A stretch of DNA of 48,107 nt from contig CALVEG010000014.1 in the NCBI GenBank assembly GCA_944326525.1, positions 1 through 48,107 of the forward strand, in the 5' to 3' direction. Below, piece after piece: positions 1 to 48,107 of this stretch; the stretch's first letter is position 1, and every line of letters starts with the position of its first letter. Origin of the DNA: Candidatus Gastranaerophilales bacterium. GTDB lineage: Bacteria > Cyanobacteriota > Vampirovibrionia > Gastranaerophilales > Gastranaerophilaceae. The translations under genes and the position numbers were made by a program. The notes under the pieces are model-generated. The model had not been told where the DNA came from. It did no database searches and saw only the letters and a program-made list of their open reading frames with translations.

Positions 1-15
1 AAATCTTAAATAAAA

Positions 16-771
16 CTAAAACATTTTGGAGCGTTTTTCTTTAATTTTTTCAATTTTTTCTTTGTAATCGGAACCAAGCAAATCTCCGACGGATTTGTAT
101 AATTTAAGAATAGCGTGTTCAATATTTTTGCTGTTCATAGAAACCATATCCTGTGCCATTTCACTGTTAGACATAGCAAGACGGGTCATATCACGAAATC
201 CGCTTGATGCAAGATCAAGTGCCAGCGGATTTTCTTCAGCGGCTGTAAAAAGTGCCTGAGAAATTACCATAGGCATATGTGAAATTAATGCAACTGCTTC
301 ATCGTGTAATTGGGGTTTTGTGATAACAGGTTTTGCGCCTAGTGTCTGAATAATTTCAATAAGCTTCGTAATATCTTTTGTGCCAAATTCAGGAGTTATT
401 GCCCATTTTGCTCCCTTAAACATCTCAGGAAAAGAATTTTCAAACCCTTTATGTTCAGTTCCTGCCATCGGGTGAGATGGGATAAAATTGTAGGGCCTTT
501 GTTTTTGGCATACGAATTCTTTCAAACTGCAGACATCTGTCACCAGATTTTCTTCACTTAAGAATTTTTCAAGTTCGTCTAAAATTCCAAGAGTTTTATT
601 CATCGCAGAACACACAAAAACTACTTCGCAATCTTTCAAAACATCATAATTTTTATAAATATTTTCGCCGTTTTGCGAAGCTGAAACTCCGATTACATTA
701 AAGCCTTTTTCTTGTAATCCTTTAAAAATTGATCCGCCTATAAGTCCGAGTCCGACAACTCCGATTTTCAT
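16..771 (-). CDS. tyrA: Prephenate/arogenate dehydrogenase
   Basis: Oxidative decarboxylation of prephenate (or arogenate) in tyrosine synthesis, cytoplasmic. The 251-aa protein opens with the Rossmann dinucleotide motif GLGLIGG (about residues 7-13) and carries the family motif HPMAGTE (about 100-106) followed by GFENSF. The length is typical of a stand-alone dehydrogenase with no fused chorismate mutase or ACT domain. Its start ATG overlaps the proA stop in an ATGA (4 bp), so it is the last gene of proB-proA-tyrA and is probably translationally coupled. Stop is TAG. Prephenate versus arogenate preference cannot be read from the sequence. The pairing of a tyrosine gene with proline genes is unusual. 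Confidence 0.9.
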   Translation of the reverse strand: MKIGVVGLGLIGGSIFKGLQEKGFNVIGVSASQNGENIYKNYDVLKDCEVVFVCSAMNKTLGILDELEKFLSEENLVTDVCSLKEFVCQKQRPYNFIPSHPMAGTEHKGFENSFPEMFKGAKWAITPEFGTKDITKLIEIIQTLGAKPVITKPQLHDEAVALISHMPMVISQALFTAAEENPLALDLASSGFRDMTRLAMSNSEMAQDMVSMNSKNIEHAILKLYKSVGDLLGSDYKEKIEKIKEKRSKMF

Positions 772-2060
772 TTTACTATCCTCTTAAGTCCAGGATTTTC
801 TGGAACTTTTTGAAGTTCTCTATAATTGAAGTGTTTCCTACCTTCAACATAATCCGCGACAATTTGACCTTTACCTGTGAGTTTGTATTTGTATATTGTA
901 AGCCCCTCAAGTCCGACAGGACCTCTTGCGTGGATTTTGCTTGTTGAAATCCCGACTTCTGCACCAAATCCGTAGCGGAATCCGTCAGCAAATCTTGTTG
1001 AAACATTGAAATAAACTCCTGCTGAATTAACTTTGTTCATAAAATTCTCGGCATTTTCTATGTTCTTGGTTATTATGCAATCGGTGTGGCCTGAGCCGTA
1101 AGTGTTTATATGATTAATTGCTTCATCAAGATTTTTAACCGTTTTGAATGCAAGAATTTTATCTCCGTATTCGTGTGCCCAGCTTTCTGGATTTGAAATA
1201 AGCTTTATTTCCGCAAGCTGTAGGGCTGCTAAAAGTTCATCTTTTTTTGCAAAATTTTCGTGTATAAGTAAAGTTTCTACACTATTACATGCGCTTGGGT
1301 ATTGAGTTTTGGCATCAATAATTATTTTTTCTGCTTCATAAATATCTGCACTTTCGTCTACAAATATATGGCAAATTCCGTCTGCGTGACCAAGTACAGG
1401 AATTTTGGTATTTTCTTTAACGAATTTAACAAGGCTGTTTCCACCTCTTGGAATGATTAGATTAATATATTTGTCGCATTTAAGCATTTCTCCGACATCA
1501 TCACGAGAAAAAACTTGCTGAACAACATTTTTGGGAAAGCCTTCTACTTTATCAAGTGCGTTGTTTATTATTTCGAGAATTTTTTTATTTGTATTTGTAG
1601 TTTCTTTGCCGCCTTTTAGAATAACCGCATTAGAGGATTTGATTGCAAGTGATGAAATCTGTGAAATAACATCGGGTCTTGCTTCAAAAATTATTCCTAA
1701 AACCCCGATAGGACAAGAAACTTTAGATAAAACTAAATCTTCATCAAGTTCTTTAACGAATAAATTTTTGTTAACCGGATCAGGAAGTTTTGCAATTTCT
1801 CGAACTCCTGCAATCATATCTCGCATTTTGTTTTCATCCAGTTTCAATCGGTTGAAAGTTGCTTTGGAGAGTTCTCCTGTTTTAACTAGCGGTTCTGCAA
1901 ATTCAAGGTCAAGCTTGTTTGCTTTAAATATTTCTCCTTGATTTTCTTCAAGTCCGTCAGCAATTTTTTTTAAAGCTTCATTTTTAATTTTTTCACTTAA
2001 AGATGCTGTCAAAAGCGAAGCTTCTTTTGCTTTTTTTGCAATTTCAATAAAATCTGTCAT
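768..2060 (-). CDS. proA: Gamma-glutamyl phosphate reductase
   Basis: Second step of proline synthesis: NADPH reduction of gamma-glutamyl phosphate to glutamate semialdehyde. The 430-aa protein is an aldehyde-dehydrogenase-fold enzyme with FEARPDV (about 125-131), the IPRGG segment and the catalytic cysteine in YPSACNSVE (about C258). The length matches the family. It lies 9 bp downstream of proB and overlaps tyrA by 4 bp, all on the minus strand. Stop codon is TGA, one of several normal TGA stops in the window, which matters for the GT9 entry near 30.3 kb. Confidence 0.96.
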   Translation of the reverse strand: MTDFIEIAKKAKEASLLTASLSEKIKNEALKKIADGLEENQGEIFKANKLDLEFAEPLVKTGELSKATFNRLKLDENKMRDMIAGVREIAKLPDPVNKNLFVKELDEDLVLSKVSCPIGVLGIIFEARPDVISQISSLAIKSSNAVILKGGKETTNTNKKILEIINNALDKVEGFPKNVVQQVFSRDDVGEMLKCDKYINLIIPRGGNSLVKFVKENTKIPVLGHADGICHIFVDESADIYEAEKIIIDAKTQYPSACNSVETLLIHENFAKKDELLAALQLAEIKLISNPESWAHEYGDKILAFKTVKNLDEAINHINTYGSGHTDCIITKNIENAENFMNKVNSAGVYFNVSTRFADGFRYGFGAEVGISTSKIHARGPVGLEGLTIYKYKLTGKGQIVADYVEGRKHFNYRELQKVPENPGLKRIVK

Positions 2061-2069
2061 GAAAACTCC

Positions 2070-3212
2070 TTACAAAATAGTTATGTTGTCACGAGTAATT
2101 ATTGCGTCGTAATTTTTAAATCCGAGAACTTTGATAATATCATCTGAATGGCATCCGATAACTTTTCGGCAGGATTCAGAATCATAATTAACCATTCCTC
2201 TTGCAAATTCGTGGTCATTTTCATCAATAATTGAAATAACATCACCTTTGTCAAATTCATGGATTACATCAATCACGCCGATAGGCAAAAGGCTTTTCTC
2301 TTTTTCAACAAGAGCTTTTTTTGCACCATGGTTAACTTTAATTTTTCCGATAATATTTGTCGCATAACCAATCCAACGTTTTTTATCTGATAAGCCTTCC
2401 GTTTGTGGAAGAAACATTGTGCCGAGTTCCTCCCCTTCAAAAACTTTTTTAATTACATACGGAATTTTTCCGTTAGCAATAAGAACTTTTCCTCCAAAAC
2501 GTGTGACCATTCTTGCTGCCATCAGTTTTGTTCTCATTCCTCCTCTGCCGCCGTCTGAAGCGTCTGTTCCAAGTTCGAGAATTTCATCAGTAACTTCTTT
2601 TACGACCGGAATAATTTTTGCATCAGGATTTTCTTTCGGATTTTTGTCATATAACCCGTCTACATCGGATAAAATCAAAAGTAAATCAGCATCAAGTTCA
2701 CTTGCTACAAGCGCTGAAAGTTTGTCGTTATCTGAAAAACATACTTGCATATGTTCGTATCTGGGGTCAACTTCTATACTTGAAACGGTGTCATTTTGGT
2801 TTATTACGGGAATTACACCAAGTTCAAGAAGTTTATTTAATGTAGTTCTTAGGCTCAAGTATCTTGTTCTTATTCCAAAATCGTCTTCTGTTAAAAGAAT
2901 TTGTGCTGCAACAAGCCCGTAACCGTCAAACCCGCTTTCATATATGGACATCAATTTGCCCTGACCTATTGCGGCGCAAGCCTGTTTAAGGGCTGTTCCG
3001 GTTGTTCCTTCTAAACCTAATCGTTTTCTGCCTAATCCGACAGCACCAGAGGTTATCAAGATAACTTCTTTCCCTGATTTTACAAGGGAGGCCATATCTT
3101 CAATAAATGAAAAAACTCTTGGTAGTGAAACATTTCCGTCACTGTTTCTTAAGATATTTGTGCCGAGTTTTACGACAACTCGCTTTGCGTTTATAAATTC
3201 TTTTCTGTCCAT
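2070..3212 (-). CDS. proB: Glutamate 5-kinase with PUA domain
   Basis: First step of proline synthesis: ATP-dependent phosphorylation of glutamate. An amino-acid kinase domain (VVKLGTNIL near the N-terminus, LITSGAVGLG, VINQNDTVS, LSDVDGLYD, GGRGGMRTKL) is followed from about residue 275 by a PUA domain (LLPIGVI to FARGMVNYDSE). At 380 aa this is the full two-domain form, normally feedback-inhibited by proline. It is the first gene of proB-proA-tyrA. No Shine-Dalgarno is visible. A TGC-TATAAT box lies exactly 6 nt before the ATG, so a leaderless mRNA is likely. Confidence 0.96.
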   Translation of the reverse strand: MDRKEFINAKRVVVKLGTNILRNSDGNVSLPRVFSFIEDMASLVKSGKEVILITSGAVGLGRKRLGLEGTTGTALKQACAAIGQGKLMSIYESGFDGYGLVAAQILLTEDDFGIRTRYLSLRTTLNKLLELGVIPVINQNDTVSSIEVDPRYEHMQVCFSDNDKLSALVASELDADLLLILSDVDGLYDKNPKENPDAKIIPVVKEVTDEILELGTDASDGGRGGMRTKLMAARMVTRFGGKVLIANGKIPYVIKKVFEGEELGTMFLPQTEGLSDKKRWIGYATNIIGKIKVNHGAKKALVEKEKSLLPIGVIDVIHEFDKGDVISIIDENDHEFARGMVNYDSESCRKVIGCHSDDIIKVLGFKNYDAIITRDNITIL

Positions 3213-3227
3213 AAAAAAATTATAGCA
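3213..3227 (-). promoter_or_regulatory. Extended -10 promoter abutting the proB start (predicted leaderless)
   Basis: On the minus strand TGC-TATAAT (hexamer at 3219-3224) is followed by six T and then the ATG. With the usual 6-7 nt from -10 to the start point, transcription would begin at or next to the A of ATG. No good -35 is seen, as expected for an extended -10. Confidence 0.7.
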
Positions 3228-3280
3228 TAGAAAATATTTTTAATGATGTGATTTTGTATTTAACTTTAAATTAATTATAG

Positions 3281-3566
3281 GTGCGTCGGAATGACGCACA
3301 CTACAATAATAAATAAAAGCCTCCTGCAGGGTCTTGCGCAGACAGCGGTCGCTTTTGTGGAAAAGCGACGCAAACCACGCCCTGCACTCCGTTCGCTAAT
3401 CATTTGTAATTGTTTTACCCAAAGCAAGCAAACTCGCTTCGCTCAAACAAAGCTTGCTTTTGAAGCTGTGAAACAAAACAATGCTTGCTCACTCCGTGAA
3501 GGGCGATTATTTTTTAAATTAAATTTTTTCTGATAATTACAAAAAGGTTGCGTTGTTTGACGCACA
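3281..3566. repeat. Interspersed hairpin-rich repeat, copy 1
   Basis: Core at 3319-3510 framed by two copies of a palindrome: GTGCGTC-GGAAT-GACGCAC at 3281-3299 and a wobble-tolerant version ending GACGCAC at about 3548-3565. Inside the core are a 9-bp hairpin GTCGCTTTT/AAAAGCGAC (3348-3356 and 3361-3369), a nested pair TTGTTTTAC/GTGAAACAA (3410-3418, 3468-3476) around AAGCAAGC/GCTTGCTT (3422-3429, 3452-3459), and TCAC-TCC-GTGA (3489-3499). It is richer in G+C than its surroundings. About 93% identical to the copy at 47.8 kb. An 80-codon frame crosses it but is not called as a gene. It fills most of the 442-bp gap between proB and the methyltransferase gene. Function unknown. Confidence 0.85.
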
Positions 3567-3639
3567 TAAAAATAGGTGTAGCACCAAAATAGTAAAATAA
3601 ATTTAGCGTTTTTCTTTAGAAATTTAAAGAAAATTTTTA

Positions 3640-3654
3640 TGTTAAAATCGGGTT
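3640..3654 (+). promoter_or_regulatory. Extended -10 promoter abutting the methyltransferase start (predicted leaderless)
   Basis: TGT-TAAAAT (hexamer 3643-3648) followed by CGGGTT and the ATG at 3655: the same 6-nt spacing as at proB. No Shine-Dalgarno upstream. Confidence 0.65.
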
Positions 3655-4572
3655 ATGATTTTTATTGGTGAAAATATTCATGTCATTTCTAAAAATGTTA
3701 GAGAAGCACTTTTAAAGCGTGATGAAAGTTTTGTAAAAAGGCTTTTGAGTATCCAAAGTGGTATGGATTTTGCAGATTTGAATGTTGGTCCTGCAAGAGG
3801 TGATTTAAGCGGAATTTTAAGTTGGATTTGTCCGATTGTCGAAGAAAATTCCAATTTGAAACTTTGTTTGGACACGACAAATTTTGATGAAATGAGAAAT
3901 GCATTTGAGTTTATAAAGTGTCCCGAAAAAGTAATTTTAAACAGCACAACAGGAGATGACTCAAAGCTTGAGCAGATGTTGGATTTGGTCTGCCAAAAGG
4001 GGTGTAATTTAATTGCTCTTACAATGACTAAAGAAGAAGGTATTCCAAAAAGTTGCGACGGGCGAATGGAGATTGCGTTTAAAATTTATGAAAAATGTTT
4101 GGAAAAAAATATTGCGGAAAAAGTTTATTTTGATCCGCTGATTTTGCCTGTTAAGGCTGACCAATCTCAGGCAAAAAAGTCGCTTGATACTTTAAAAATG
4201 CTGAAAGAAGCTTTTGAAATCCCTGTGAAAACCGTAATTGGACTTTCAAATATTTCAAACGGTGCTCCTGAAAATTTAAGGGGGATGATTAACAGAGTTT
4301 ATGCAGTACTTGCCTTTGGTGCGGGGTTGGATGCTGTAATTATGGATGCATCAGATAATGAATTGAAAAGAATTTTGAATATGCTTGAAGCTAAGATTCC
4401 CCAAAATGCTTTAGATAACCTTTATATTAGTTTAAGTGAAATGATAAAAAACTTTGGAGATTTGGAAGATATTAAATATGACAAGAACGATTCTAAACAA
4501 GTAGAGGTTATAAAAACTTGTGAAGTGTTGTTGAATAAAAAAATATATTCTGATAGTTTTGCACAAGTTTAA
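3655..4572 (+). CDS. Pterin-binding methyltransferase (methyltetrahydrofolate:corrinoid protein methyltransferase-like)
   Basis: A 305-aa TIM-barrel pterin-binding protein of the DHPS/MeTr superfamily. Visible family segments are FADLNVGPARGD near residue 40, LCLDTTN, ILNSTTGD, LIALTMTKEEGIP, YFDPLILP and VIGLSNISNGAP, ending in the barrel strand LDAVIMDASD. These match the AcsE/MtrH/MetH-domain group, which moves a methyl group from methyltetrahydrofolate to a cobalamin-bearing partner. Slightly longer than the usual 260-270 aa of AcsE. No corrinoid protein, CO dehydrogenase or methionine synthase gene lies beside it, so the acceptor is unknown. Dihydropteroate synthase is less likely because the motifs follow the MeTr pattern. 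Confidence 0.8.
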   Translation: MIFIGENIHVISKNVREALLKRDESFVKRLLSIQSGMDFADLNVGPARGDLSGILSWICPIVEENSNLKLCLDTTNFDEMRNAFEFIKCPEKVILNSTTGDDSKLEQMLDLVCQKGCNLIALTMTKEEGIPKSCDGRMEIAFKIYEKCLEKNIAEKVYFDPLILPVKADQSQAKKSLDTLKMLKEAFEIPVKTVIGLSNISNGAPENLRGMINRVYAVLAFGAGLDAVIMDASDNELKRILNMLEAKIPQNALDNLYISLSEMIKNFGDLEDIKYDKNDSKQVEVIKTCEVLLNKKIYSDSFAQV

Positions 4573-4654
4573 TTTTTATGCTAATATATTGCCAAGGATA
4601 TGCAATGGTATTTGCGTATTATAAAAAAGGGTTGAGGTTATTATTATTAAAATC

Positions 4655-4669
4655 AGGAGCGGGAAAATT
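4655..4669 (+). promoter_or_regulatory. Ribosome binding site that points to an ATT start
   Basis: AGGAG (4655-4659), a 7-nt spacer, then ATT AAA AAG CAA. This is the only good Shine-Dalgarno near the 5' end, and the only placement that gives a whole signal peptide. Confidence 0.7.
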
Positions 4670-6757
4670 AAAAAGCAATTATTAACAGTTTCGGCAGTTT
4701 TAGCGTTGATGTTTAGTGGTGTTCCGGCAGAAGCTTATATGCCTCCGGAAGCAAATACTCTTTACCAGCAGGCATGCACTTTGGAGTATCAGCACAATTT
4801 TGAAGAAGCTATTTTGAAAATTCAAGAAGCTATAAAAATAGCAGGAGATGATGCTCTTCTTTATACAAAGCTTGCAGGACTTTTGACTGAAACAGACAGG
4901 TTTGATGAAGCAATTGAGGCTTATAATACGGTAGTGAAACTTAGACCTGATGACGCTTTTGTTTATATTAGTATTGGTAATATTTATGAAACCCAAGCTA
5001 AATATATTCAGGCTTTGGAAGCTTATAATCAAGCTTTAAAACTTTTTCCGCAATATAAATATAATTATTTGAATATCGCAAATGTCGAATATTTGATGAA
5101 TGATTATAACGCAGCCATTGAAAATTATGAAAAGTTTTTAGAAACATATTCTAACCACAAAGAAGCAAGAGAAAGTCTTGCAAATGCTTATTTATCTGCG
5201 AATAAACCGGATAAAGCAGTTGAAGAATATTCAAAACTTTATGAAGCTGACTCTTCCAATTTTAAATATAATTCCAATTATGGTATTGCATTATTTCAGA
5301 CAGAAAATTATGCAAAAGCCGTTGAGTTTTTGGAAAGAGCTATTGAACAAGAACCGGACAGCTTGTCAGCTCATATGAGCCTTGCTCTTTCTTATCAGGA
5401 ACTTAATAAAAAAGAAGAAGCTTTAAGACAGTATGAAATTGTATTTAATCAAGCGCCCAATTTACATTCCATAAGATTTGATTATGCAAATCTTTTGGCT
5501 GATATGGGCAAAAATGGTGAAGCAATTGCGCAATACAAAATTTATGCTGAAAATTATCCTGAAGATGTCAGAACTTTTAAAAACATGGCAATTGTTTATA
5601 AAAGACTTAATGATTATGACAACACCATCGCAAATTATGAAAAGGCACTTGCTCTTGATGGTAAAGATTTGGATATCAAAAAAGAACTTGCGACTTGCTA
5701 TCATATGAGGAAAGATTATGCAAAAGCACTTAAGTATTATGATGAAGTTTTGCAATCTGAACCCAACAATTATGATGTTAAAGTAAATAGAGCTATCGCA
5801 CTTCACGCTCAAGAAAAATATGAAGAAGCTATTTCTGTTTATAAAGAATTACTTTCACAAAAAGAAAATCCGATAATAGAAAGTAATTTGACAGAGGCTC
5901 TTGTTGCACAAGGTAAAATTGATTTTGATTTAAAAAATTATTCAAAAGCATCTGAAGAATTTGAGCAGGCTATATCCAGAGGTACGAAAGACGGGTTTGC
6001 ATATTATGGGCTTGCAAATTGCTATCGGGTTAGCGGTGCGAAAGACAAGGCCGGAGAATTATACGAAAAGGCAGTAGAATTATCTCCGCAGCAAAAGTTG
6101 TTTAGTGATGAGTATGCTGAATTTATTGCAGAAATGAATGCAGCTTCTTCTGTGAAAAATCCTTCGGTAAATGATACTCAACCCGTTGAATTAAATGCTG
6201 AATCTAGTGAGGCTTCAAATACTCAAACTCAAGATGGAAAACTTCCTTCTATAAGTGTTGAAAATGGAGATGAAAATGTAGTTGCCGTTGCAAATGTCGA
6301 TAAAAGTAAAGATTTAATTGCAAAAGGTGATGAAGCATATAAAAAAGATAATTTTGACAGTGCTGTGGAAAATTATAAAGCTGCTTTAAAAATTAATCCA
6401 AGTGATGAAGAAACTCTTTTAAAACTTGGTAATATTTACAAAATGCAGAATGATAATGGAAAAGCACTTGATTTTTATAAAAAAGCTATTTTTGTAAATC
6501 CTGATTATGCTGATGGATGGTTTAATTTAGGTCTTGTGTATGCTAACGATAACAATATTTCAAAAAGCAAGGAATGTTTTGAGAAGGTAATTTCTCTCGA
6601 TGCAGAATATGCTTATGCTTATTATGCTTTAGCTATCGCTTATGAAGAAGAAGACAATAAAGCAGAAGCTGTAAATAATTACCGTGCATTTTTGAAATAT
6701 AACAAAGATACCAATATGGTAAAGGTTATAGAAGATAGGATTAACAGCTTACAGTAA
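4667..6757 (+). CDS. Exported TPR-repeat protein with apparent ATT start codon
   Basis: A 696-aa protein built almost wholly of tetratricopeptide repeats: about a dozen from residue 30 to 460, an acidic Ser/Asn-rich linker (about 475-530), then four more. The first ATG (4709) or TTG (4706) would cut a signal peptide in half. Reading upstream in frame, AGGAG at 4655-4659 lies 7 nt before ATT at 4667, and starting there gives IKKQLLTVSAVLALMFSG then VPAEA, a complete signal peptide with an AxA cleavage site. No ATG, GTG or TTG exists between the upstream stop (4622) and 4706. Likely periplasmic or envelope scaffold. It shares an A with the next gene in TAATG, so the two are coupled. Confidence 0.85.
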   Translation: MKKQLLTVSAVLALMFSGVPAEAYMPPEANTLYQQACTLEYQHNFEEAILKIQEAIKIAGDDALLYTKLAGLLTETDRFDEAIEAYNTVVKLRPDDAFVYISIGNIYETQAKYIQALEAYNQALKLFPQYKYNYLNIANVEYLMNDYNAAIENYEKFLETYSNHKEARESLANAYLSANKPDKAVEEYSKLYEADSSNFKYNSNYGIALFQTENYAKAVEFLERAIEQEPDSLSAHMSLALSYQELNKKEEALRQYEIVFNQAPNLHSIRFDYANLLADMGKNGEAIAQYKIYAENYPEDVRTFKNMAIVYKRLNDYDNTIANYEKALALDGKDLDIKKELATCYHMRKDYAKALKYYDEVLQSEPNNYDVKVNRAIALHAQEKYEEAISVYKELLSQKENPIIESNLTEALVAQGKIDFDLKNYSKASEEFEQAISRGTKDGFAYYGLANCYRVSGAKDKAGELYEKAVELSPQQKLFSDEYAEFIAEMNAASSVKNPSVNDTQPVELNAESSEASNTQTQDGKLPSISVENGDENVVAVANVDKSKDLIAKGDEAYKKDNFDSAVENYKAALKINPSDEETLLKLGNIYKMQNDNGKALDFYKKAIFVNPDYADGWFNLGLVYANDNNISKSKECFEKVISLDAEYAYAYYALAIAYEEEDNKAEAVNNYRAFLKYNKDTNMVKVIEDRINSLQ

Positions 6758-7164
6758 TGCGAAAAATTTTATTTACAGTCTGTATATTATTAATAATGAT
6801 TTTTACAACAGCCTGTGACGATGAAAAACCTGGGATATTGTTTAATAAATATCCTATAACTGTTGATACGGTAATGGGACATGAGCAGGTTTTTGAGAAA
6901 GGTACAAGGATTTATTATCTTGTTGTGATGCCTAAAAAAATTCACTCAAGATTTATGTATTTGCAGATTGTTAAAAAAGATAATGATTACGGCAGATTAG
7001 GTTATAAAGTTTATTACGGTAAAGATATAAGATTAAAAGATGAACAGATTTATTATTATGACGATTACATAGTAATAAATCAGTCCGGAAGTTATGTTAT
7101 GCAGATATTTTCGCGTGACAATCCCAGAACCCCTTTAACTATGAATGAATTTTGGGTTAAGTAG
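6757..7164 (+). CDS. Small putative lipoprotein, unknown function
   Basis: 135 aa. A basic-hydrophobic N-terminus (RKILFTVCILLIMIFTTAC) ends in Cys20 followed by DDEK, which reads as a lipoprotein signal with an imperfect lipobox (TTAC rather than LxxC). The rest looks beta-rich (RIYYLVVMP, YGRLGYKVYYG, QSGSYVMQIF) and resembles no family I recognise. Start overlaps the stop of the TPR gene by one base (TAATG), so the pair probably works together at the envelope. The 3' end overlaps the convergent radical SAM gene by 8 bp. Confidence 0.75.
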   Translation: MRKILFTVCILLIMIFTTACDDEKPGILFNKYPITVDTVMGHEQVFEKGTRIYYLVVMPKKIHSRFMYLQIVKKDNDYGRLGYKVYYGKDIRLKDEQIYYYDDYIVINQSGSYVMQIFSRDNPRTPLTMNEFWVK

Positions 7165-8623
7165 ATAATATTTCTTTGCGGTTTATGTCTTCTTTTGATA
7201 TGGGGTAATCTTCTCTTAAATTGGCAAGTTTTGGAGTTTTCGATTTGTTTTTTAAGTTAAGCTGAATTTCGGTTGGGAAAAATCTTGCGTAATCCATATG
7301 GTAAACTTTTCCATCTGTGTCAATTAATCTCATTGCTATATAGCTGTGGTATCTTCCGTTGGTTTTTAAATCCTGTGCCATAATAACTGTGGATTCTGTA
7401 TGGTTTTGCATTGGGGCTTTTATTTTAAAATCCTGCATAAATTTCCCCATTCTGCCTGAAGAATTTAAATTAGCATCAAATCTATAAATTTTGGAAAAAT
7501 ATAAATCTATTAAATTATTAATTTCAGCTTTAGATTTTACATATTTTTGTTCACCTTTAAGATCGGCATAGTACATTTTTGCAAGCTTGTTCAGAACATC
7601 AGTGCCAAGTTCAAACATTGCTGAAAAATCAAAATATTGGGCATTTTTTGCGTTATCCCCAAAACTTCTTGACATTACATTAAATTTTTTGTCCTTGGCA
7701 AGCGGGGTGAAAGTATACAGTGCATTTGCAATTCTGTCGGTGAATTTGTTTTTAAGTCTTAAATATTTTTCTTTGTCACCGTTTTTAAGTGCTTTAACGG
7801 CCGCAATATAAGAAGCGTTAAAACAGTTAAATGAAAGGTTGAAAGCATTTAATTGATCCATATTTTCCGGTTTTGAAAAATATTCGGCATATTTTTCTGC
7901 GCGTTCCTGAAGTTTTTTATTGTTCGGGTCCCATCCGGAAGTGTCAAAAACAGTTCTTCTGCCTAATGAATTGTATAACTCGCTTGAAAGTTTTGTAAAG
8001 TCGTAAATATTGCCTTTTTTATCCTTTATTGCAATATCAATACAATCGGAATCGTAAAAAAGTTCTGTTGATCTGTATAATAAAGTACCATTTCCTGATG
8101 TCATATTTTCGCCAAATAAAGGTAAATTTCCAAGCCGTTTTCTAAGTTTTTTATATCCATCTGTGATTAGTTTGAAATCTTCCCAGGACATTTCTCTGTT
8201 TGAAGGTTTGGCATCAGCGTAACAGTATCCGCACATGTTTTTGCAGCCTCTTCTAACTGCTATAACGTGCAGGTTTTCGCTCATATATTGAATATCTTTC
8301 ATTGAAAGACCTTTAAAAACTTCAATTCCATATTGAATTCCTTCCATTGTTTCCATACTCAGGTTTCTGAAAAGAATTTTGTCACCGTTTGGATTTTTTG
8401 CAAGTTCTTTATTTACAATCTTGGCATACCGTTTAACTTCTAAAAAATTCAAATATTCAGTCAAATTTTTTATCAAATTTCCTTTGAAAGCCACGGTATA
8501 AGAATTTTGTTGGCTGGCGGTAGTTGAAAAATAATTCCGCTCCAGTTTTTGCGCTCTATTGTTTGCATTAACATTATTGTTTGAATTTATATTTTTGTAG
8601 TAATAATTTGCAGTAATTCTCAT
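7157..8623 (-). CDS. Radical SAM protein of unknown specificity
   Basis: 488 aa. A cysteine motif of the radical SAM type, RRGCKNMCGYCYAD (C-x3-C-x2-C), lies near residue 125-138 and should bind a 4Fe-4S cluster and S-adenosylmethionine. The N-terminal 55 residues are Asn-rich and low-complexity, ending in YTVAFKGN, and look like a leader rather than part of the barrel; a similar arrangement opens the protein at 21964. The rest includes GENMTSGNGT and a long helical C-terminal half with no motif I know. It stands alone, convergent with the lipoprotein gene. Substrate unknown; an anaerobic-SME-like or peptide-modifying role is possible but unsupported. Confidence 0.75.
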   Translation of the reverse strand: MRITANYYYKNINSNNNVNANNRAQKLERNYFSTTASQQNSYTVAFKGNLIKNLTEYLNFLEVKRYAKIVNKELAKNPNGDKILFRNLSMETMEGIQYGIEVFKGLSMKDIQYMSENLHVIAVRRGCKNMCGYCYADAKPSNREMSWEDFKLITDGYKKLRKRLGNLPLFGENMTSGNGTLLYRSTELFYDSDCIDIAIKDKKGNIYDFTKLSSELYNSLGRRTVFDTSGWDPNNKKLQERAEKYAEYFSKPENMDQLNAFNLSFNCFNASYIAAVKALKNGDKEKYLRLKNKFTDRIANALYTFTPLAKDKKFNVMSRSFGDNAKNAQYFDFSAMFELGTDVLNKLAKMYYADLKGEQKYVKSKAEINNLIDLYFSKIYRFDANLNSSGRMGKFMQDFKIKAPMQNHTESTVIMAQDLKTNGRYHSYIAMRLIDTDGKVYHMDYARFFPTEIQLNLKNKSKTPKLANLREDYPISKEDINRKEILST

Positions 8624-8762
8624 ACTTTTTTAAAACTTCTAAAAATAATTTTTGTTATATGTAACAGGATGTAAATTTAAAAATAATTAAAGTTAATTAA
8701 TTTTACTAAATATTTTTATATAAATATGTAATAAATGGGGATATTTGGAAAGGAGATTTATT

Positions 8763-9179
8763 ATGGGATTAATTATACCTAAAAATGCTTATGTAGCTAA
8801 AAGGGTAGAGGTTTCGGAAAATAACGGCAAGAGAACTGAAACTTTGTACAATGAAGATGGTCAAGTTTTAAAAAGAACGATATTCGTTGACAAAAATAAA
8901 GACGGTAAATATGATATGTCAGAAGCTGTTTCAATAAAATTTTATGATGTAAATTCAAAATCAGCTAATACAAGAGAATATAGAGATTTAGATAATGACG
9001 GGCATTACGATGAAGTTATCGAAAGCGACTGGACGGGTTTTGAAACAGTAAAAAGACATAATGGTGCTGGAGATTTAAATAACTATAAAATGAGTAATGC
9101 ATATGGCTCAAAAAATAATACAATAGGTGAATGGTTCAAAAAAGACATACAAAATTTAAACAAGATGTTTTTAAAATAA
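8763..9179 (+). CDS. Small protein with two calcium-binding-type loops
   Basis: 138 aa from the ATG at 8763, chosen because AAGGAG at 8750-8755 sits 7 nt before it; an in-frame TTG at 8745 lies upstream of that site. Two Asp-rich loops, DKNKDGKYDMSEA (about 45-57) and DLDNDGHYDEVIE (about 79-91), have the DxDxDG spacing of EF-hand or thrombospondin-type calcium loops. No signal peptide or membrane segment. Probably calcium-binding; role unknown. A terminator overlaps its last codons. Confidence 0.75.
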   Translation: MGLIIPKNAYVAKRVEVSENNGKRTETLYNEDGQVLKRTIFVDKNKDGKYDMSEAVSIKFYDVNSKSANTREYRDLDNDGHYDEVIESDWTGFETVKRHNGAGDLNNYKMSNAYGSKNNTIGEWFKKDIQNLNKMFLK

Positions 9180-9188
9180 AACATCTTG
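9161..9188 (+). terminator. Intrinsic terminator
   Basis: CAAGATGTTT (9161-9170) pairs with AAACATCTTG (9179-9188), with short A/T tracts on both sides, between two convergent genes; it could act in both directions. Confidence 0.7.
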
Positions 9189-9217
9189 TTTGAAAATCAA
9201 TATATTAATTTAAAAAA

Positions 9218-11770
9218 TTAATTTTCGTTGTCAATCAATTTAGTTTGTTCGACATTAACATCCTGAGGAATTGCCTTTTGCATATCGGCAGGAATTGCTG
9301 TTTCATCTTCTTCAGGATTTAGAATTTTATTAACTGAAACAACGGTATCGTTATCCATCAAGTTTTGCGCTCTGACGCCTGTTGCGGGTCTTCCCTGACA
9401 GCTTATTGAGCCTGCATTAATACGAGTTACGACGCCGTTTGCAGTTACCATCATAATGTCATCGGATTCTTTTACGATTGTAAGTGCAACTAATCTTGAT
9501 TTTGGTGATTTAAATTTAGTTGCAATAAGTCCTATTCCGCCTCTGTTTTGGCTTCTGAATTCAGACAATTTTGTACGTTTGCCAAAACCGTCAGAGGTTA
9601 CAACAAGAAGATCCGCATCATAGTTTCTCGGAACTATATCACAGCCGACGATTGTATCGCCTGTTCTTAGTTTCATAGAAGTCACGCCTCTTGCGCTTCT
9701 GCCTAAAGGTCTTAAATCTTCAATCGGGAATCTGATTGCCATACCGCAAGAGGTTCCGATAATTATTTCATCATGTGCAGTTGCAAGTTTAACCCAGCAA
9801 AGTTCATCGCCTTCTTCAAGTCCGATTGCGATAATTCCGTTGCGGCGGATATTTGAGAAGTTATCGAGTTCAATACGTTTGATGTAGCCTTTTCTTGTCA
9901 GCATAATCAAGTTCAAATCATGTGAGAATGTGCTGACTGGAACTACTGCTGTGATTGTTTCATTTTGTTCAATCGGAAGTACGTTTACTATCGGCAATCC
10001 CTTAGCCTGACGTCCGCCTTCTGGGAAGTCGTAAACATTTAGGCTGTAAACGGTTCCTTTTGAAGAGAAGAACAGAACTTTATCGTGCATCATTGCCGTA
10101 AAGAAGTGCTGAATATCGTCATCTTCTTTTGTTTTTATACCTGATTTACCTCTTGTTGCACGGTTTTGGCGCTCAAATGTGTCAAGTGAAATTCTCTTCA
10201 AATATCCTTGATGAGTAATAAATACTGCCATCGGAGTGTTTGGTGTCAAATCTTCAATAGTTACTTCACCTTGTTCCGGCAGAATTTGAGTTTTTCTGTC
10301 ATCTCCGTATTTTTCTTTATCTTCGAGAAGTTCTGTTTTAATAATTTCAAGGATTTTGTGACGGCTTGCCAAGATTTCTTCATATTCTGCAATTTTCTTA
10401 ACAAGTTCATCATATTCAGCCTTAACTTTATCTTGTTCCAATCCTGTCAATCTGCGTAATTGCATTTCAAGAATTGCATTTGCTTGATCTGTGTCAAGTC
10501 CGAATCTGCTCATCAAACCTTCTCTTGCATCATCAGTTGTTTTTGAATTTTTGATTAGTTCTATAACTTCGTCAATTGAACCTAATGCGATGATTAAGCC
10601 TGCCAAAATATGTGCTCTGATTTTAGCTTTTTTAAGGAAGAAAATTGTTCTTCTGGTTACAATTTCAACTCTGTGTTCGACAAATTCATCCAAAACTTGT
10701 TTCAGGTTCATTAATCTCGGCTGTTTGCCGCAAAGAGCCAGCATATTTACACCGAAGGTTGTTGAAAGCTGAGTATATTTGAACAAATTATTTTTAACAA
10801 CATCAGGTTTTGCATCACGTTTAAGCTCAATAACGATTCTCATACCTTCACGGTCGGATTCATCACGAATGTCGGAGATGCCTGTAATTCTTTGATCTTT
10901 AACAAGTTCTGCAATTTTTTCGATAAGCATAGACTTGTTAACTTGATAAGGAATTTCAGTAACGACTATTGCAGTTCTTGCCTGGCGTCCGCCGCCTCCT
11001 GCAATTTCTTCAATAGTTGCAACGGCTGACATTTTTATTGAGCCTCTGCCTGTTTCGTAAGCCTGTTTAATATCGTTCAATCCGATAATTGTTGCCGCTG
11101 TTGGGAAGTCAGGTCCTTTAATATATTCCATAAGTTCAGCAACCGTAATATCAGGGTTGTTGATAAGTGCAACGGTACCGTCTACAATTTCGCATACGTT
11201 ATGAGGCGGGATGTTTGTTGCCATACCAACTGCAATACCTGAACATCCGTTCAACAAAAGCATCGGAAGTCTTACCGGAAGAACTGATGGTTCTTGTAAT
11301 GAACCGTCAAAGTTTGGTTCAAATTCAACTGTTTCGCAATCAATATCGGCAAGCATTGATTGTGTAATTTTATGCATACGGGCTTCTGTATACCTCATCG
11401 CAGCCGCACCGTCACCGTCGACTGAACCGAAGTTTCCGTGCCCGTCTACTGTCAGGTATCTTGTTGAAAAGTCTTGAGCCATACGAACCAAAGCTTCATA
11501 TACAGCGCTATCGCCGTGGGGGTGGTATTTACCAAGAACTTCACCAACAATACGGGCGCATTTCTTAAACGGTTTATCCGGCGTCATTCCTAATTCGTTC
11601 ATTGCATACAAAATACGTCTGTGAACAGGTTTTAAGCCGTCCCTTACATCAGGCAGCGCACGACCTACGATTACACTCATCGCATAATCTATATATGAGC
11701 GTTTCATTTCTTCTCTTATATTTACGGGAATTATTTTACCGTCACTAAACATACTTTGTTGATTACTCAT
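9218..11770 (-). CDS. gyrA: DNA gyrase subunit A
   Basis: 850 aa. The breakage-reunion domain carries the catalytic tyrosine in [11 protein letters not shown] (about Y127) and [10 protein letters not shown] with Ser88 and Glu92 at the positions matching E. coli Ser83 and Asp87, a fluoroquinolone-sensitive-type pattern. The C-terminal propeller lacks the textbook QRRGGKG box. At its place is [10 protein letters not shown], with related QNRGGIG and GRSARG segments in later blades, resembling cyanobacterial GyrA. GAGGT lies a few bases before the ATG. Divergent from holA, with a predicted promoter about 140 nt upstream. gyrB is not in the window. ParC is less likely given the length and full propeller. 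Confidence 0.95.
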
Positions 11771-11917
11771 CTCTTACCTCAGTCTGATTATTTCTATTTA
11801 CTTTTAAACTTTTATTTATGAAAGCTGTTTATACCCAAAACATTCAACAAGTCTTTTAATTTTATATTTTTATTTCCCTAAGTGTCTGTTTAAAAGAAAA
11901 TCTGCTTTCACTCCTAC

Positions 11918-11947
11918 ATTGTACCATAAACACGTGATTTTGGACAA
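11918..11947 (-). promoter_or_regulatory. Predicted gyrA promoter
   Basis: On the minus strand TTGTCC (11942-11947), 18 nt, then TACAAT (11918-11923), with TGG just before the -10. Start point near 11911 gives a leader of about 140 nt in which I see no clear structure. Confidence 0.5.
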
Positions 11948-12016
11948 TTCTAAATTAATCTTTACATAGGGTAAATTTATGAAAATATTTTTGAATTTGT
12001 GCAGGGATTTAATTTG

Positions 12017-12032
12017 TGCTAATAATTAAAAT
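12017..12032 (+). promoter_or_regulatory. -10 promoter abutting the holA start (predicted leaderless)
   Basis: TGC-TAATAAT (12017-12026), then TAAAAT and the ATG at 12033. Spacing is 6 nt, with no Shine-Dalgarno. Confidence 0.55.
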
Positions 12033-12989
12033 ATGGCAGTTTATTTTTTCTACGGTGACGAAGATTTTAATATAGAAAAAGAAATTGACAAGCTGAAAAA
12101 AGGTCTTGATAAGAATTTTTTGGAAATGAGTTTTAAAACTTATGACAACCCGAAGTTTCCGGATTTAGTTTCAGTTTTGCGCTCTCAGCCGATGATGTTT
12201 GGAAAAATGCTTGTCGTTATCAAGTGTTTGGATTATTTTACAAAAACTTTTGACGACAAACAGATTAAGGAAATTGAATCAGCTTTAGAGAATAATAATG
12301 AAAATCTTGATATAGTTTTTGTGGCGGAACTTCCTCGCGACGGCGGTAAGAAGCTTGACAGCAGAAAGAAAATTTTTAAAATTTTCTCAAAATATAACTC
12401 AAAAGAATGTGCTTCAATCCCGAGTTACAAAACGGCTGAACTTGAAGATTGGGTTAAAAGGGAGGCAAAGGCTAAGTCTTTAAAAATTAATCCTGATGCA
12501 GTTACGGCATTAATTGTTCAGGTTGGAAATAATTTGCGTCAGCTTGACGGAGAGTTGGAAAAGTTAAAGCTTATGTGCTATCCGGATAAAGTTGCAACAA
12601 AAGAAATGGTTAAAGAAATTTGTATTTCGAATGAGGATTTGTTTGCGTTTTCTGATTATTTGATGTTGGGAGAAAAAGACAAGGCACTTTTGGAGTACAG
12701 AAAATTATTGGAGAAAAAATATCCGCTTGAGATTTTATCAACTTTGCAAACTATGCTGAGACGCTGGATTATAATAAAGGCAAAATCTTCAGAACTTTCG
12801 CCTTTTGAGCTTGGAAAACTTATAGGTCAGCATGAGTATGTGGTGAAACTTTCTATCCAAAAGTTGAAGAAAACAAATTTGAAAGACCTTGTTGAAATGA
12901 AAAAAAATCTTACTGAAGCGGAATACAGAATAAAATCAGGGCAGTCTTTTAATGTTGAAGAGGAGGTAGAAAATGCTTTCCTCAAATAA
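12033..12989 (+). CDS. holA: DNA polymerase III delta subunit
   Basis: Clamp-loader wrench subunit that opens the sliding clamp. The 318 aa begin with the typical YFFYGDEDFNIEKEI, followed by LRSQPMMFGKMLVVIK and the conserved stretch LIVQVGNNLRQLDGELEKL in the middle domain, then LSTLQTMLRRW in the collar. Length is as expected. It overlaps holB by 17 bp, so both clamp-loader subunits are made from one transcript. Confidence 0.9.
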   Translation: MAVYFFYGDEDFNIEKEIDKLKKGLDKNFLEMSFKTYDNPKFPDLVSVLRSQPMMFGKMLVVIKCLDYFTKTFDDKQIKEIESALENNNENLDIVFVAELPRDGGKKLDSRKKIFKIFSKYNSKECASIPSYKTAELEDWVKREAKAKSLKINPDAVTALIVQVGNNLRQLDGELEKLKLMCYPDKVATKEMVKEICISNEDLFAFSDYLMLGEKDKALLEYRKLLEKKYPLEILSTLQTMLRRWIIIKAKSSELSPFELGKLIGQHEYVVKLSIQKLKKTNLKDLVEMKKNLTEAEYRIKSGQSFNVEEEVENAFLK

Positions 12990-13842
12990 AATTAGAGAAG
13001 ATTACCCAAAACTTATCGAATATTTTGAAAGCGGGATTAACAATCCTGAAAAAAGTATTGCGCATTGTATTCTTTTGTATGGTAATGATTTAAACGCTCA
13101 ATATCAAATTGCACTGGAAGTTGCAAGGATGCTTAATTGTAAAGGTTCGCATACTCCCGATTGTGATTGTTTGAATTGCCGCTGGATAAGAGAAAATAAT
13201 CATCCTGAAGTTAAAACAATTTCTAAAGTTGATAATAAACCCGCTGATGATGATGCAAAAACTGTTATTTCAATTTCGCAGGCAAGAATGATTAAAAATG
13301 ATCTTATGGTTTCGTCAGATTATCACAGGGTTTTAATTTTTTGTGACAAAGACAAAGATGGAAATATTTGCCCCCTGAATGAGATTAATTTTCCTGAAGC
13401 TGCTGCTAATGCTCTTTTGAAAACTTTTGAAGAACCGCCTTCAGGCACGACTTTTTTCTTTTTAACTAAAGATAAAACTGATGTAATTACAACGGTTCTT
13501 TCTCGTGCGCAAAGCTTTTTTGTGCCGTCAAAACTTCCTGAAGACAGAGATTTTTCAATAGTTAAGGATTTGATGGATTTCTTTATGGAAATTGAGCGCT
13601 CTCAAGTGTTGGATTTTAACGAAAAACTTTTAGAGCTTGCGCAGGAAAATGAACCCTTGCTTATTTTGACTCAGATGCAAAACTATCTTGCAGCGGTAAT
13701 TTCAGGCGGAAATTTGCCAAGAGCAAAACAATATCAATTTATTAAATATATGAAATTAATCGAAAATGCTAAAAAACAATTTGATGTTAATATGAATCCT
13801 CAAACTGTTTTTGAAAATCTTAGCTTTAATCTTGTTTTGTGA
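12973..13842 (+). CDS. holB: DNA polymerase III delta' subunit (clamp-loader ATPase-like)
   Basis: 289 aa. AAA+ fold with zinc ligands in CKGSHTPDCDCLNC (about 56-69), the sensor region EAAANALLKTFEEPPSGTTFF and VLSRAQ in place of the usual SRC arginine-finger motif. The Walker A loop is absent (LLYGNDLNAQYQ), which is normal for delta' and rules out DnaX. GAGGAGG lies 6-12 nt before the ATG, inside holA. Stop is TGA. Confidence 0.88.
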   Translation: MLSSNKIREDYPKLIEYFESGINNPEKSIAHCILLYGNDLNAQYQIALEVARMLNCKGSHTPDCDCLNCRWIRENNHPEVKTISKVDNKPADDDAKTVISISQARMIKNDLMVSSDYHRVLIFCDKDKDGNICPLNEINFPEAAANALLKTFEEPPSGTTFFFLTKDKTDVITTVLSRAQSFFVPSKLPEDRDFSIVKDLMDFFMEIERSQVLDFNEKLLELAQENEPLLILTQMQNYLAAVISGGNLPRAKQYQFIKYMKLIENAKKQFDVNMNPQTVFENLSFNLVL

Positions 13843-13876
13843 TTTTTAACAAATTGATTATCAAGCATTTCTTATT

Positions 13877-13888
13877 TATAATTTGGAT
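13877..13888 (+). promoter_or_regulatory. -10 promoter abutting the kinase start (predicted leaderless)
   Basis: TATAAT at 13877-13882, then TTGGAT and the ATG at 13889. No Shine-Dalgarno. Spacing 6 nt. Confidence 0.6.
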
Positions 13889-15547
13889 ATGAAAAAGTTT
13901 GATATATTTAACCGTTTTAGGGATGCGGTTATAATTGTAAATAACAGCGGAGATGTTGTTTATAAAAATAATAAATTTAAAAGATGGTTTTCAGAGTTTT
14001 CGGGACTTAAAAAATTTTCGCATAATGTGAATTTTGATATCTGTCCGCTTGAGAGCGATAACATCCGAAACTATTCTCCTATCTATAATGCGCTGATTTC
14101 TAAAGAGGATTTTTCAGCCAGAATTTCTTACCAAAATGAAAACGGAGAACTTAAATATTACGATCTTTTTGCTGCTAAAAGATGGCGTTATACGATAATG
14201 TTTTTTTCTGATATAAGCGCCGAAACAGAGCTCAATTCAATTGAAAATCAAAATAAAAAGCTTAAAGAAAAAATAAATATTCTTGAAAAGCAGAACGAAG
14301 ATTTGATGAAAATTAAACAAAAAGCGCAATCTCAAGCTATCCGAATTGCGCTTATAAACAAAGTTTCCAACACAATCAGAGAGTCAATGGATTTGTCTGT
14401 AATTTTGGTTTCGGCATTAAAAGAACTATCTGCAATGTTTGGAGCTTTTAAAACTTATTACGCATCTTACAGTGAGAAAAAGTTTTCTATAGAGGAAGTC
14501 TATCCGTCTAAAAATTCAGAGTTAAAAAAGGAATTTGAATTTGATGAAGAAACGGCTGAAACTATTCTCTCCCAAAGGATTTCGATACAGTATATTTTGA
14601 AAGAATTTAAAAATGCTTCTCCATTTAAGCAGCCTGTTATGCGAATTGCAGTTCCTGTTTTTCATCTCCAAAACCTAATCGGTGTGATAGTTTTGCTGAG
14701 TTACAACAAAAGGGAATTGAATGAAGAGTTGGAAATTTTAGAAGCGATATCCGCTCAATTGGGAAACGCTATTATAAGAGCCGAACTCTATAACAAAAAT
14801 ATTCAAACAGTTCATCAGCTTCAGAATGCATTGAAAGAGCTTAAAGAAACCCAGCTTCATTTGATAAATTCGGAGAAAATGGCGTCCCTCGGTCAGCTTG
14901 TCGCAGGGGTAGCCCATGAAATTAATACTCCAGTAGCTTCAATTAAATCGAATAATGCGATTTTGTCAAAATTTATTCCACGTATACAAGATGCGGAAAT
15001 ATCTTCAATACTTGCTGATATCAATGAAATTGACCGTGAAGCTATACAAAGAATCAGTAATATGGTTACATCGTTAAAGAAATTCGTTCGTCTTGATGAG
15101 GCTGATCTGCAGGAAGCTGATATTAATAAAGAGCTGGAACTAACACTGGATTTGATTCGCCACGAAACTAAGAACCGAATAGAAGTAGAAAAACATTTTG
15201 GAGATATTCCTCTTATAAAGTGTTATCCAAATATGCTAAATCAAGTGTTTACCAATGTTTTAGTTAATGCTTGCCAAGCAATAGAAGGGTGCGGAAAGAT
15301 AATAATAACAACTTCATATGAGGCTAAAACTTTGACTGTGTCTATAAAAGACACCGGAAAAGGAATTGAAAAATCAGAAATTAATAAAATTTTTACAGCC
15401 GGATATACTACAAAGGGAGTAGGCGTTGGCACGGGATTGGGATTGGCGATTTCTGCAAAAATAATCGAAAAGCATAAGGGTGAAATTATTGTAAATAGTG
15501 AGGTTGGTAAAGGCACCGAGTTTGTTATTACTATCCGTAGTGAGTAG
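13889..15547 (+). CDS. Soluble PAS/GAF sensor histidine kinase
   Basis: 552 aa from the ATG at 13889; an in-frame TTG two codons earlier is less likely. Order: PAS-like domain (1-110), coiled coil (about 112-150), GAF-like domain (150-305), dimerisation helix with MASLGQLVAGVAHEINTP (phosphorylated His343), then a HATPase domain with N box (NVLVNACQAIEG), G1 (DTGKGIE) and G2 (GVGTGLGLAIS). No membrane segments, so it senses a cytoplasmic signal. No response regulator is adjacent (orphan). All catalytic motifs look intact. Confidence 0.88.
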   Translation: MKKFDIFNRFRDAVIIVNNSGDVVYKNNKFKRWFSEFSGLKKFSHNVNFDICPLESDNIRNYSPIYNALISKEDFSARISYQNENGELKYYDLFAAKRWRYTIMFFSDISAETELNSIENQNKKLKEKINILEKQNEDLMKIKQKAQSQAIRIALINKVSNTIRESMDLSVILVSALKELSAMFGAFKTYYASYSEKKFSIEEVYPSKNSELKKEFEFDEETAETILSQRISIQYILKEFKNASPFKQPVMRIAVPVFHLQNLIGVIVLLSYNKRELNEELEILEAISAQLGNAIIRAELYNKNIQTVHQLQNALKELKETQLHLINSEKMASLGQLVAGVAHEINTPVASIKSNNAILSKFIPRIQDAEISSILADINEIDREAIQRISNMVTSLKKFVRLDEADLQEADINKELELTLDLIRHETKNRIEVEKHFGDIPLIKCYPNMLNQVFTNVLVNACQAIEGCGKIIITTSYEAKTLTVSIKDTGKGIEKSEINKIFTAGYTTKGVGVGTGLGLAISAKIIEKHKGEIIVNSEVGKGTEFVITIRSE

Positions 15548-15862
15548 CATGTGTTAAAAAATGTTACGAATTTGATTTATATATAATTGAATTTCATCAT
15601 ATGTTAAAAAAACAATCATAAAATTTGAGCAAATAATATAACCGACGCATGACAGAATTTGAAAAATAGTTTATATTATAAATATAAAGTGTGAGTGTTA
15701 CCCTTTATAAAAATTTTACTAAAAGACATAATATCCCGCAGTAAAAGATTTAGATTGTAAACAAATTTTAATATAAGTAGGTAAAAAAGGCAATAATATT
15801 CTAACCAAATTTTTTATAAAAGTATAGTGTGTAGAATATTTTTGTAGTGTCGGAGGAAAATG
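15548..15862. other. Intergenic stretch with no recognised gene
   Basis: About 310 bp of very AT-rich DNA upstream of the HEAT-repeat gene. I see no ORF of note, tRNA or strong terminator. TTTTACT and AGTAAAA form a loose inverted repeat around 15717-15747, and TATAGT at about 15823 could be a -10 box for the next gene. GGAGG (15852-15856) is that gene's ribosome binding site. Confidence 0.5.
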
Positions 15863-16720
15863 ATGACAATTAGTGTGAACAGCAAGAAAAAACAAGTGAA
15901 AAAAACTTTTGATGAATTGTTGATGGATTTAAGAACAAGTAATTCAGAAAAAGTTAGATATAATGCTGCCCGTGTTTTAGGTGAAATGGGTGATTCAAAA
16001 GCTGTTGAACCTTTGATTGATGTCTTGAAAAATGATAAAAACGGTTCCGTAAGATTGTATGCAGCTAGAGCTTTAGGTGAACTTGGCGATAGCAAAGCTA
16101 CAACTCACTTAATTGAATCTTTGCGTGAAGATAGAAACGTTGACGTAAGAGTTCGTGCAGCCCGTGCGTTAGGTCGTTTGGGCGGTGCAATTGTTGTTGA
16201 ACCTCTTGTTGAAGCGTTGAATGATGAAAATCCTCAGGTTTGTATTACAGCAACTGATGCTCTTATTGAAATTGGTGATGTTGCAACAGATGCTTTAATT
16301 GATTCTCTCGATCACGAAAAAGTAAATGTAAGATGCGATGCAACAAGAGCATTAGGCGAAATCGGAAACAAAAAGGCAGTTGATAAAGTCATTAATATGC
16401 TTTATGACGAATGGGTAAACGTTAGAATTTATGCGGTTACATCTTTGGGTAAATTGAATGATACAAAAGCAGTTCCGGCTTTAATAGATGTAATGAAAAA
16501 CCGCAACGAAAATGAACTTGTTAGAGCCGGAGCAGCAGCAGCTTTAGGTGTGTTGAGAGATCAAAGAGCTTTACTTCCTTTAAGAGAACTTATTATGGAA
16601 GCTGAAGAACTTGGTGAACTTGAAGATACAGCTTTAAAATCATTTAAGAAAATTATGGCTGCTAACTGGCAATCAATTCCTGGCGCAACTGCTCAGAAAA
16701 AACCGGCAAATGCTTTTTAA
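15863..16720 (+). CDS. HEAT-repeat (PBS-lyase-like) protein
   Basis: 285 aa from the second of two adjacent ATGs (15860 and 15863); GGAGG ends 6 nt before the second, only 3 nt before the first. After a basic N-terminus come about eight helical repeats of roughly 31 residues with the signature VRxxAARALGELGD, the pattern of the PBS-lyase HEAT-like family. In cyanobacteria such repeats occur in phycobilin lyases (CpcE) and NblB, but also in many binding scaffolds. No bilin or phycobiliprotein gene is here, so a protein-protein role is more likely. Monocistronic, with a good terminator. Confidence 0.85.
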   Translation: MTISVNSKKKQVKKTFDELLMDLRTSNSEKVRYNAARVLGEMGDSKAVEPLIDVLKNDKNGSVRLYAARALGELGDSKATTHLIESLREDRNVDVRVRAARALGRLGGAIVVEPLVEALNDENPQVCITATDALIEIGDVATDALIDSLDHEKVNVRCDATRALGEIGNKKAVDKVINMLYDEWVNVRIYAVTSLGKLNDTKAVPALIDVMKNRNENELVRAGAAAALGVLRDQRALLPLRELIMEAEELGELEDTALKSFKKIMAANWQSIPGATAQKKPANAF

Positions 16721-16767
16721 TTAGAAAACCAATAGTTTGAAATAATTCTCAATAATGTATGTACAAA

Positions 16768-16797
16768 GAAAGACCGCTTAACCAGCGGTCTTTTTAT
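16768..16797 (+). terminator. Intrinsic terminator
   Basis: GACCGCT (16772-16778) pairs with AGCGGTC (16784-16790), extended by A/T pairs and followed by TTTTTATTT. Confidence 0.85.
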
Positions 16798-16817
16798 TTA
16801 AAGTTTTAATAATAAAA

Positions 16818-17465
16818 TTATTTCAAAAATATTTTAGCAGTTTCAATATCAAATTGAGTTGTAATTTTTATATTTTTGTAGCTTCCGTCTAAGATGTAAA
16901 CTGTTTCACCGAGCGCCTCAAGCATACCTGCATCGTCTGTGAAGTTTTGGTCTTTAAGTTTTTCGTGCGCTCTTTTAATTAATTTATATTCAAAAGCTTG
17001 CGGAGTTTGTGTATTGTAAAGTTTTGAGCGGTCTATTGTGCGGATAATTTTTCCGTTTTCAACTTCTTTAATAGTATCAATCGTTTTGGTTGCAACAGTA
17101 AGCGCCTTCATATCCTTAACCATCTCAATACAGTTGTTTACCATATCAGTCGTAACCATAGGACGAGCCCCGTCATGAATAATTACGTAATCGCATTCTG
17201 ATTTTTGGAGCCCGTTGAAAACCGATTGTTGGCGTGTTGTTCCGCCTTCTGTAAAGCTTACTTTTTTATAGCTTTTGAAAAGTTCTTTTAATTCATCAAT
17301 AATAGAAATATGAGAACAAACAATAATTTCATCAACATTTGAAGCTTCGAAAGCATCAATTGTGTATTTTATAATCTCTTTGTCATAAACTTTTTCAAGA
17401 AGTTTATTCTTGTTTCCGAACCTTGAGGAGGTTCCTCCGGCTGTTATAACGGCATTAATTTTCAT
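16818..17465 (-). CDS. ispD: 2-C-methyl-D-erythritol 4-phosphate cytidylyltransferase
   Basis: Third step of the MEP isoprenoid pathway: CTP plus methylerythritol phosphate to CDP-methylerythritol. 215 aa. N-terminal nucleotide-binding loop ITAGGTSSRFG with KLLEKVYDKEI, then VIIHDGARPMV, VATKTIDTIK and TQTPQAFEYKLI, and TDDAGMLEALG near the C-terminus. Length fits. GGGAG lies 7 nt before the ATG. A related ribitol-phosphate cytidylyltransferase (TarI type) cannot be wholly excluded, but no teichoic acid genes are near. Confidence 0.85.
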   Translation of the reverse strand: MKINAVITAGGTSSRFGNKNKLLEKVYDKEIIKYTIDAFEASNVDEIIVCSHISIIDELKELFKSYKKVSFTEGGTTRQQSVFNGLQKSECDYVIIHDGARPMVTTDMVNNCIEMVKDMKALTVATKTIDTIKEVENGKIIRTIDRSKLYNTQTPQAFEYKLIKRAHEKLKDQNFTDDAGMLEALGETVYILDGSYKNIKITTQFDIETAKIFLK

Positions 17466-17538
17466 CTTAAAACTCCCGCATAAATCTTATATAATAAATT
17501 CTACCATAAAAATATCGTAATTAAATTTAACATGATAC

Positions 17539-17569
17539 TTGATTTATTTGATTTTTAATATATTATAAA
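17539..17569 (+). promoter_or_regulatory. Possible rpmB promoter
   Basis: TTGATT (17539-17544), 19 nt, TATAAA (17564-17569), then a short leader containing the palindrome CTAGCTAG and AAAAGGA before the rpmB ATG. Confidence 0.35.
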
Positions 17570-17601
17570 ATTACACAACTAGCTAGAAAAGGAAATTTAT
17601 C

Positions 17602-17793
17602 ATGTCAAAAAAATGCGATGTATGCGGAAAAGAATCTTTAAAAGCAGCAAAACTAACATTCTCTCATAAACAAATTGTGCACCGTCAGATGCCAAACCTT
17701 CAGTCTGTAAAAGTTAACGTAAACGGACAGACAAAGAGAATTAATGTTTGTACTTCCTGCCTAAGAGCTGGAAAAGTTCAAAAAGCTGTTTAG
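17602..17793 (+). CDS. rpmB: Large ribosomal subunit protein bL28, zinc-binding form
   Basis: 63 aa. CDVCGKES at the N-terminus and CTSCLRAGK at the C-terminus give two CxxC pairs (C5, C8, C50, C53), the C+ zinc-binding type of L28. The body has the family segments FSHKQIVHRQMPNLQ and INVCTSCL. AAAAGGA lies about 8 nt before the ATG. Monocistronic, followed by a bidirectional terminator. Confidence 0.95.
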   Translation: MSKKCDVCGKESLKAAKLTFSHKQIVHRQMPNLQSVKVNVNGQTKRINVCTSCLRAGKVQKAV

Positions 17794-17818
17794 TTTTTTT
17801 ATTAACGCAAAATTTAAA

Positions 17819-17846
17819 AAAGAGCCTTGATTATTCAAGGCTCTTT
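17819..17846. terminator. Bidirectional terminator between rpmB and the TonB-C gene
   Basis: A perfect 12-bp stem, AAAGAGCCTTGA (17819-17830) with TCAAGGCTCTTT (17835-17846), loop TTAT. T runs leave it on both strands. It includes the last codons of the convergent gene. Confidence 0.85.
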
Positions 17847-18394
17847 TCAATATCATAAGGATTAACAAACTTTTTACCACTTGGGGGTTTAGTGTTATTT
17901 TTTGGTGCTGGATATTCTTTTGGCGATAAAAGGTTATCTAAATCTTCCGGCACTAAATTTGAATCGAAATTAAAATCGAGATTAAAATTTTCTAACATTT
18001 TAATAAGTTTCAGAATGTTCATATCCATATTCAAAATAACGCCGATTTCTTCTCCTTCTTGAAATGAGGGGGGTGGATATGGCGAAGATTTTTTAATCGC
18101 ATTAATTACTCGATTGTCATAATCAGTGTTGCCAGAAGTTTGTGTTATTTCGTAACTTATAAGTTTACCGTTTTTATCGACTTTAAAAGTAACAAGAGTT
18201 GCGAAATTTTCATCGGTTGTTGGCAGGTCAAAATTTTTGATAATTTTTTTACCTACTTCCAGTGAATAAGCTTGCATTTCAGGGCTTCCGAGCATTGGGC
18301 TTATTGCTGTCATATCAGCAGAAAAATCCTGAGCCAAAACTTTTCCTGATAAAATTAGAATGAAACTTATTGTAATAAATATTTTTTTAAGCAT
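17831..18394 (-). CDS. Secreted TonB-C-domain protein, short paralogue
   Basis: 187 aa. Signal peptide (KKIFITISFILILSGKVLAQ), then a TonB/TolA C-terminal-like domain: TLVTFKVDKNGKLISYEITQ, SGNTDYDNRVINAIKKSSPYPPP, then a late beta strand. A Pro/Lys-rich tail follows. Unlike real TonB it has no membrane anchor or Pro-rich periplasmic spacer before the domain. It is the last of three adjacent secreted genes, 7 bp after the second. AGGTAGGAT precedes the start. Confidence 0.75.
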   Translation of the reverse strand: MLKKIFITISFILILSGKVLAQDFSADMTAISPMLGSPEMQAYSLEVGKKIIKNFDLPTTDENFATLVTFKVDKNGKLISYEITQTSGNTDYDNRVINAIKKSSPYPPPSFQEGEEIGVILNMDMNILKLIKMLENFNLDFNFDSNLVPEDLDNLLSPKEYPAPKNNTKPPSGKKFVNPYDIEKSLE

Positions 18395-18401
18395 ATCCTA
18401 C

Positions 18402-19163
18402 CTATTTTTTGTTTATATCCATTACGTAATAATCAAAAGTCATAATAATATTTATTTCTTTCAAATTTTTATCTGTATTAGCAGGGAAAGCTTCAAACGG
18501 TTCAGTGTTTTTAATTGCCGCAATTGCGCTGTCATCATTGTTTTTGTTACCCGAGCTTTGTTTAATTTCGCAAGATAAAAGTTTGCCGTCACGTCCGATT
18601 TTGAATTGGACTTTTGCGATACCGCCGTTGTTTGTAACAGGAAGCTTCCAGTTTTGGCGAATTTTTGTTTCGACCGATGTAATATAATCTTTCATTGTCG
18701 GATATTTTTCACCGTATTTTTTTATAAGTTCGGAATTATTGGATTGAGTATTTTGCTTTCTTAGTTGTCTTGTTGTTACGAGTTTATGTACCATTTCGTC
18801 ATCTTTAACAAAATTGTTGATGTTGTTAAAGAAGGAATCTTCATTAACCTTTTTCATAAAAGCGTAAGATTCTTGCCAAACTTTTGGAGATTCGTATTTC
18901 TCAGAGTTGTAATCTTTAACTTTAATTATGCCGATTTTGTCTTCGCTAATTTCGTATTTCATATACGCAAGTTTTTCTTTATCGCTGTTGTTTTTAAATC
19001 TGACAACATAAAAAAGGTTATTTTCATTTTTTGAAATAGAATCGTGATCAAGGTAAATGTACTTTTCTGTATTTGTAATATTAAGCCTAATCCAGTCAGC
19101 AGCGAAAACTGCAGAATTTAAGGAAAGGAAAGCAATACACAATATGATTGTTTTTTTAATCAT
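18402..19163 (-). CDS. Secreted two-domain protein with TonB-C-like domain, paralogue 2
   Basis: 253 aa. Signal peptide ending AVFAA, then an N-terminal domain of about 100 residues starting WIRLNITNTEKYIYLDHDSI and containing LAYMKYEISEDKIGIIKVKDY, shared with the next protein upstream. The C-terminal domain (about 150-253) is TonB-C-like: VETKIRQNWKLP, VQFKIGRDGKLLSCEIKQ, SSGNKNNDDSAIAAIK. The N-terminal domain is faintly like surface-adhesin E proteins. Probably periplasmic. Good Shine-Dalgarno (GAGGAA). Confidence 0.75.
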   Translation of the reverse strand: MIKKTIILCIAFLSLNSAVFAADWIRLNITNTEKYIYLDHDSISKNENNLFYVVRFKNNSDKEKLAYMKYEISEDKIGIIKVKDYNSEKYESPKVWQESYAFMKKVNEDSFFNNINNFVKDDEMVHKLVTTRQLRKQNTQSNNSELIKKYGEKYPTMKDYITSVETKIRQNWKLPVTNNGGIAKVQFKIGRDGKLLSCEIKQSSGNKNNDDSAIAAIKNTEPFEAFPANTDKNLKEINIIMTFDYYVMDINKK

Positions 19164-19190
19164 AAATTATTCCTCATTTGTTGTAAAACT

Positions 19191-19229
19191 AAAAAAGGAG
19201 AAATTATCAAAAATATGATAACTTCTCCA
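19191..19229 (-). terminator. Minus-strand terminator after the third TonB-C paralogue
   Basis: GGAGAA-ATTATCA and TGATAA-CTTCTCC (19198-19209, 19216-19228) form an imperfect stem; on the minus strand it is followed by TTTTTT. It separates the 247-aa gene from the other two. Confidence 0.75.
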
Positions 19230-19237
19230 AAAGCAAA

Positions 19238-19981
19238 TTATTTAACGTAATTTTTAAAGAATTTTTGTTCAAAATGGATCGGAATATTAACAACGCTGGT
19301 TGTAATAAGGTGACCGTCCGGGAAAGGATTAAACGGAGCAGAAAGCATAATAGCAGCAATAGCTGTACGTTTAGCTTTTTCTCCGGCATTAGAGTCAAGA
19401 ACTCTATATCCGTTTAAACTTCCATCCATATTGATACTGATCAGGATATTAACATCTGTGTAAACAGTTCCAATTGTTGTATTCCAGTTCTTAAGAATTT
19501 TCGCCTTAACATCTTCCGCATAAGTTTTGAAAGCTCTATTTTCGAGGTAACTGCTGTTTGTATTAATATCAGTAGCGATATTGTTTGTGTAAGCAGGTTC
19601 AAATTTATTTCCGTGTTGAGAAAGAGCATAATTGTGAGCAGAAAGTAAGATGTTATTATTTTCAACACTTTTCATAAAAGCTCTGGAGTGTTTAGCATAA
19701 AAAGAAGGATTATATTTGTCAATTTCATAATCTTCAACTCTAATAACCCCTATTTTATTAGCAGAATAATCCGATTTAATATAAGCTAGTTTAACAGGAT
19801 CATTAGACTTTTTGTATAAGATTGCGTAAACACATTGATCATTTGAATTGTACTTAATAGAGTCATTGTCAATAAATAATTGAATATCAGGATTTCCGCT
19901 ATCCAAAGCAACCCAAGTTGCAGCTTGTGCAGACATAGCTGTTAATAAGCACATTGCTAAAATTAATAATTTTTTCTTCAT
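19238..19981 (-). CDS. Secreted two-domain protein with TonB-C-like domain, paralogue 3
   Basis: 247 aa. Signal peptide ending MSAQAA, then the same layout as the 253-aa neighbour: WVALDSGNPDIQLFIDNDSI, LAYIKSDYSANKIGVIRVEDY, AFMKSVENN, then a C-terminal domain with VKAKILKNWNTTIG and AKRTAIAAIMLSAPFNPFPDG. The TonB-C part is more diverged (the usual SSG turn reads SNAG). Own promoter upstream and terminator downstream. Confidence 0.75.
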   Translation of the reverse strand: MKKKLLILAMCLLTAMSAQAATWVALDSGNPDIQLFIDNDSIKYNSNDQCVYAILYKKSNDPVKLAYIKSDYSANKIGVIRVEDYEIDKYNPSFYAKHSRAFMKSVENNNILLSAHNYALSQHGNKFEPAYTNNIATDINTNSSYLENRAFKTYAEDVKAKILKNWNTTIGTVYTDVNILISINMDGSLNGYRVLDSNAGEKAKRTAIAAIMLSAPFNPFPDGHLITTSVVNIPIHFEQKFFKNYVK

Positions 19982-20007
19982 ATTTAACCCTCATTCTTTT
20001 TAAAAAC

Positions 20008-20037
20008 ATTATAATAGTAAACATACAAGTTGTGCAA
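20008..20037 (-). promoter_or_regulatory. Predicted promoter of the 247-aa secreted protein
   Basis: On the minus strand TTGCAC (20032-20037), 18 nt, TATAAT (20008-20013); GAGGG and the ATG follow about 20-30 nt later. Confidence 0.55.
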
Positions 20038-20152
20038 GTTTTTAAAATCCGTAAAATTTTATTAAGTGATGTTACAAGATTGTGAAATTGATTTGTTTTT
20101 TTTGTTCGAATAAAATAAAATATAATTGGGAAATTTGAGGGATTAAATAAAT

Positions 20153-20671
20153 ATGTTAAAAGAAGAGGTTAAAGAAAAAACTTTATCTCCGCAGCAAGTT
20201 AGAGCGATACTAAATGCGGATAACAAAGAGATTGTGGAGCTTTGTAAAAGAGCTTCTATCTTGCCGAAAAAGAATGAAAAAGGTCAAACTTATTTTTCAT
20301 ATGAAGAAGTTCGCAATTTAAGAAGACTTCAAGCGAAGAAGGGTGTTTCAAATCCTATAGCTGTATCAACACCTGTTGCAGCTTCAGTAGCACCTCAAAA
20401 AGAGGCTTCTGCAATAAAAAATATTTTAGTTTCATTAAAAGAAATGGAAACTAAATTAAGTGATAGAATTGCAAAAGTTATTGATGAAAAGCTTGAAGGC
20501 ATGGATGAAGTTGTGGTTGAACTAATTCGCTGTAAGACTGATAATGAGACTTTGCGTCAGAAGATTATAGATTTGAATAAAGAAATCTATCAGTTAAAAA
20601 ATGATTTAGGCAGCTACAAACATGTTGGATTTGGCATGTACAGAAAAAAAGAAAAAAATGTTTGGGAATAA
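20153..20671 (+). CDS. MerR-like DNA-binding protein with coiled-coil tail
   Basis: 172 aa. Residues 10-65 fit a MerR-type winged helix-turn-helix (LSPQQVRAILNADNKEIVEL, then GQTYFSYEEVRNLRRLQ). An Ala/Pro/Val linker follows, then a long heptad-like region (about 90-160) with an amphipathic coiled coil. No effector domain. A TATAAT box (20121-20126) and GAGGG precede it. A terminator divides it from recA, so it is a neighbour rather than an operon partner. Target unknown. Confidence 0.75.
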   Translation: MLKEEVKEKTLSPQQVRAILNADNKEIVELCKRASILPKKNEKGQTYFSYEEVRNLRRLQAKKGVSNPIAVSTPVAASVAPQKEASAIKNILVSLKEMETKLSDRIAKVIDEKLEGMDEVVVELIRCKTDNETLRQKIIDLNKEIYQLKNDLGSYKHVGFGMYRKKEKNVWE

Positions 20672-20683
20672 GCATTAAAGATT

Positions 20684-20709
20684 AAAAACGCCGCCAAGTC
20701 GGTGTTTTT
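20684..20709 (+). terminator. Intrinsic terminator before recA
   Basis: AAAAACGCCG (about 20685-20693) pairs with CGGTGTTTTT (20700-20709), allowing one G-U; ends in a T run. Confidence 0.75.
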
Positions 20710-20718
20710 AATTATAAG

Positions 20719-20746
20719 GGTTAACCTCTTTAAAATAAAGTATAAT
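20719..20746 (+). promoter_or_regulatory. recA promoter region with a short palindrome
   Basis: TATAAT at 20741-20746, 38 nt before the recA ATG, with the 8-bp palindrome GGTTAACC at 20719-20726 near the -35 position. No clear TTGACA. The palindrome could be an operator, but matches no LexA box I know. Confidence 0.4.
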
Positions 20747-20783
20747 TGCCCTTAAGCGGGTTACAAAATGGTTAGGGAAAACG

Positions 20784-21809
20784 ATGGCTACGAAAGAAAA
20801 AGAAGCAGAAACAACATCAAATGTTGATGAAAGAAGTAAAGCATTAAAACTTGCTATAGAGAAAATTGAAAAGGATTTCGGTAAAGGCTCAATAATGAAA
20901 CTTGGCGATAAAGTTTCAGTAAATGTTGAAGCTATTCCAACCGGATCATTGGCATTGGATTTAGCTTTAGGAATCGGCGGTGTGCCTAGAGGCAGAATAA
21001 TAGAAATATATGGACCTGAAAGTTCCGGTAAAACAACATTAGCACAGCACATTGTTGCGGAATGCCAAAAAAGAGGCGGAATTGCTGCATTTGTGGATGC
21101 CGAGCATGCTCTTGATCCTGAATATGCAAGAAATTTAGGTGTAAAAGTTGATGATTTGTTAATTTCGCAGCCCGATACAGGTGAACAGGCACTTGATATA
21201 ACAGAAGAGCTTGTAAGATCCGGTGCTGTCGATGTTGTAGTTGTTGACTCTGTTGCGGCTCTTGTTCCAAAGGCTGAAATTGAAGGTTCAATGGAAGATC
21301 AGCAAATGGGCTTGCAAGCAAGGTTGATGAGCAAGGCTTTGAGAAAATTGACAGGTGTAATTGGTAAAACAAATACAACCGTAATTTTTATCAACCAGTT
21401 GAGAATGAAAATTGGCGTTATGTACGGCAACCCTGAAACTACAACCGGCGGTAATGCTCTTAAATATTACGCATCAGTTCGTATGGAAATCAAACGTACG
21501 GAAGGTGTTAAAGGCGAAGAAGGAGATGTCGGAAACCACGTAAGAGTAAGAGTTGTTAAAAATAAAGTGGCGCCTCCTTTTAGAACTGCTGAATTTGACA
21601 TAATTTTTGGAAAAGGTATTTGCAAAGTCGGAAATATTTTGGATGTTGCAGTAAACTTGGATATTGTTAAAAAAGCAGGTTCTTGGTTTAGCTTTAACGA
21701 TGAAAAGCTTGGTCAGGGGCGTGATAAGGCTAGAGATTTCTTGACAGAAAATCCTGATATCCTTAATCAAGTAGAAACTCTTGTTAGAGAAAAACTTGAA
21801 AAGCAATAA
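20784..21809 (+). CDS. recA: Recombinase RecA
   Basis: Homologous recombination and SOS coprotease. 341 aa with Walker [10 protein letters not shown] (about 77-85), [18 protein letters not shown], Walker [11 protein letters not shown], loop L1 [20 protein letters not shown] and loop L2 [20 protein letters not shown]. The length is normal but the C-terminus is short and less acidic than in E. coli. Shine-Dalgarno is AGGGAAA. Monocistronic, with terminators on both sides. Confidence 0.98.
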
Positions 21810-21830
21810 AATTAATTTAAAATTTTAATA

Positions 21831-21860
21831 AAAACGCTCGAAAGTATCGGGCGTTTTTTT
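21831..21860 (+). terminator. recA terminator
   Basis: AAAACGCTCG (21831-21840) pairs with CGGGCGTTTT (21848-21857), followed by T residues. Confidence 0.85.
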
Positions 21861-21963
21861 ATTGATAATTTAAGATATATTAAGATTTGAAAGAACGAAT
21901 AGCAAAAAAAAATATTTCGGGCTTTAATATGATTACGCAAAATTAAGTAAACGGAGGCATGTT

Positions 21964-22980
21964 ATGCGAGTAAATTCAATAAATTTTTATAACTCAAATC
22001 CATTGACATTCGGTTCAGAAAATAACAAAAAGGCCGATAATTCAATGCAAAAAGCAACAAAAGCTATAATGCTTGCAACGGCGCTTTCTGCGGTAGCCGG
22101 CGGATGTGATAAATTAAATGTAGAACACAATCATTATTTTGATCTTCCGACTGATACTTTTGTAAAAACAGAATTGGTTCCTACACCAGTTCCGCCTCAA
22201 GTAATAGTTATTGAAAATGAGGTTCCCGGTAAAACTGATACGATAATACAGGAAATCCCTGTACCTCAGCCGCCTGATACAGTTGTAGTAGGGCCAGATA
22301 CTATTTATATTGAAAAACCACCTATAATAAAACACGATACTGTTTACATAGAAAAACCGCCAATTATAAAATGGGATACAGTATATGTTAAAGGTGATAC
22401 TGTTTGGATGAAGCCTGATTGGACTTCTCCTGTTCCGCCTAAGCAAGAAGAAATCTATGATGACTTAGGGATTGAGCAGAACGGTGATGGTAAATTCTTT
22501 ATAGCAATGTCTTATTACGATAATAAAAACAGCACTTTTGTACAAAGACATTTGGATGGACAGTCAAGTTCAAGAGATGGTGAAATCCTTGTATATAATG
22601 TAATTAAGACTAAATGGGATAACGAAGCTGAAGGTGTCGTATTAGGTAAAAACGAAACATTTGAAAAACAACTTGTATACTTGTCAGAAGACGGAAGCCA
22701 GCTTGGAATGAAAATTATGGCACCGAAAGTTGATATTAAAGTTTCAAATGATGATAAAAAATCTAATTGGCAGGTGTTTAATAAAGGAACACTTTCAACT
22801 CCGGATGCTTGGCAAGATGCAGATGCATTCTTTGCAATACCAAAAGGCGGACTTGTTGAACTTACTAACGGATTTAAACTTAAACCGGGCGGACCGGATC
22901 AATCTGTAACAACAGTTAACCCTTACGGAAGTGAATGGCTTTTGAAGGATTGGAATATTATTAAAGGTGACGTTGACTAA
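21964..22980 (+). CDS. Extracytoplasmic protein with 13-residue tandem repeats, unknown function
   Basis: 338 aa. The Asn-rich N-terminus contains NPLTFGSENN; it is followed by a signal-like hydrophobic segment (KAIMLATALSAVAGG, about 33-47) ending in a Cys. A low-complexity stalk rich in Pro, Val, Thr and Asp follows (about 55-150). In it the 13-residue unit DT(I/V)YIEKPPIIK(H/W) occurs twice in full and once in part (DNA 22297-22395). The C-terminal 190 residues look like a globular beta-rich domain I do not recognise (EQNGDGKFFIAMSYYD, GSEWLLKDWNIIKGD). GGAGG lies 6 nt before the ATG, and a strong terminator follows. Confidence 0.75.
   Translation: MRVNSINFYNSNPLTFGSENNKKADNSMQKATKAIMLATALSAVAGGCDKLNVEHNHYFDLPTDTFVKTELVPTPVPPQVIVIENEVPGKTDTIIQEIPVPQPPDTVVVGPDTIYIEKPPIIKHDTVYIEKPPIIKWDTVYVKGDTVWMKPDWTSPVPPKQEEIYDDLGIEQNGDGKFFIAMSYYDNKNSTFVQRHLDGQSSSRDGEILVYNVIKTKWDNEAEGVVLGKNETFEKQLVYLSEDGSQLGMKIMAPKVDIKVSNDDKKSNWQVFNKGTLSTPDAWQDADAFFAIPKGGLVELTNGFKLKPGGPDQSVTTVNPYGSEWLLKDWNIIKGDVD
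22297..22395 (+). repeat. In-frame 39-bp tandem repeat
   Basis: Units begin with GAT-AC at 22297 and 22336, with a shortened third unit from 22375; each encodes a DTVYIEKPPIIK-type block. Third-position differences between units suggest age or selection at protein level. Confidence 0.8.
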
Positions 22981-23004
22981 GTTTGAATAAAATGTAAATA
23001 CCTT

Positions 23005-23044
23005 AAAAACTTCTTTAAAAAATATTTTTTAAAGAAGTTTTTTT
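23005..23044 (+). terminator. Intrinsic terminator
   Basis: AAAACTTCTTTAAAAAA and TTTTTTAAAGAAGTTTT form a 17-bp stem with loop TA, followed by TTTT. It abuts the promoter of the next gene. Confidence 0.85.
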
Positions 23045-23045
23045 A

Positions 23046-23059
23046 TGTATAATTTTGTT
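23046..23059 (+). promoter_or_regulatory. -10 promoter abutting the HTH gene start (predicted leaderless)
   Basis: TATAAT at 23048-23053 then TTTGTT and the ATG at 23060: again 6 nt, with no Shine-Dalgarno. Confidence 0.6.
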
Positions 23060-23461
23060 ATGAAAACACTTGCAAGATTTGTACAGGAAAGACGAGAACA
23101 AGTCGGGTTATCGGTAACAGGCTTGGCCAAAAAATGTAATATTTCACCGGAAATTATTGAAGAAATTGAGAGCGGAAAAGAGTTGTTTTTGCCGGTTACA
23201 ATTAGGCAAAATTTATCTAAAGGGTTGAAATGTTTACCTGAAGATATTAAAAAATATGAAAAAGATTTTAGTACTGATTTTGTATCGTTAGAGATTATTG
23301 AAAGTTTGAAAGAGCTTATTTTAAATGGTGCAGGTGGACTAAAGTGTCCAAAATGCGGGGCGAATTTGATTACAAAAGTTGAGCGAATGTATGATTTGGA
23401 GGATAATCTTGTTTATCATCCGAAAGCTCATTGTTCAAAGTGTGTTTTTCAGATTCATTAG
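23060..23461 (+). CDS. XRE-type HTH protein with C-terminal zinc ribbon
   Basis: 133 aa from the ATG at 23060; an in-frame ATG at 23045 overlaps the -10 box. Residues about 5-60 are a Cro/XRE helix-turn-helix (FVQERREQVGLSVTGLAKK, IIEEIESGKE). The C-terminus has CPKCGANL and, 28 residues on, CSKC, a four-cysteine zinc ribbon. Likely a DNA-binding regulator; target unknown. Its 3' end overlaps the convergent TPR lipoprotein gene by 4 bp. Confidence 0.75.
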   Translation: MKTLARFVQERREQVGLSVTGLAKKCNISPEIIEEIESGKELFLPVTIRQNLSKGLKCLPEDIKKYEKDFSTDFVSLEIIESLKELILNGAGGLKCPKCGANLITKVERMYDLEDNLVYHPKAHCSKCVFQIH

Positions 23462-24015
23462 AGGTTCTCTTTTACAAGTGTTTGGATATGTCTTTTTATG
23501 TCGGGTGTAATCAAAAGATCCGGTTCTCGGTATGTAAATTCATCTAATGTTGTGATGGCTTTTCGTATATCTCCGGTTTGCTCATAAAGCATTCCACGCA
23601 TAACAAGGTTTAGGGGGTTGGAATTTTCTCTGGTTTCTTGGATTTTTTTATCAGCTATATTGAGCGCCTTGTAGCATTCGGAAAGGTTTTTGTAATATTT
23701 AAGATTAAGACTGTACTGTAAAATCGCCCGTTCAAAACAATCTACCGCAAGATCAGGTGCGCCTATTTTCATATAAACTTCTCCGAGATTGTTGTAGTAG
23801 ACAGCGGTTGCTTGAGTGTCAGGGTTTAAACTAATTGCGATTTTAAATTCCTGAATTGCAGGGTAATAAAGTCGCTCCTGAACGTAGTTTAAGCCTTTGT
23901 TATTATGAATGTATGCGTTTCTGACTGCGTCAATTTTATAGACATCAGGTTTTTTATAACCGCAGGTTAAAAATGACAAAAATATGAGTAAAAATATTAC
24001 AGATGTTTTCTTCAT
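23458..24015 (-). CDS. TPR lipoprotein
   Basis: 185 aa. Lipoprotein-like signal (KKTSVIFLLIFLSFLTC, Cys18), with T before the Cys as in the 6757 gene. About three TPR units follow: YYPAIQEFKIAISLNPD, VYYNNLGEVYMKIGAPDLAV, LKYYKNLSECYKALNIADK and a diverged fourth. Last of five minus-strand genes, 24 bp after the MBL gene. CGGA is the only weak ribosome site. Confidence 0.75.
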   Translation of the reverse strand: MKKTSVIFLLIFLSFLTCGYKKPDVYKIDAVRNAYIHNNKGLNYVQERLYYPAIQEFKIAISLNPDTQATAVYYNNLGEVYMKIGAPDLAVDCFERAILQYSLNLKYYKNLSECYKALNIADKKIQETRENSNPLNLVMRGMLYEQTGDIRKAITTLDEFTYREPDLLITPDIKRHIQTLVKENL

Positions 24016-24039
24016 AAAAAATTCCGTTTTTTAGTTTGC

Positions 24040-24966
24040 TTAAAGAAGTTCAACTTCCATTCCTTCGTAAGCAAGTTTTATATGTTCAGTTTCATATTGT
24101 TTTTTAATGGAATTAAGTTTTTTGTCATCATAAGTTGGATCAAAATGGAAAAAGATTAAGTTTTTCGCATTAGCTTGTTTTGCGCAATCGACAGCCATAT
24201 CAAAAGTAGAATGTCCGTAACCTTGTTTTGGCACAAATTTATTCAGATAATCTTCTGTCGTATATTGTGCGTCATGGATTAACAGATCGCAATTTCTTGC
24301 AAAATTTGTAAGTTTTGCATCTCCGCCTTGATAGCTTTCTTTGTCTGTAGCGTAGACCATAACTTTATCTCTGTATTTAATTTTGTATATTAAAACACCT
24401 TCTTGCGGATGTGCGTAAGAGCGATAATATGTGATTAAAACATCATCTTTACCTATTTTTTCATCCTCTTGAGTTTCAATTCTTTTTACGATAATTTCAG
24501 AATTCTTTTTAATTATTATTCCTTCAGATTCGTTCAAGTCGGAGATTTCAAGATTACCTGCAATGTCTCCGAGATCAAGCGGGAAAGATTTTCCAAACAA
24601 AAGATTAGCAAGTTCATCAGACAAACTTTCGTCATAATTTGCGTTTCCGTAAACTTTAATACTTGTTGAAGGAATGTGAAGCGGTCTGAAGAAAGTAAAT
24701 CCTTGAATATGGTCTTGATGGATGTGAGAAATAAGAACAAGAGCTTTCATCGGTGTTCTATCCTGATTTGATGTACCGGATGCTATGTATTTTTCTAAAA
24801 GTGCATTTCCGGTATCAATAAGTCCGGTTCCGGCATCTAGTATAATCAAATGTCCTCCGACATTAACTTCAACACAAGACGTATTTCCGCCGTAATCTAA
24901 AAATTCTTTTTTAGCAACAGGATAGCTGCCTCTTACTCCTCTAAATTTTATGTTAAATTCGCCCAT
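24040..24966 (-). CDS. MBL-fold metallo-hydrolase
   Basis: 308 aa from the ATG at 24966, which has GGAGG 5 nt upstream; an upstream in-frame ATG would overlap the preceding gene. The N-terminus FRGVRGSYPVAKKEFLDYGG with NTSCVEV and LDAGTGL is typical of phosphodiesterase-like MBL proteins. Metal ligands appear as SHIHQDHIQG (HxHxDH), then YATD, LIHDAQY and GHSTFDMAV, and a late FFHFDP. Probably a phosphodiesterase; substrate unknown. It lies 13 bp after the metallophosphoesterase gene. Confidence 0.82.
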   Translation of the reverse strand: MGEFNIKFRGVRGSYPVAKKEFLDYGGNTSCVEVNVGGHLIILDAGTGLIDTGNALLEKYIASGTSNQDRTPMKALVLISHIHQDHIQGFTFFRPLHIPSTSIKVYGNANYDESLSDELANLLFGKSFPLDLGDIAGNLEISDLNESEGIIIKKNSEIIVKRIETQEDEKIGKDDVLITYYRSYAHPQEGVLIYKIKYRDKVMVYATDKESYQGGDAKLTNFARNCDLLIHDAQYTTEDYLNKFVPKQGYGHSTFDMAVDCAKQANAKNLIFFHFDPTYDDKKLNSIKKQYETEHIKLAYEGMEVELL

Positions 24967-24979
24967 TTTGCCTCCAAAA

Positions 24980-25957
24980 TTAATTTTTTTTAATCTCAAA
25001 AATTCCCGAACGATCTTTATCTTCTCCTGCATAGAGGTTGGCTGCAAAGACCATTATTTTTGAAAGTTTTTGTAAATTTGTTAAGCGTGTTTCTTTGTAT
25101 TGAATATCAAAAACAACTTTTTTACGATGATTTGTGACTTTAATTATTCTGAAAGCATTTGGATATGAAACAAGAGCCGGAGTGCTTATATAAAGGACAT
25201 TGTCGTGTTGTGTAATTTTTGCTGCGTGATAATGTCCTTGGAAAACAGCAATCGGGTTTGTGTGTTTTTCAATAACGGTTCTGACCTCGTTTGAATTGAG
25301 AAGCATATGACTTGCGCTTGCAAAAGGCTCGATTACAGGTACATGCATAAATATCAAAACGGTATCTTTTTCGGATTCATCAAGCTCATTATCAAGCCAT
25401 TTTAGTTGTTCTTCACCTATTTTTCCGTTGCTTGTCAGTCTGTCACGAATTATTGTATCAAGAACTATTACTTTATAACCTTTTTGAGGTGTAAAAGAAT
25501 AATAAGGTTTTTTAAATTCAAAATTTGGGTTTGCATCGTGTATCATGCTAAGGTAAACTTCCGGTGTAAGATATCCGCCAAGACAGGTATCGTGATTTCC
25601 AAAGGTTATATACCACGGATAGTTTAACTTTTGTGCGTGTGGAAGAAATGCTCGTAATTCTTTTTCAAATGATTTGTCTATTTGATCACCTGTGAACATT
25701 ACAAAATTAAGATTAGGGGTTTCGTTAATCTGTTCAATAGCATCATCAAGAAGTTTGTCTGATTCTGCTCGAAGCTTATAGGAAGTATTGTCTTCTCCTG
25801 TGTAAAAATGTACGTCGCTTATTTGCGCAAATTGCAATGACGAAGCCGCACTGTAGCATTGAAGTCCGTATGCCATAACAATTGCCAGCAATACTGTGAA
25901 TATTGCATTGGCAAGTTTTATTAAAGCTGATTCTTTCTTTTTCATACGTTTTTTCAT
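24980..25957 (-). CDS. Calcineurin-like metallophosphoesterase, membrane-anchored
   Basis: 325 aa. A basic start (MKKRMKKKESALIK) and a hydrophobic segment (about 15-35) act as a signal anchor, so the enzyme faces outward. Metallophosphoesterase motifs are in order: QISDVHF, MFTGDQID, ITFGNHDT, LIFMHVP and FQGHYHA. All five metal-binding blocks are intact. The start overlaps the TPR gene stop in an ATGA. A second ATG four codons later is possible. Confidence 0.85.
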   Translation of the reverse strand: MKKRMKKKESALIKLANAIFTVLLAIVMAYGLQCYSAASSLQFAQISDVHFYTGEDNTSYKLRAESDKLLDDAIEQINETPNLNFVMFTGDQIDKSFEKELRAFLPHAQKLNYPWYITFGNHDTCLGGYLTPEVYLSMIHDANPNFEFKKPYYSFTPQKGYKVIVLDTIIRDRLTSNGKIGEEQLKWLDNELDESEKDTVLIFMHVPVIEPFASASHMLLNSNEVRTVIEKHTNPIAVFQGHYHAAKITQHDNVLYISTPALVSYPNAFRIIKVTNHRKKVVFDIQYKETRLTNLQKLSKIMVFAANLYAGEDKDRSGIFEIKKN

Positions 25958-26868
25958 ACGCCGCTTTGCATTTGGTTTCTTAATTTTGATTTTATTTCAT
26001 TATACTTGGTTTTTAATTCGACATCATCGTTAGATAGAATGATTGCTTTGTCAAAGTTTAAAAGCGCATTATTCAAATCTCCGGTTGCATAATAGCTTAA
26101 TCCCAAAAATTTATACACATCCGAGGTTTGAATTTGAGAAGCTATTTTTTCAAGAGAAGTTTGCGCTTTTTTATAATTTCCTCTTCTAAATAGAATAAGG
26201 CCTTCAAGATATCTGTACTCAATAGTATCTTCAAGTGCGATTGCTGTAATTACATCTGTTTCTGCATCGTTGTAGCGTCCAAGTTCTGTTGCTACCCTTG
26301 CTCTCATTGCGTAGGCATAGCTTTCTTGTTGATTGTATGCAATGAATTGAGTTAAAATCGGATATGCTTCATTATAATTTTTCATTTCAAAGTAGCATAT
26401 TCCTATATAAAGCAATGGGGCTGAAGATTGAGTGGTTGCATTAAGCGCTGCTTGGTAATATTGCAAGGCTTTTGAGTATTGTTTTTCTTTTCTGAAAAAG
26501 TGGCCTGCAAACATATTCTGCCAATAACCGCCTGAGGCTGCAGCTTGTGTTAAAAACATCATTTGAGATTGTTTGTTGCCTGTTTTATAAGCATTTTGGG
26601 CCTGTAAAAGTTTTGAATCAGATGATGCAATGGCTGAAGGGATACTTCCTTTTTGTGCTTGTTGCAAAAATATTTTAAGGTTTGCGACTTCTTTATTACC
26701 AGGTTCAAGTGAAAGAATTTTATTAAGATATTCTTCTGCAGTTGCGTAGTTGCCTGATACTGCATAACTTGCGGCAATGTCCATATAATCATCAGTAATT
26801 TCATTTGCCCAAACGGCAGATGTTGAAATTGCAAATGAAACAGCTATACATAACAAAACTTTTTTCAT
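25954..26868 (-). CDS. Exported TPR protein
   Basis: 304 aa from the ATG at 26868. That start gives a clean signal peptide (MKKVLLCIAVSFAISTSAVWA), while an upstream in-frame start at 26910 adds 14 charged residues and would include the promoter. About seven TPR units follow, for example YAVSGNYATAEEYLNKILSL and YKFLGLSYYATGDLNNALLN. Overlaps the metallophosphoesterase by 4 bp (ATGA). Confidence 0.82.
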   Translation of the reverse strand: MKKVLLCIAVSFAISTSAVWANEITDDYMDIAASYAVSGNYATAEEYLNKILSLEPGNKEVANLKIFLQQAQKGSIPSAIASSDSKLLQAQNAYKTGNKQSQMMFLTQAAASGGYWQNMFAGHFFRKEKQYSKALQYYQAALNATTQSSAPLLYIGICYFEMKNYNEAYPILTQFIAYNQQESYAYAMRARVATELGRYNDAETDVITAIALEDTIEYRYLEGLILFRRGNYKKAQTSLEKIASQIQTSDVYKFLGLSYYATGDLNNALLNFDKAIILSNDDVELKTKYNEIKSKLRNQMQSGV

Positions 26869-26883
26869 ATTCGGATTATAGCA
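26869..26883 (-). promoter_or_regulatory. Extended -10 promoter abutting the TPR gene start (predicted leaderless)
   Basis: Minus strand: TGC-TATAAT (hexamer 26875-26880), then CCGAAT and the ATG. Identical in layout to the proB promoter (TGC-TATAAT, 6 nt, ATG). Confidence 0.7.
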
Positions 26884-26896
26884 TAAAGATTTGGGT

Positions 26897-28453
26897 TTAT
26901 TTTGCGACATTAAAATCCTCCACTAGAAGAACTTGAATTTCTCCGGGATTTAATTTTGTTTTAAACCGGTTATTTTCAAAAACTGGAATTCCATTTATTT
27001 TTATTGGAATAGCGATAAGTTTTTCGTTATATTTAGGAACTTTTATATAACTTTCATTAATATCGGAGAAATCTAAATTCCCAAAAACAAGAACAGTTCT
27101 ATTGTCATAACTCATCGCATAAGCAAACACTTCAGGATTTGTTGATTTAAGTACGGTAAATTTTCCGTTAGCAATCATTGGAGCAAGTGTTTTTTTGAAT
27201 TTAACCGATGAAATAAAACTGTCGTTAAGTCCTTGGTTAGTTAATCCTGGTTTTCGTGAAAAATTAAAGATATCAATTTTTCCTCGGTGAACGAAATAAA
27301 ATTCGTCATCTGTATAAGTTTTAGGAGCTTTTTTGTTTGCCCAAAAATATATATAATTATCGCCTGTTTGCATACCGTCAACGTAGTACGAATTTATCGG
27401 AAGGGTTGCATTAAGCCAGAAAATCATATCACTATAAGGAATTCCGTTAATAAGTACAGGGCTTAATTCATCGTGAGTTGAAAAACTTCCGATAACAGAC
27501 TTTGGTTCTTTGTATTTTGTGCGAAGTTCGTTATTGAATTTTACGTGCTTGTAAAGATCAGAAGCTTTATTCCAATCTTTAAGATTAAACCAGCTTCCGT
27601 AATATCCGTCAAAACCGGCTTCCAAAAGTTTGTTGTAAGGGGTGTATACACCATAATTTGAAAGAGGTGTGTTCCAACTATCTGAACTTTCTGCAAGCCA
27701 CATAAACTGCATATCTTTTTTTCTTGAATATTCAATTAATTCTTTCCAAAATTTAGCCGGTTTCAAAGGTGCAACGTCGGCTCTAATTCCGTCAGCACCA
27801 AGGTCTATAACCATATCGACAAAATCTTTATATAAAATATAAACATCGCGATTTATTTTTTCTTCCGAACCTGCATTCAAAAGTCTTACATCAGTCCAGT
27901 CTGAAGGTATAACCGGCTGGTTATTTTTATCTTTTACGAATAATTCAGGGTGCTGAAGATAAAGGTCATAAGCTCCGCAAGCGGGTAAATCAACAATTAC
28001 TCTGATGTTACGTTTGTGAGCTTCAGCGAAAAATTTTCTTGCCTGTTCTTCAAGAGAAAGGGTGGAATTTTTATCCTTCAATTGCGGGTTAAGAGTGTTG
28101 AATGATGATGCTGCGTAAATTGAACCTGCTGTTCCAAGAGCCTTTGTTTTTCCGACAGGTGTAATCGGTTGTACATGAATTGTGTTTATTCCGGCATCTT
28201 TAAGCTCATCAAGCCTTTGTATTGCATTTATGAAAGTTCCGCTATCTTCTCCTTCATCAAATTCTATAATTCCATTGCCGTTTTTGTCATCAGCATTAAA
28301 TGTTCGGATGTTTAACTCATAAATTGAAGCGCCGTTAGATAGAAAAAGTCTTCTTAAATCATTTACCCAAACCTGTTGAGCGGCAAAAGCGCGGGTGTAG
28401 GTACAAAGTGTAATTCCTAAAATAATCAAAGTAATTTTAAAAAATTTAAACAT
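26897..28453 (-). CDS. Secreted GH13 alpha-amylase-like protein
   Basis: 518 aa. Signal peptide (KFFKITLIILGITLCTYTRAFAA), then a GH13 barrel. Seen are YELNIRTFN with the calcium-loop motif KNGNGIIEFDEG, and GINTIHVQPITP. Region II GIRADVAPL carries the nucleophile Asp, region III LAESSD the acid/base Glu, and region IV FSTHDEL the transition-state Asp. Region I is odd: IVDLPACGAYD replaces the usual DxVxNH, so the conserved Asn-His is missing. Catalytic triad intact but substrate site altered. First of five minus-strand genes; AGGGA precedes the ATG. Confidence 0.85.
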   Translation of the reverse strand: MFKFFKITLIILGITLCTYTRAFAAQQVWVNDLRRLFLSNGASIYELNIRTFNADDKNGNGIIEFDEGEDSGTFINAIQRLDELKDAGINTIHVQPITPVGKTKALGTAGSIYAASSFNTLNPQLKDKNSTLSLEEQARKFFAEAHKRNIRVIVDLPACGAYDLYLQHPELFVKDKNNQPVIPSDWTDVRLLNAGSEEKINRDVYILYKDFVDMVIDLGADGIRADVAPLKPAKFWKELIEYSRKKDMQFMWLAESSDSWNTPLSNYGVYTPYNKLLEAGFDGYYGSWFNLKDWNKASDLYKHVKFNNELRTKYKEPKSVIGSFSTHDELSPVLINGIPYSDMIFWLNATLPINSYYVDGMQTGDNYIYFWANKKAPKTYTDDEFYFVHRGKIDIFNFSRKPGLTNQGLNDSFISSVKFKKTLAPMIANGKFTVLKSTNPEVFAYAMSYDNRTVLVFGNLDFSDINESYIKVPKYNEKLIAIPIKINGIPVFENNRFKTKLNPGEIQVLLVEDFNVAK

Positions 28454-28564
28454 CAAATTATCCCTATAAAAATGATACCATCCCTAACAGAATTTTAGCA
28501 GAATAAGATTTTTAATGCAAGAAATAAGCATATACTGCGGTTTGCCAAATCAAATATTTTAATA

Positions 28565-28579
28565 TATAATCTGTTTTAT
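28565..28579 (+). promoter_or_regulatory. -10 promoter just before the ROK gene
   Basis: TATAAT at 28565-28570, 9 nt, ATG at 28580, no Shine-Dalgarno: a leader of at most 2-3 nt, so functionally leaderless. Confidence 0.5.
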
Positions 28580-29539
28580 ATGAAAAGCTACGCAATAGGA
28601 ATAGATTTAGGCGGAACGAAGATTCTGACTGCAATGGTAAACAGGCAAACAGGCGAAGTTTTGGCCTCAGTCAAGAAGAAAACCAAAAAAGAAAAAGGCC
28701 CCGATAATATAATTCGAAAAATGAAAGAAAGTATTGAAGAACTTTTTGAAGAAACTTCAATTAAAAAAGACGAAATTTCATCAATCGGAATAGGAGCAGC
28801 AGGTCAGATTGACAGAGAAAACGGGATTTTAATCGGAGCACCGAATTTAGATTGTTATGACTTAAATATAAGGGATTTGATTCAGGATTATTTTAAAATA
28901 CCGGTATATTTAGGTAATGATGTAGAGATTGCAACTATAGGCGAGATGAAATTCGGTGCGGCAAAAGGCTGCGATGATTTTGTATGTATATTTGTCGGAA
29001 CCGGAGTAGGTTCAGCGATTGTAAAAAACGGTGAGATAATCAGAGGTGCAACAGGAACAGCAGGTGAAATCGGGCATATTATAGTTGATTTAAACGGTCG
29101 CCCTTGTGCTTGCGGTGCTCATGGATGTTTGGAAGCTTATGCATCAAGATCAGCTATTGAAAAAAGAATTGAAGGTGCTCTTAAAAAAGGCAGATATTCT
29201 GTTATTTTGGATTATCTGGAAAAAGGTAAGTCTATTTCGTCAAGTATGATAAGAAAATCAATTGAAAGAGATGATGAGCTTGTTAAGGCTTGCGTTGATG
29301 AAGCAAGTGAATATCTTTCAGGCGGAATTGCAAGTATTATAAATTTTGTAAATCCGAAGCTAATCGTTTTAGGCGGCGGGTTGATTGAGGCTGTGGATTA
29401 TTTTTACAAAAATACTATTAAAAAAGCAAGAGCAAAATCTCTACCGGTTCCGGCAAGCAAAATTGAATTTAAAAAAGCGGAACTGGGTGATTTTTCGGGT
29501 GTTGTTGGCGCAGCGTTTTTAGAGGACAGAAAGTTATAA
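28580..29539 (+). CDS. ROK-family sugar kinase (glucokinase-like)
   Basis: 319 aa. N-terminal phosphate loop GIDLGGTKILTA, GIGAAGQID, LGNDVEIATIGEMKFGAAKG, FVGTGVGSAIV, the ROK zinc motif CACGAHGCLEAYAS and LIVLGGGLIE. ATP-dependent sugar phosphorylation in the cytoplasm, most often of glucose; a glucose or N-acetylmannosamine specificity cannot be told apart here. It is one base apart from the GT9 gene, so they are co-transcribed. It lies back to back with the amylase-like gene. Confidence 0.88.
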   Translation: MKSYAIGIDLGGTKILTAMVNRQTGEVLASVKKKTKKEKGPDNIIRKMKESIEELFEETSIKKDEISSIGIGAAGQIDRENGILIGAPNLDCYDLNIRDLIQDYFKIPVYLGNDVEIATIGEMKFGAAKGCDDFVCIFVGTGVGSAIVKNGEIIRGATGTAGEIGHIIVDLNGRPCACGAHGCLEAYASRSAIEKRIEGALKKGRYSVILDYLEKGKSISSSMIRKSIERDDELVKACVDEASEYLSGGIASIINFVNPKLIVLGGGLIEAVDYFYKNTIKKARAKSLPVPASKIEFKKAELGDFSGVVGAAFLEDRKL

Positions 29540-29540
29540 A

Positions 29541-30593
29541 ATGAAAAAAGTTTTAATTGTACGTTTATCATCAATGGGTGACATTATTTTTCATATTCCG
29601 CTTGCAAATATATTCAAAGAAAACGGTTATGAAGTTGGCTGGGTTGTTTCGGAAAAAGGTTATGAAATTTTGAAAAATAATCCTTGTCTTGATAAAGTTT
29701 ATTTTGTTCCGGCTAAAAAATGGAAAAAACGCGGATTAAATATTTTGAATTTAATCGAATATTTGAAAATTCTTTTTGAAATCAGAAAAGAAAAATATGA
29801 TGTAGTTATTGATTGTCAAAAGATGTTTAAGAGTCTTATTTGGACTATTTTTTCAGGCGGTAAAAGAAGATTGATAACCACGCCTTGCAAAGAATTTTCA
29901 AATTTAGGCGCAAATGAGATTATAAAAAATGTAAAAATAGATTTTAATAAACACGTTCTCTATTATGATATGGAATACGCCAAATATTTAGGGTTGAACA
30001 CGGATAATATAAAGTTCACATTACCAGAGACTTCTGCCGAAGTAAAAGCAAATGTAGATGAGCTTTTAAAGGATTTAGATAAAACAAAGCCTATGGCTAT
30101 AATTGCACCTGCAACAACAAGAGAAATGAAACATTGGGATGTCGGAAATTGGCAGGTAGTAGTTGAAAATCTAAAAAATGATTGTTCTTTAGTGTTTACC
30201 GGAGCAGAGGAAAACAGAGAGCTTTTGGTTGAGGTCGGGGCTGATAAGGGTTTGAATCTTTGCGGAAAGACAAATCTTGAAAGCTTGATTGAAGTATTTA
30301 AAAGAGCTGATTTGGTAATTTCACCTGATAGCTGAAGTGCTCATTTAGCTTGGGCAAGCGGAAAACCTGCCGTTATTGCAATTTTTACCTGTACAAATCC
30401 GAAATTTTATGGGCCTTTCGGGAATGAAAAATATGTTGCGATTAACGGTGGATTGGAATGTCAGCCTTGTCCATCAACTCAGGTTTGCTCAATGACGGGG
30501 GACAAATATAAGCAGTGTACAAGAAACCCTTCACCTGAAAAAATACTAAATATTGTAAAAAAATTGCTTAATTTTGATACAGTAAACTCATAA
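29541..30593 (+). pseudogene. GT9 heptosyltransferase-like gene interrupted by one in-frame TGA
   Basis: 264 codons, then TGA at 30333-30335, then 85 more sense codons in the same frame to TAA at 30591. The first part has the GT9 start KKVLIVRLSSMGDIIFHIP and FTGAEENREL, ending VISPDS. The second resumes SAHLAWASGKPAVIAIF and ends with the Cys-rich GGLECQPCPSTQVC block usual in GT9. The TGA falls where GT9 proteins have the Gly of (D)(S/T)G-x-x-H, as expected from a single GGA to TGA change. The whole frame (350 codons) has normal GT9 length. Either a recent nonsense mutation, a base-calling error, or readthrough. TGA ends other genes here, so general recoding is unlikely. Confidence 0.85.
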
Positions 30594-30649
30594 TACGGTA
30601 TAATTTTAATGTATTTTGTTTTTAAAAACCGTGGTTAATAAAGGGTATA

Positions 30650-32554
30650 ATGAACTTTTTCGATAAACTAAGAGAATACAGAAAAACTTTAGCGGAAATT
30701 GAAAATAGCGTTTATGGAAACAAACAGGATTATCTTGAAGTTTACGAACGCAACTTAGAGCTGGAAAAACAAATTGCAGCACGCACTCAGGAACTTAATA
30801 TTGCAAACAAAAGAATGCTTACTTTGCAGCATATTTGGGAGATGATGAATTCAGCAAGGCCGCTTGAAAGCGTTTTGGAAACAATAGTAAACAGTCTTCA
30901 AGGTGAGTTGGGGTATCTTCACAGTACAATTTTAAGATACCAAAAGGATGAAAAAGGTTCATATATGTCCGTCATTGCCGAAGCGGATAACAATGTTATA
31001 AAGCGGGTTAATTCAATAATTCAAATTTCGATGCAGATGAGGAGATTGAATTATTCAGAAGATAGTTTTTATGCAGAAGCCTTGAACAAACGTGAGATAA
31101 GAACTACAAAAAATATATCGGAAGCTTTAAGAAGTATAATTCCTGATTTGCCTGAAAACATTTTTAATAATGTAATGAGTGGGATGCAGACAAAACTTTT
31201 AATAGTAATTCCACTATATACCCGCAACAATCCGTTCGGTTGGTTTTGTGTTTTTTCTTCCCGTGAAGATTTGGCAGATAGTGAAACTGATTTTTTAACT
31301 ATATTTGCACAGCAAATTGAAATGGCAATAACTATTGCCGACTTATTCCAAGCTGTTAGAGAGCAGGCAATAACAGACGGGCTTACGGGACTTTATAACA
31401 GAAGATATTTTGAAGAATATATTTCAAAAGAAGTTACAAGGTCATTAAGACAAAAGCAGCCATTTAGTGTAATTGGTTTAGATTTGGATTTTTTGAAAAA
31501 AATAAATGACCAGTACGGGCATGCATACGGAGATTTGGCAATCAAGACTGTTGCTGAAGTGTTGAAAAATAATGCCAGATCCATTGACGTTGCCGCAAGA
31601 ATGGGCGGAGAAGAATTTAATATATTATTACCTGGTATTGACTCAAAAGGTGCAATGACGGCAGCAGAAAGAATTAGAAAGGCCATAGAAATATGCGAAC
31701 TTGATACAATCGGGCATATAACAGCAAGTATCGGCGTGGCATCATTTCCTGAACATTCTGATAGCTTGGAAGAAATTCTTGAGCTGACAGATCAGGCGAT
31801 GTATCAGTCAAAACGAGAAGGTCGAAACAGGGTGACACTTGCAAAACCGATTACTGAAACAAGCTGGCAAGAGGTTGCTGTTAATACATTTGTCGATATT
31901 CTTTCTAAGCATGATGTTCCGATTGACGGGGATTTGTCTGCTGAACTTGTAAATAAACTTACATCAATTAACCATCAATCAGAATTGCCCAAAGAAGTAC
32001 TTTATAATGTTGCTGATATGCTTACAAAAACTTATAATCCATTGCATGAATCAGGGGTTGTAAAGTCAAAGGTTCTTTTGGCGTCATCATTAGCTAAAAG
32101 ATTTGATCTTTCAAAAGATGAGATTGACAGGTTAAGAGTTGCTGTTCTTTTATATGATATCGGAAACCTTATGCTGCCAAAAGAAATTCTGCAAAAATCT
32201 TCGCCTTTAACGGATGAAGAGCGAAAACATATTCAAGAGCATCCTGTGATTGCGGCAAGAGAGATTTTGAAACCGATTTCATATGTGCAAGATATAATTC
32301 CGATTGTGGAACATCACCATGAAAATTGGGACGGCACAGGGTATCCTGGGAAAATATCTAAAGATGAAATTCCGATAACTTCTCAGATAATTTTAATAGT
32401 TGATGCATATTTTGCGTTGACAGAACAAAGACCATATCGTGCAAAAATGTCGCCTGTCGAAGCTCTTATCGAAATTAAAAAAGATACCGGCAAAAAATGG
32501 TCGCAAACTCTTGTGCAGGAATTTGTTACATTAATCGAACACGATCTGAATTAG
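30650..32554 (+). CDS. GAF-GGDEF protein with degenerate HD-GYP domain
   Basis: 634 aa, cytoplasmic. Coiled coil (about 20-60), GAF (about 62-225), GGDEF domain (235-395) and HD-GYP-like domain (about 440-630). The cyclase site GGEEF (319-323) is intact, and the inhibitory site RSID lies exactly five residues before it, so it should make c-di-GMP. The HD-GYP part keeps EHHHENWDGTGYPGK, but the first His is lost (VVKSKVLL) and the HD pair reads LLYDIGN instead of LLHDIGK, so phosphodiesterase activity is doubtful. AAAGGG lies 4 nt before the ATG. Confidence 0.85.
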   Translation: MNFFDKLREYRKTLAEIENSVYGNKQDYLEVYERNLELEKQIAARTQELNIANKRMLTLQHIWEMMNSARPLESVLETIVNSLQGELGYLHSTILRYQKDEKGSYMSVIAEADNNVIKRVNSIIQISMQMRRLNYSEDSFYAEALNKREIRTTKNISEALRSIIPDLPENIFNNVMSGMQTKLLIVIPLYTRNNPFGWFCVFSSREDLADSETDFLTIFAQQIEMAITIADLFQAVREQAITDGLTGLYNRRYFEEYISKEVTRSLRQKQPFSVIGLDLDFLKKINDQYGHAYGDLAIKTVAEVLKNNARSIDVAARMGGEEFNILLPGIDSKGAMTAAERIRKAIEICELDTIGHITASIGVASFPEHSDSLEEILELTDQAMYQSKREGRNRVTLAKPITETSWQEVAVNTFVDILSKHDVPIDGDLSAELVNKLTSINHQSELPKEVLYNVADMLTKTYNPLHESGVVKSKVLLASSLAKRFDLSKDEIDRLRVAVLLYDIGNLMLPKEILQKSSPLTDEERKHIQEHPVIAAREILKPISYVQDIIPIVEHHHENWDGTGYPGKISKDEIPITSQIILIVDAYFALTEQRPYRAKMSPVEALIEIKKDTGKKWSQTLVQEFVTLIEHDLN

Positions 32555-32608
32555 ATTTTGTCGTGGAATTTAAGATTAAAATAAAGCGCAGGCGGTTTAG
32601 AGAAATAT

Positions 32609-33514
32609 ATGAAAGAAAAAGAATTTATAAATACAATTAAGACCGTTTTGAATTCCTCCTATATAGGAGATGACTGTGCTTATCTTGAAAAATTAGGGGT
32701 TGTAATTACTCAGGACAATTTGGTTGAAGATGTTCATTTCAGCAGAGATTTTATTACTCCTTATCAGTTGGGCTGGAAGTCTGCAATGGTTAATATTTCT
32801 GATATCTGTGCAAGCGGGGCGGAGCCTTTATATTTGACAGTCGGGCTTTCGCTTCCTCAGGATATAAATAACGATTTTGTTAAAGAATTTTATATCGGCA
32901 TGAAAGACGCTTCAAGTGGAGTTGAAATTGTTGGCGGAGATATTACGGGAGCGAATAAAATTTTTATTTCTGTTGCCGCAATCGGCAGGACTTTTGGGCG
33001 GAAGATTTCCTCCAGAAAAAATGCAAAAGTCGGGCAAAAAATAATTGTTGCAGGGGTGCACGGCTCAAGTTCTGCGGGGTTAAGGCTTTTAATGAACGGT
33101 CAAAAAGAACCTGAAAAATTTATTCAAGCTCATTTGATGCCGTCTGCACAAGTGGAATTTTCAAAAAAAATTGCGGAAAATATAAAAGAAGATTATGCAA
33201 TGATGGATACTTCAGATGGTTTGGCAGATGCTTTATCGCAAATTGCAGAGGCAAGCGGAGTGAATCTTGAAATTGATTTTTCTAAAATTCCGTTTGATGA
33301 AGATTTAAAACTTTTTGAAGATTATGAGAATTTAATAATGTTTGGTGGCGAAGATTACGGGCTTGTTGCGACGGTAGGGGATGATATCGCAAAAGATTTT
33401 ACCGTTATCGGAGAAGTTAAAAACGGCTCAGGAATTACAATTATATATCAGGATGGAATGCGCAAAAGTTTTACCAAAACCGATATCGAAAATAGGATTT
33501 TTAATCATTTTTAG
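32609..33514 (+). CDS. thiL: Thiamine-monophosphate kinase
   Basis: Last step of thiamine diphosphate synthesis. 301 aa with IGDDCAYLE, TQDNLVEDVHFSRDF, GWKSAMVNISDICASGAEP, GGDITGA, MDTSDGLADALSQIAEASG and FGGEDYGLVATV, all standard for ThiL. Slightly short at the N-terminus. 54 bp after the GGDEF gene. No clear Shine-Dalgarno. Its end overlaps the convergent methyltransferase gene by 4 bp. No other thiamine genes are in the window. Confidence 0.93.
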   Translation: MKEKEFINTIKTVLNSSYIGDDCAYLEKLGVVITQDNLVEDVHFSRDFITPYQLGWKSAMVNISDICASGAEPLYLTVGLSLPQDINNDFVKEFYIGMKDASSGVEIVGGDITGANKIFISVAAIGRTFGRKISSRKNAKVGQKIIVAGVHGSSSAGLRLLMNGQKEPEKFIQAHLMPSAQVEFSKKIAENIKEDYAMMDTSDGLADALSQIAEASGVNLEIDFSKIPFDEDLKLFEDYENLIMFGGEDYGLVATVGDDIAKDFTVIGEVKNGSGITIIYQDGMRKSFTKTDIENRIFNHF

Positions 33515-34080
33515 GAGAGTTTTCTTGCAAGAGAAAGTCCTGCAGGAAGCGTAAGCACAACATTTTCATAATCCGGTCGGTTGTTAATTTCATCAATAAA
33601 CGGACGAACTTTTTCTTTGTGTGATAAAACATTATCTACTGCCAGAATTCCGCCTTTTACAAGATGAGGGTGGATAAGTTCAAAATATTTTAAAGTTTCG
33701 CTTTTGTTTGCATCTATAAAAACAAAGTCAAATTTTTCATCTTCAGGCATGTATTCAAGAAGCTTAATCGCAGAACCTTCAAGTGTTGTTATAATATCCA
33801 GAACTCCGCATTTTTCAAAATTTTCACGTGCTGGCTTTATTCTTTTTTCGTAAAATTCAATCGTCGTTAATTTCCCGCCTGTTTCTTTTAGAGCTTTCCC
33901 TATCCAAATTCCTGAATATCCGTTTGATGTTCCAAGTTCTAAAATGTTTTTGGATTTGGCTGTACGAATTAAAAGATTTAAAAATTCTCCGGTTACCCTT
34001 GATATATTCCAAAATTGACGCTGTGTTTTTTCAAGTTCTTTTAAAGTTTCCTGTGTTTCGGGGTCGAATTGTTCTATCAT
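33511..34080 (-). CDS. SAM-dependent O-methyltransferase (class I)
   Basis: 189 aa. Motif I LELGTSNGYSGIWIGKAL, acidic motif II TTIEFYEKRIKPARENF, FDFVFIDANKSETLKYFE and GGILAVDNVL match the catechol/caffeoyl-CoA-type O-methyltransferase family; the metal-binding DANK is present. Substrate unknown. Start overlaps the propeller gene stop in an ATGA; last gene of grpE-dnaJ-propeller-methyltransferase. Confidence 0.85.
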   Translation of the reverse strand: MIEQFDPETQETLKELEKTQRQFWNISRVTGEFLNLLIRTAKSKNILELGTSNGYSGIWIGKALKETGGKLTTIEFYEKRIKPARENFEKCGVLDIITTLEGSAIKLLEYMPEDEKFDFVFIDANKSETLKYFELIHPHLVKGGILAVDNVLSHKEKVRPFIDEINNRPDYENVVLTLPAGLSLARKLS

Positions 34081-35504
34081 TTGTTTATCTTCTTTACTTT
34101 ATCTACAACTACTATTGAATTTATTGGAATTTCAACAGAGTTTGATTTGATAACTTTCTTTGTATTTAAATCTACCATTGTATATTTTTGTGCCTGAGTA
34201 TCTGTTACTATTGCAAGATCAGTGTTATCAATTCTGAAAATCTTTGTTGAAAATCCTTCTGTGCCTAATTTTATTATGTCGGTTAGTTTGTCTGTTTTTG
34301 TGTCTATTACACAAATTTCATTATTAACTGCTCCAAGAATATAAAGCATATCTTTATATACAAGCATATCAATAGGTTTTTCGGTTATATCGGTTTCTCC
34401 AATAAAACCTATGGTGTTATAATCAATTATTGCAAGTCGGTTTTTAGTACGGCTTGTTATGTAGATTTTACCGTTTGCGTATGCAATTTTTGAAGTGTTT
34501 GGAAAGCGTCCGATTTCTTTTAGCAAATACTTGTTGTCTAATTCAATTGCCCATATTTCATTAGTTTTTTTATCTACGTAAAAAATCTTTGTGCCATCTT
34601 CGCTTAGAGTAAGTTTTTCGCACATCCCGTTCAATTTAAGTTGTCTTTTTAAGGTCATCGTCTCAAGACTCAGAACATAAATACTTGCATCTGAAGGGGC
34701 TGCGATGTAGGCAATTTTATTTTTGTTGTCAATAATTATTTCATCAGGTTGGGTTTTTAATTCAACTTGTTTGATGATTTGTTCGTCTGCTAATGATACT
34801 ATATCAACCGATTTTTTGTTGTAGGACGTGATTAAAAGAAATTTGCCGTCATAACCTTTAATTGAAATCGGAATATTTTCTTGTGCAAGTGCATATTCAG
34901 GAGTTTGTTTTGAAGGGTTTACAACCTGAATATTTTTTGAAAAGTTAGTTGTTGCATAAATAGTTTTGTTTGACAGCTGCGGAATTAATGAAAGTGAATT
35001 TACAACAGTATTTTTTCCGTTAGCAGGAACGACTTTTAGTGTCGGGTCATGAATCGTTGCAATTTCAAGATTGCCTATAATTCCTTTTAAGTTTTCAGGA
35101 ATAACAAGCCCTCTTGGGACAAGCATATCTTGTGGAAGAAGTCCTGATTTTAATTGATGTGGCGGTGTTTGCATCTTTAAAATCCCTTTTCTGCCGTCAG
35201 ATAGTTCGGTTACTTTTAACAAGGCGTAATCGTTATTAAAAATTATTACGTCCGGTTTATCTGAAAGTTTTTTGTTGGCTGGTATTGTTTGAGAAATTGC
35301 AATTTCCTCAGGGGTCAATATTCTGGCTGGAATTACCGGAAGATAAATCGTGTTGTCAGGCAAAATTATAACTCCGTCAAAACGAAAGTTTGTGTTCGGA
35401 AATGATTGGTTTACCATAGTTTTGACGTTGTCCGGCAGTTTTGCTGCATAAGCGCTTCCTGACATTGTTAAAACTAGTGCAAGTGCAATCAAAATTTTTC
35501 GCAT
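34077..35504 (-). CDS. Secreted beta-propeller (YncE-like) protein
   Basis: 475 aa. Signal peptide (KILIALALVLTMSGSAYAA). An N-terminal region of about 190 residues is followed by a seven-blade-type propeller (about 195-470) with recurring units such as GKFLLITSYNKKSVDIVSL, NKIAYIAAPSDASIYVLSL and DMLYILGAVNNEICVID. Probably periplasmic or surface-bound, with a binding rather than catalytic role. It shares one base with the dnaJ stop (TAATG) and overlaps the methyltransferase by 4 bp. Linkage to dnaJ is odd for an exported protein. Confidence 0.8.
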   Translation of the reverse strand: MRKILIALALVLTMSGSAYAAKLPDNVKTMVNQSFPNTNFRFDGVIILPDNTIYLPVIPARILTPEEIAISQTIPANKKLSDKPDVIIFNNDYALLKVTELSDGRKGILKMQTPPHQLKSGLLPQDMLVPRGLVIPENLKGIIGNLEIATIHDPTLKVVPANGKNTVVNSLSLIPQLSNKTIYATTNFSKNIQVVNPSKQTPEYALAQENIPISIKGYDGKFLLITSYNKKSVDIVSLADEQIIKQVELKTQPDEIIIDNKNKIAYIAAPSDASIYVLSLETMTLKRQLKLNGMCEKLTLSEDGTKIFYVDKKTNEIWAIELDNKYLLKEIGRFPNTSKIAYANGKIYITSRTKNRLAIIDYNTIGFIGETDITEKPIDMLVYKDMLYILGAVNNEICVIDTKTDKLTDIIKLGTEGFSTKIFRIDNTDLAIVTDTQAQKYTMVDLNTKKVIKSNSVEIPINSIVVVDKVKKINK

Positions 35505-36640
35505 TATTTAAAAACTCCTTTTACTTTGTGTAAAATGTTTTCGTTTGTTTTTTCTACCGGCTTTTTGCCGCATTTAAGCTCGTAAAGCTTGCGATACAAT
35601 TGTTTCTCTTCTTCTGTTGTTTGAGTCGGAATTACAACATTAATTATTACTATATGATCTCCTCGTTGTGAAGGTCTTGAAATTACTGGAACTCCTGCTC
35701 CTTTAAGCTTTATATTGTTTCCGCTTTGCGCGCCTGCTGGAATTTTAATTTTCTTTATTCCGTCAAGTGTTCCAATTTGAATTTCATCTCCCAAAACTGC
35801 TTGTGAAGGATCAATCTCAACTGTTGAATAAATATTTATTCCATCTCGTTTGTAGTATTTGGAAGTTTTTACATGTAAAACTACATATAAATCACCTGCA
35901 GGGCCTCCGTTTGAGCCTGCATCCCCTTCGCCTGAAACTCTTATTTTTGATAAATTGTCCACTCCTGCCGGAATTTTTATTTCAATTTTCTTTTCTTTTT
36001 CTATTTTTCCGTAACCTTTGCAGGCTTTACAAGGAGTTCCTATTTTTTGACCTGTACCGTGGCAGTCAGGGCATACTGTTATCTGAGAAATAGCTCCAAG
36101 CGGTGTTCTTGTAACTGTCTGAACTTGACCTCGTCCATGACAAGTCGGACAAGTTATCGGTTGAGTTCCTTTTTGGGCACCTGTTCCGTTGCATTCAGGA
36201 CAAAGCTCCAGATGTGTGAATTTTATTTCTTTTGTGGTCCCAAATACAGCCTCTTTAAAATCTATTTCTACATCGTGTCTTAAATCGTCACCGCGTCTTG
36301 GTGCATTTGGATCCGGACCGCCGCCAAAGCCAAAGCCCCCAAAACCGCCAAAAAATGAATTGAAAATATCATTTAAATCGCCAAAGCCGCCTGCAAATGG
36401 TCCGCCTGTGTCAAATCCCGCATTCTTTAAGCCGTCTTCGCCATAGCGGTCATAAGTAGCCCTTTTGTCATCATCCATTAATGTTTCGTAAGCTTTTCCT
36501 AGCTCTTTGAATTTTTCTTCGGCATCCGGCGCTTTATTTACATCCGGATGAAGTGTTCTTGCCTTTTTTCTAAATGCTGATTTTATCTCTTCTTTTGTTG
36601 CGTTTTGTGATACTTCCAATATTTCGTAGTAATTTGCCAT
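35504..36640 (-). CDS. dnaJ: Chaperone DnaJ
   Basis: Hsp40 co-chaperone of DnaK. 378 aa from the ATG at 36640, which gives the standard MANYYEILEV; a longer frame begins at TTG. J domain with HPDVN, Gly/Phe-rich linker (about 70-115), four CxxCxGxG zinc repeats (CPECNGTG, CPTCHGRG, CPDCHGTG, CKACKGYG) and the C-terminal substrate domains. About 70 bp after grpE. dnaK is not in the window. Confidence 0.96.
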   Translation of the reverse strand: MANYYEILEVSQNATKEEIKSAFRKKARTLHPDVNKAPDAEEKFKELGKAYETLMDDDKRATYDRYGEDGLKNAGFDTGGPFAGGFGDLNDIFNSFFGGFGGFGFGGGPDPNAPRRGDDLRHDVEIDFKEAVFGTTKEIKFTHLELCPECNGTGAQKGTQPITCPTCHGRGQVQTVTRTPLGAISQITVCPDCHGTGQKIGTPCKACKGYGKIEKEKKIEIKIPAGVDNLSKIRVSGEGDAGSNGGPAGDLYVVLHVKTSKYYKRDGINIYSTVEIDPSQAVLGDEIQIGTLDGIKKIKIPAGAQSGNNIKLKGAGVPVISRPSQRGDHIVIINVVIPTQTTEEEKQLYRKLYELKCGKKPVEKTNENILHKVKGVFK

Positions 36641-36711
36641 GGTTCTTTTTCTTTTTATTATCCCTATCAAAAGAATTAAATTTTTTATTTATTCTTTTGC
36701 TGTTATTATCT

Positions 36712-37293
36712 CTAACTTTCCGAAATTGCTACATTTACTAATGACGGTCTTAATACTTTATCGCCTAGTTTGTATCCTTTTTGAAGCTCTGTAATGATTG
36801 TGTGTTCGGGGTGTTCTGATGTAGGTGTTTGCATTACGGCTTCGTGAAAATTCGGATCAAATGTTTGCCCTTCTGCATCAATTGTTTCTAGTCCCAATTT
36901 TGTTAATGAGTCTACAACCTGTTTGTGTACCAGACTGAAACTTTCTTTGCATTTTGCACAATCTTCAACATTTTCTAATGCTTTTTCGCCTCTTTCAAAA
37001 TTGTCTAAAACTTCAAGCAATTTCTTTAAAGTGTTTTCTGTGCCTAATTTATAAAGGCTTTCTCTTTCTTGTTCTTGTCTTTTGCGGTAATTGTCAAAGT
37101 CTGCCGCTAGTCTTATATATTGGTTGTTTAGTTCATCGTACTTCGCCTGAAGTTTTGCTAATTCATCATTTTTGCTTTCTTCAGGTTCATTGTTTATGCT
37201 TTCTGAAGATTCTGATGTTTCGTTTAATTCTTCTGTTTGTGCTTTATCCTCGTTAATGTCTTTTTTAAAAGGATTGTTGTGTTTGTGTGTCAT
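36712..37293 (-). CDS. grpE: Nucleotide exchange factor GrpE
   Basis: 193 aa. An acidic, Ser-rich N-terminal tail (about 1-45), then the long dimerisation helix (LQAKYDELNNQYIRLAADFD, NYRKRQEQERE) and a beta head with FDPNFHEAVMQ and VLRPSLVNVA. Releases ADP from DnaK. First gene before dnaJ. GAGG and AGGG precede the ATG, with a possible TATACT -10 further up. I see no CIRCE inverted repeat. Confidence 0.93.
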   Translation of the reverse strand: MTHKHNNPFKKDINEDKAQTEELNETSESSESINNEPEESKNDELAKLQAKYDELNNQYIRLAADFDNYRKRQEQERESLYKLGTENTLKKLLEVLDNFERGEKALENVEDCAKCKESFSLVHKQVVDSLTKLGLETIDAEGQTFDPNFHEAVMQTPTSEHPEHTIITELQKGYKLGDKVLRPSLVNVAISES

Positions 37294-37392
37294 TTTCCCT
37301 ACCTCTACAATATAGTATACCTTAATTATAATTTATCAAGTTCAAATCAATCATAAATTTTATTATTTTTTAATAATTTAAAAAATATTTAT

Positions 37393-37426
37393 ATAAAAAA
37401 TCCGCCTTGTTATTAAGACGGATTTT
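37393..37426 (-). terminator. Terminator of the mfd-PPIase unit
   Basis: AAAATCCGCCTT (37397-37408) pairs with AAGACGGATTTT (37415-37426), with one mismatch or G-U; on the minus strand it ends in a T run. Confidence 0.8.
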
Positions 37427-37450
37427 CTATTGTTTTATTTTTGTTTGAAA

Positions 37451-38611
37451 TTATTTTTTTTGAATGTCCGGAACTTCTTCTTTTGCGCCAGCAGGTGCTT
37501 GTTTTTCGTCTTCAAAAGGTCCGTTCAATTGTTTTTGAATATCTTCTTGTATTGCTTCCGGATTGTATGCGGGATCTACAAATTCAATTGTTGAATTTTT
37601 CTTGAGTGATTCCAATAAATTGTCAACAAGTGTAATTTGTTTTTCGCTTTGCATATATTGTTTTATGTCATTTTGTACTTTTTCAAACGGTTCTTGACCT
37701 GCTTCTTTTCTGTCTGTTACATAAATTATGTGATATCCAAAGTTTGTTTGAACAATTCCTGATACTGAGTTTGGCTTAAGTGAAAATGCTGCTTTTTCAA
37801 ATTCCGGTACCATTCTGCCCTTAGCAAAGAAACCTAAGTCGCCACCATTTGGTGCTGTTCCAGGATCTTCTGATTTCTCTTTTGCTATCTTGGCAAATTG
37901 TGTAGGATCTTTCTTTACTTCTGCCAAAATTTCATCTGCTTTTGCTTTCTTTTCTTTTATTTTTTCTTCTACTTTTGCTTTTAATTCTGCTTCTGAAAGT
38001 TCGCGGCCTTCATTTTCTGCTTTTATTAATTCTTCAAGATCTTTTTTGTTTGCTGCTATTAATATGTGAGATGCTTTTACTTGTTCCGGATATTTGAATC
38101 TGTTTATATTTTCATTATAATATTTTTTCGCATCTGCATCTGATACTGTTGTGTCTTGAATTTGATCTGCTAATTTTTTGATTTTTACTTGATCTTTTAT
38201 CCCTTCTTTGAACTCGGAATTTGTTAGACCGTTTTGTTTTAGGATCTGATTTAATTGGTCTTTTGAGCCAACTTTTTTGATTATATCTTTTATTGCATCA
38301 TCAACATCTTTGTTTGAAACTTTTATGCCGCGTTTGTCCATTTCTTGTTCAAGTAGAGCTTTTGTTACTAGATCATTTACTACTCTAACTTTTAAAATAT
38401 TGATTAAAAATGTGTTTTTATTGTTTTTTAAATCAACTCCCATTCTTGCAAACATTGAATTTCCCATTTGTTTTTCCAATGCTTTGTCAAATTGACCTTG
38501 GGTAATTTTTGTATCGTTTACTTTGATAATTGTGTTAGCACCTTTAAATCCGCATCCGCTAAATAATATCGCTGATACTGCTAACGTAACTAAGAGTTTT
38601 TTTCCCTTCAT
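37451..38611 (-). CDS. Parvulin-type peptidyl-prolyl isomerase lipoprotein (PrsA/SurA-like)
   Basis: 386 aa. Lipoprotein signal LLVTLAVSAILFSGC, a SurA-N-like helical region (about 30-170), then a parvulin domain (about 175-320): VKASHILIAANK, FAKIAKEKSEDP, GGDLGFFAKGRMVPEFEKAAF, TNFGYHIIYVTD. A Lys/Glu-rich helical insert of about 40 residues interrupts the first parvulin loop. Folds exported proteins at the membrane. 17 bp after mfd. Confidence 0.88.
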   Translation of the reverse strand: MKGKKLLVTLAVSAILFSGCGFKGANTIIKVNDTKITQGQFDKALEKQMGNSMFARMGVDLKNNKNTFLINILKVRVVNDLVTKALLEQEMDKRGIKVSNKDVDDAIKDIIKKVGSKDQLNQILKQNGLTNSEFKEGIKDQVKIKKLADQIQDTTVSDADAKKYYNENINRFKYPEQVKASHILIAANKKDLEELIKAENEGRELSEAELKAKVEEKIKEKKAKADEILAEVKKDPTQFAKIAKEKSEDPGTAPNGGDLGFFAKGRMVPEFEKAAFSLKPNSVSGIVQTNFGYHIIYVTDRKEAGQEPFEKVQNDIKQYMQSEKQITLVDNLLESLKKNSTIEFVDPAYNPEAIQEDIQKQLNGPFEDEKQAPAGAKEEVPDIQKK

Positions 38612-38628
38612 AATGTCTCTCTTTCCTT

Positions 38629-41600
38629 TTAGTATGTATATTCGTGACTAATTTTATGAATATAATAAAACAAATCTGTCAAAATGTTAAATACTTCATC
38701 AAAATTCATATATGCATTATTTAAAAGCAAAATGGAATTGCCCTCTTGGCAAGACTTTGGTGCAATTGTAAATTTTATTTTCTTCAATATATTTGAGGGA
38801 AGCCCGCGTTGAATTATTTTCCATTCACCTTCTAAAAATGGCATATATATTCTTATATTGTCGGATGTTTCCCTTATTAGTGAAATTCCGACATCAGTTG
38901 CGGCAAGGCGTATTCTGATTAGTTTTATTAAATTCTCAACACTTTCAGGCGGTTTGGAAAAACGATCTTTCCATTCTTCTGTTATGTAGTCAAGTTCAAC
39001 GTCATTTTTTACATCCGCCAGACGTTTATATTCAATCATTTTTTGTTCGGCTGAACCTACCCATTCATCAGGTATAAAGGCTGTTACATTTATATCAACT
39101 ATTGCCGGATTGTTTTTATTTACTACTTCACCTTGAAGTTCTCTTACGGTTTCGTCTAAAAGCTGGCAGTATGTATCAAATCCTACGTTTATCATATGTC
39201 CGTGTTGTTTGGTGCCTAAGATGTTTCCGACTCCTCGAATTTCTACGTCCCTCATCGCTATTTGATATCCGCTTCCAAGGGTTGTAAATTCTTTTATCGC
39301 TTTTAATCTTTGGAATGCTTCTTTGGTTATTTCTTTGCTTTGCTTATAGAAACAATAACAATAAGCCTGTCTTTGTGAGCGTCCGACACGTCCTCTGAGC
39401 TGATAAAGTTGGGCTAGTCCGAAACGATCTGCATCATGGATTATCATTGTGTTTGCGTTTGGTATATCAATGCCGTTTTCGATAATTGTTGTCGCAAGTA
39501 GAATATCGTATTCGTGGTTTGCAAAATCTACTATTACTTTTTCTAATCCTTTTTCATCCATCTGACCATGGCCGATTGCAATTCTTGCATTCGGAACAAG
39601 TTGCTGAAGCTGATATTTGAATTCTTCTATGGTTTCAACGCGATTGTATAAGTAAAATACTTGACCTTCCCTATCAAGTTCGTGGATAATCGCATTTTTA
39701 ACCATTGTTTCATTCCATACTCCAACGTATGTCTTTATCGGAAGCCTGTTTTTCGGGGGGGTGTTTATTATCGACATGTCTTTAATTCCCGATAACGACA
39801 TGTATAAAGTTCTTGGGATTGGTGTTGCAGACATTGTTATTATATCAATATTTTCTCTGAATGCTTTCAATTTTTCTTTATGCTTTACTCCAAATCGGTG
39901 TTCTTCATCAATTACCAAAAGCCCTAAATCTTTAAAAATTATACCTTCCTGCAAAAGTCTATGAGTCCCTATTACAACATCACATTCGCCAAGGGCAAGC
40001 CTTTTAACGGTTTCTTTTTGCTCTTTTTGAGTTCTGAAGCGTGACAGAAGTTCGACGTTCACTCCAAACGGCTTAAAGCGTTCGCTCATTGTCTGAAAAT
40101 GCTGAAGGGCAAGGATTGTTGTCGGAACTACTACTGCAACTTGTTTTCCTGAGGTGACAGCTTTGAATATTGCTCGCATTGCAACTTCTGTTTTTCCAAA
40201 TCCTACATCCCCACAAATCAATCTGTCCATAGGCTGATCGCTCTCCATGTCGGCTTTAACTTCTGTTATTGCTTTCATTTGATCAGGTGTTTCAGTGTAT
40301 TCAAAAGCTTCTTCCATTTCTACCTGCCAATTGTTGTCCGGTAAAAATGCTATACCCTGCTGCATTTTTCGTCTGGCATAAAGCCTCAATAAATCATAAG
40401 CAACCTGTTCTACCTCTTTCTTTACGCGGGCTTTTGTGTTTTCCCAGTCTTTTCCGCCCATTCTTGAAAGTTTTGGCTTGATTGAGCCTGAACCTCGATA
40501 GCGTACAAGAAGGTTTATCTGTTCGGCCGGTATGTGAAGACGGTCTTTTGCCGCATATTCTATCGTCAGGTAATCCTTTAACTGTCCGTCGATTTCCTGC
40601 TGGCTTAAGCCTCTGTAAATCCCTACCCCGTGAATGCTGTGAACTACATATTCTCCTTCTTTTATGTCATTAATATTTTCTATGTATTCAGGCTTTTCTT
40701 TGTAATATGATTTGCGGGTTGAGGTAACTTCTTTTGAGCGTTTGTTGAAAAGTTCTCTATCTGTAAATATTATTGTTCGAAAATCTTCTAAAATTCCGCC
40801 GTGGGAAGTTATGCTATCTGTAAAATCTATTAATTTGAAAACTTCTCGCTCTTTTAAAATTTCTTTTACACGCTCTTTGTAGTCCGTCGCAATTACAATA
40901 TCATAATTTGAATTTTCTTTTATAAATTCGGCTATTTCATCAAGATTTGCCTCAAAATTCTTTAACGGAAGCGTGTTGAATTCCACAATTTCATCCATTT
41001 CATCATCTAGAAAATTATTGAATCCTATCTTTACAAATCCCGCAAGTTTTTGGATGAAATCTTCATAAAGTACATGGTTTTTGTCTTTCAACTCATAGTG
41101 AATGCCGAGTTTTAGATTTTCTGCAATTTGATCTTCGTAAGAATTGTCAAAACTTTCGAATTTGGAAAAAACTTCTGCTACTTCATCTGTTATAACAAGA
41201 TAATCATTTAAATAATCTAAAGCTGTTACTAATTTCGGATTAAAATAGCTTTGATAAACATCAATTCCTTCAAAATAACCTTCCTCTTGAAGTTGTTCTG
41301 TTAGTTCAGGAGTAAGATTAAAGCTTTTTTTATTTTCGTCTGTCAGTACAAATTTATGAATTGGCAGAATTTCAATTTCTTTTATTTTTTCAATTGATTT
41401 TTGTGTTTCATTGTCAAAATATCTTAAATCAACAACTTCATCTCCCCAAAGTTCAATTCTTACAGGCTTTTTATCAAGAGTATAAATGTCTATAATATCC
41501 CCTCGGATTGAAAATTCTCCGATATCACTTACCATTGTTGAGCGTTTGTAACCAAAATTTATTAAAGTTTCCCCGATCTTTTGTGTGTCAAGGTCTTCTC

Positions 41601-42009
41601 CAACTTTTATTTTTATCGAATTTCTTTTGAAAAATTCTTCATCCGGAAACTTTTCAAGTAAAACCTTTACAGGGGCAATTATAATATCCGGTTTTTGACG
41701 TAAAATTCTTATTTGTTCTGCGTATTCATAACCGTTTGGGGCAATCGTTTCATACATCGAAATGTTCTGAAACGGTAAAATTTCAGAATCTATCTCAAAT
41801 GCTCGCTTTAAATCATTTTGATATTTTAAAGCATTTTGTTCGGTCGAAGTTATGAAAAGAACTTTTTTCTTTGAAATTTTTTGTGCCTGCTTTAGCAAAA
41901 ATAATCTCAAAATTGTGATAAGTCCGGTCACGGCAAAAGAATACCTCGATTTCACAAGGTATTGAAACTGTGAATAACTTTCATTGTCTAAATTATTTAT
42001 TGTAAACAC
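38629..42009 (-). CDS. mfd: Transcription-repair coupling factor
   Basis: 1126 aa. Removes stalled RNA polymerase and recruits UvrA. The UvrB-like N-terminus (TSTEQNALKY, GDIIDIYTL) and the RNA polymerase-binding domain (YVVHSIHGVGIYRGL) come first. The RecG-like translocase follows: Walker A CGDVGFGKTEVAMRA, DEEHRFGVKHKEKLK, TMSATPIPRTLYMSL, ENGIDIPNANTMII and QLRGRVGRSQRQAYCY. Start is GTG at 42009 with no Shine-Dalgarno. TATAAT and TATAAA-like boxes lie 8-20 nt upstream, so the leader is short. Confidence 0.95.
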   Translation of the reverse strand: MFTINNLDNESYSQFQYLVKSRYSFAVTGLITILRLFLLKQAQKISKKKVLFITSTEQNALKYQNDLKRAFEIDSEILPFQNISMYETIAPNGYEYAEQIRILRQKPDIIIAPVKVLLEKFPDEEFFKRNSIKIKVGEDLDTQKIGETLINFGYKRSTMVSDIGEFSIRGDIIDIYTLDKKPVRIELWGDEVVDLRYFDNETQKSIEKIKEIEILPIHKFVLTDENKKSFNLTPELTEQLQEEGYFEGIDVYQSYFNPKLVTALDYLNDYLVITDEVAEVFSKFESFDNSYEDQIAENLKLGIHYELKDKNHVLYEDFIQKLAGFVKIGFNNFLDDEMDEIVEFNTLPLKNFEANLDEIAEFIKENSNYDIVIATDYKERVKEILKEREVFKLIDFTDSITSHGGILEDFRTIIFTDRELFNKRSKEVTSTRKSYYKEKPEYIENINDIKEGEYVVHSIHGVGIYRGLSQQEIDGQLKDYLTIEYAAKDRLHIPAEQINLLVRYRGSGSIKPKLSRMGGKDWENTKARVKKEVEQVAYDLLRLYARRKMQQGIAFLPDNNWQVEMEEAFEYTETPDQMKAITEVKADMESDQPMDRLICGDVGFGKTEVAMRAIFKAVTSGKQVAVVVPTTILALQHFQTMSERFKPFGVNVELLSRFRTQKEQKETVKRLALGECDVVIGTHRLLQEGIIFKDLGLLVIDEEHRFGVKHKEKLKAFRENIDIITMSATPIPRTLYMSLSGIKDMSIINTPPKNRLPIKTYVGVWNETMVKNAIIHELDREGQVFYLYNRVETIEEFKYQLQQLVPNARIAIGHGQMDEKGLEKVIVDFANHEYDILLATTIIENGIDIPNANTMIIHDADRFGLAQLYQLRGRVGRSQRQAYCYCFYKQSKEITKEAFQRLKAIKEFTTLGSGYQIAMRDVEIRGVGNILGTKQHGHMINVGFDTYCQLLDETVRELQGEVVNKNNPAIVDINVTAFIPDEWVGSAEQKMIEYKRLADVKNDVELDYITEEWKDRFSKPPESVENLIKLIRIRLAATDVGISLIRETSDNIRIYMPFLEGEWKIIQRGLPSNILKKIKFTIAPKSCQEGNSILLLNNAYMNFDEVFNILTDLFYYIHKISHEYTY

Positions 42010-42315
42010 AATTTAAGTTTATATTATATTCAAATTATTGTAAATAAGCTTTTGAATGGAAAAATTCAGGAGAGAAACCTTCCTGAATAATTTGTTTGTA
42101 ATCGTTTTATCTATAGCTCACAAGCTCGCTTTGCTTAAATAAAAGCGGTATTACATTTCTCTGTTTGTAATTATTGATCAATTCGCCAATGTTGTAAAAA
42201 ATTTTATAAATGTTTGCTTGCTCAAAACTTTGGTTTTTATATTGTTTATTTCGCAAATGGCAGTTTTAAAAATAAATTATTACTAAGAAAGCCGGTTAAA
42301 TTAACCGACTTTTAC
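42010..42315. other. Intergenic stretch with a possible decayed repeat copy
   Basis: About 300 bp between mfd and the RWYDxDP gene. A short inverted repeat TTCAGGA/TCCTGAA lies at 42066-42088. From about 42090 to 42233 the order of words TTTGTAAT, CGTTTTA, AAGCTCGCTTTGCTTAAA, TTGTAAAA and GTTTGCTTGCTC recalls the repeat core of 3319-3510, but much diverged. No ORF or tRNA seen. Confidence 0.4.
42288..42311 (-). terminator. Terminator of murA and the RWYDxDP gene
   Basis: AGCCGGTTAA/TTAACCGACT stem (42290-42310) just beyond the minus-strand gene end, followed on that strand by a short T/C tract. Confidence 0.7.
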
Positions 42316-42651
42316 TTATTTTTTATTTGGGCTTTCGTATTCAATACCCATTTCTTTTAGAGTTCTTATAAAGTTTTCTGCACAAATTTTTTGTGCTTCA
42401 GGAGGTACAATACGCAAAATTTCAACAGTCCTTGATATAACAGGATCTTTGTCATACCAACGGTTGTTAGCGTTTACTGGCTTAACCATCTGGTAAAATT
42501 TTTCTATTGTCTCTTTTGATACTTTCTCTTCTATCTTTGCCAGAAATATTTCTGCTTGCGCTCTCAGTTCTGTTTGATAATTTTTAAGAAGCTCTATAAC
42601 CTCCAGCAAAAGCGGATCGTGGTCATACCAGCGCTTATAAGTAGGACTCAT
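42316..42651 (-). CDS. Small protein with duplicated RWYDxDP module, unknown function
   Basis: 111 aa, soluble, helical. Two modules of about 45 residues each start RWYDHDPLLLEVIELL (about 7) and RWYDKDPVISRTVEIL (about 63), both followed by an amphipathic helix (RAQAEIFLAKI, KICAENFIRTL). I do not recognise the family. It overlaps the murA end by 17 bp with its own GGAGG, so it is co-transcribed with murA. Confidence 0.75.
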   Translation of the reverse strand: MSPTYKRWYDHDPLLLEVIELLKNYQTELRAQAEIFLAKIEEKVSKETIEKFYQMVKPVNANNRWYDKDPVISRTVEILRIVPPEAQKICAENFIRTLKEMGIEYESPNKK

Positions 42652-43957
42652 TGTGTATATCCTCCGTTAGGTTTGCAGGCAATGTGTCTTCATTTTTTCT
42701 TTCTATCTTGCCTCCCAACAATCTTATCTTATTTTCAAATTTTTCGTATCCTCTATCTATATGATGTAGATTTTCGATTACAGAGTTTCCTTCCGCCATT
42801 AAAGCTGCAACTACAAGGGATGCACCTGCTCTTAAGTCACTTGCGGCAAGGGTTGCGCCAGTAAGCTTTTTGACACCTTTAATTATGGCATGGTTTCTGT
42901 CTTGATGAATGTCTGCTCCCATTCTTCTAAGTTCTGGTACTTGCATAAATCTGTTTTCATAAAGACTTTCGGTTATAATTCCAACCCCGTTTGCGGTTGT
43001 TAACAAAGTCATTGCCATTGATTGCAAATCAGTCGGAAATCCAGGGTATGGCTGTGTTATAAAATTGATTGAATTAAGTCTGTTTTTACAGCTTACTTCA
43101 AGAGAATTTGGTTCAATAAGTTTAATATTTGCACCCATTTTTAACAGTTTATCTGTGAAAAATGTCAAATGTGCAGGGAAAACATCTCTTATAATTGCTT
43201 TACCTCTGGTTGCGATAATTGCAGTCATAAATGTTCCTGCTTCAATTCTGTCAGGAATTGTTGTGTATTCAATTGCATGAAGCTGTTCTTGTTTAACTCC
43301 GTTAATAACAATTTCTGAAGTGCCTGCACCGTTTATATCAGCGCCCATAGCGTTTAAAAAGTTTGCAAGGTCTACAATTTCAGGTTCCTGTGCTGCATTT
43401 TGAATTCTTGTAGAACCTTCTGCAAGAACTCCTGCAAGCATAAGGTTTTCTGTTGCACCAACAGATGGAATATCAAGGTAAATATCTGTTCCGCAAAGCT
43501 TTGTGGCCTTAGCATGTACATAGCCGTTTTCGATTTTTATTTTTGCTCCTAGAGCTTCTAAGCCTCTAATGTGAAAATCAACTCGACGTTCACCTATTGC
43601 GCAACCTCCAGGAAGTGCTACTATTGCCTCTTTACATCTTGATATTAAGGCTCCGAGAACTATAAATGAAGCTCTCATTTTGCTTACTAATTCATATTTT
43701 GCAGTTACACTTGTAAGATCTGTAGCATCTATAGTTACAGATTTTTCTTGCTTGTCGTAATGTGTTTTTGCGCCTAGCTGTGCTATCACGTTCAACATGA
43801 TTTCCACGTCCGTAAGATCCGGAACATTGTATATCTTTGTTTCACCTTTTGCTAAAAGCGCTGCTGCCATAAGCTTAAGTACAGAGTTTTTTGCTCCGCC
43901 AATCTTAACTTCACCTTTTAAAGGTGTGCCGCCTTTTATATAATATTTTTCTGCCAC
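42635..43957 (-). CDS. murA: UDP-N-acetylglucosamine 1-carboxyvinyltransferase
   Basis: First committed step of peptidoglycan synthesis. 440 aa. GGAKNSVLKL with the Lys-Asn pair (about 23-24), LPGGCAIGERRVD with the active-site Cys (about C119; the fosfomycin target), PDRIEAGTFM, YPGFPTDLQS and DLRAGASLVVAALMAEG. Start is GTG, with GGAGG 5 nt before it. The C-terminus runs about 20 residues past the usual end. Divergent from the response regulator gene. Confidence 0.95.
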   Translation of the reverse strand: MAEKYYIKGGTPLKGEVKIGGAKNSVLKLMAAALLAKGETKIYNVPDLTDVEIMLNVIAQLGAKTHYDKQEKSVTIDATDLTSVTAKYELVSKMRASFIVLGALISRCKEAIVALPGGCAIGERRVDFHIRGLEALGAKIKIENGYVHAKATKLCGTDIYLDIPSVGATENLMLAGVLAEGSTRIQNAAQEPEIVDLANFLNAMGADINGAGTSEIVINGVKQEQLHAIEYTTIPDRIEAGTFMTAIIATRGKAIIRDVFPAHLTFFTDKLLKMGANIKLIEPNSLEVSCKNRLNSINFITQPYPGFPTDLQSMAMTLLTTANGVGIITESLYENRFMQVPELRRMGADIHQDRNHAIIKGVKKLTGATLAASDLRAGASLVVAALMAEGNSVIENLHHIDRGYEKFENKIRLLGGKIERKNEDTLPANLTEDIHNESYL

Positions 43958-44012
43958 TTTTCCTCCGAAAAGAAACTCTGTTTTTAGAAATATTTTACCT
44001 GCTACATATATG

Positions 44013-44040
44013 ATAATACAACAATATTTTATGTTGTAAA
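44013..44040 (-). promoter_or_regulatory. Predicted murA promoter with an inverted repeat
   Basis: Minus strand TTTACA (44035-44040), 16 nt, TATTAT (44013-44018). Between and across them TACAACA (44017-44023) and TGTTGTA (44032-44038) form an inverted repeat that could be an operator. Confidence 0.5.
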
Positions 44041-44098
44041 TAAGTTAAATAATGTAAAGAATATATAAATTTGAATGTTATTAAATCTTTATAATATA

Positions 44099-44126
44099 TT
44101 GCATACAACGGTTTAATTTTTATAAT
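44099..44126 (+). promoter_or_regulatory. Predicted promoter of the two-component operon
   Basis: TTGCAT (44099-44104), 16 nt, TATAAT (44121-44126); leader about 20 nt with AAGGGG before the ATG at 44153. Confidence 0.6.
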
Positions 44127-44152
44127 ATAAGAGAAAACACAAGGGGTATTTT

Positions 44153-44866
44153 ATGACTGACATTCAGAAAAGGATTTTAATAGTTGATGACGATGATGAA
44201 ATTCGTGATTTGTTGGAATTTGATATTTCTCAAAGCGGGTATTTTGTGGATACAGCGCGTGACGGGCTTGAGGGTTTGAATAAGGCCTTAAATAATGCAT
44301 ATGATTTAATCCTTTTGGATGTTATGATGCCTAAAATGAATGGTTTTGATGTTTGTAAAAATATTCGTCAGGCAAAACTTGCGATTCCTATTTTGATGTT
44401 GACTGCAAAAGGTACGATTGATGATAAAACAGAGGGATTTGACTGCGGTGCGGATGATTATTTGGTAAAACCATTTGACATTCAGGAAGTTTTGTTAAGA
44501 ATTCGAGTTCTTTTAAGACGAAATCATTATGAAGAAGAAAAACCGCTTTTAAATGAAATTTTGAAGGCTGGAGATATAGAAATTTTTCCGGAAACTCTTG
44601 AGTGTACCGTCATAAACAAGCGCGTAAAATTAACGCCTACAGAATTCGAAATTTTATATTGTTTAATACAGCATTTTAATAATCCAGTCAAATTGGCTAC
44701 TCTTTTGGATGAAGTGTGGGGTTATGATAGCGACGAGGATGTAAGAATGTTGAGAGTGCATGTCGGAGGTTTAAGAAATAAAATTGAACCGGCGCCAAAA
44801 ACTCCCAAATATCTTCATACCGTAACAAATGTCGGTTACAAACTCACACCATTTGCGGAAGGTTAA
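44153..44866 (+). CDS. OmpR-family response regulator
   Basis: 237 aa. Receiver domain with acidic pocket DDDDE, phosphorylated Asp56 in LILLDVMMPKMNGFDV, switch Thr in LTAKG and Lys in DDYLVKPFD. A winged-helix domain follows (about 135-232) with KLTPTEFEILYCL and VRMLRVHVGGLRNKIE. AAGGGG gives a good start. It lies 3 bp before its partner kinase. Confidence 0.93.
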   Translation: MTDIQKRILIVDDDDEIRDLLEFDISQSGYFVDTARDGLEGLNKALNNAYDLILLDVMMPKMNGFDVCKNIRQAKLAIPILMLTAKGTIDDKTEGFDCGADDYLVKPFDIQEVLLRIRVLLRRNHYEEEKPLLNEILKAGDIEIFPETLECTVINKRVKLTPTEFEILYCLIQHFNNPVKLATLLDEVWGYDSDEDVRMLRVHVGGLRNKIEPAPKTPKYLHTVTNVGYKLTPFAEG

Positions 44867-44869
44867 TTT

Positions 44870-46570
44870 ATGAGTATTTTTAAATTTAACAGACTTAAAA
44901 TTGTCGAACAAATTGCGATAGTTTTCTTTTTTGCGGTTCTTATACCGATGTCTGTAAGTGCTTTTATTATAAACAATGTAAATCAGCAGTCGATAAGATA
45001 TCAGCTTAGAGAATCAGCGGTTTTGATTACCAATATAGTGTCTGATGAAATAGATTTTTTTGCGGACACTATAACAGGAAATCTTGAGCAAATTGCATTT
45101 TCTCTTAAATATTTTAAAAGTCCGGCAAATCGTATTAAATATTTGAAAGATGTTCAAGAAAGTATGCAAAATTGCGAGGAACTTGTTATTGTAGATTCAC
45201 AAGAACAGGCTGATAAAATTCGAGATAACAACAAATCAAATAATAAAGCTACAATTGCAGTTGCTTTAAACAATGGAGAATTTCTTGTTGCAACATATTC
45301 TCTTGTGGATTTGCAAGATGAACTGTTTAGTTCGCTGCAGGATGATAGCAGACAAATTTACGTATTAACTGATGATTATAAGCTTATCGCATCTCACAAT
45401 TTTTCAGAGGAAGATTTTAATAAGACAATATCGCTTCTTCCGAAAAGTTTGAAAGTTGGAAAGCCAGTAATTTTTGGTGATACAAAAAATCAGCCGCTTG
45501 TTTATGTGGCTAAAGATAACCCTAAAATTACAATTATAGTTAATACAACAGAAGCAATTACGGATAGAACAATTTATAAAGGGCGACTTAAAATTATTCT
45601 GTCAATTATCATGGCAACTCTTGTGATTCTTTTTGTGACGGCTTTATATACATTCTATTTATATATCAATATTCGTCAATTGTTTAAAGGAATAATTGCG
45701 CTTTCTAAAGGAAATTATGAACGTCAGATAAGACTTCTTGTGACGGCATTTACTCCGCATGAAATTGTATTTTTGGCACACGAGTTCAATAAAATGGCAA
45801 GTGAAATTTATAAATCTTACAAGCAATTGAAAAAGAATAACAAAGAATTAAAACAATTAAACGAATTTAGGTCAAATCTTATAGATACCGTAAGTCATGA
45901 ATTAAGAACTCCTTTAACAAGTATTCAAGGATATACTTCTCGTTTAATGCGAAATGATATAACAATTGATGATGAAACAAGACAAAAATCTTTGCGAATA
46001 ATCAAGGAGCAATCAGATAGGCTTAAGCGTTTGATAGAGGATTTGTTAACCATTCCAGATATAGAGGGGATGAGATTAAGAACTGATATGGAAAGTGTAT
46101 ATTTACCGGAAGTTTTTGAAACCTCTCGTTTACTTGTAAAAAATAAAGATAACAAAGAAATTATAATAAATGTCGCAGAGGATTTTCCGAATGTTTCAGG
46201 GGACAAGACAAGGCTTGAACAGGTTTTTGTTAATTTAATTGAGAATGCTGTAAAATATGCAAAACCCGAAACGAAAATTGTAGTTGACTCTGCTATTATA
46301 GATAACAAAGCAAAAATTTACGTTAAAAATGAGTGCGAAGTAATTCCGCCAAAACAATTAAAAAGATTATTTGAAAAATTTGTAAGGCTGGATGATAATA
46401 CTACAAGAACCACTAGAGGTACAGGTTTGGGACTGTTTATTGTGAAAGGGCTTATAGAGGCAATGAATGGAACAATTGAGCTTCATTCAGATAAAGAAAT
46501 CGGATTTTGTGCTGAGGTTACATTGAATTTTGCTTCGTCAGATGAGGTTAAAAATGCAGAGGGCAATTGA
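44870..46570 (+). CDS. Membrane sensor histidine kinase with atypical G1 box
   Basis: 566 aa. TM1 (about 14-34), extracytoplasmic sensor domain (35-240), TM2 (about 243-268), HAMP (270-320), HisKA with DTVSHELRTPLTSIQGY (His343) and HATPase with NLIENAVKYA and GTGLGLFIVKGLIEAMNG. The G1 box reads VKNECEVIPP (from about 485) where family members have (D/N)xGxGIP, so both glycines are gone. G2 is intact. Partner of the regulator 3 bp upstream; its end overlaps tadA by 17 bp. Confidence 0.9.
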   Translation: MSIFKFNRLKIVEQIAIVFFFAVLIPMSVSAFIINNVNQQSIRYQLRESAVLITNIVSDEIDFFADTITGNLEQIAFSLKYFKSPANRIKYLKDVQESMQNCEELVIVDSQEQADKIRDNNKSNNKATIAVALNNGEFLVATYSLVDLQDELFSSLQDDSRQIYVLTDDYKLIASHNFSEEDFNKTISLLPKSLKVGKPVIFGDTKNQPLVYVAKDNPKITIIVNTTEAITDRTIYKGRLKIILSIIMATLVILFVTALYTFYLYINIRQLFKGIIALSKGNYERQIRLLVTAFTPHEIVFLAHEFNKMASEIYKSYKQLKKNNKELKQLNEFRSNLIDTVSHELRTPLTSIQGYTSRLMRNDITIDDETRQKSLRIIKEQSDRLKRLIEDLLTIPDIEGMRLRTDMESVYLPEVFETSRLLVKNKDNKEIIINVAEDFPNVSGDKTRLEQVFVNLIENAVKYAKPETKIVVDSAIIDNKAKIYVKNECEVIPPKQLKRLFEKFVRLDDNTTRTTRGTGLGLFIVKGLIEAMNGTIELHSDKEIGFCAEVTLNFASSDEVKNAEGN

Positions 46571-46976
46571 TTATCTAAGGCAAAACGCGAGCGTAAAAGA
46601 AATTCCTGTAGCTGCGATTGTTGTGAAAGATAATGAAATAATTGCTTCAGCTTGTAACAGAAAAGAATCTGAAAATGATGTTACTTCCCATGCTGAAATT
46701 CTTGCAATAAGAGAGGCATCTGAAAAACTCGGAAGATGGAGGCTTGACGATTGTGAGCTTTACGTAACCCTTGAACCTTGTCCTATGTGTGCTTGGGCAA
46801 TTTTGCAATCAAGAATAAAAACTGTCTATTTTGGTTCTTATGATGTAAAATACGGAGCTTTAGGTTCGGTAATTGATTTAAGGGAATTTTCTGATTCCAA
46901 ACCAAAAGTTTGGGGTGGAATTATGGAAAAAGAGTGCGATGAAATTTTGAAGAAATTTTTTGAGGGGCTTCGATGA
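46554..46976 (+). CDS. tadA: tRNA-specific adenosine deaminase
   Basis: Makes inosine 34 in tRNA-Arg(ACG). 140 aa from the ATG at 46554, which follows GAGG by 6 nt; in-frame upstream starts lie inside the kinase gene. Zinc-deaminase motifs HAE (about 46-48) and EPCPMC (74-79), with proton shuttle Glu48. Overlaps the kinase gene by 17 bp and the next gene by 4 bp (ATGA). Confidence 0.92.
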   Translation: MQRAIDYLRQNASVKEIPVAAIVVKDNEIIASACNRKESENDVTSHAEILAIREASEKLGRWRLDDCELYVTLEPCPMCAWAILQSRIKTVYFGSYDVKYGALGSVIDLREFSDSKPKVWGGIMEKECDEILKKFFEGLR

Positions 46977-47731
46977 TTACGAAAGAAAAAATGGATGAGC
47001 TTGTTAAAAAATATGAAACGGAAAATTTTATTTCTCCTGATCCGATAAGTATTCCGCACAAGTTTCAGGATAAAAAAGATATAGAAATTGCTGGGTTTAT
47101 TTCTTCGCTTGTAGCATATGGAAGCAGGAAAGTTTTTTTGAAAAAACTTGACGAACTTTTTAAAATTGCTAATAATGAACCGCTGAATTTTATTCTTAAT
47201 TTTGAACCTGAAATGATTGGAGATTTTAATTACAGATTTGGAAAACCTAAAGATTTTGCGGAAATTTTTAAGATTTTGCGCAATTTATATGAAAAAGACG
47301 GCGGACTTGAAGAACTTTTTAAATATGGTTACGGCTTGACTGACACGATTGACGGGCGAGTTGAGAAAATGTTTGAAGTTGTGACGGATTATTTTTATTC
47401 AAGAGTTTCTAAAAATGCTGGTCAAGGGTTTTATTTTATGATTCCTGATCCGAGAAACGGCGGAGCGATGAAAAGAATGTGTATGTACTTAAGATGGATG
47501 GTAAGAAAACCGCCAGTGGATTTTGGGGTTTGGAATTTTATGCCGCAGTCTGAACTTTTGATTCCGCTGGATGTTCATGTTGCAAGAATTTCAAGAGAAA
47601 TGGGGCTTTTAACAAGAAAGCAGAATGATTTTAAAGCAGTGTTGGAATTAACCGAAAATCTTAAAAAGTTTGATGCAGAAGACCCCGCAAAGTATGATTT
47701 TGCAATGTTCGGACTTGGAGTTAATCAATAG
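46973..47731 (+). CDS. TIGR02757-type conserved protein
   Basis: 252 aa. IEIAGFISSLVAYGSRKVFLKKL, RFGKPKDFAEIFK, RNGGAMKRMCMYLRWMVRK, DFGVWNFMPQSELLIPLDVH and YDFAMFGLGVNQ match the uncharacterised TIGR02757/DUF2400 family, whose layout is distantly like helix-hairpin-helix DNA glycosylases (LDVHVARIS). Last gene of RR-kinase-tadA. Function unproven; DNA or RNA binding is likely from the fold. Confidence 0.85.
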   Translation: MITKEKMDELVKKYETENFISPDPISIPHKFQDKKDIEIAGFISSLVAYGSRKVFLKKLDELFKIANNEPLNFILNFEPEMIGDFNYRFGKPKDFAEIFKILRNLYEKDGGLEELFKYGYGLTDTIDGRVEKMFEVVTDYFYSRVSKNAGQGFYFMIPDPRNGGAMKRMCMYLRWMVRKPPVDFGVWNFMPQSELLIPLDVHVARISREMGLLTRKQNDFKAVLELTENLKKFDAEDPAKYDFAMFGLGVNQ

Positions 47732-47745
47732 TTAATTATAAATAT

Positions 47746-48030
47746 GGTACGTCGTTTGACGCACCGAATTTATAATATTAATTAATTTAAGCCTCCGGCG
47801 GGTCTTGTGCAGACGGCAGTCGCTTTTGCGGAAAAGCGACGCAAACCGCGCCCTGCACTACGTTCGCTAATCATTTGTAATTGTTTCACCCAAAGCAAGC
47901 AAACTCGCTTCGCTCAGACAAAGCTTGCTTATGAAGTTGTGAAACAAAACAATGTTTGCTCACTTCGTGAAGGGCGATTATTTTAAATCGAAAAATTTTG
48001 AATAATATGGCATAAAAAAGTTTAATGGAT
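47746..48030. repeat. Interspersed hairpin-rich repeat, copy 2 (complete 285-bp unit)
   Basis: Starts with the palindrome GGTACGTCGTTTGACGCACC (47746-47765), an AT-rich spacer, core 47791-47981 and an AT-rich tail. Hairpins: GTCT/AGAC (47802-47805, 47811-47814), GTCGCTTTT-GCGG-AAAAGCGAC (47819-47840), TTGTTTCAC/GTGAAACAA (47881-47889, 47939-47947) around AAGCAAGC/GCTTGCTT (47893-47900, 47923-47930), TCAC-TTC-GTGA (47960-47970). Relative to copy 1 the core has 12 substitutions after its first 10 bp or so, with no stem broken. It fills the stretch after the last gene. Confidence 0.9.
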
Positions 48031-48107
48031 GGTGCGTCGTTTGACGCACCGAATTTATAATATTAATTAATTTAAGCCTCCGGCGGGTCTTGTGCAGACG
48101 GCAGTCG
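48031..48107. repeat. Interspersed repeat, copy 3 (cut by the window end)
   Basis: Begins GGTGCGTCGTTTGACGCACC at 48031, exactly 285 bp after copy 2, and matches its first 77 bp with a single difference (G for A in the palindrome, which restores the perfect stem). Shows a tandem array that runs past the window. Confidence 0.92.

Follow-up and report, generated by a model that had tools for sequence, protein, structure and literature searches.

A folded core repeat of Gastranaerophilales, a probable arm of a two-armed, MITE-like element found among REP hairpins

The 48,107-nucleotide stretch of Candidatus Gastranaerophilales DNA analysed here (the window) contains copies of a folded core repeat, which we interpret, with a probability of about 0.55, as one arm of a small non-autonomous, MITE-like element of Gastranaerophilales; in the lineage of the window, the arms lie among REPs and have been amplified together with them. 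Our analysis establishes the fold of the arms, the two-arm architecture, the inverted repeats in relatives, the GTAG hairpins, the turnover at sites and the tandem amplification. The features of the window are collected in Table 1.

Two cores, about 93% identical in the core region (alignment A1, rows 1-2), are present where a reading of the letters alone (the sequence-only reading) had placed them, and blastn aligns them with 92% identity over 207 bp (3307-3513 and 47745-48033). As had also been claimed, they are G+C-richer than their surroundings, with a G+C content of 0.49 for both cores, against 0.22-0.23 in the flanks of the first one and 0.34 window-wide. Both copies are real, but a third one at the contig end (48030-48107) and a probable degenerate module had been missed. 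Copy 2 opens a tandem array of at least two units with a period of 285, the next unit starting at 48030; 48029-48107 is 99% identical to 47744-47822. Another contig (C19) of the same genome starts with the same 77 bases as the truncated unit at the right end of the window, and the assembly therefore broke inside the repeat. Such repeat-internal contig ends are found at 48030-48107 of the window and in contigs C19, C21 and C26 of its genome; copy numbers in short-read assemblies are therefore too low. The core has 9 blastn matches, fragments included, in its own genome (G000; 1.95 Mb, 98.5% complete) and up to 22 in close relatives of this genome. Among named genomes, an exact 21-base string of the core is present in one Candidatus Gastranaerophilales MAG.

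Table 1. Features of the folded module, its framing hairpins and its neighbouring genes in the window
Feature	Position	Strand	Evidence or remark
Core copy 1, arm type A (structured module)	3319..3510	+	blastn, alignment, fold; B-model match 3328-3518 at 103 bits
Core copy 2, arm type A	47791..47981	+	blastn, alignment; B-model match 47799-47989 at 98 bits
Further type A core, start only, rest cut by contig end	48074..48107	+	repeat of the preceding unit
Probable degenerate B-type module	42054..42207	+	weak evidence: 12.8 bits, E 0.11 (covariance model); nhmmer 42115-42196
Separate 9-bp hairpin of the module, stem GTCGCTTTT/GAAAAGCGAC	3348..3369	+	consensus helix at columns 36-57; also folds alone
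Long interrupted arm CGCCCT...AGGGCG, apical stem GCAAGC/GCTTGC	3378..3505	+	consensus fold
Conserved sequence AAACTCGCTTCGCTCAAACAA of the 22-nt apical loop	3430-3450	+	common to arms A and B
GTAG-tagged REP hairpin, left frame of copy 1	3280..3304	-	palindrome 3280-3300; stem GTGCGTC/GACGCAC 3281-3299; tag CTAC 3301-3304, GTAG on the minus strand
Right frame of copy 1, an imperfect REP-like hairpin (GTTGCGTTGTTTGACGCACA) lacking the GTAG	3547..3566	+	palindrome reading
REP-like hairpin (GGTACGTCGTTTGACGCACC), one stem base changed, left frame of copy 2	47746..47765	+	palindrome reading
REP hairpin between tandem units, perfect stem, GATG in place of GTAG	48031..48050	+	palindrome reading
Left flanking gene of copy 1, AA_kinase and PUA domains (glutamate 5-kinase-like)	2070..3212	-	domain match
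Gene with a pterin-binding domain, flanking copy 1 on the right	3655..4572	+	domain match
Flanking gene of copy 2, DUF2400	46973..47731	+	domain match

Besides type A, that of the window, there is a second, diverged core type, B, whose DNA matches A in a central stretch only and whose architecture is the same. The two window cores are retrieved by the B covariance model (E 1e-24 and 2e-23), and B loci by that of A (E 2e-30 and 6e-29); arms A and B are relatives, belonging to one structured family. The core had been described as four hairpins: it does fold, but a better description is one separate hairpin followed by one long interrupted arm. The RNAalifold consensus contains 47 pairs in A and 43 in B, and standard pairs account for 97.1% (A) and 97.7% (B) of the alignment cells on these predicted structures. 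Both sides have changed in 13 of the 47 pairs of A (89 cells) and in 14 of the 43 pairs of B (54 cells), counts that are inflated by related sequences and that refer to a structure derived from the same alignments. None of 500 shuffles matches the share of pairing, the both-sided changes or the covariation score, for A as for B, and pairing falls to 33-53% when the partner strand is shifted by 1-3 columns; the measure of further pair types shows no excess over shuffles. Compensating pairs above background are what the sequence-only reading had named as support for a structure, and they strongly support a conserved fold of both arms. The differences between copies 1 and 2 also avoid pairs, as it had noticed: of the 11 differences in the core, a single one lies in the paired columns, which make up 88 of the 174 (P = 0.005). 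Folding energies of single sequences (z -1.6 to -2.8) are only moderately better than those of shuffles. A lead is provided by the small loops, whose minus-strand sequence is GNA (GCGNAGC, GTCC-GGA-GGAC), a type known for very stable DNA mini-hairpins. A search for tRNAs found none.

Palindromes (GGTGCGTC...GACGCACC) frame both cores, as had been proposed, the right frame of copy 1 and the left frame of copy 2 being imperfect. The pattern GTGCGTC-N5-GACGCAC is exact at 3281-3299, in the left frame of copy 1; when up to 3 mismatches are allowed, it has 2 matches in the window, against 0.21 expected. In the fetched loci of G000 and of two related species (G010, G001), an exact GTAG stands at the 5' foot of the stem in 43 of 90 distinct palindromes, which has a chance of about 1e-52 if bases are assumed to be independent; one of the four hairpins of the window has it. 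These 90 examples have 8-bp stems and 4-5-nt loops; from the GTAG side, the loops of GTAG hairpins mostly read GTTT, GTTTT or GTTCC. A GTAG 5' of the stem is the hallmark of the GTAG REP super-family (PMC3733652) and is recognised by TnpA-REP (PMC8266576). The palindromes are found alone, between tandem cores and beside prepilin genes, independently of the core, and their copies number about 25-35 per genome (14-29 matches per genome for one loop length), where usual REPs number hundreds. By their sequence, the framing palindromes are GTAG-tagged REPs of a known type and a repeat separate from the core. What had been taken for a single family is indeed interspersed and folded, but is a composite of a REP palindrome and the core, the probable arm of a two-armed element. 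In G012, arm A copies (L077, L080) adjoin another palindrome, CGTCATTCTGACGCAAGTCAGAATC, resembling the CGTC-tagged REP super-family of PMC3733652.

From end to end, the full two-armed element consists of an inverted repeat, an AT-rich spacer, arm B, the oppositely oriented arm A, a second AT-rich spacer and the other inverted repeat. Two-armed elements (G006, G007, G009, G012) measure about 400-950 bp, contain no gene and have converging arms, and B and A arms are usually convergent wherever they are found together; at one locus (L051), a B-A pair is nested within an A arm. The terminal inverted repeats are AT-rich, measuring about 31 bp with one mismatch in L073, and the end sequence is CATAAWRWWTGTTAT. 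The outer inverted repeats clearly beat all 200 shuffles at L068, L070, L073, L081 and L087, and marginally at L069; L071 was also scored and was excluded, as the matched stretch extends into module-like sequence. A 15-mer of the end is found at 15 sites in four genomes, 14 of which pair as 7 inverted pairs. The flanking 2-bp repeats, seen in most cases, are TA/TA in L068, L070, L231 and L237 and AA or TT in L230, L236 and L228, with no clean duplication in L069 and L082; in A/T-rich surroundings, such 2-bp duplications are weak evidence. Several sets of flanks represent the same ancestral insertion in different species. The inverted repeats are not preserved around the window copies, which are therefore assigned to the two-armed element through relatives. 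In G011, a further arm type has an A-like start and a B-like end (L088, L089, L095, L096), and the window-type hairpin is not seen alongside.

In the fetched stretches on which the comparisons of genomes rest, the site of copy 1, in the gap between the glutamate-5-kinase-like and the pterin-binding genes, contains REP-A-REP in G000, REP-prepilin-REP behind the same left hairpin in G010, and REP-B on one contig and prepilin-REP on another in G001. It is empty, with about 50 bp, in G009, where the flanks beyond the hairpins differ too, so that the comparison locates the site and not the exact insertion borders. The site that L051 occupies in G010 is empty in G000. Another locus, L047, consists of two identical 282-bp tandem units; in these units as in those of the window, the hairpins have the same orientation and do not alternate. 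In the lineage of the window (G000, G010, G001), REPs and solo arms are arranged as tandem units within intergenic slots; the same slots contain prepilin genes or are empty in sister species. The prepilin N-methylation motif is the most frequent family among 128 proteins, mostly those of module-flanking genes with a few prepilins added by hand. In hairpin-bordered prepilin-like genes, the ATG is closely followed by 8-13 consecutive G (L131, L171, L172, L187, L193, L206, L208, L210, L211, L217, L223, L161, L057 and L011 in G010 and G001; L175 in G000). The ATG frame enters the prepilin motif in some of the poly-G copies and stops within about 15-21 codons in others; these genes are candidates for phase variation by slippage. 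Matches to the prepilin-like protein vary widely between species of the same genus and number, per genome, 12 in G000, 29 in G010, 102 in G001, 90 in G007 and 83 in G012.

The covariance model R2 has matches in 101 of the order's 241 genomes, spread over 18 of 50 genera, and nearly all of them fall in one family; its per-genome counts are lower bounds, about ten candidates being scored per genome. Of 194 genomes sampled across the phylum, 37 match, and all listed ones belong to the same family. The 21-base pattern has two matches in viral contigs, a strong one in L226 and a weaker one in L227. The former is a phage contig that encodes a terminase and a major head protein; it has a full module beside the terminase gene (1352-1553, E 6e-25) and is a possible vehicle between hosts. 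The latter, from a viral collection, has a weaker full-length match (1076-1269, E 5e-7) adjoining a gene for DUF6261, a domain typical of Bacteroidota, and gives a hint of the module outside the phylum Cyanobacteriota. A 16-base loop pattern matched 67 stretches of viral contigs, which by our own estimate is about chance for 15 fixed bases, and was dropped.

In the MITE-like reading, a transposase would act in trans and move the element via its inverted repeats, and the arms would be maintained for their ability to fold in single-stranded or cruciform DNA while the element moves. The REPs would have been spread earlier by a RAYT-type enzyme, since lost from these genomes; solo arms, but also whole pairs, lie among them in the window's lineage. 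As the comparison of species shows, units of one REP and one arm, about 285 bp long, multiplied in tandem and were lost or replaced at fixed intergenic sites, recombination or slippage between REP and arm copies being the likely source of the tandem units. A classical MITE needs no folded arms, and the conservation of the fold is therefore unexplained by such transposition alone. A point against the reading is that no transposase with matching ends was found in the families of flanking genes or in an end scan of 191 genomes: there is none among the 25 most frequent families of the 128 proteins mentioned above, and the loose inverted-repeat end pattern that was scanned for a parent transposon gave a count equal to the control.

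The strong compensating changes and the conserved apical loop could also be those of a structured non-coding RNA, the transcribed module acting as a folded RNA, regulatory or mobile, and spreading by an unrelated route. The minus-strand RNA fold of copy 2 beats 199 of 200 shuffles (z -2.8) and, in A, wobble-compatible changes on shared pairs are more numerous on the minus than on the plus strand (20 against 5 cells), but those of B favour no strand (10 against 7 cells). The two copies had been said to bear the signature of a folded RNA or of single-stranded DNA; the fold is conserved, but these strand counts do not decide between the two. Many RNA families have wobble pairs that are not rare, whereas only 14 of about 1460 standard pairs are wobble pairs here (alignment A1), a rarity that suggests pairing of the arms at the DNA rather than at the RNA level. 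The neighbouring genes of modules have mixed orientations (26 tandem, 20 divergent, 17 convergent), and this speaks against a constant function as terminator or leader; the module is also without a match in Rfam; the RNA explanation is, in our opinion, unlikely. The GTAG tags and the tandem hairpin-core units recall a REP/BIME system, in which a RAYT (Y1) transposase would mobilise the hairpins jointly with the core, their linker, in the form of single-stranded DNA, and GTAG hairpins of similar size and different sequence do adjoin the Y1 transposase genes of G003, G014, G016 and G018. However, arms A and B are not found at the Y1 loci of relatives, and many genomes without these hairpins have arms with inverted repeats and apparent flanking duplications. 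The tandem hairpins do not alternate, and the three REP-rich genomes G000, G001 and G010 have no Y1_Tnp match (RAYT/IS200-type). As REP-bearing genomes need not all keep a RAYT, this missing Y1 weakens the claim of mobility and leaves the structural claim untouched. We consider joint movement by a RAYT quite unlikely.

The hairpins could alternatively mark fixed intergenic slots where prepilin genes subject to phase variation and folded DNA modules would replace one another as cassettes, the modules being single-stranded DNA recognition structures for an undiscovered recombinase; this seems very unlikely to us. The lowest probability is given to a cassette system in which the hairpins would be recombination borders and the folded modules and prepilin genes exchangeable cassettes. 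Its merit is that the same slots have different contents in three species and that hairpins repeatedly border prepilin genes. The G001 prepilin at the glutamate-kinase-like site also resembles dgkA-site copies (84-85%) more than it does the prepilin at the corresponding site of G010 (81.5%), but gene conversion among paralogues could yield the same mosaic. Furthermore, prepilin relatives are equally many in G007 and G012 (90 and 83 matches), whose sampled element loci lack this hairpin, and no recombinase was identified in a search that left integron integrases outside.

When the MITE-like reading is compared with known systems, the framing palindromes resemble GTAG-tagged REPs (PMC3733652, PMC8266576) in being short, intergenic stem-loops with a GTAG directly 5', some of them in tandem. 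They differ in that the carrier genomes are without a detected Y1/RAYT, in having about 25-35 copies instead of hundreds, and in framing a much larger folded module. Like the bacterial MITEs RUP, NEMIS, ERIC and Nezha (PMC3733652), the two-armed element is short, gene-free and intergenic, with inverted-repeat ends, secondary structure and, in most cases, apparent short A/T duplications; unlike them, it has two subterminal arms of about 190 nt each, whose own fold is kept by compensating changes and which also persist alone, and no parent transposon is known. BIMEs are likewise mosaics of small modules, in variable number, between genes, but the modules are here larger, arranged head to tail, and also found as free two-armed elements; the REPs of BIMEs, joined by linkers, alternate in orientation, which those in the tandem units of L047 and of the window do not. 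Pneumococcal BOX elements are also mosaics of small modules, variable in number and located between genes, and the same differences apply to them.

The family had been called undescribed, and strict and permissive covariance searches of Rfam 15 give no match above the curated threshold, a plasmid collection gives only chance pieces (the best one covering 13% of the query), and neither the conserved loop sequence nor this element, sought among MITEs of Melainabacteria and among structured bacterial MITEs, was found in papers, subscription literature and repeat databases lying outside this search. Within Rfam, the papers and the plasmid collection, the core matches no described MITE or IS end, a match that would have spoken against the sequence-only reading. 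The framing hairpins add a new member to a kind already known, the REPs, and a MITE with secondary structure is likewise known as a general kind; the folded two-arm element is apparently undescribed, as far as Rfam, the papers and the searched collections reach.

Our results reveal an order-wide non-coding family in which compensating changes are clear. Its hosts are little-studied gut bacteria related to cyanobacteria, and it is also present in a phage contig. The unusually rare wobble pairs make the family a case where selection on a fold at the DNA level, as opposed to the RNA level, is testable. The repeat family explains contig breaks in these assemblies, and it points to turnover at sites that also carry poly-G prepilin genes.
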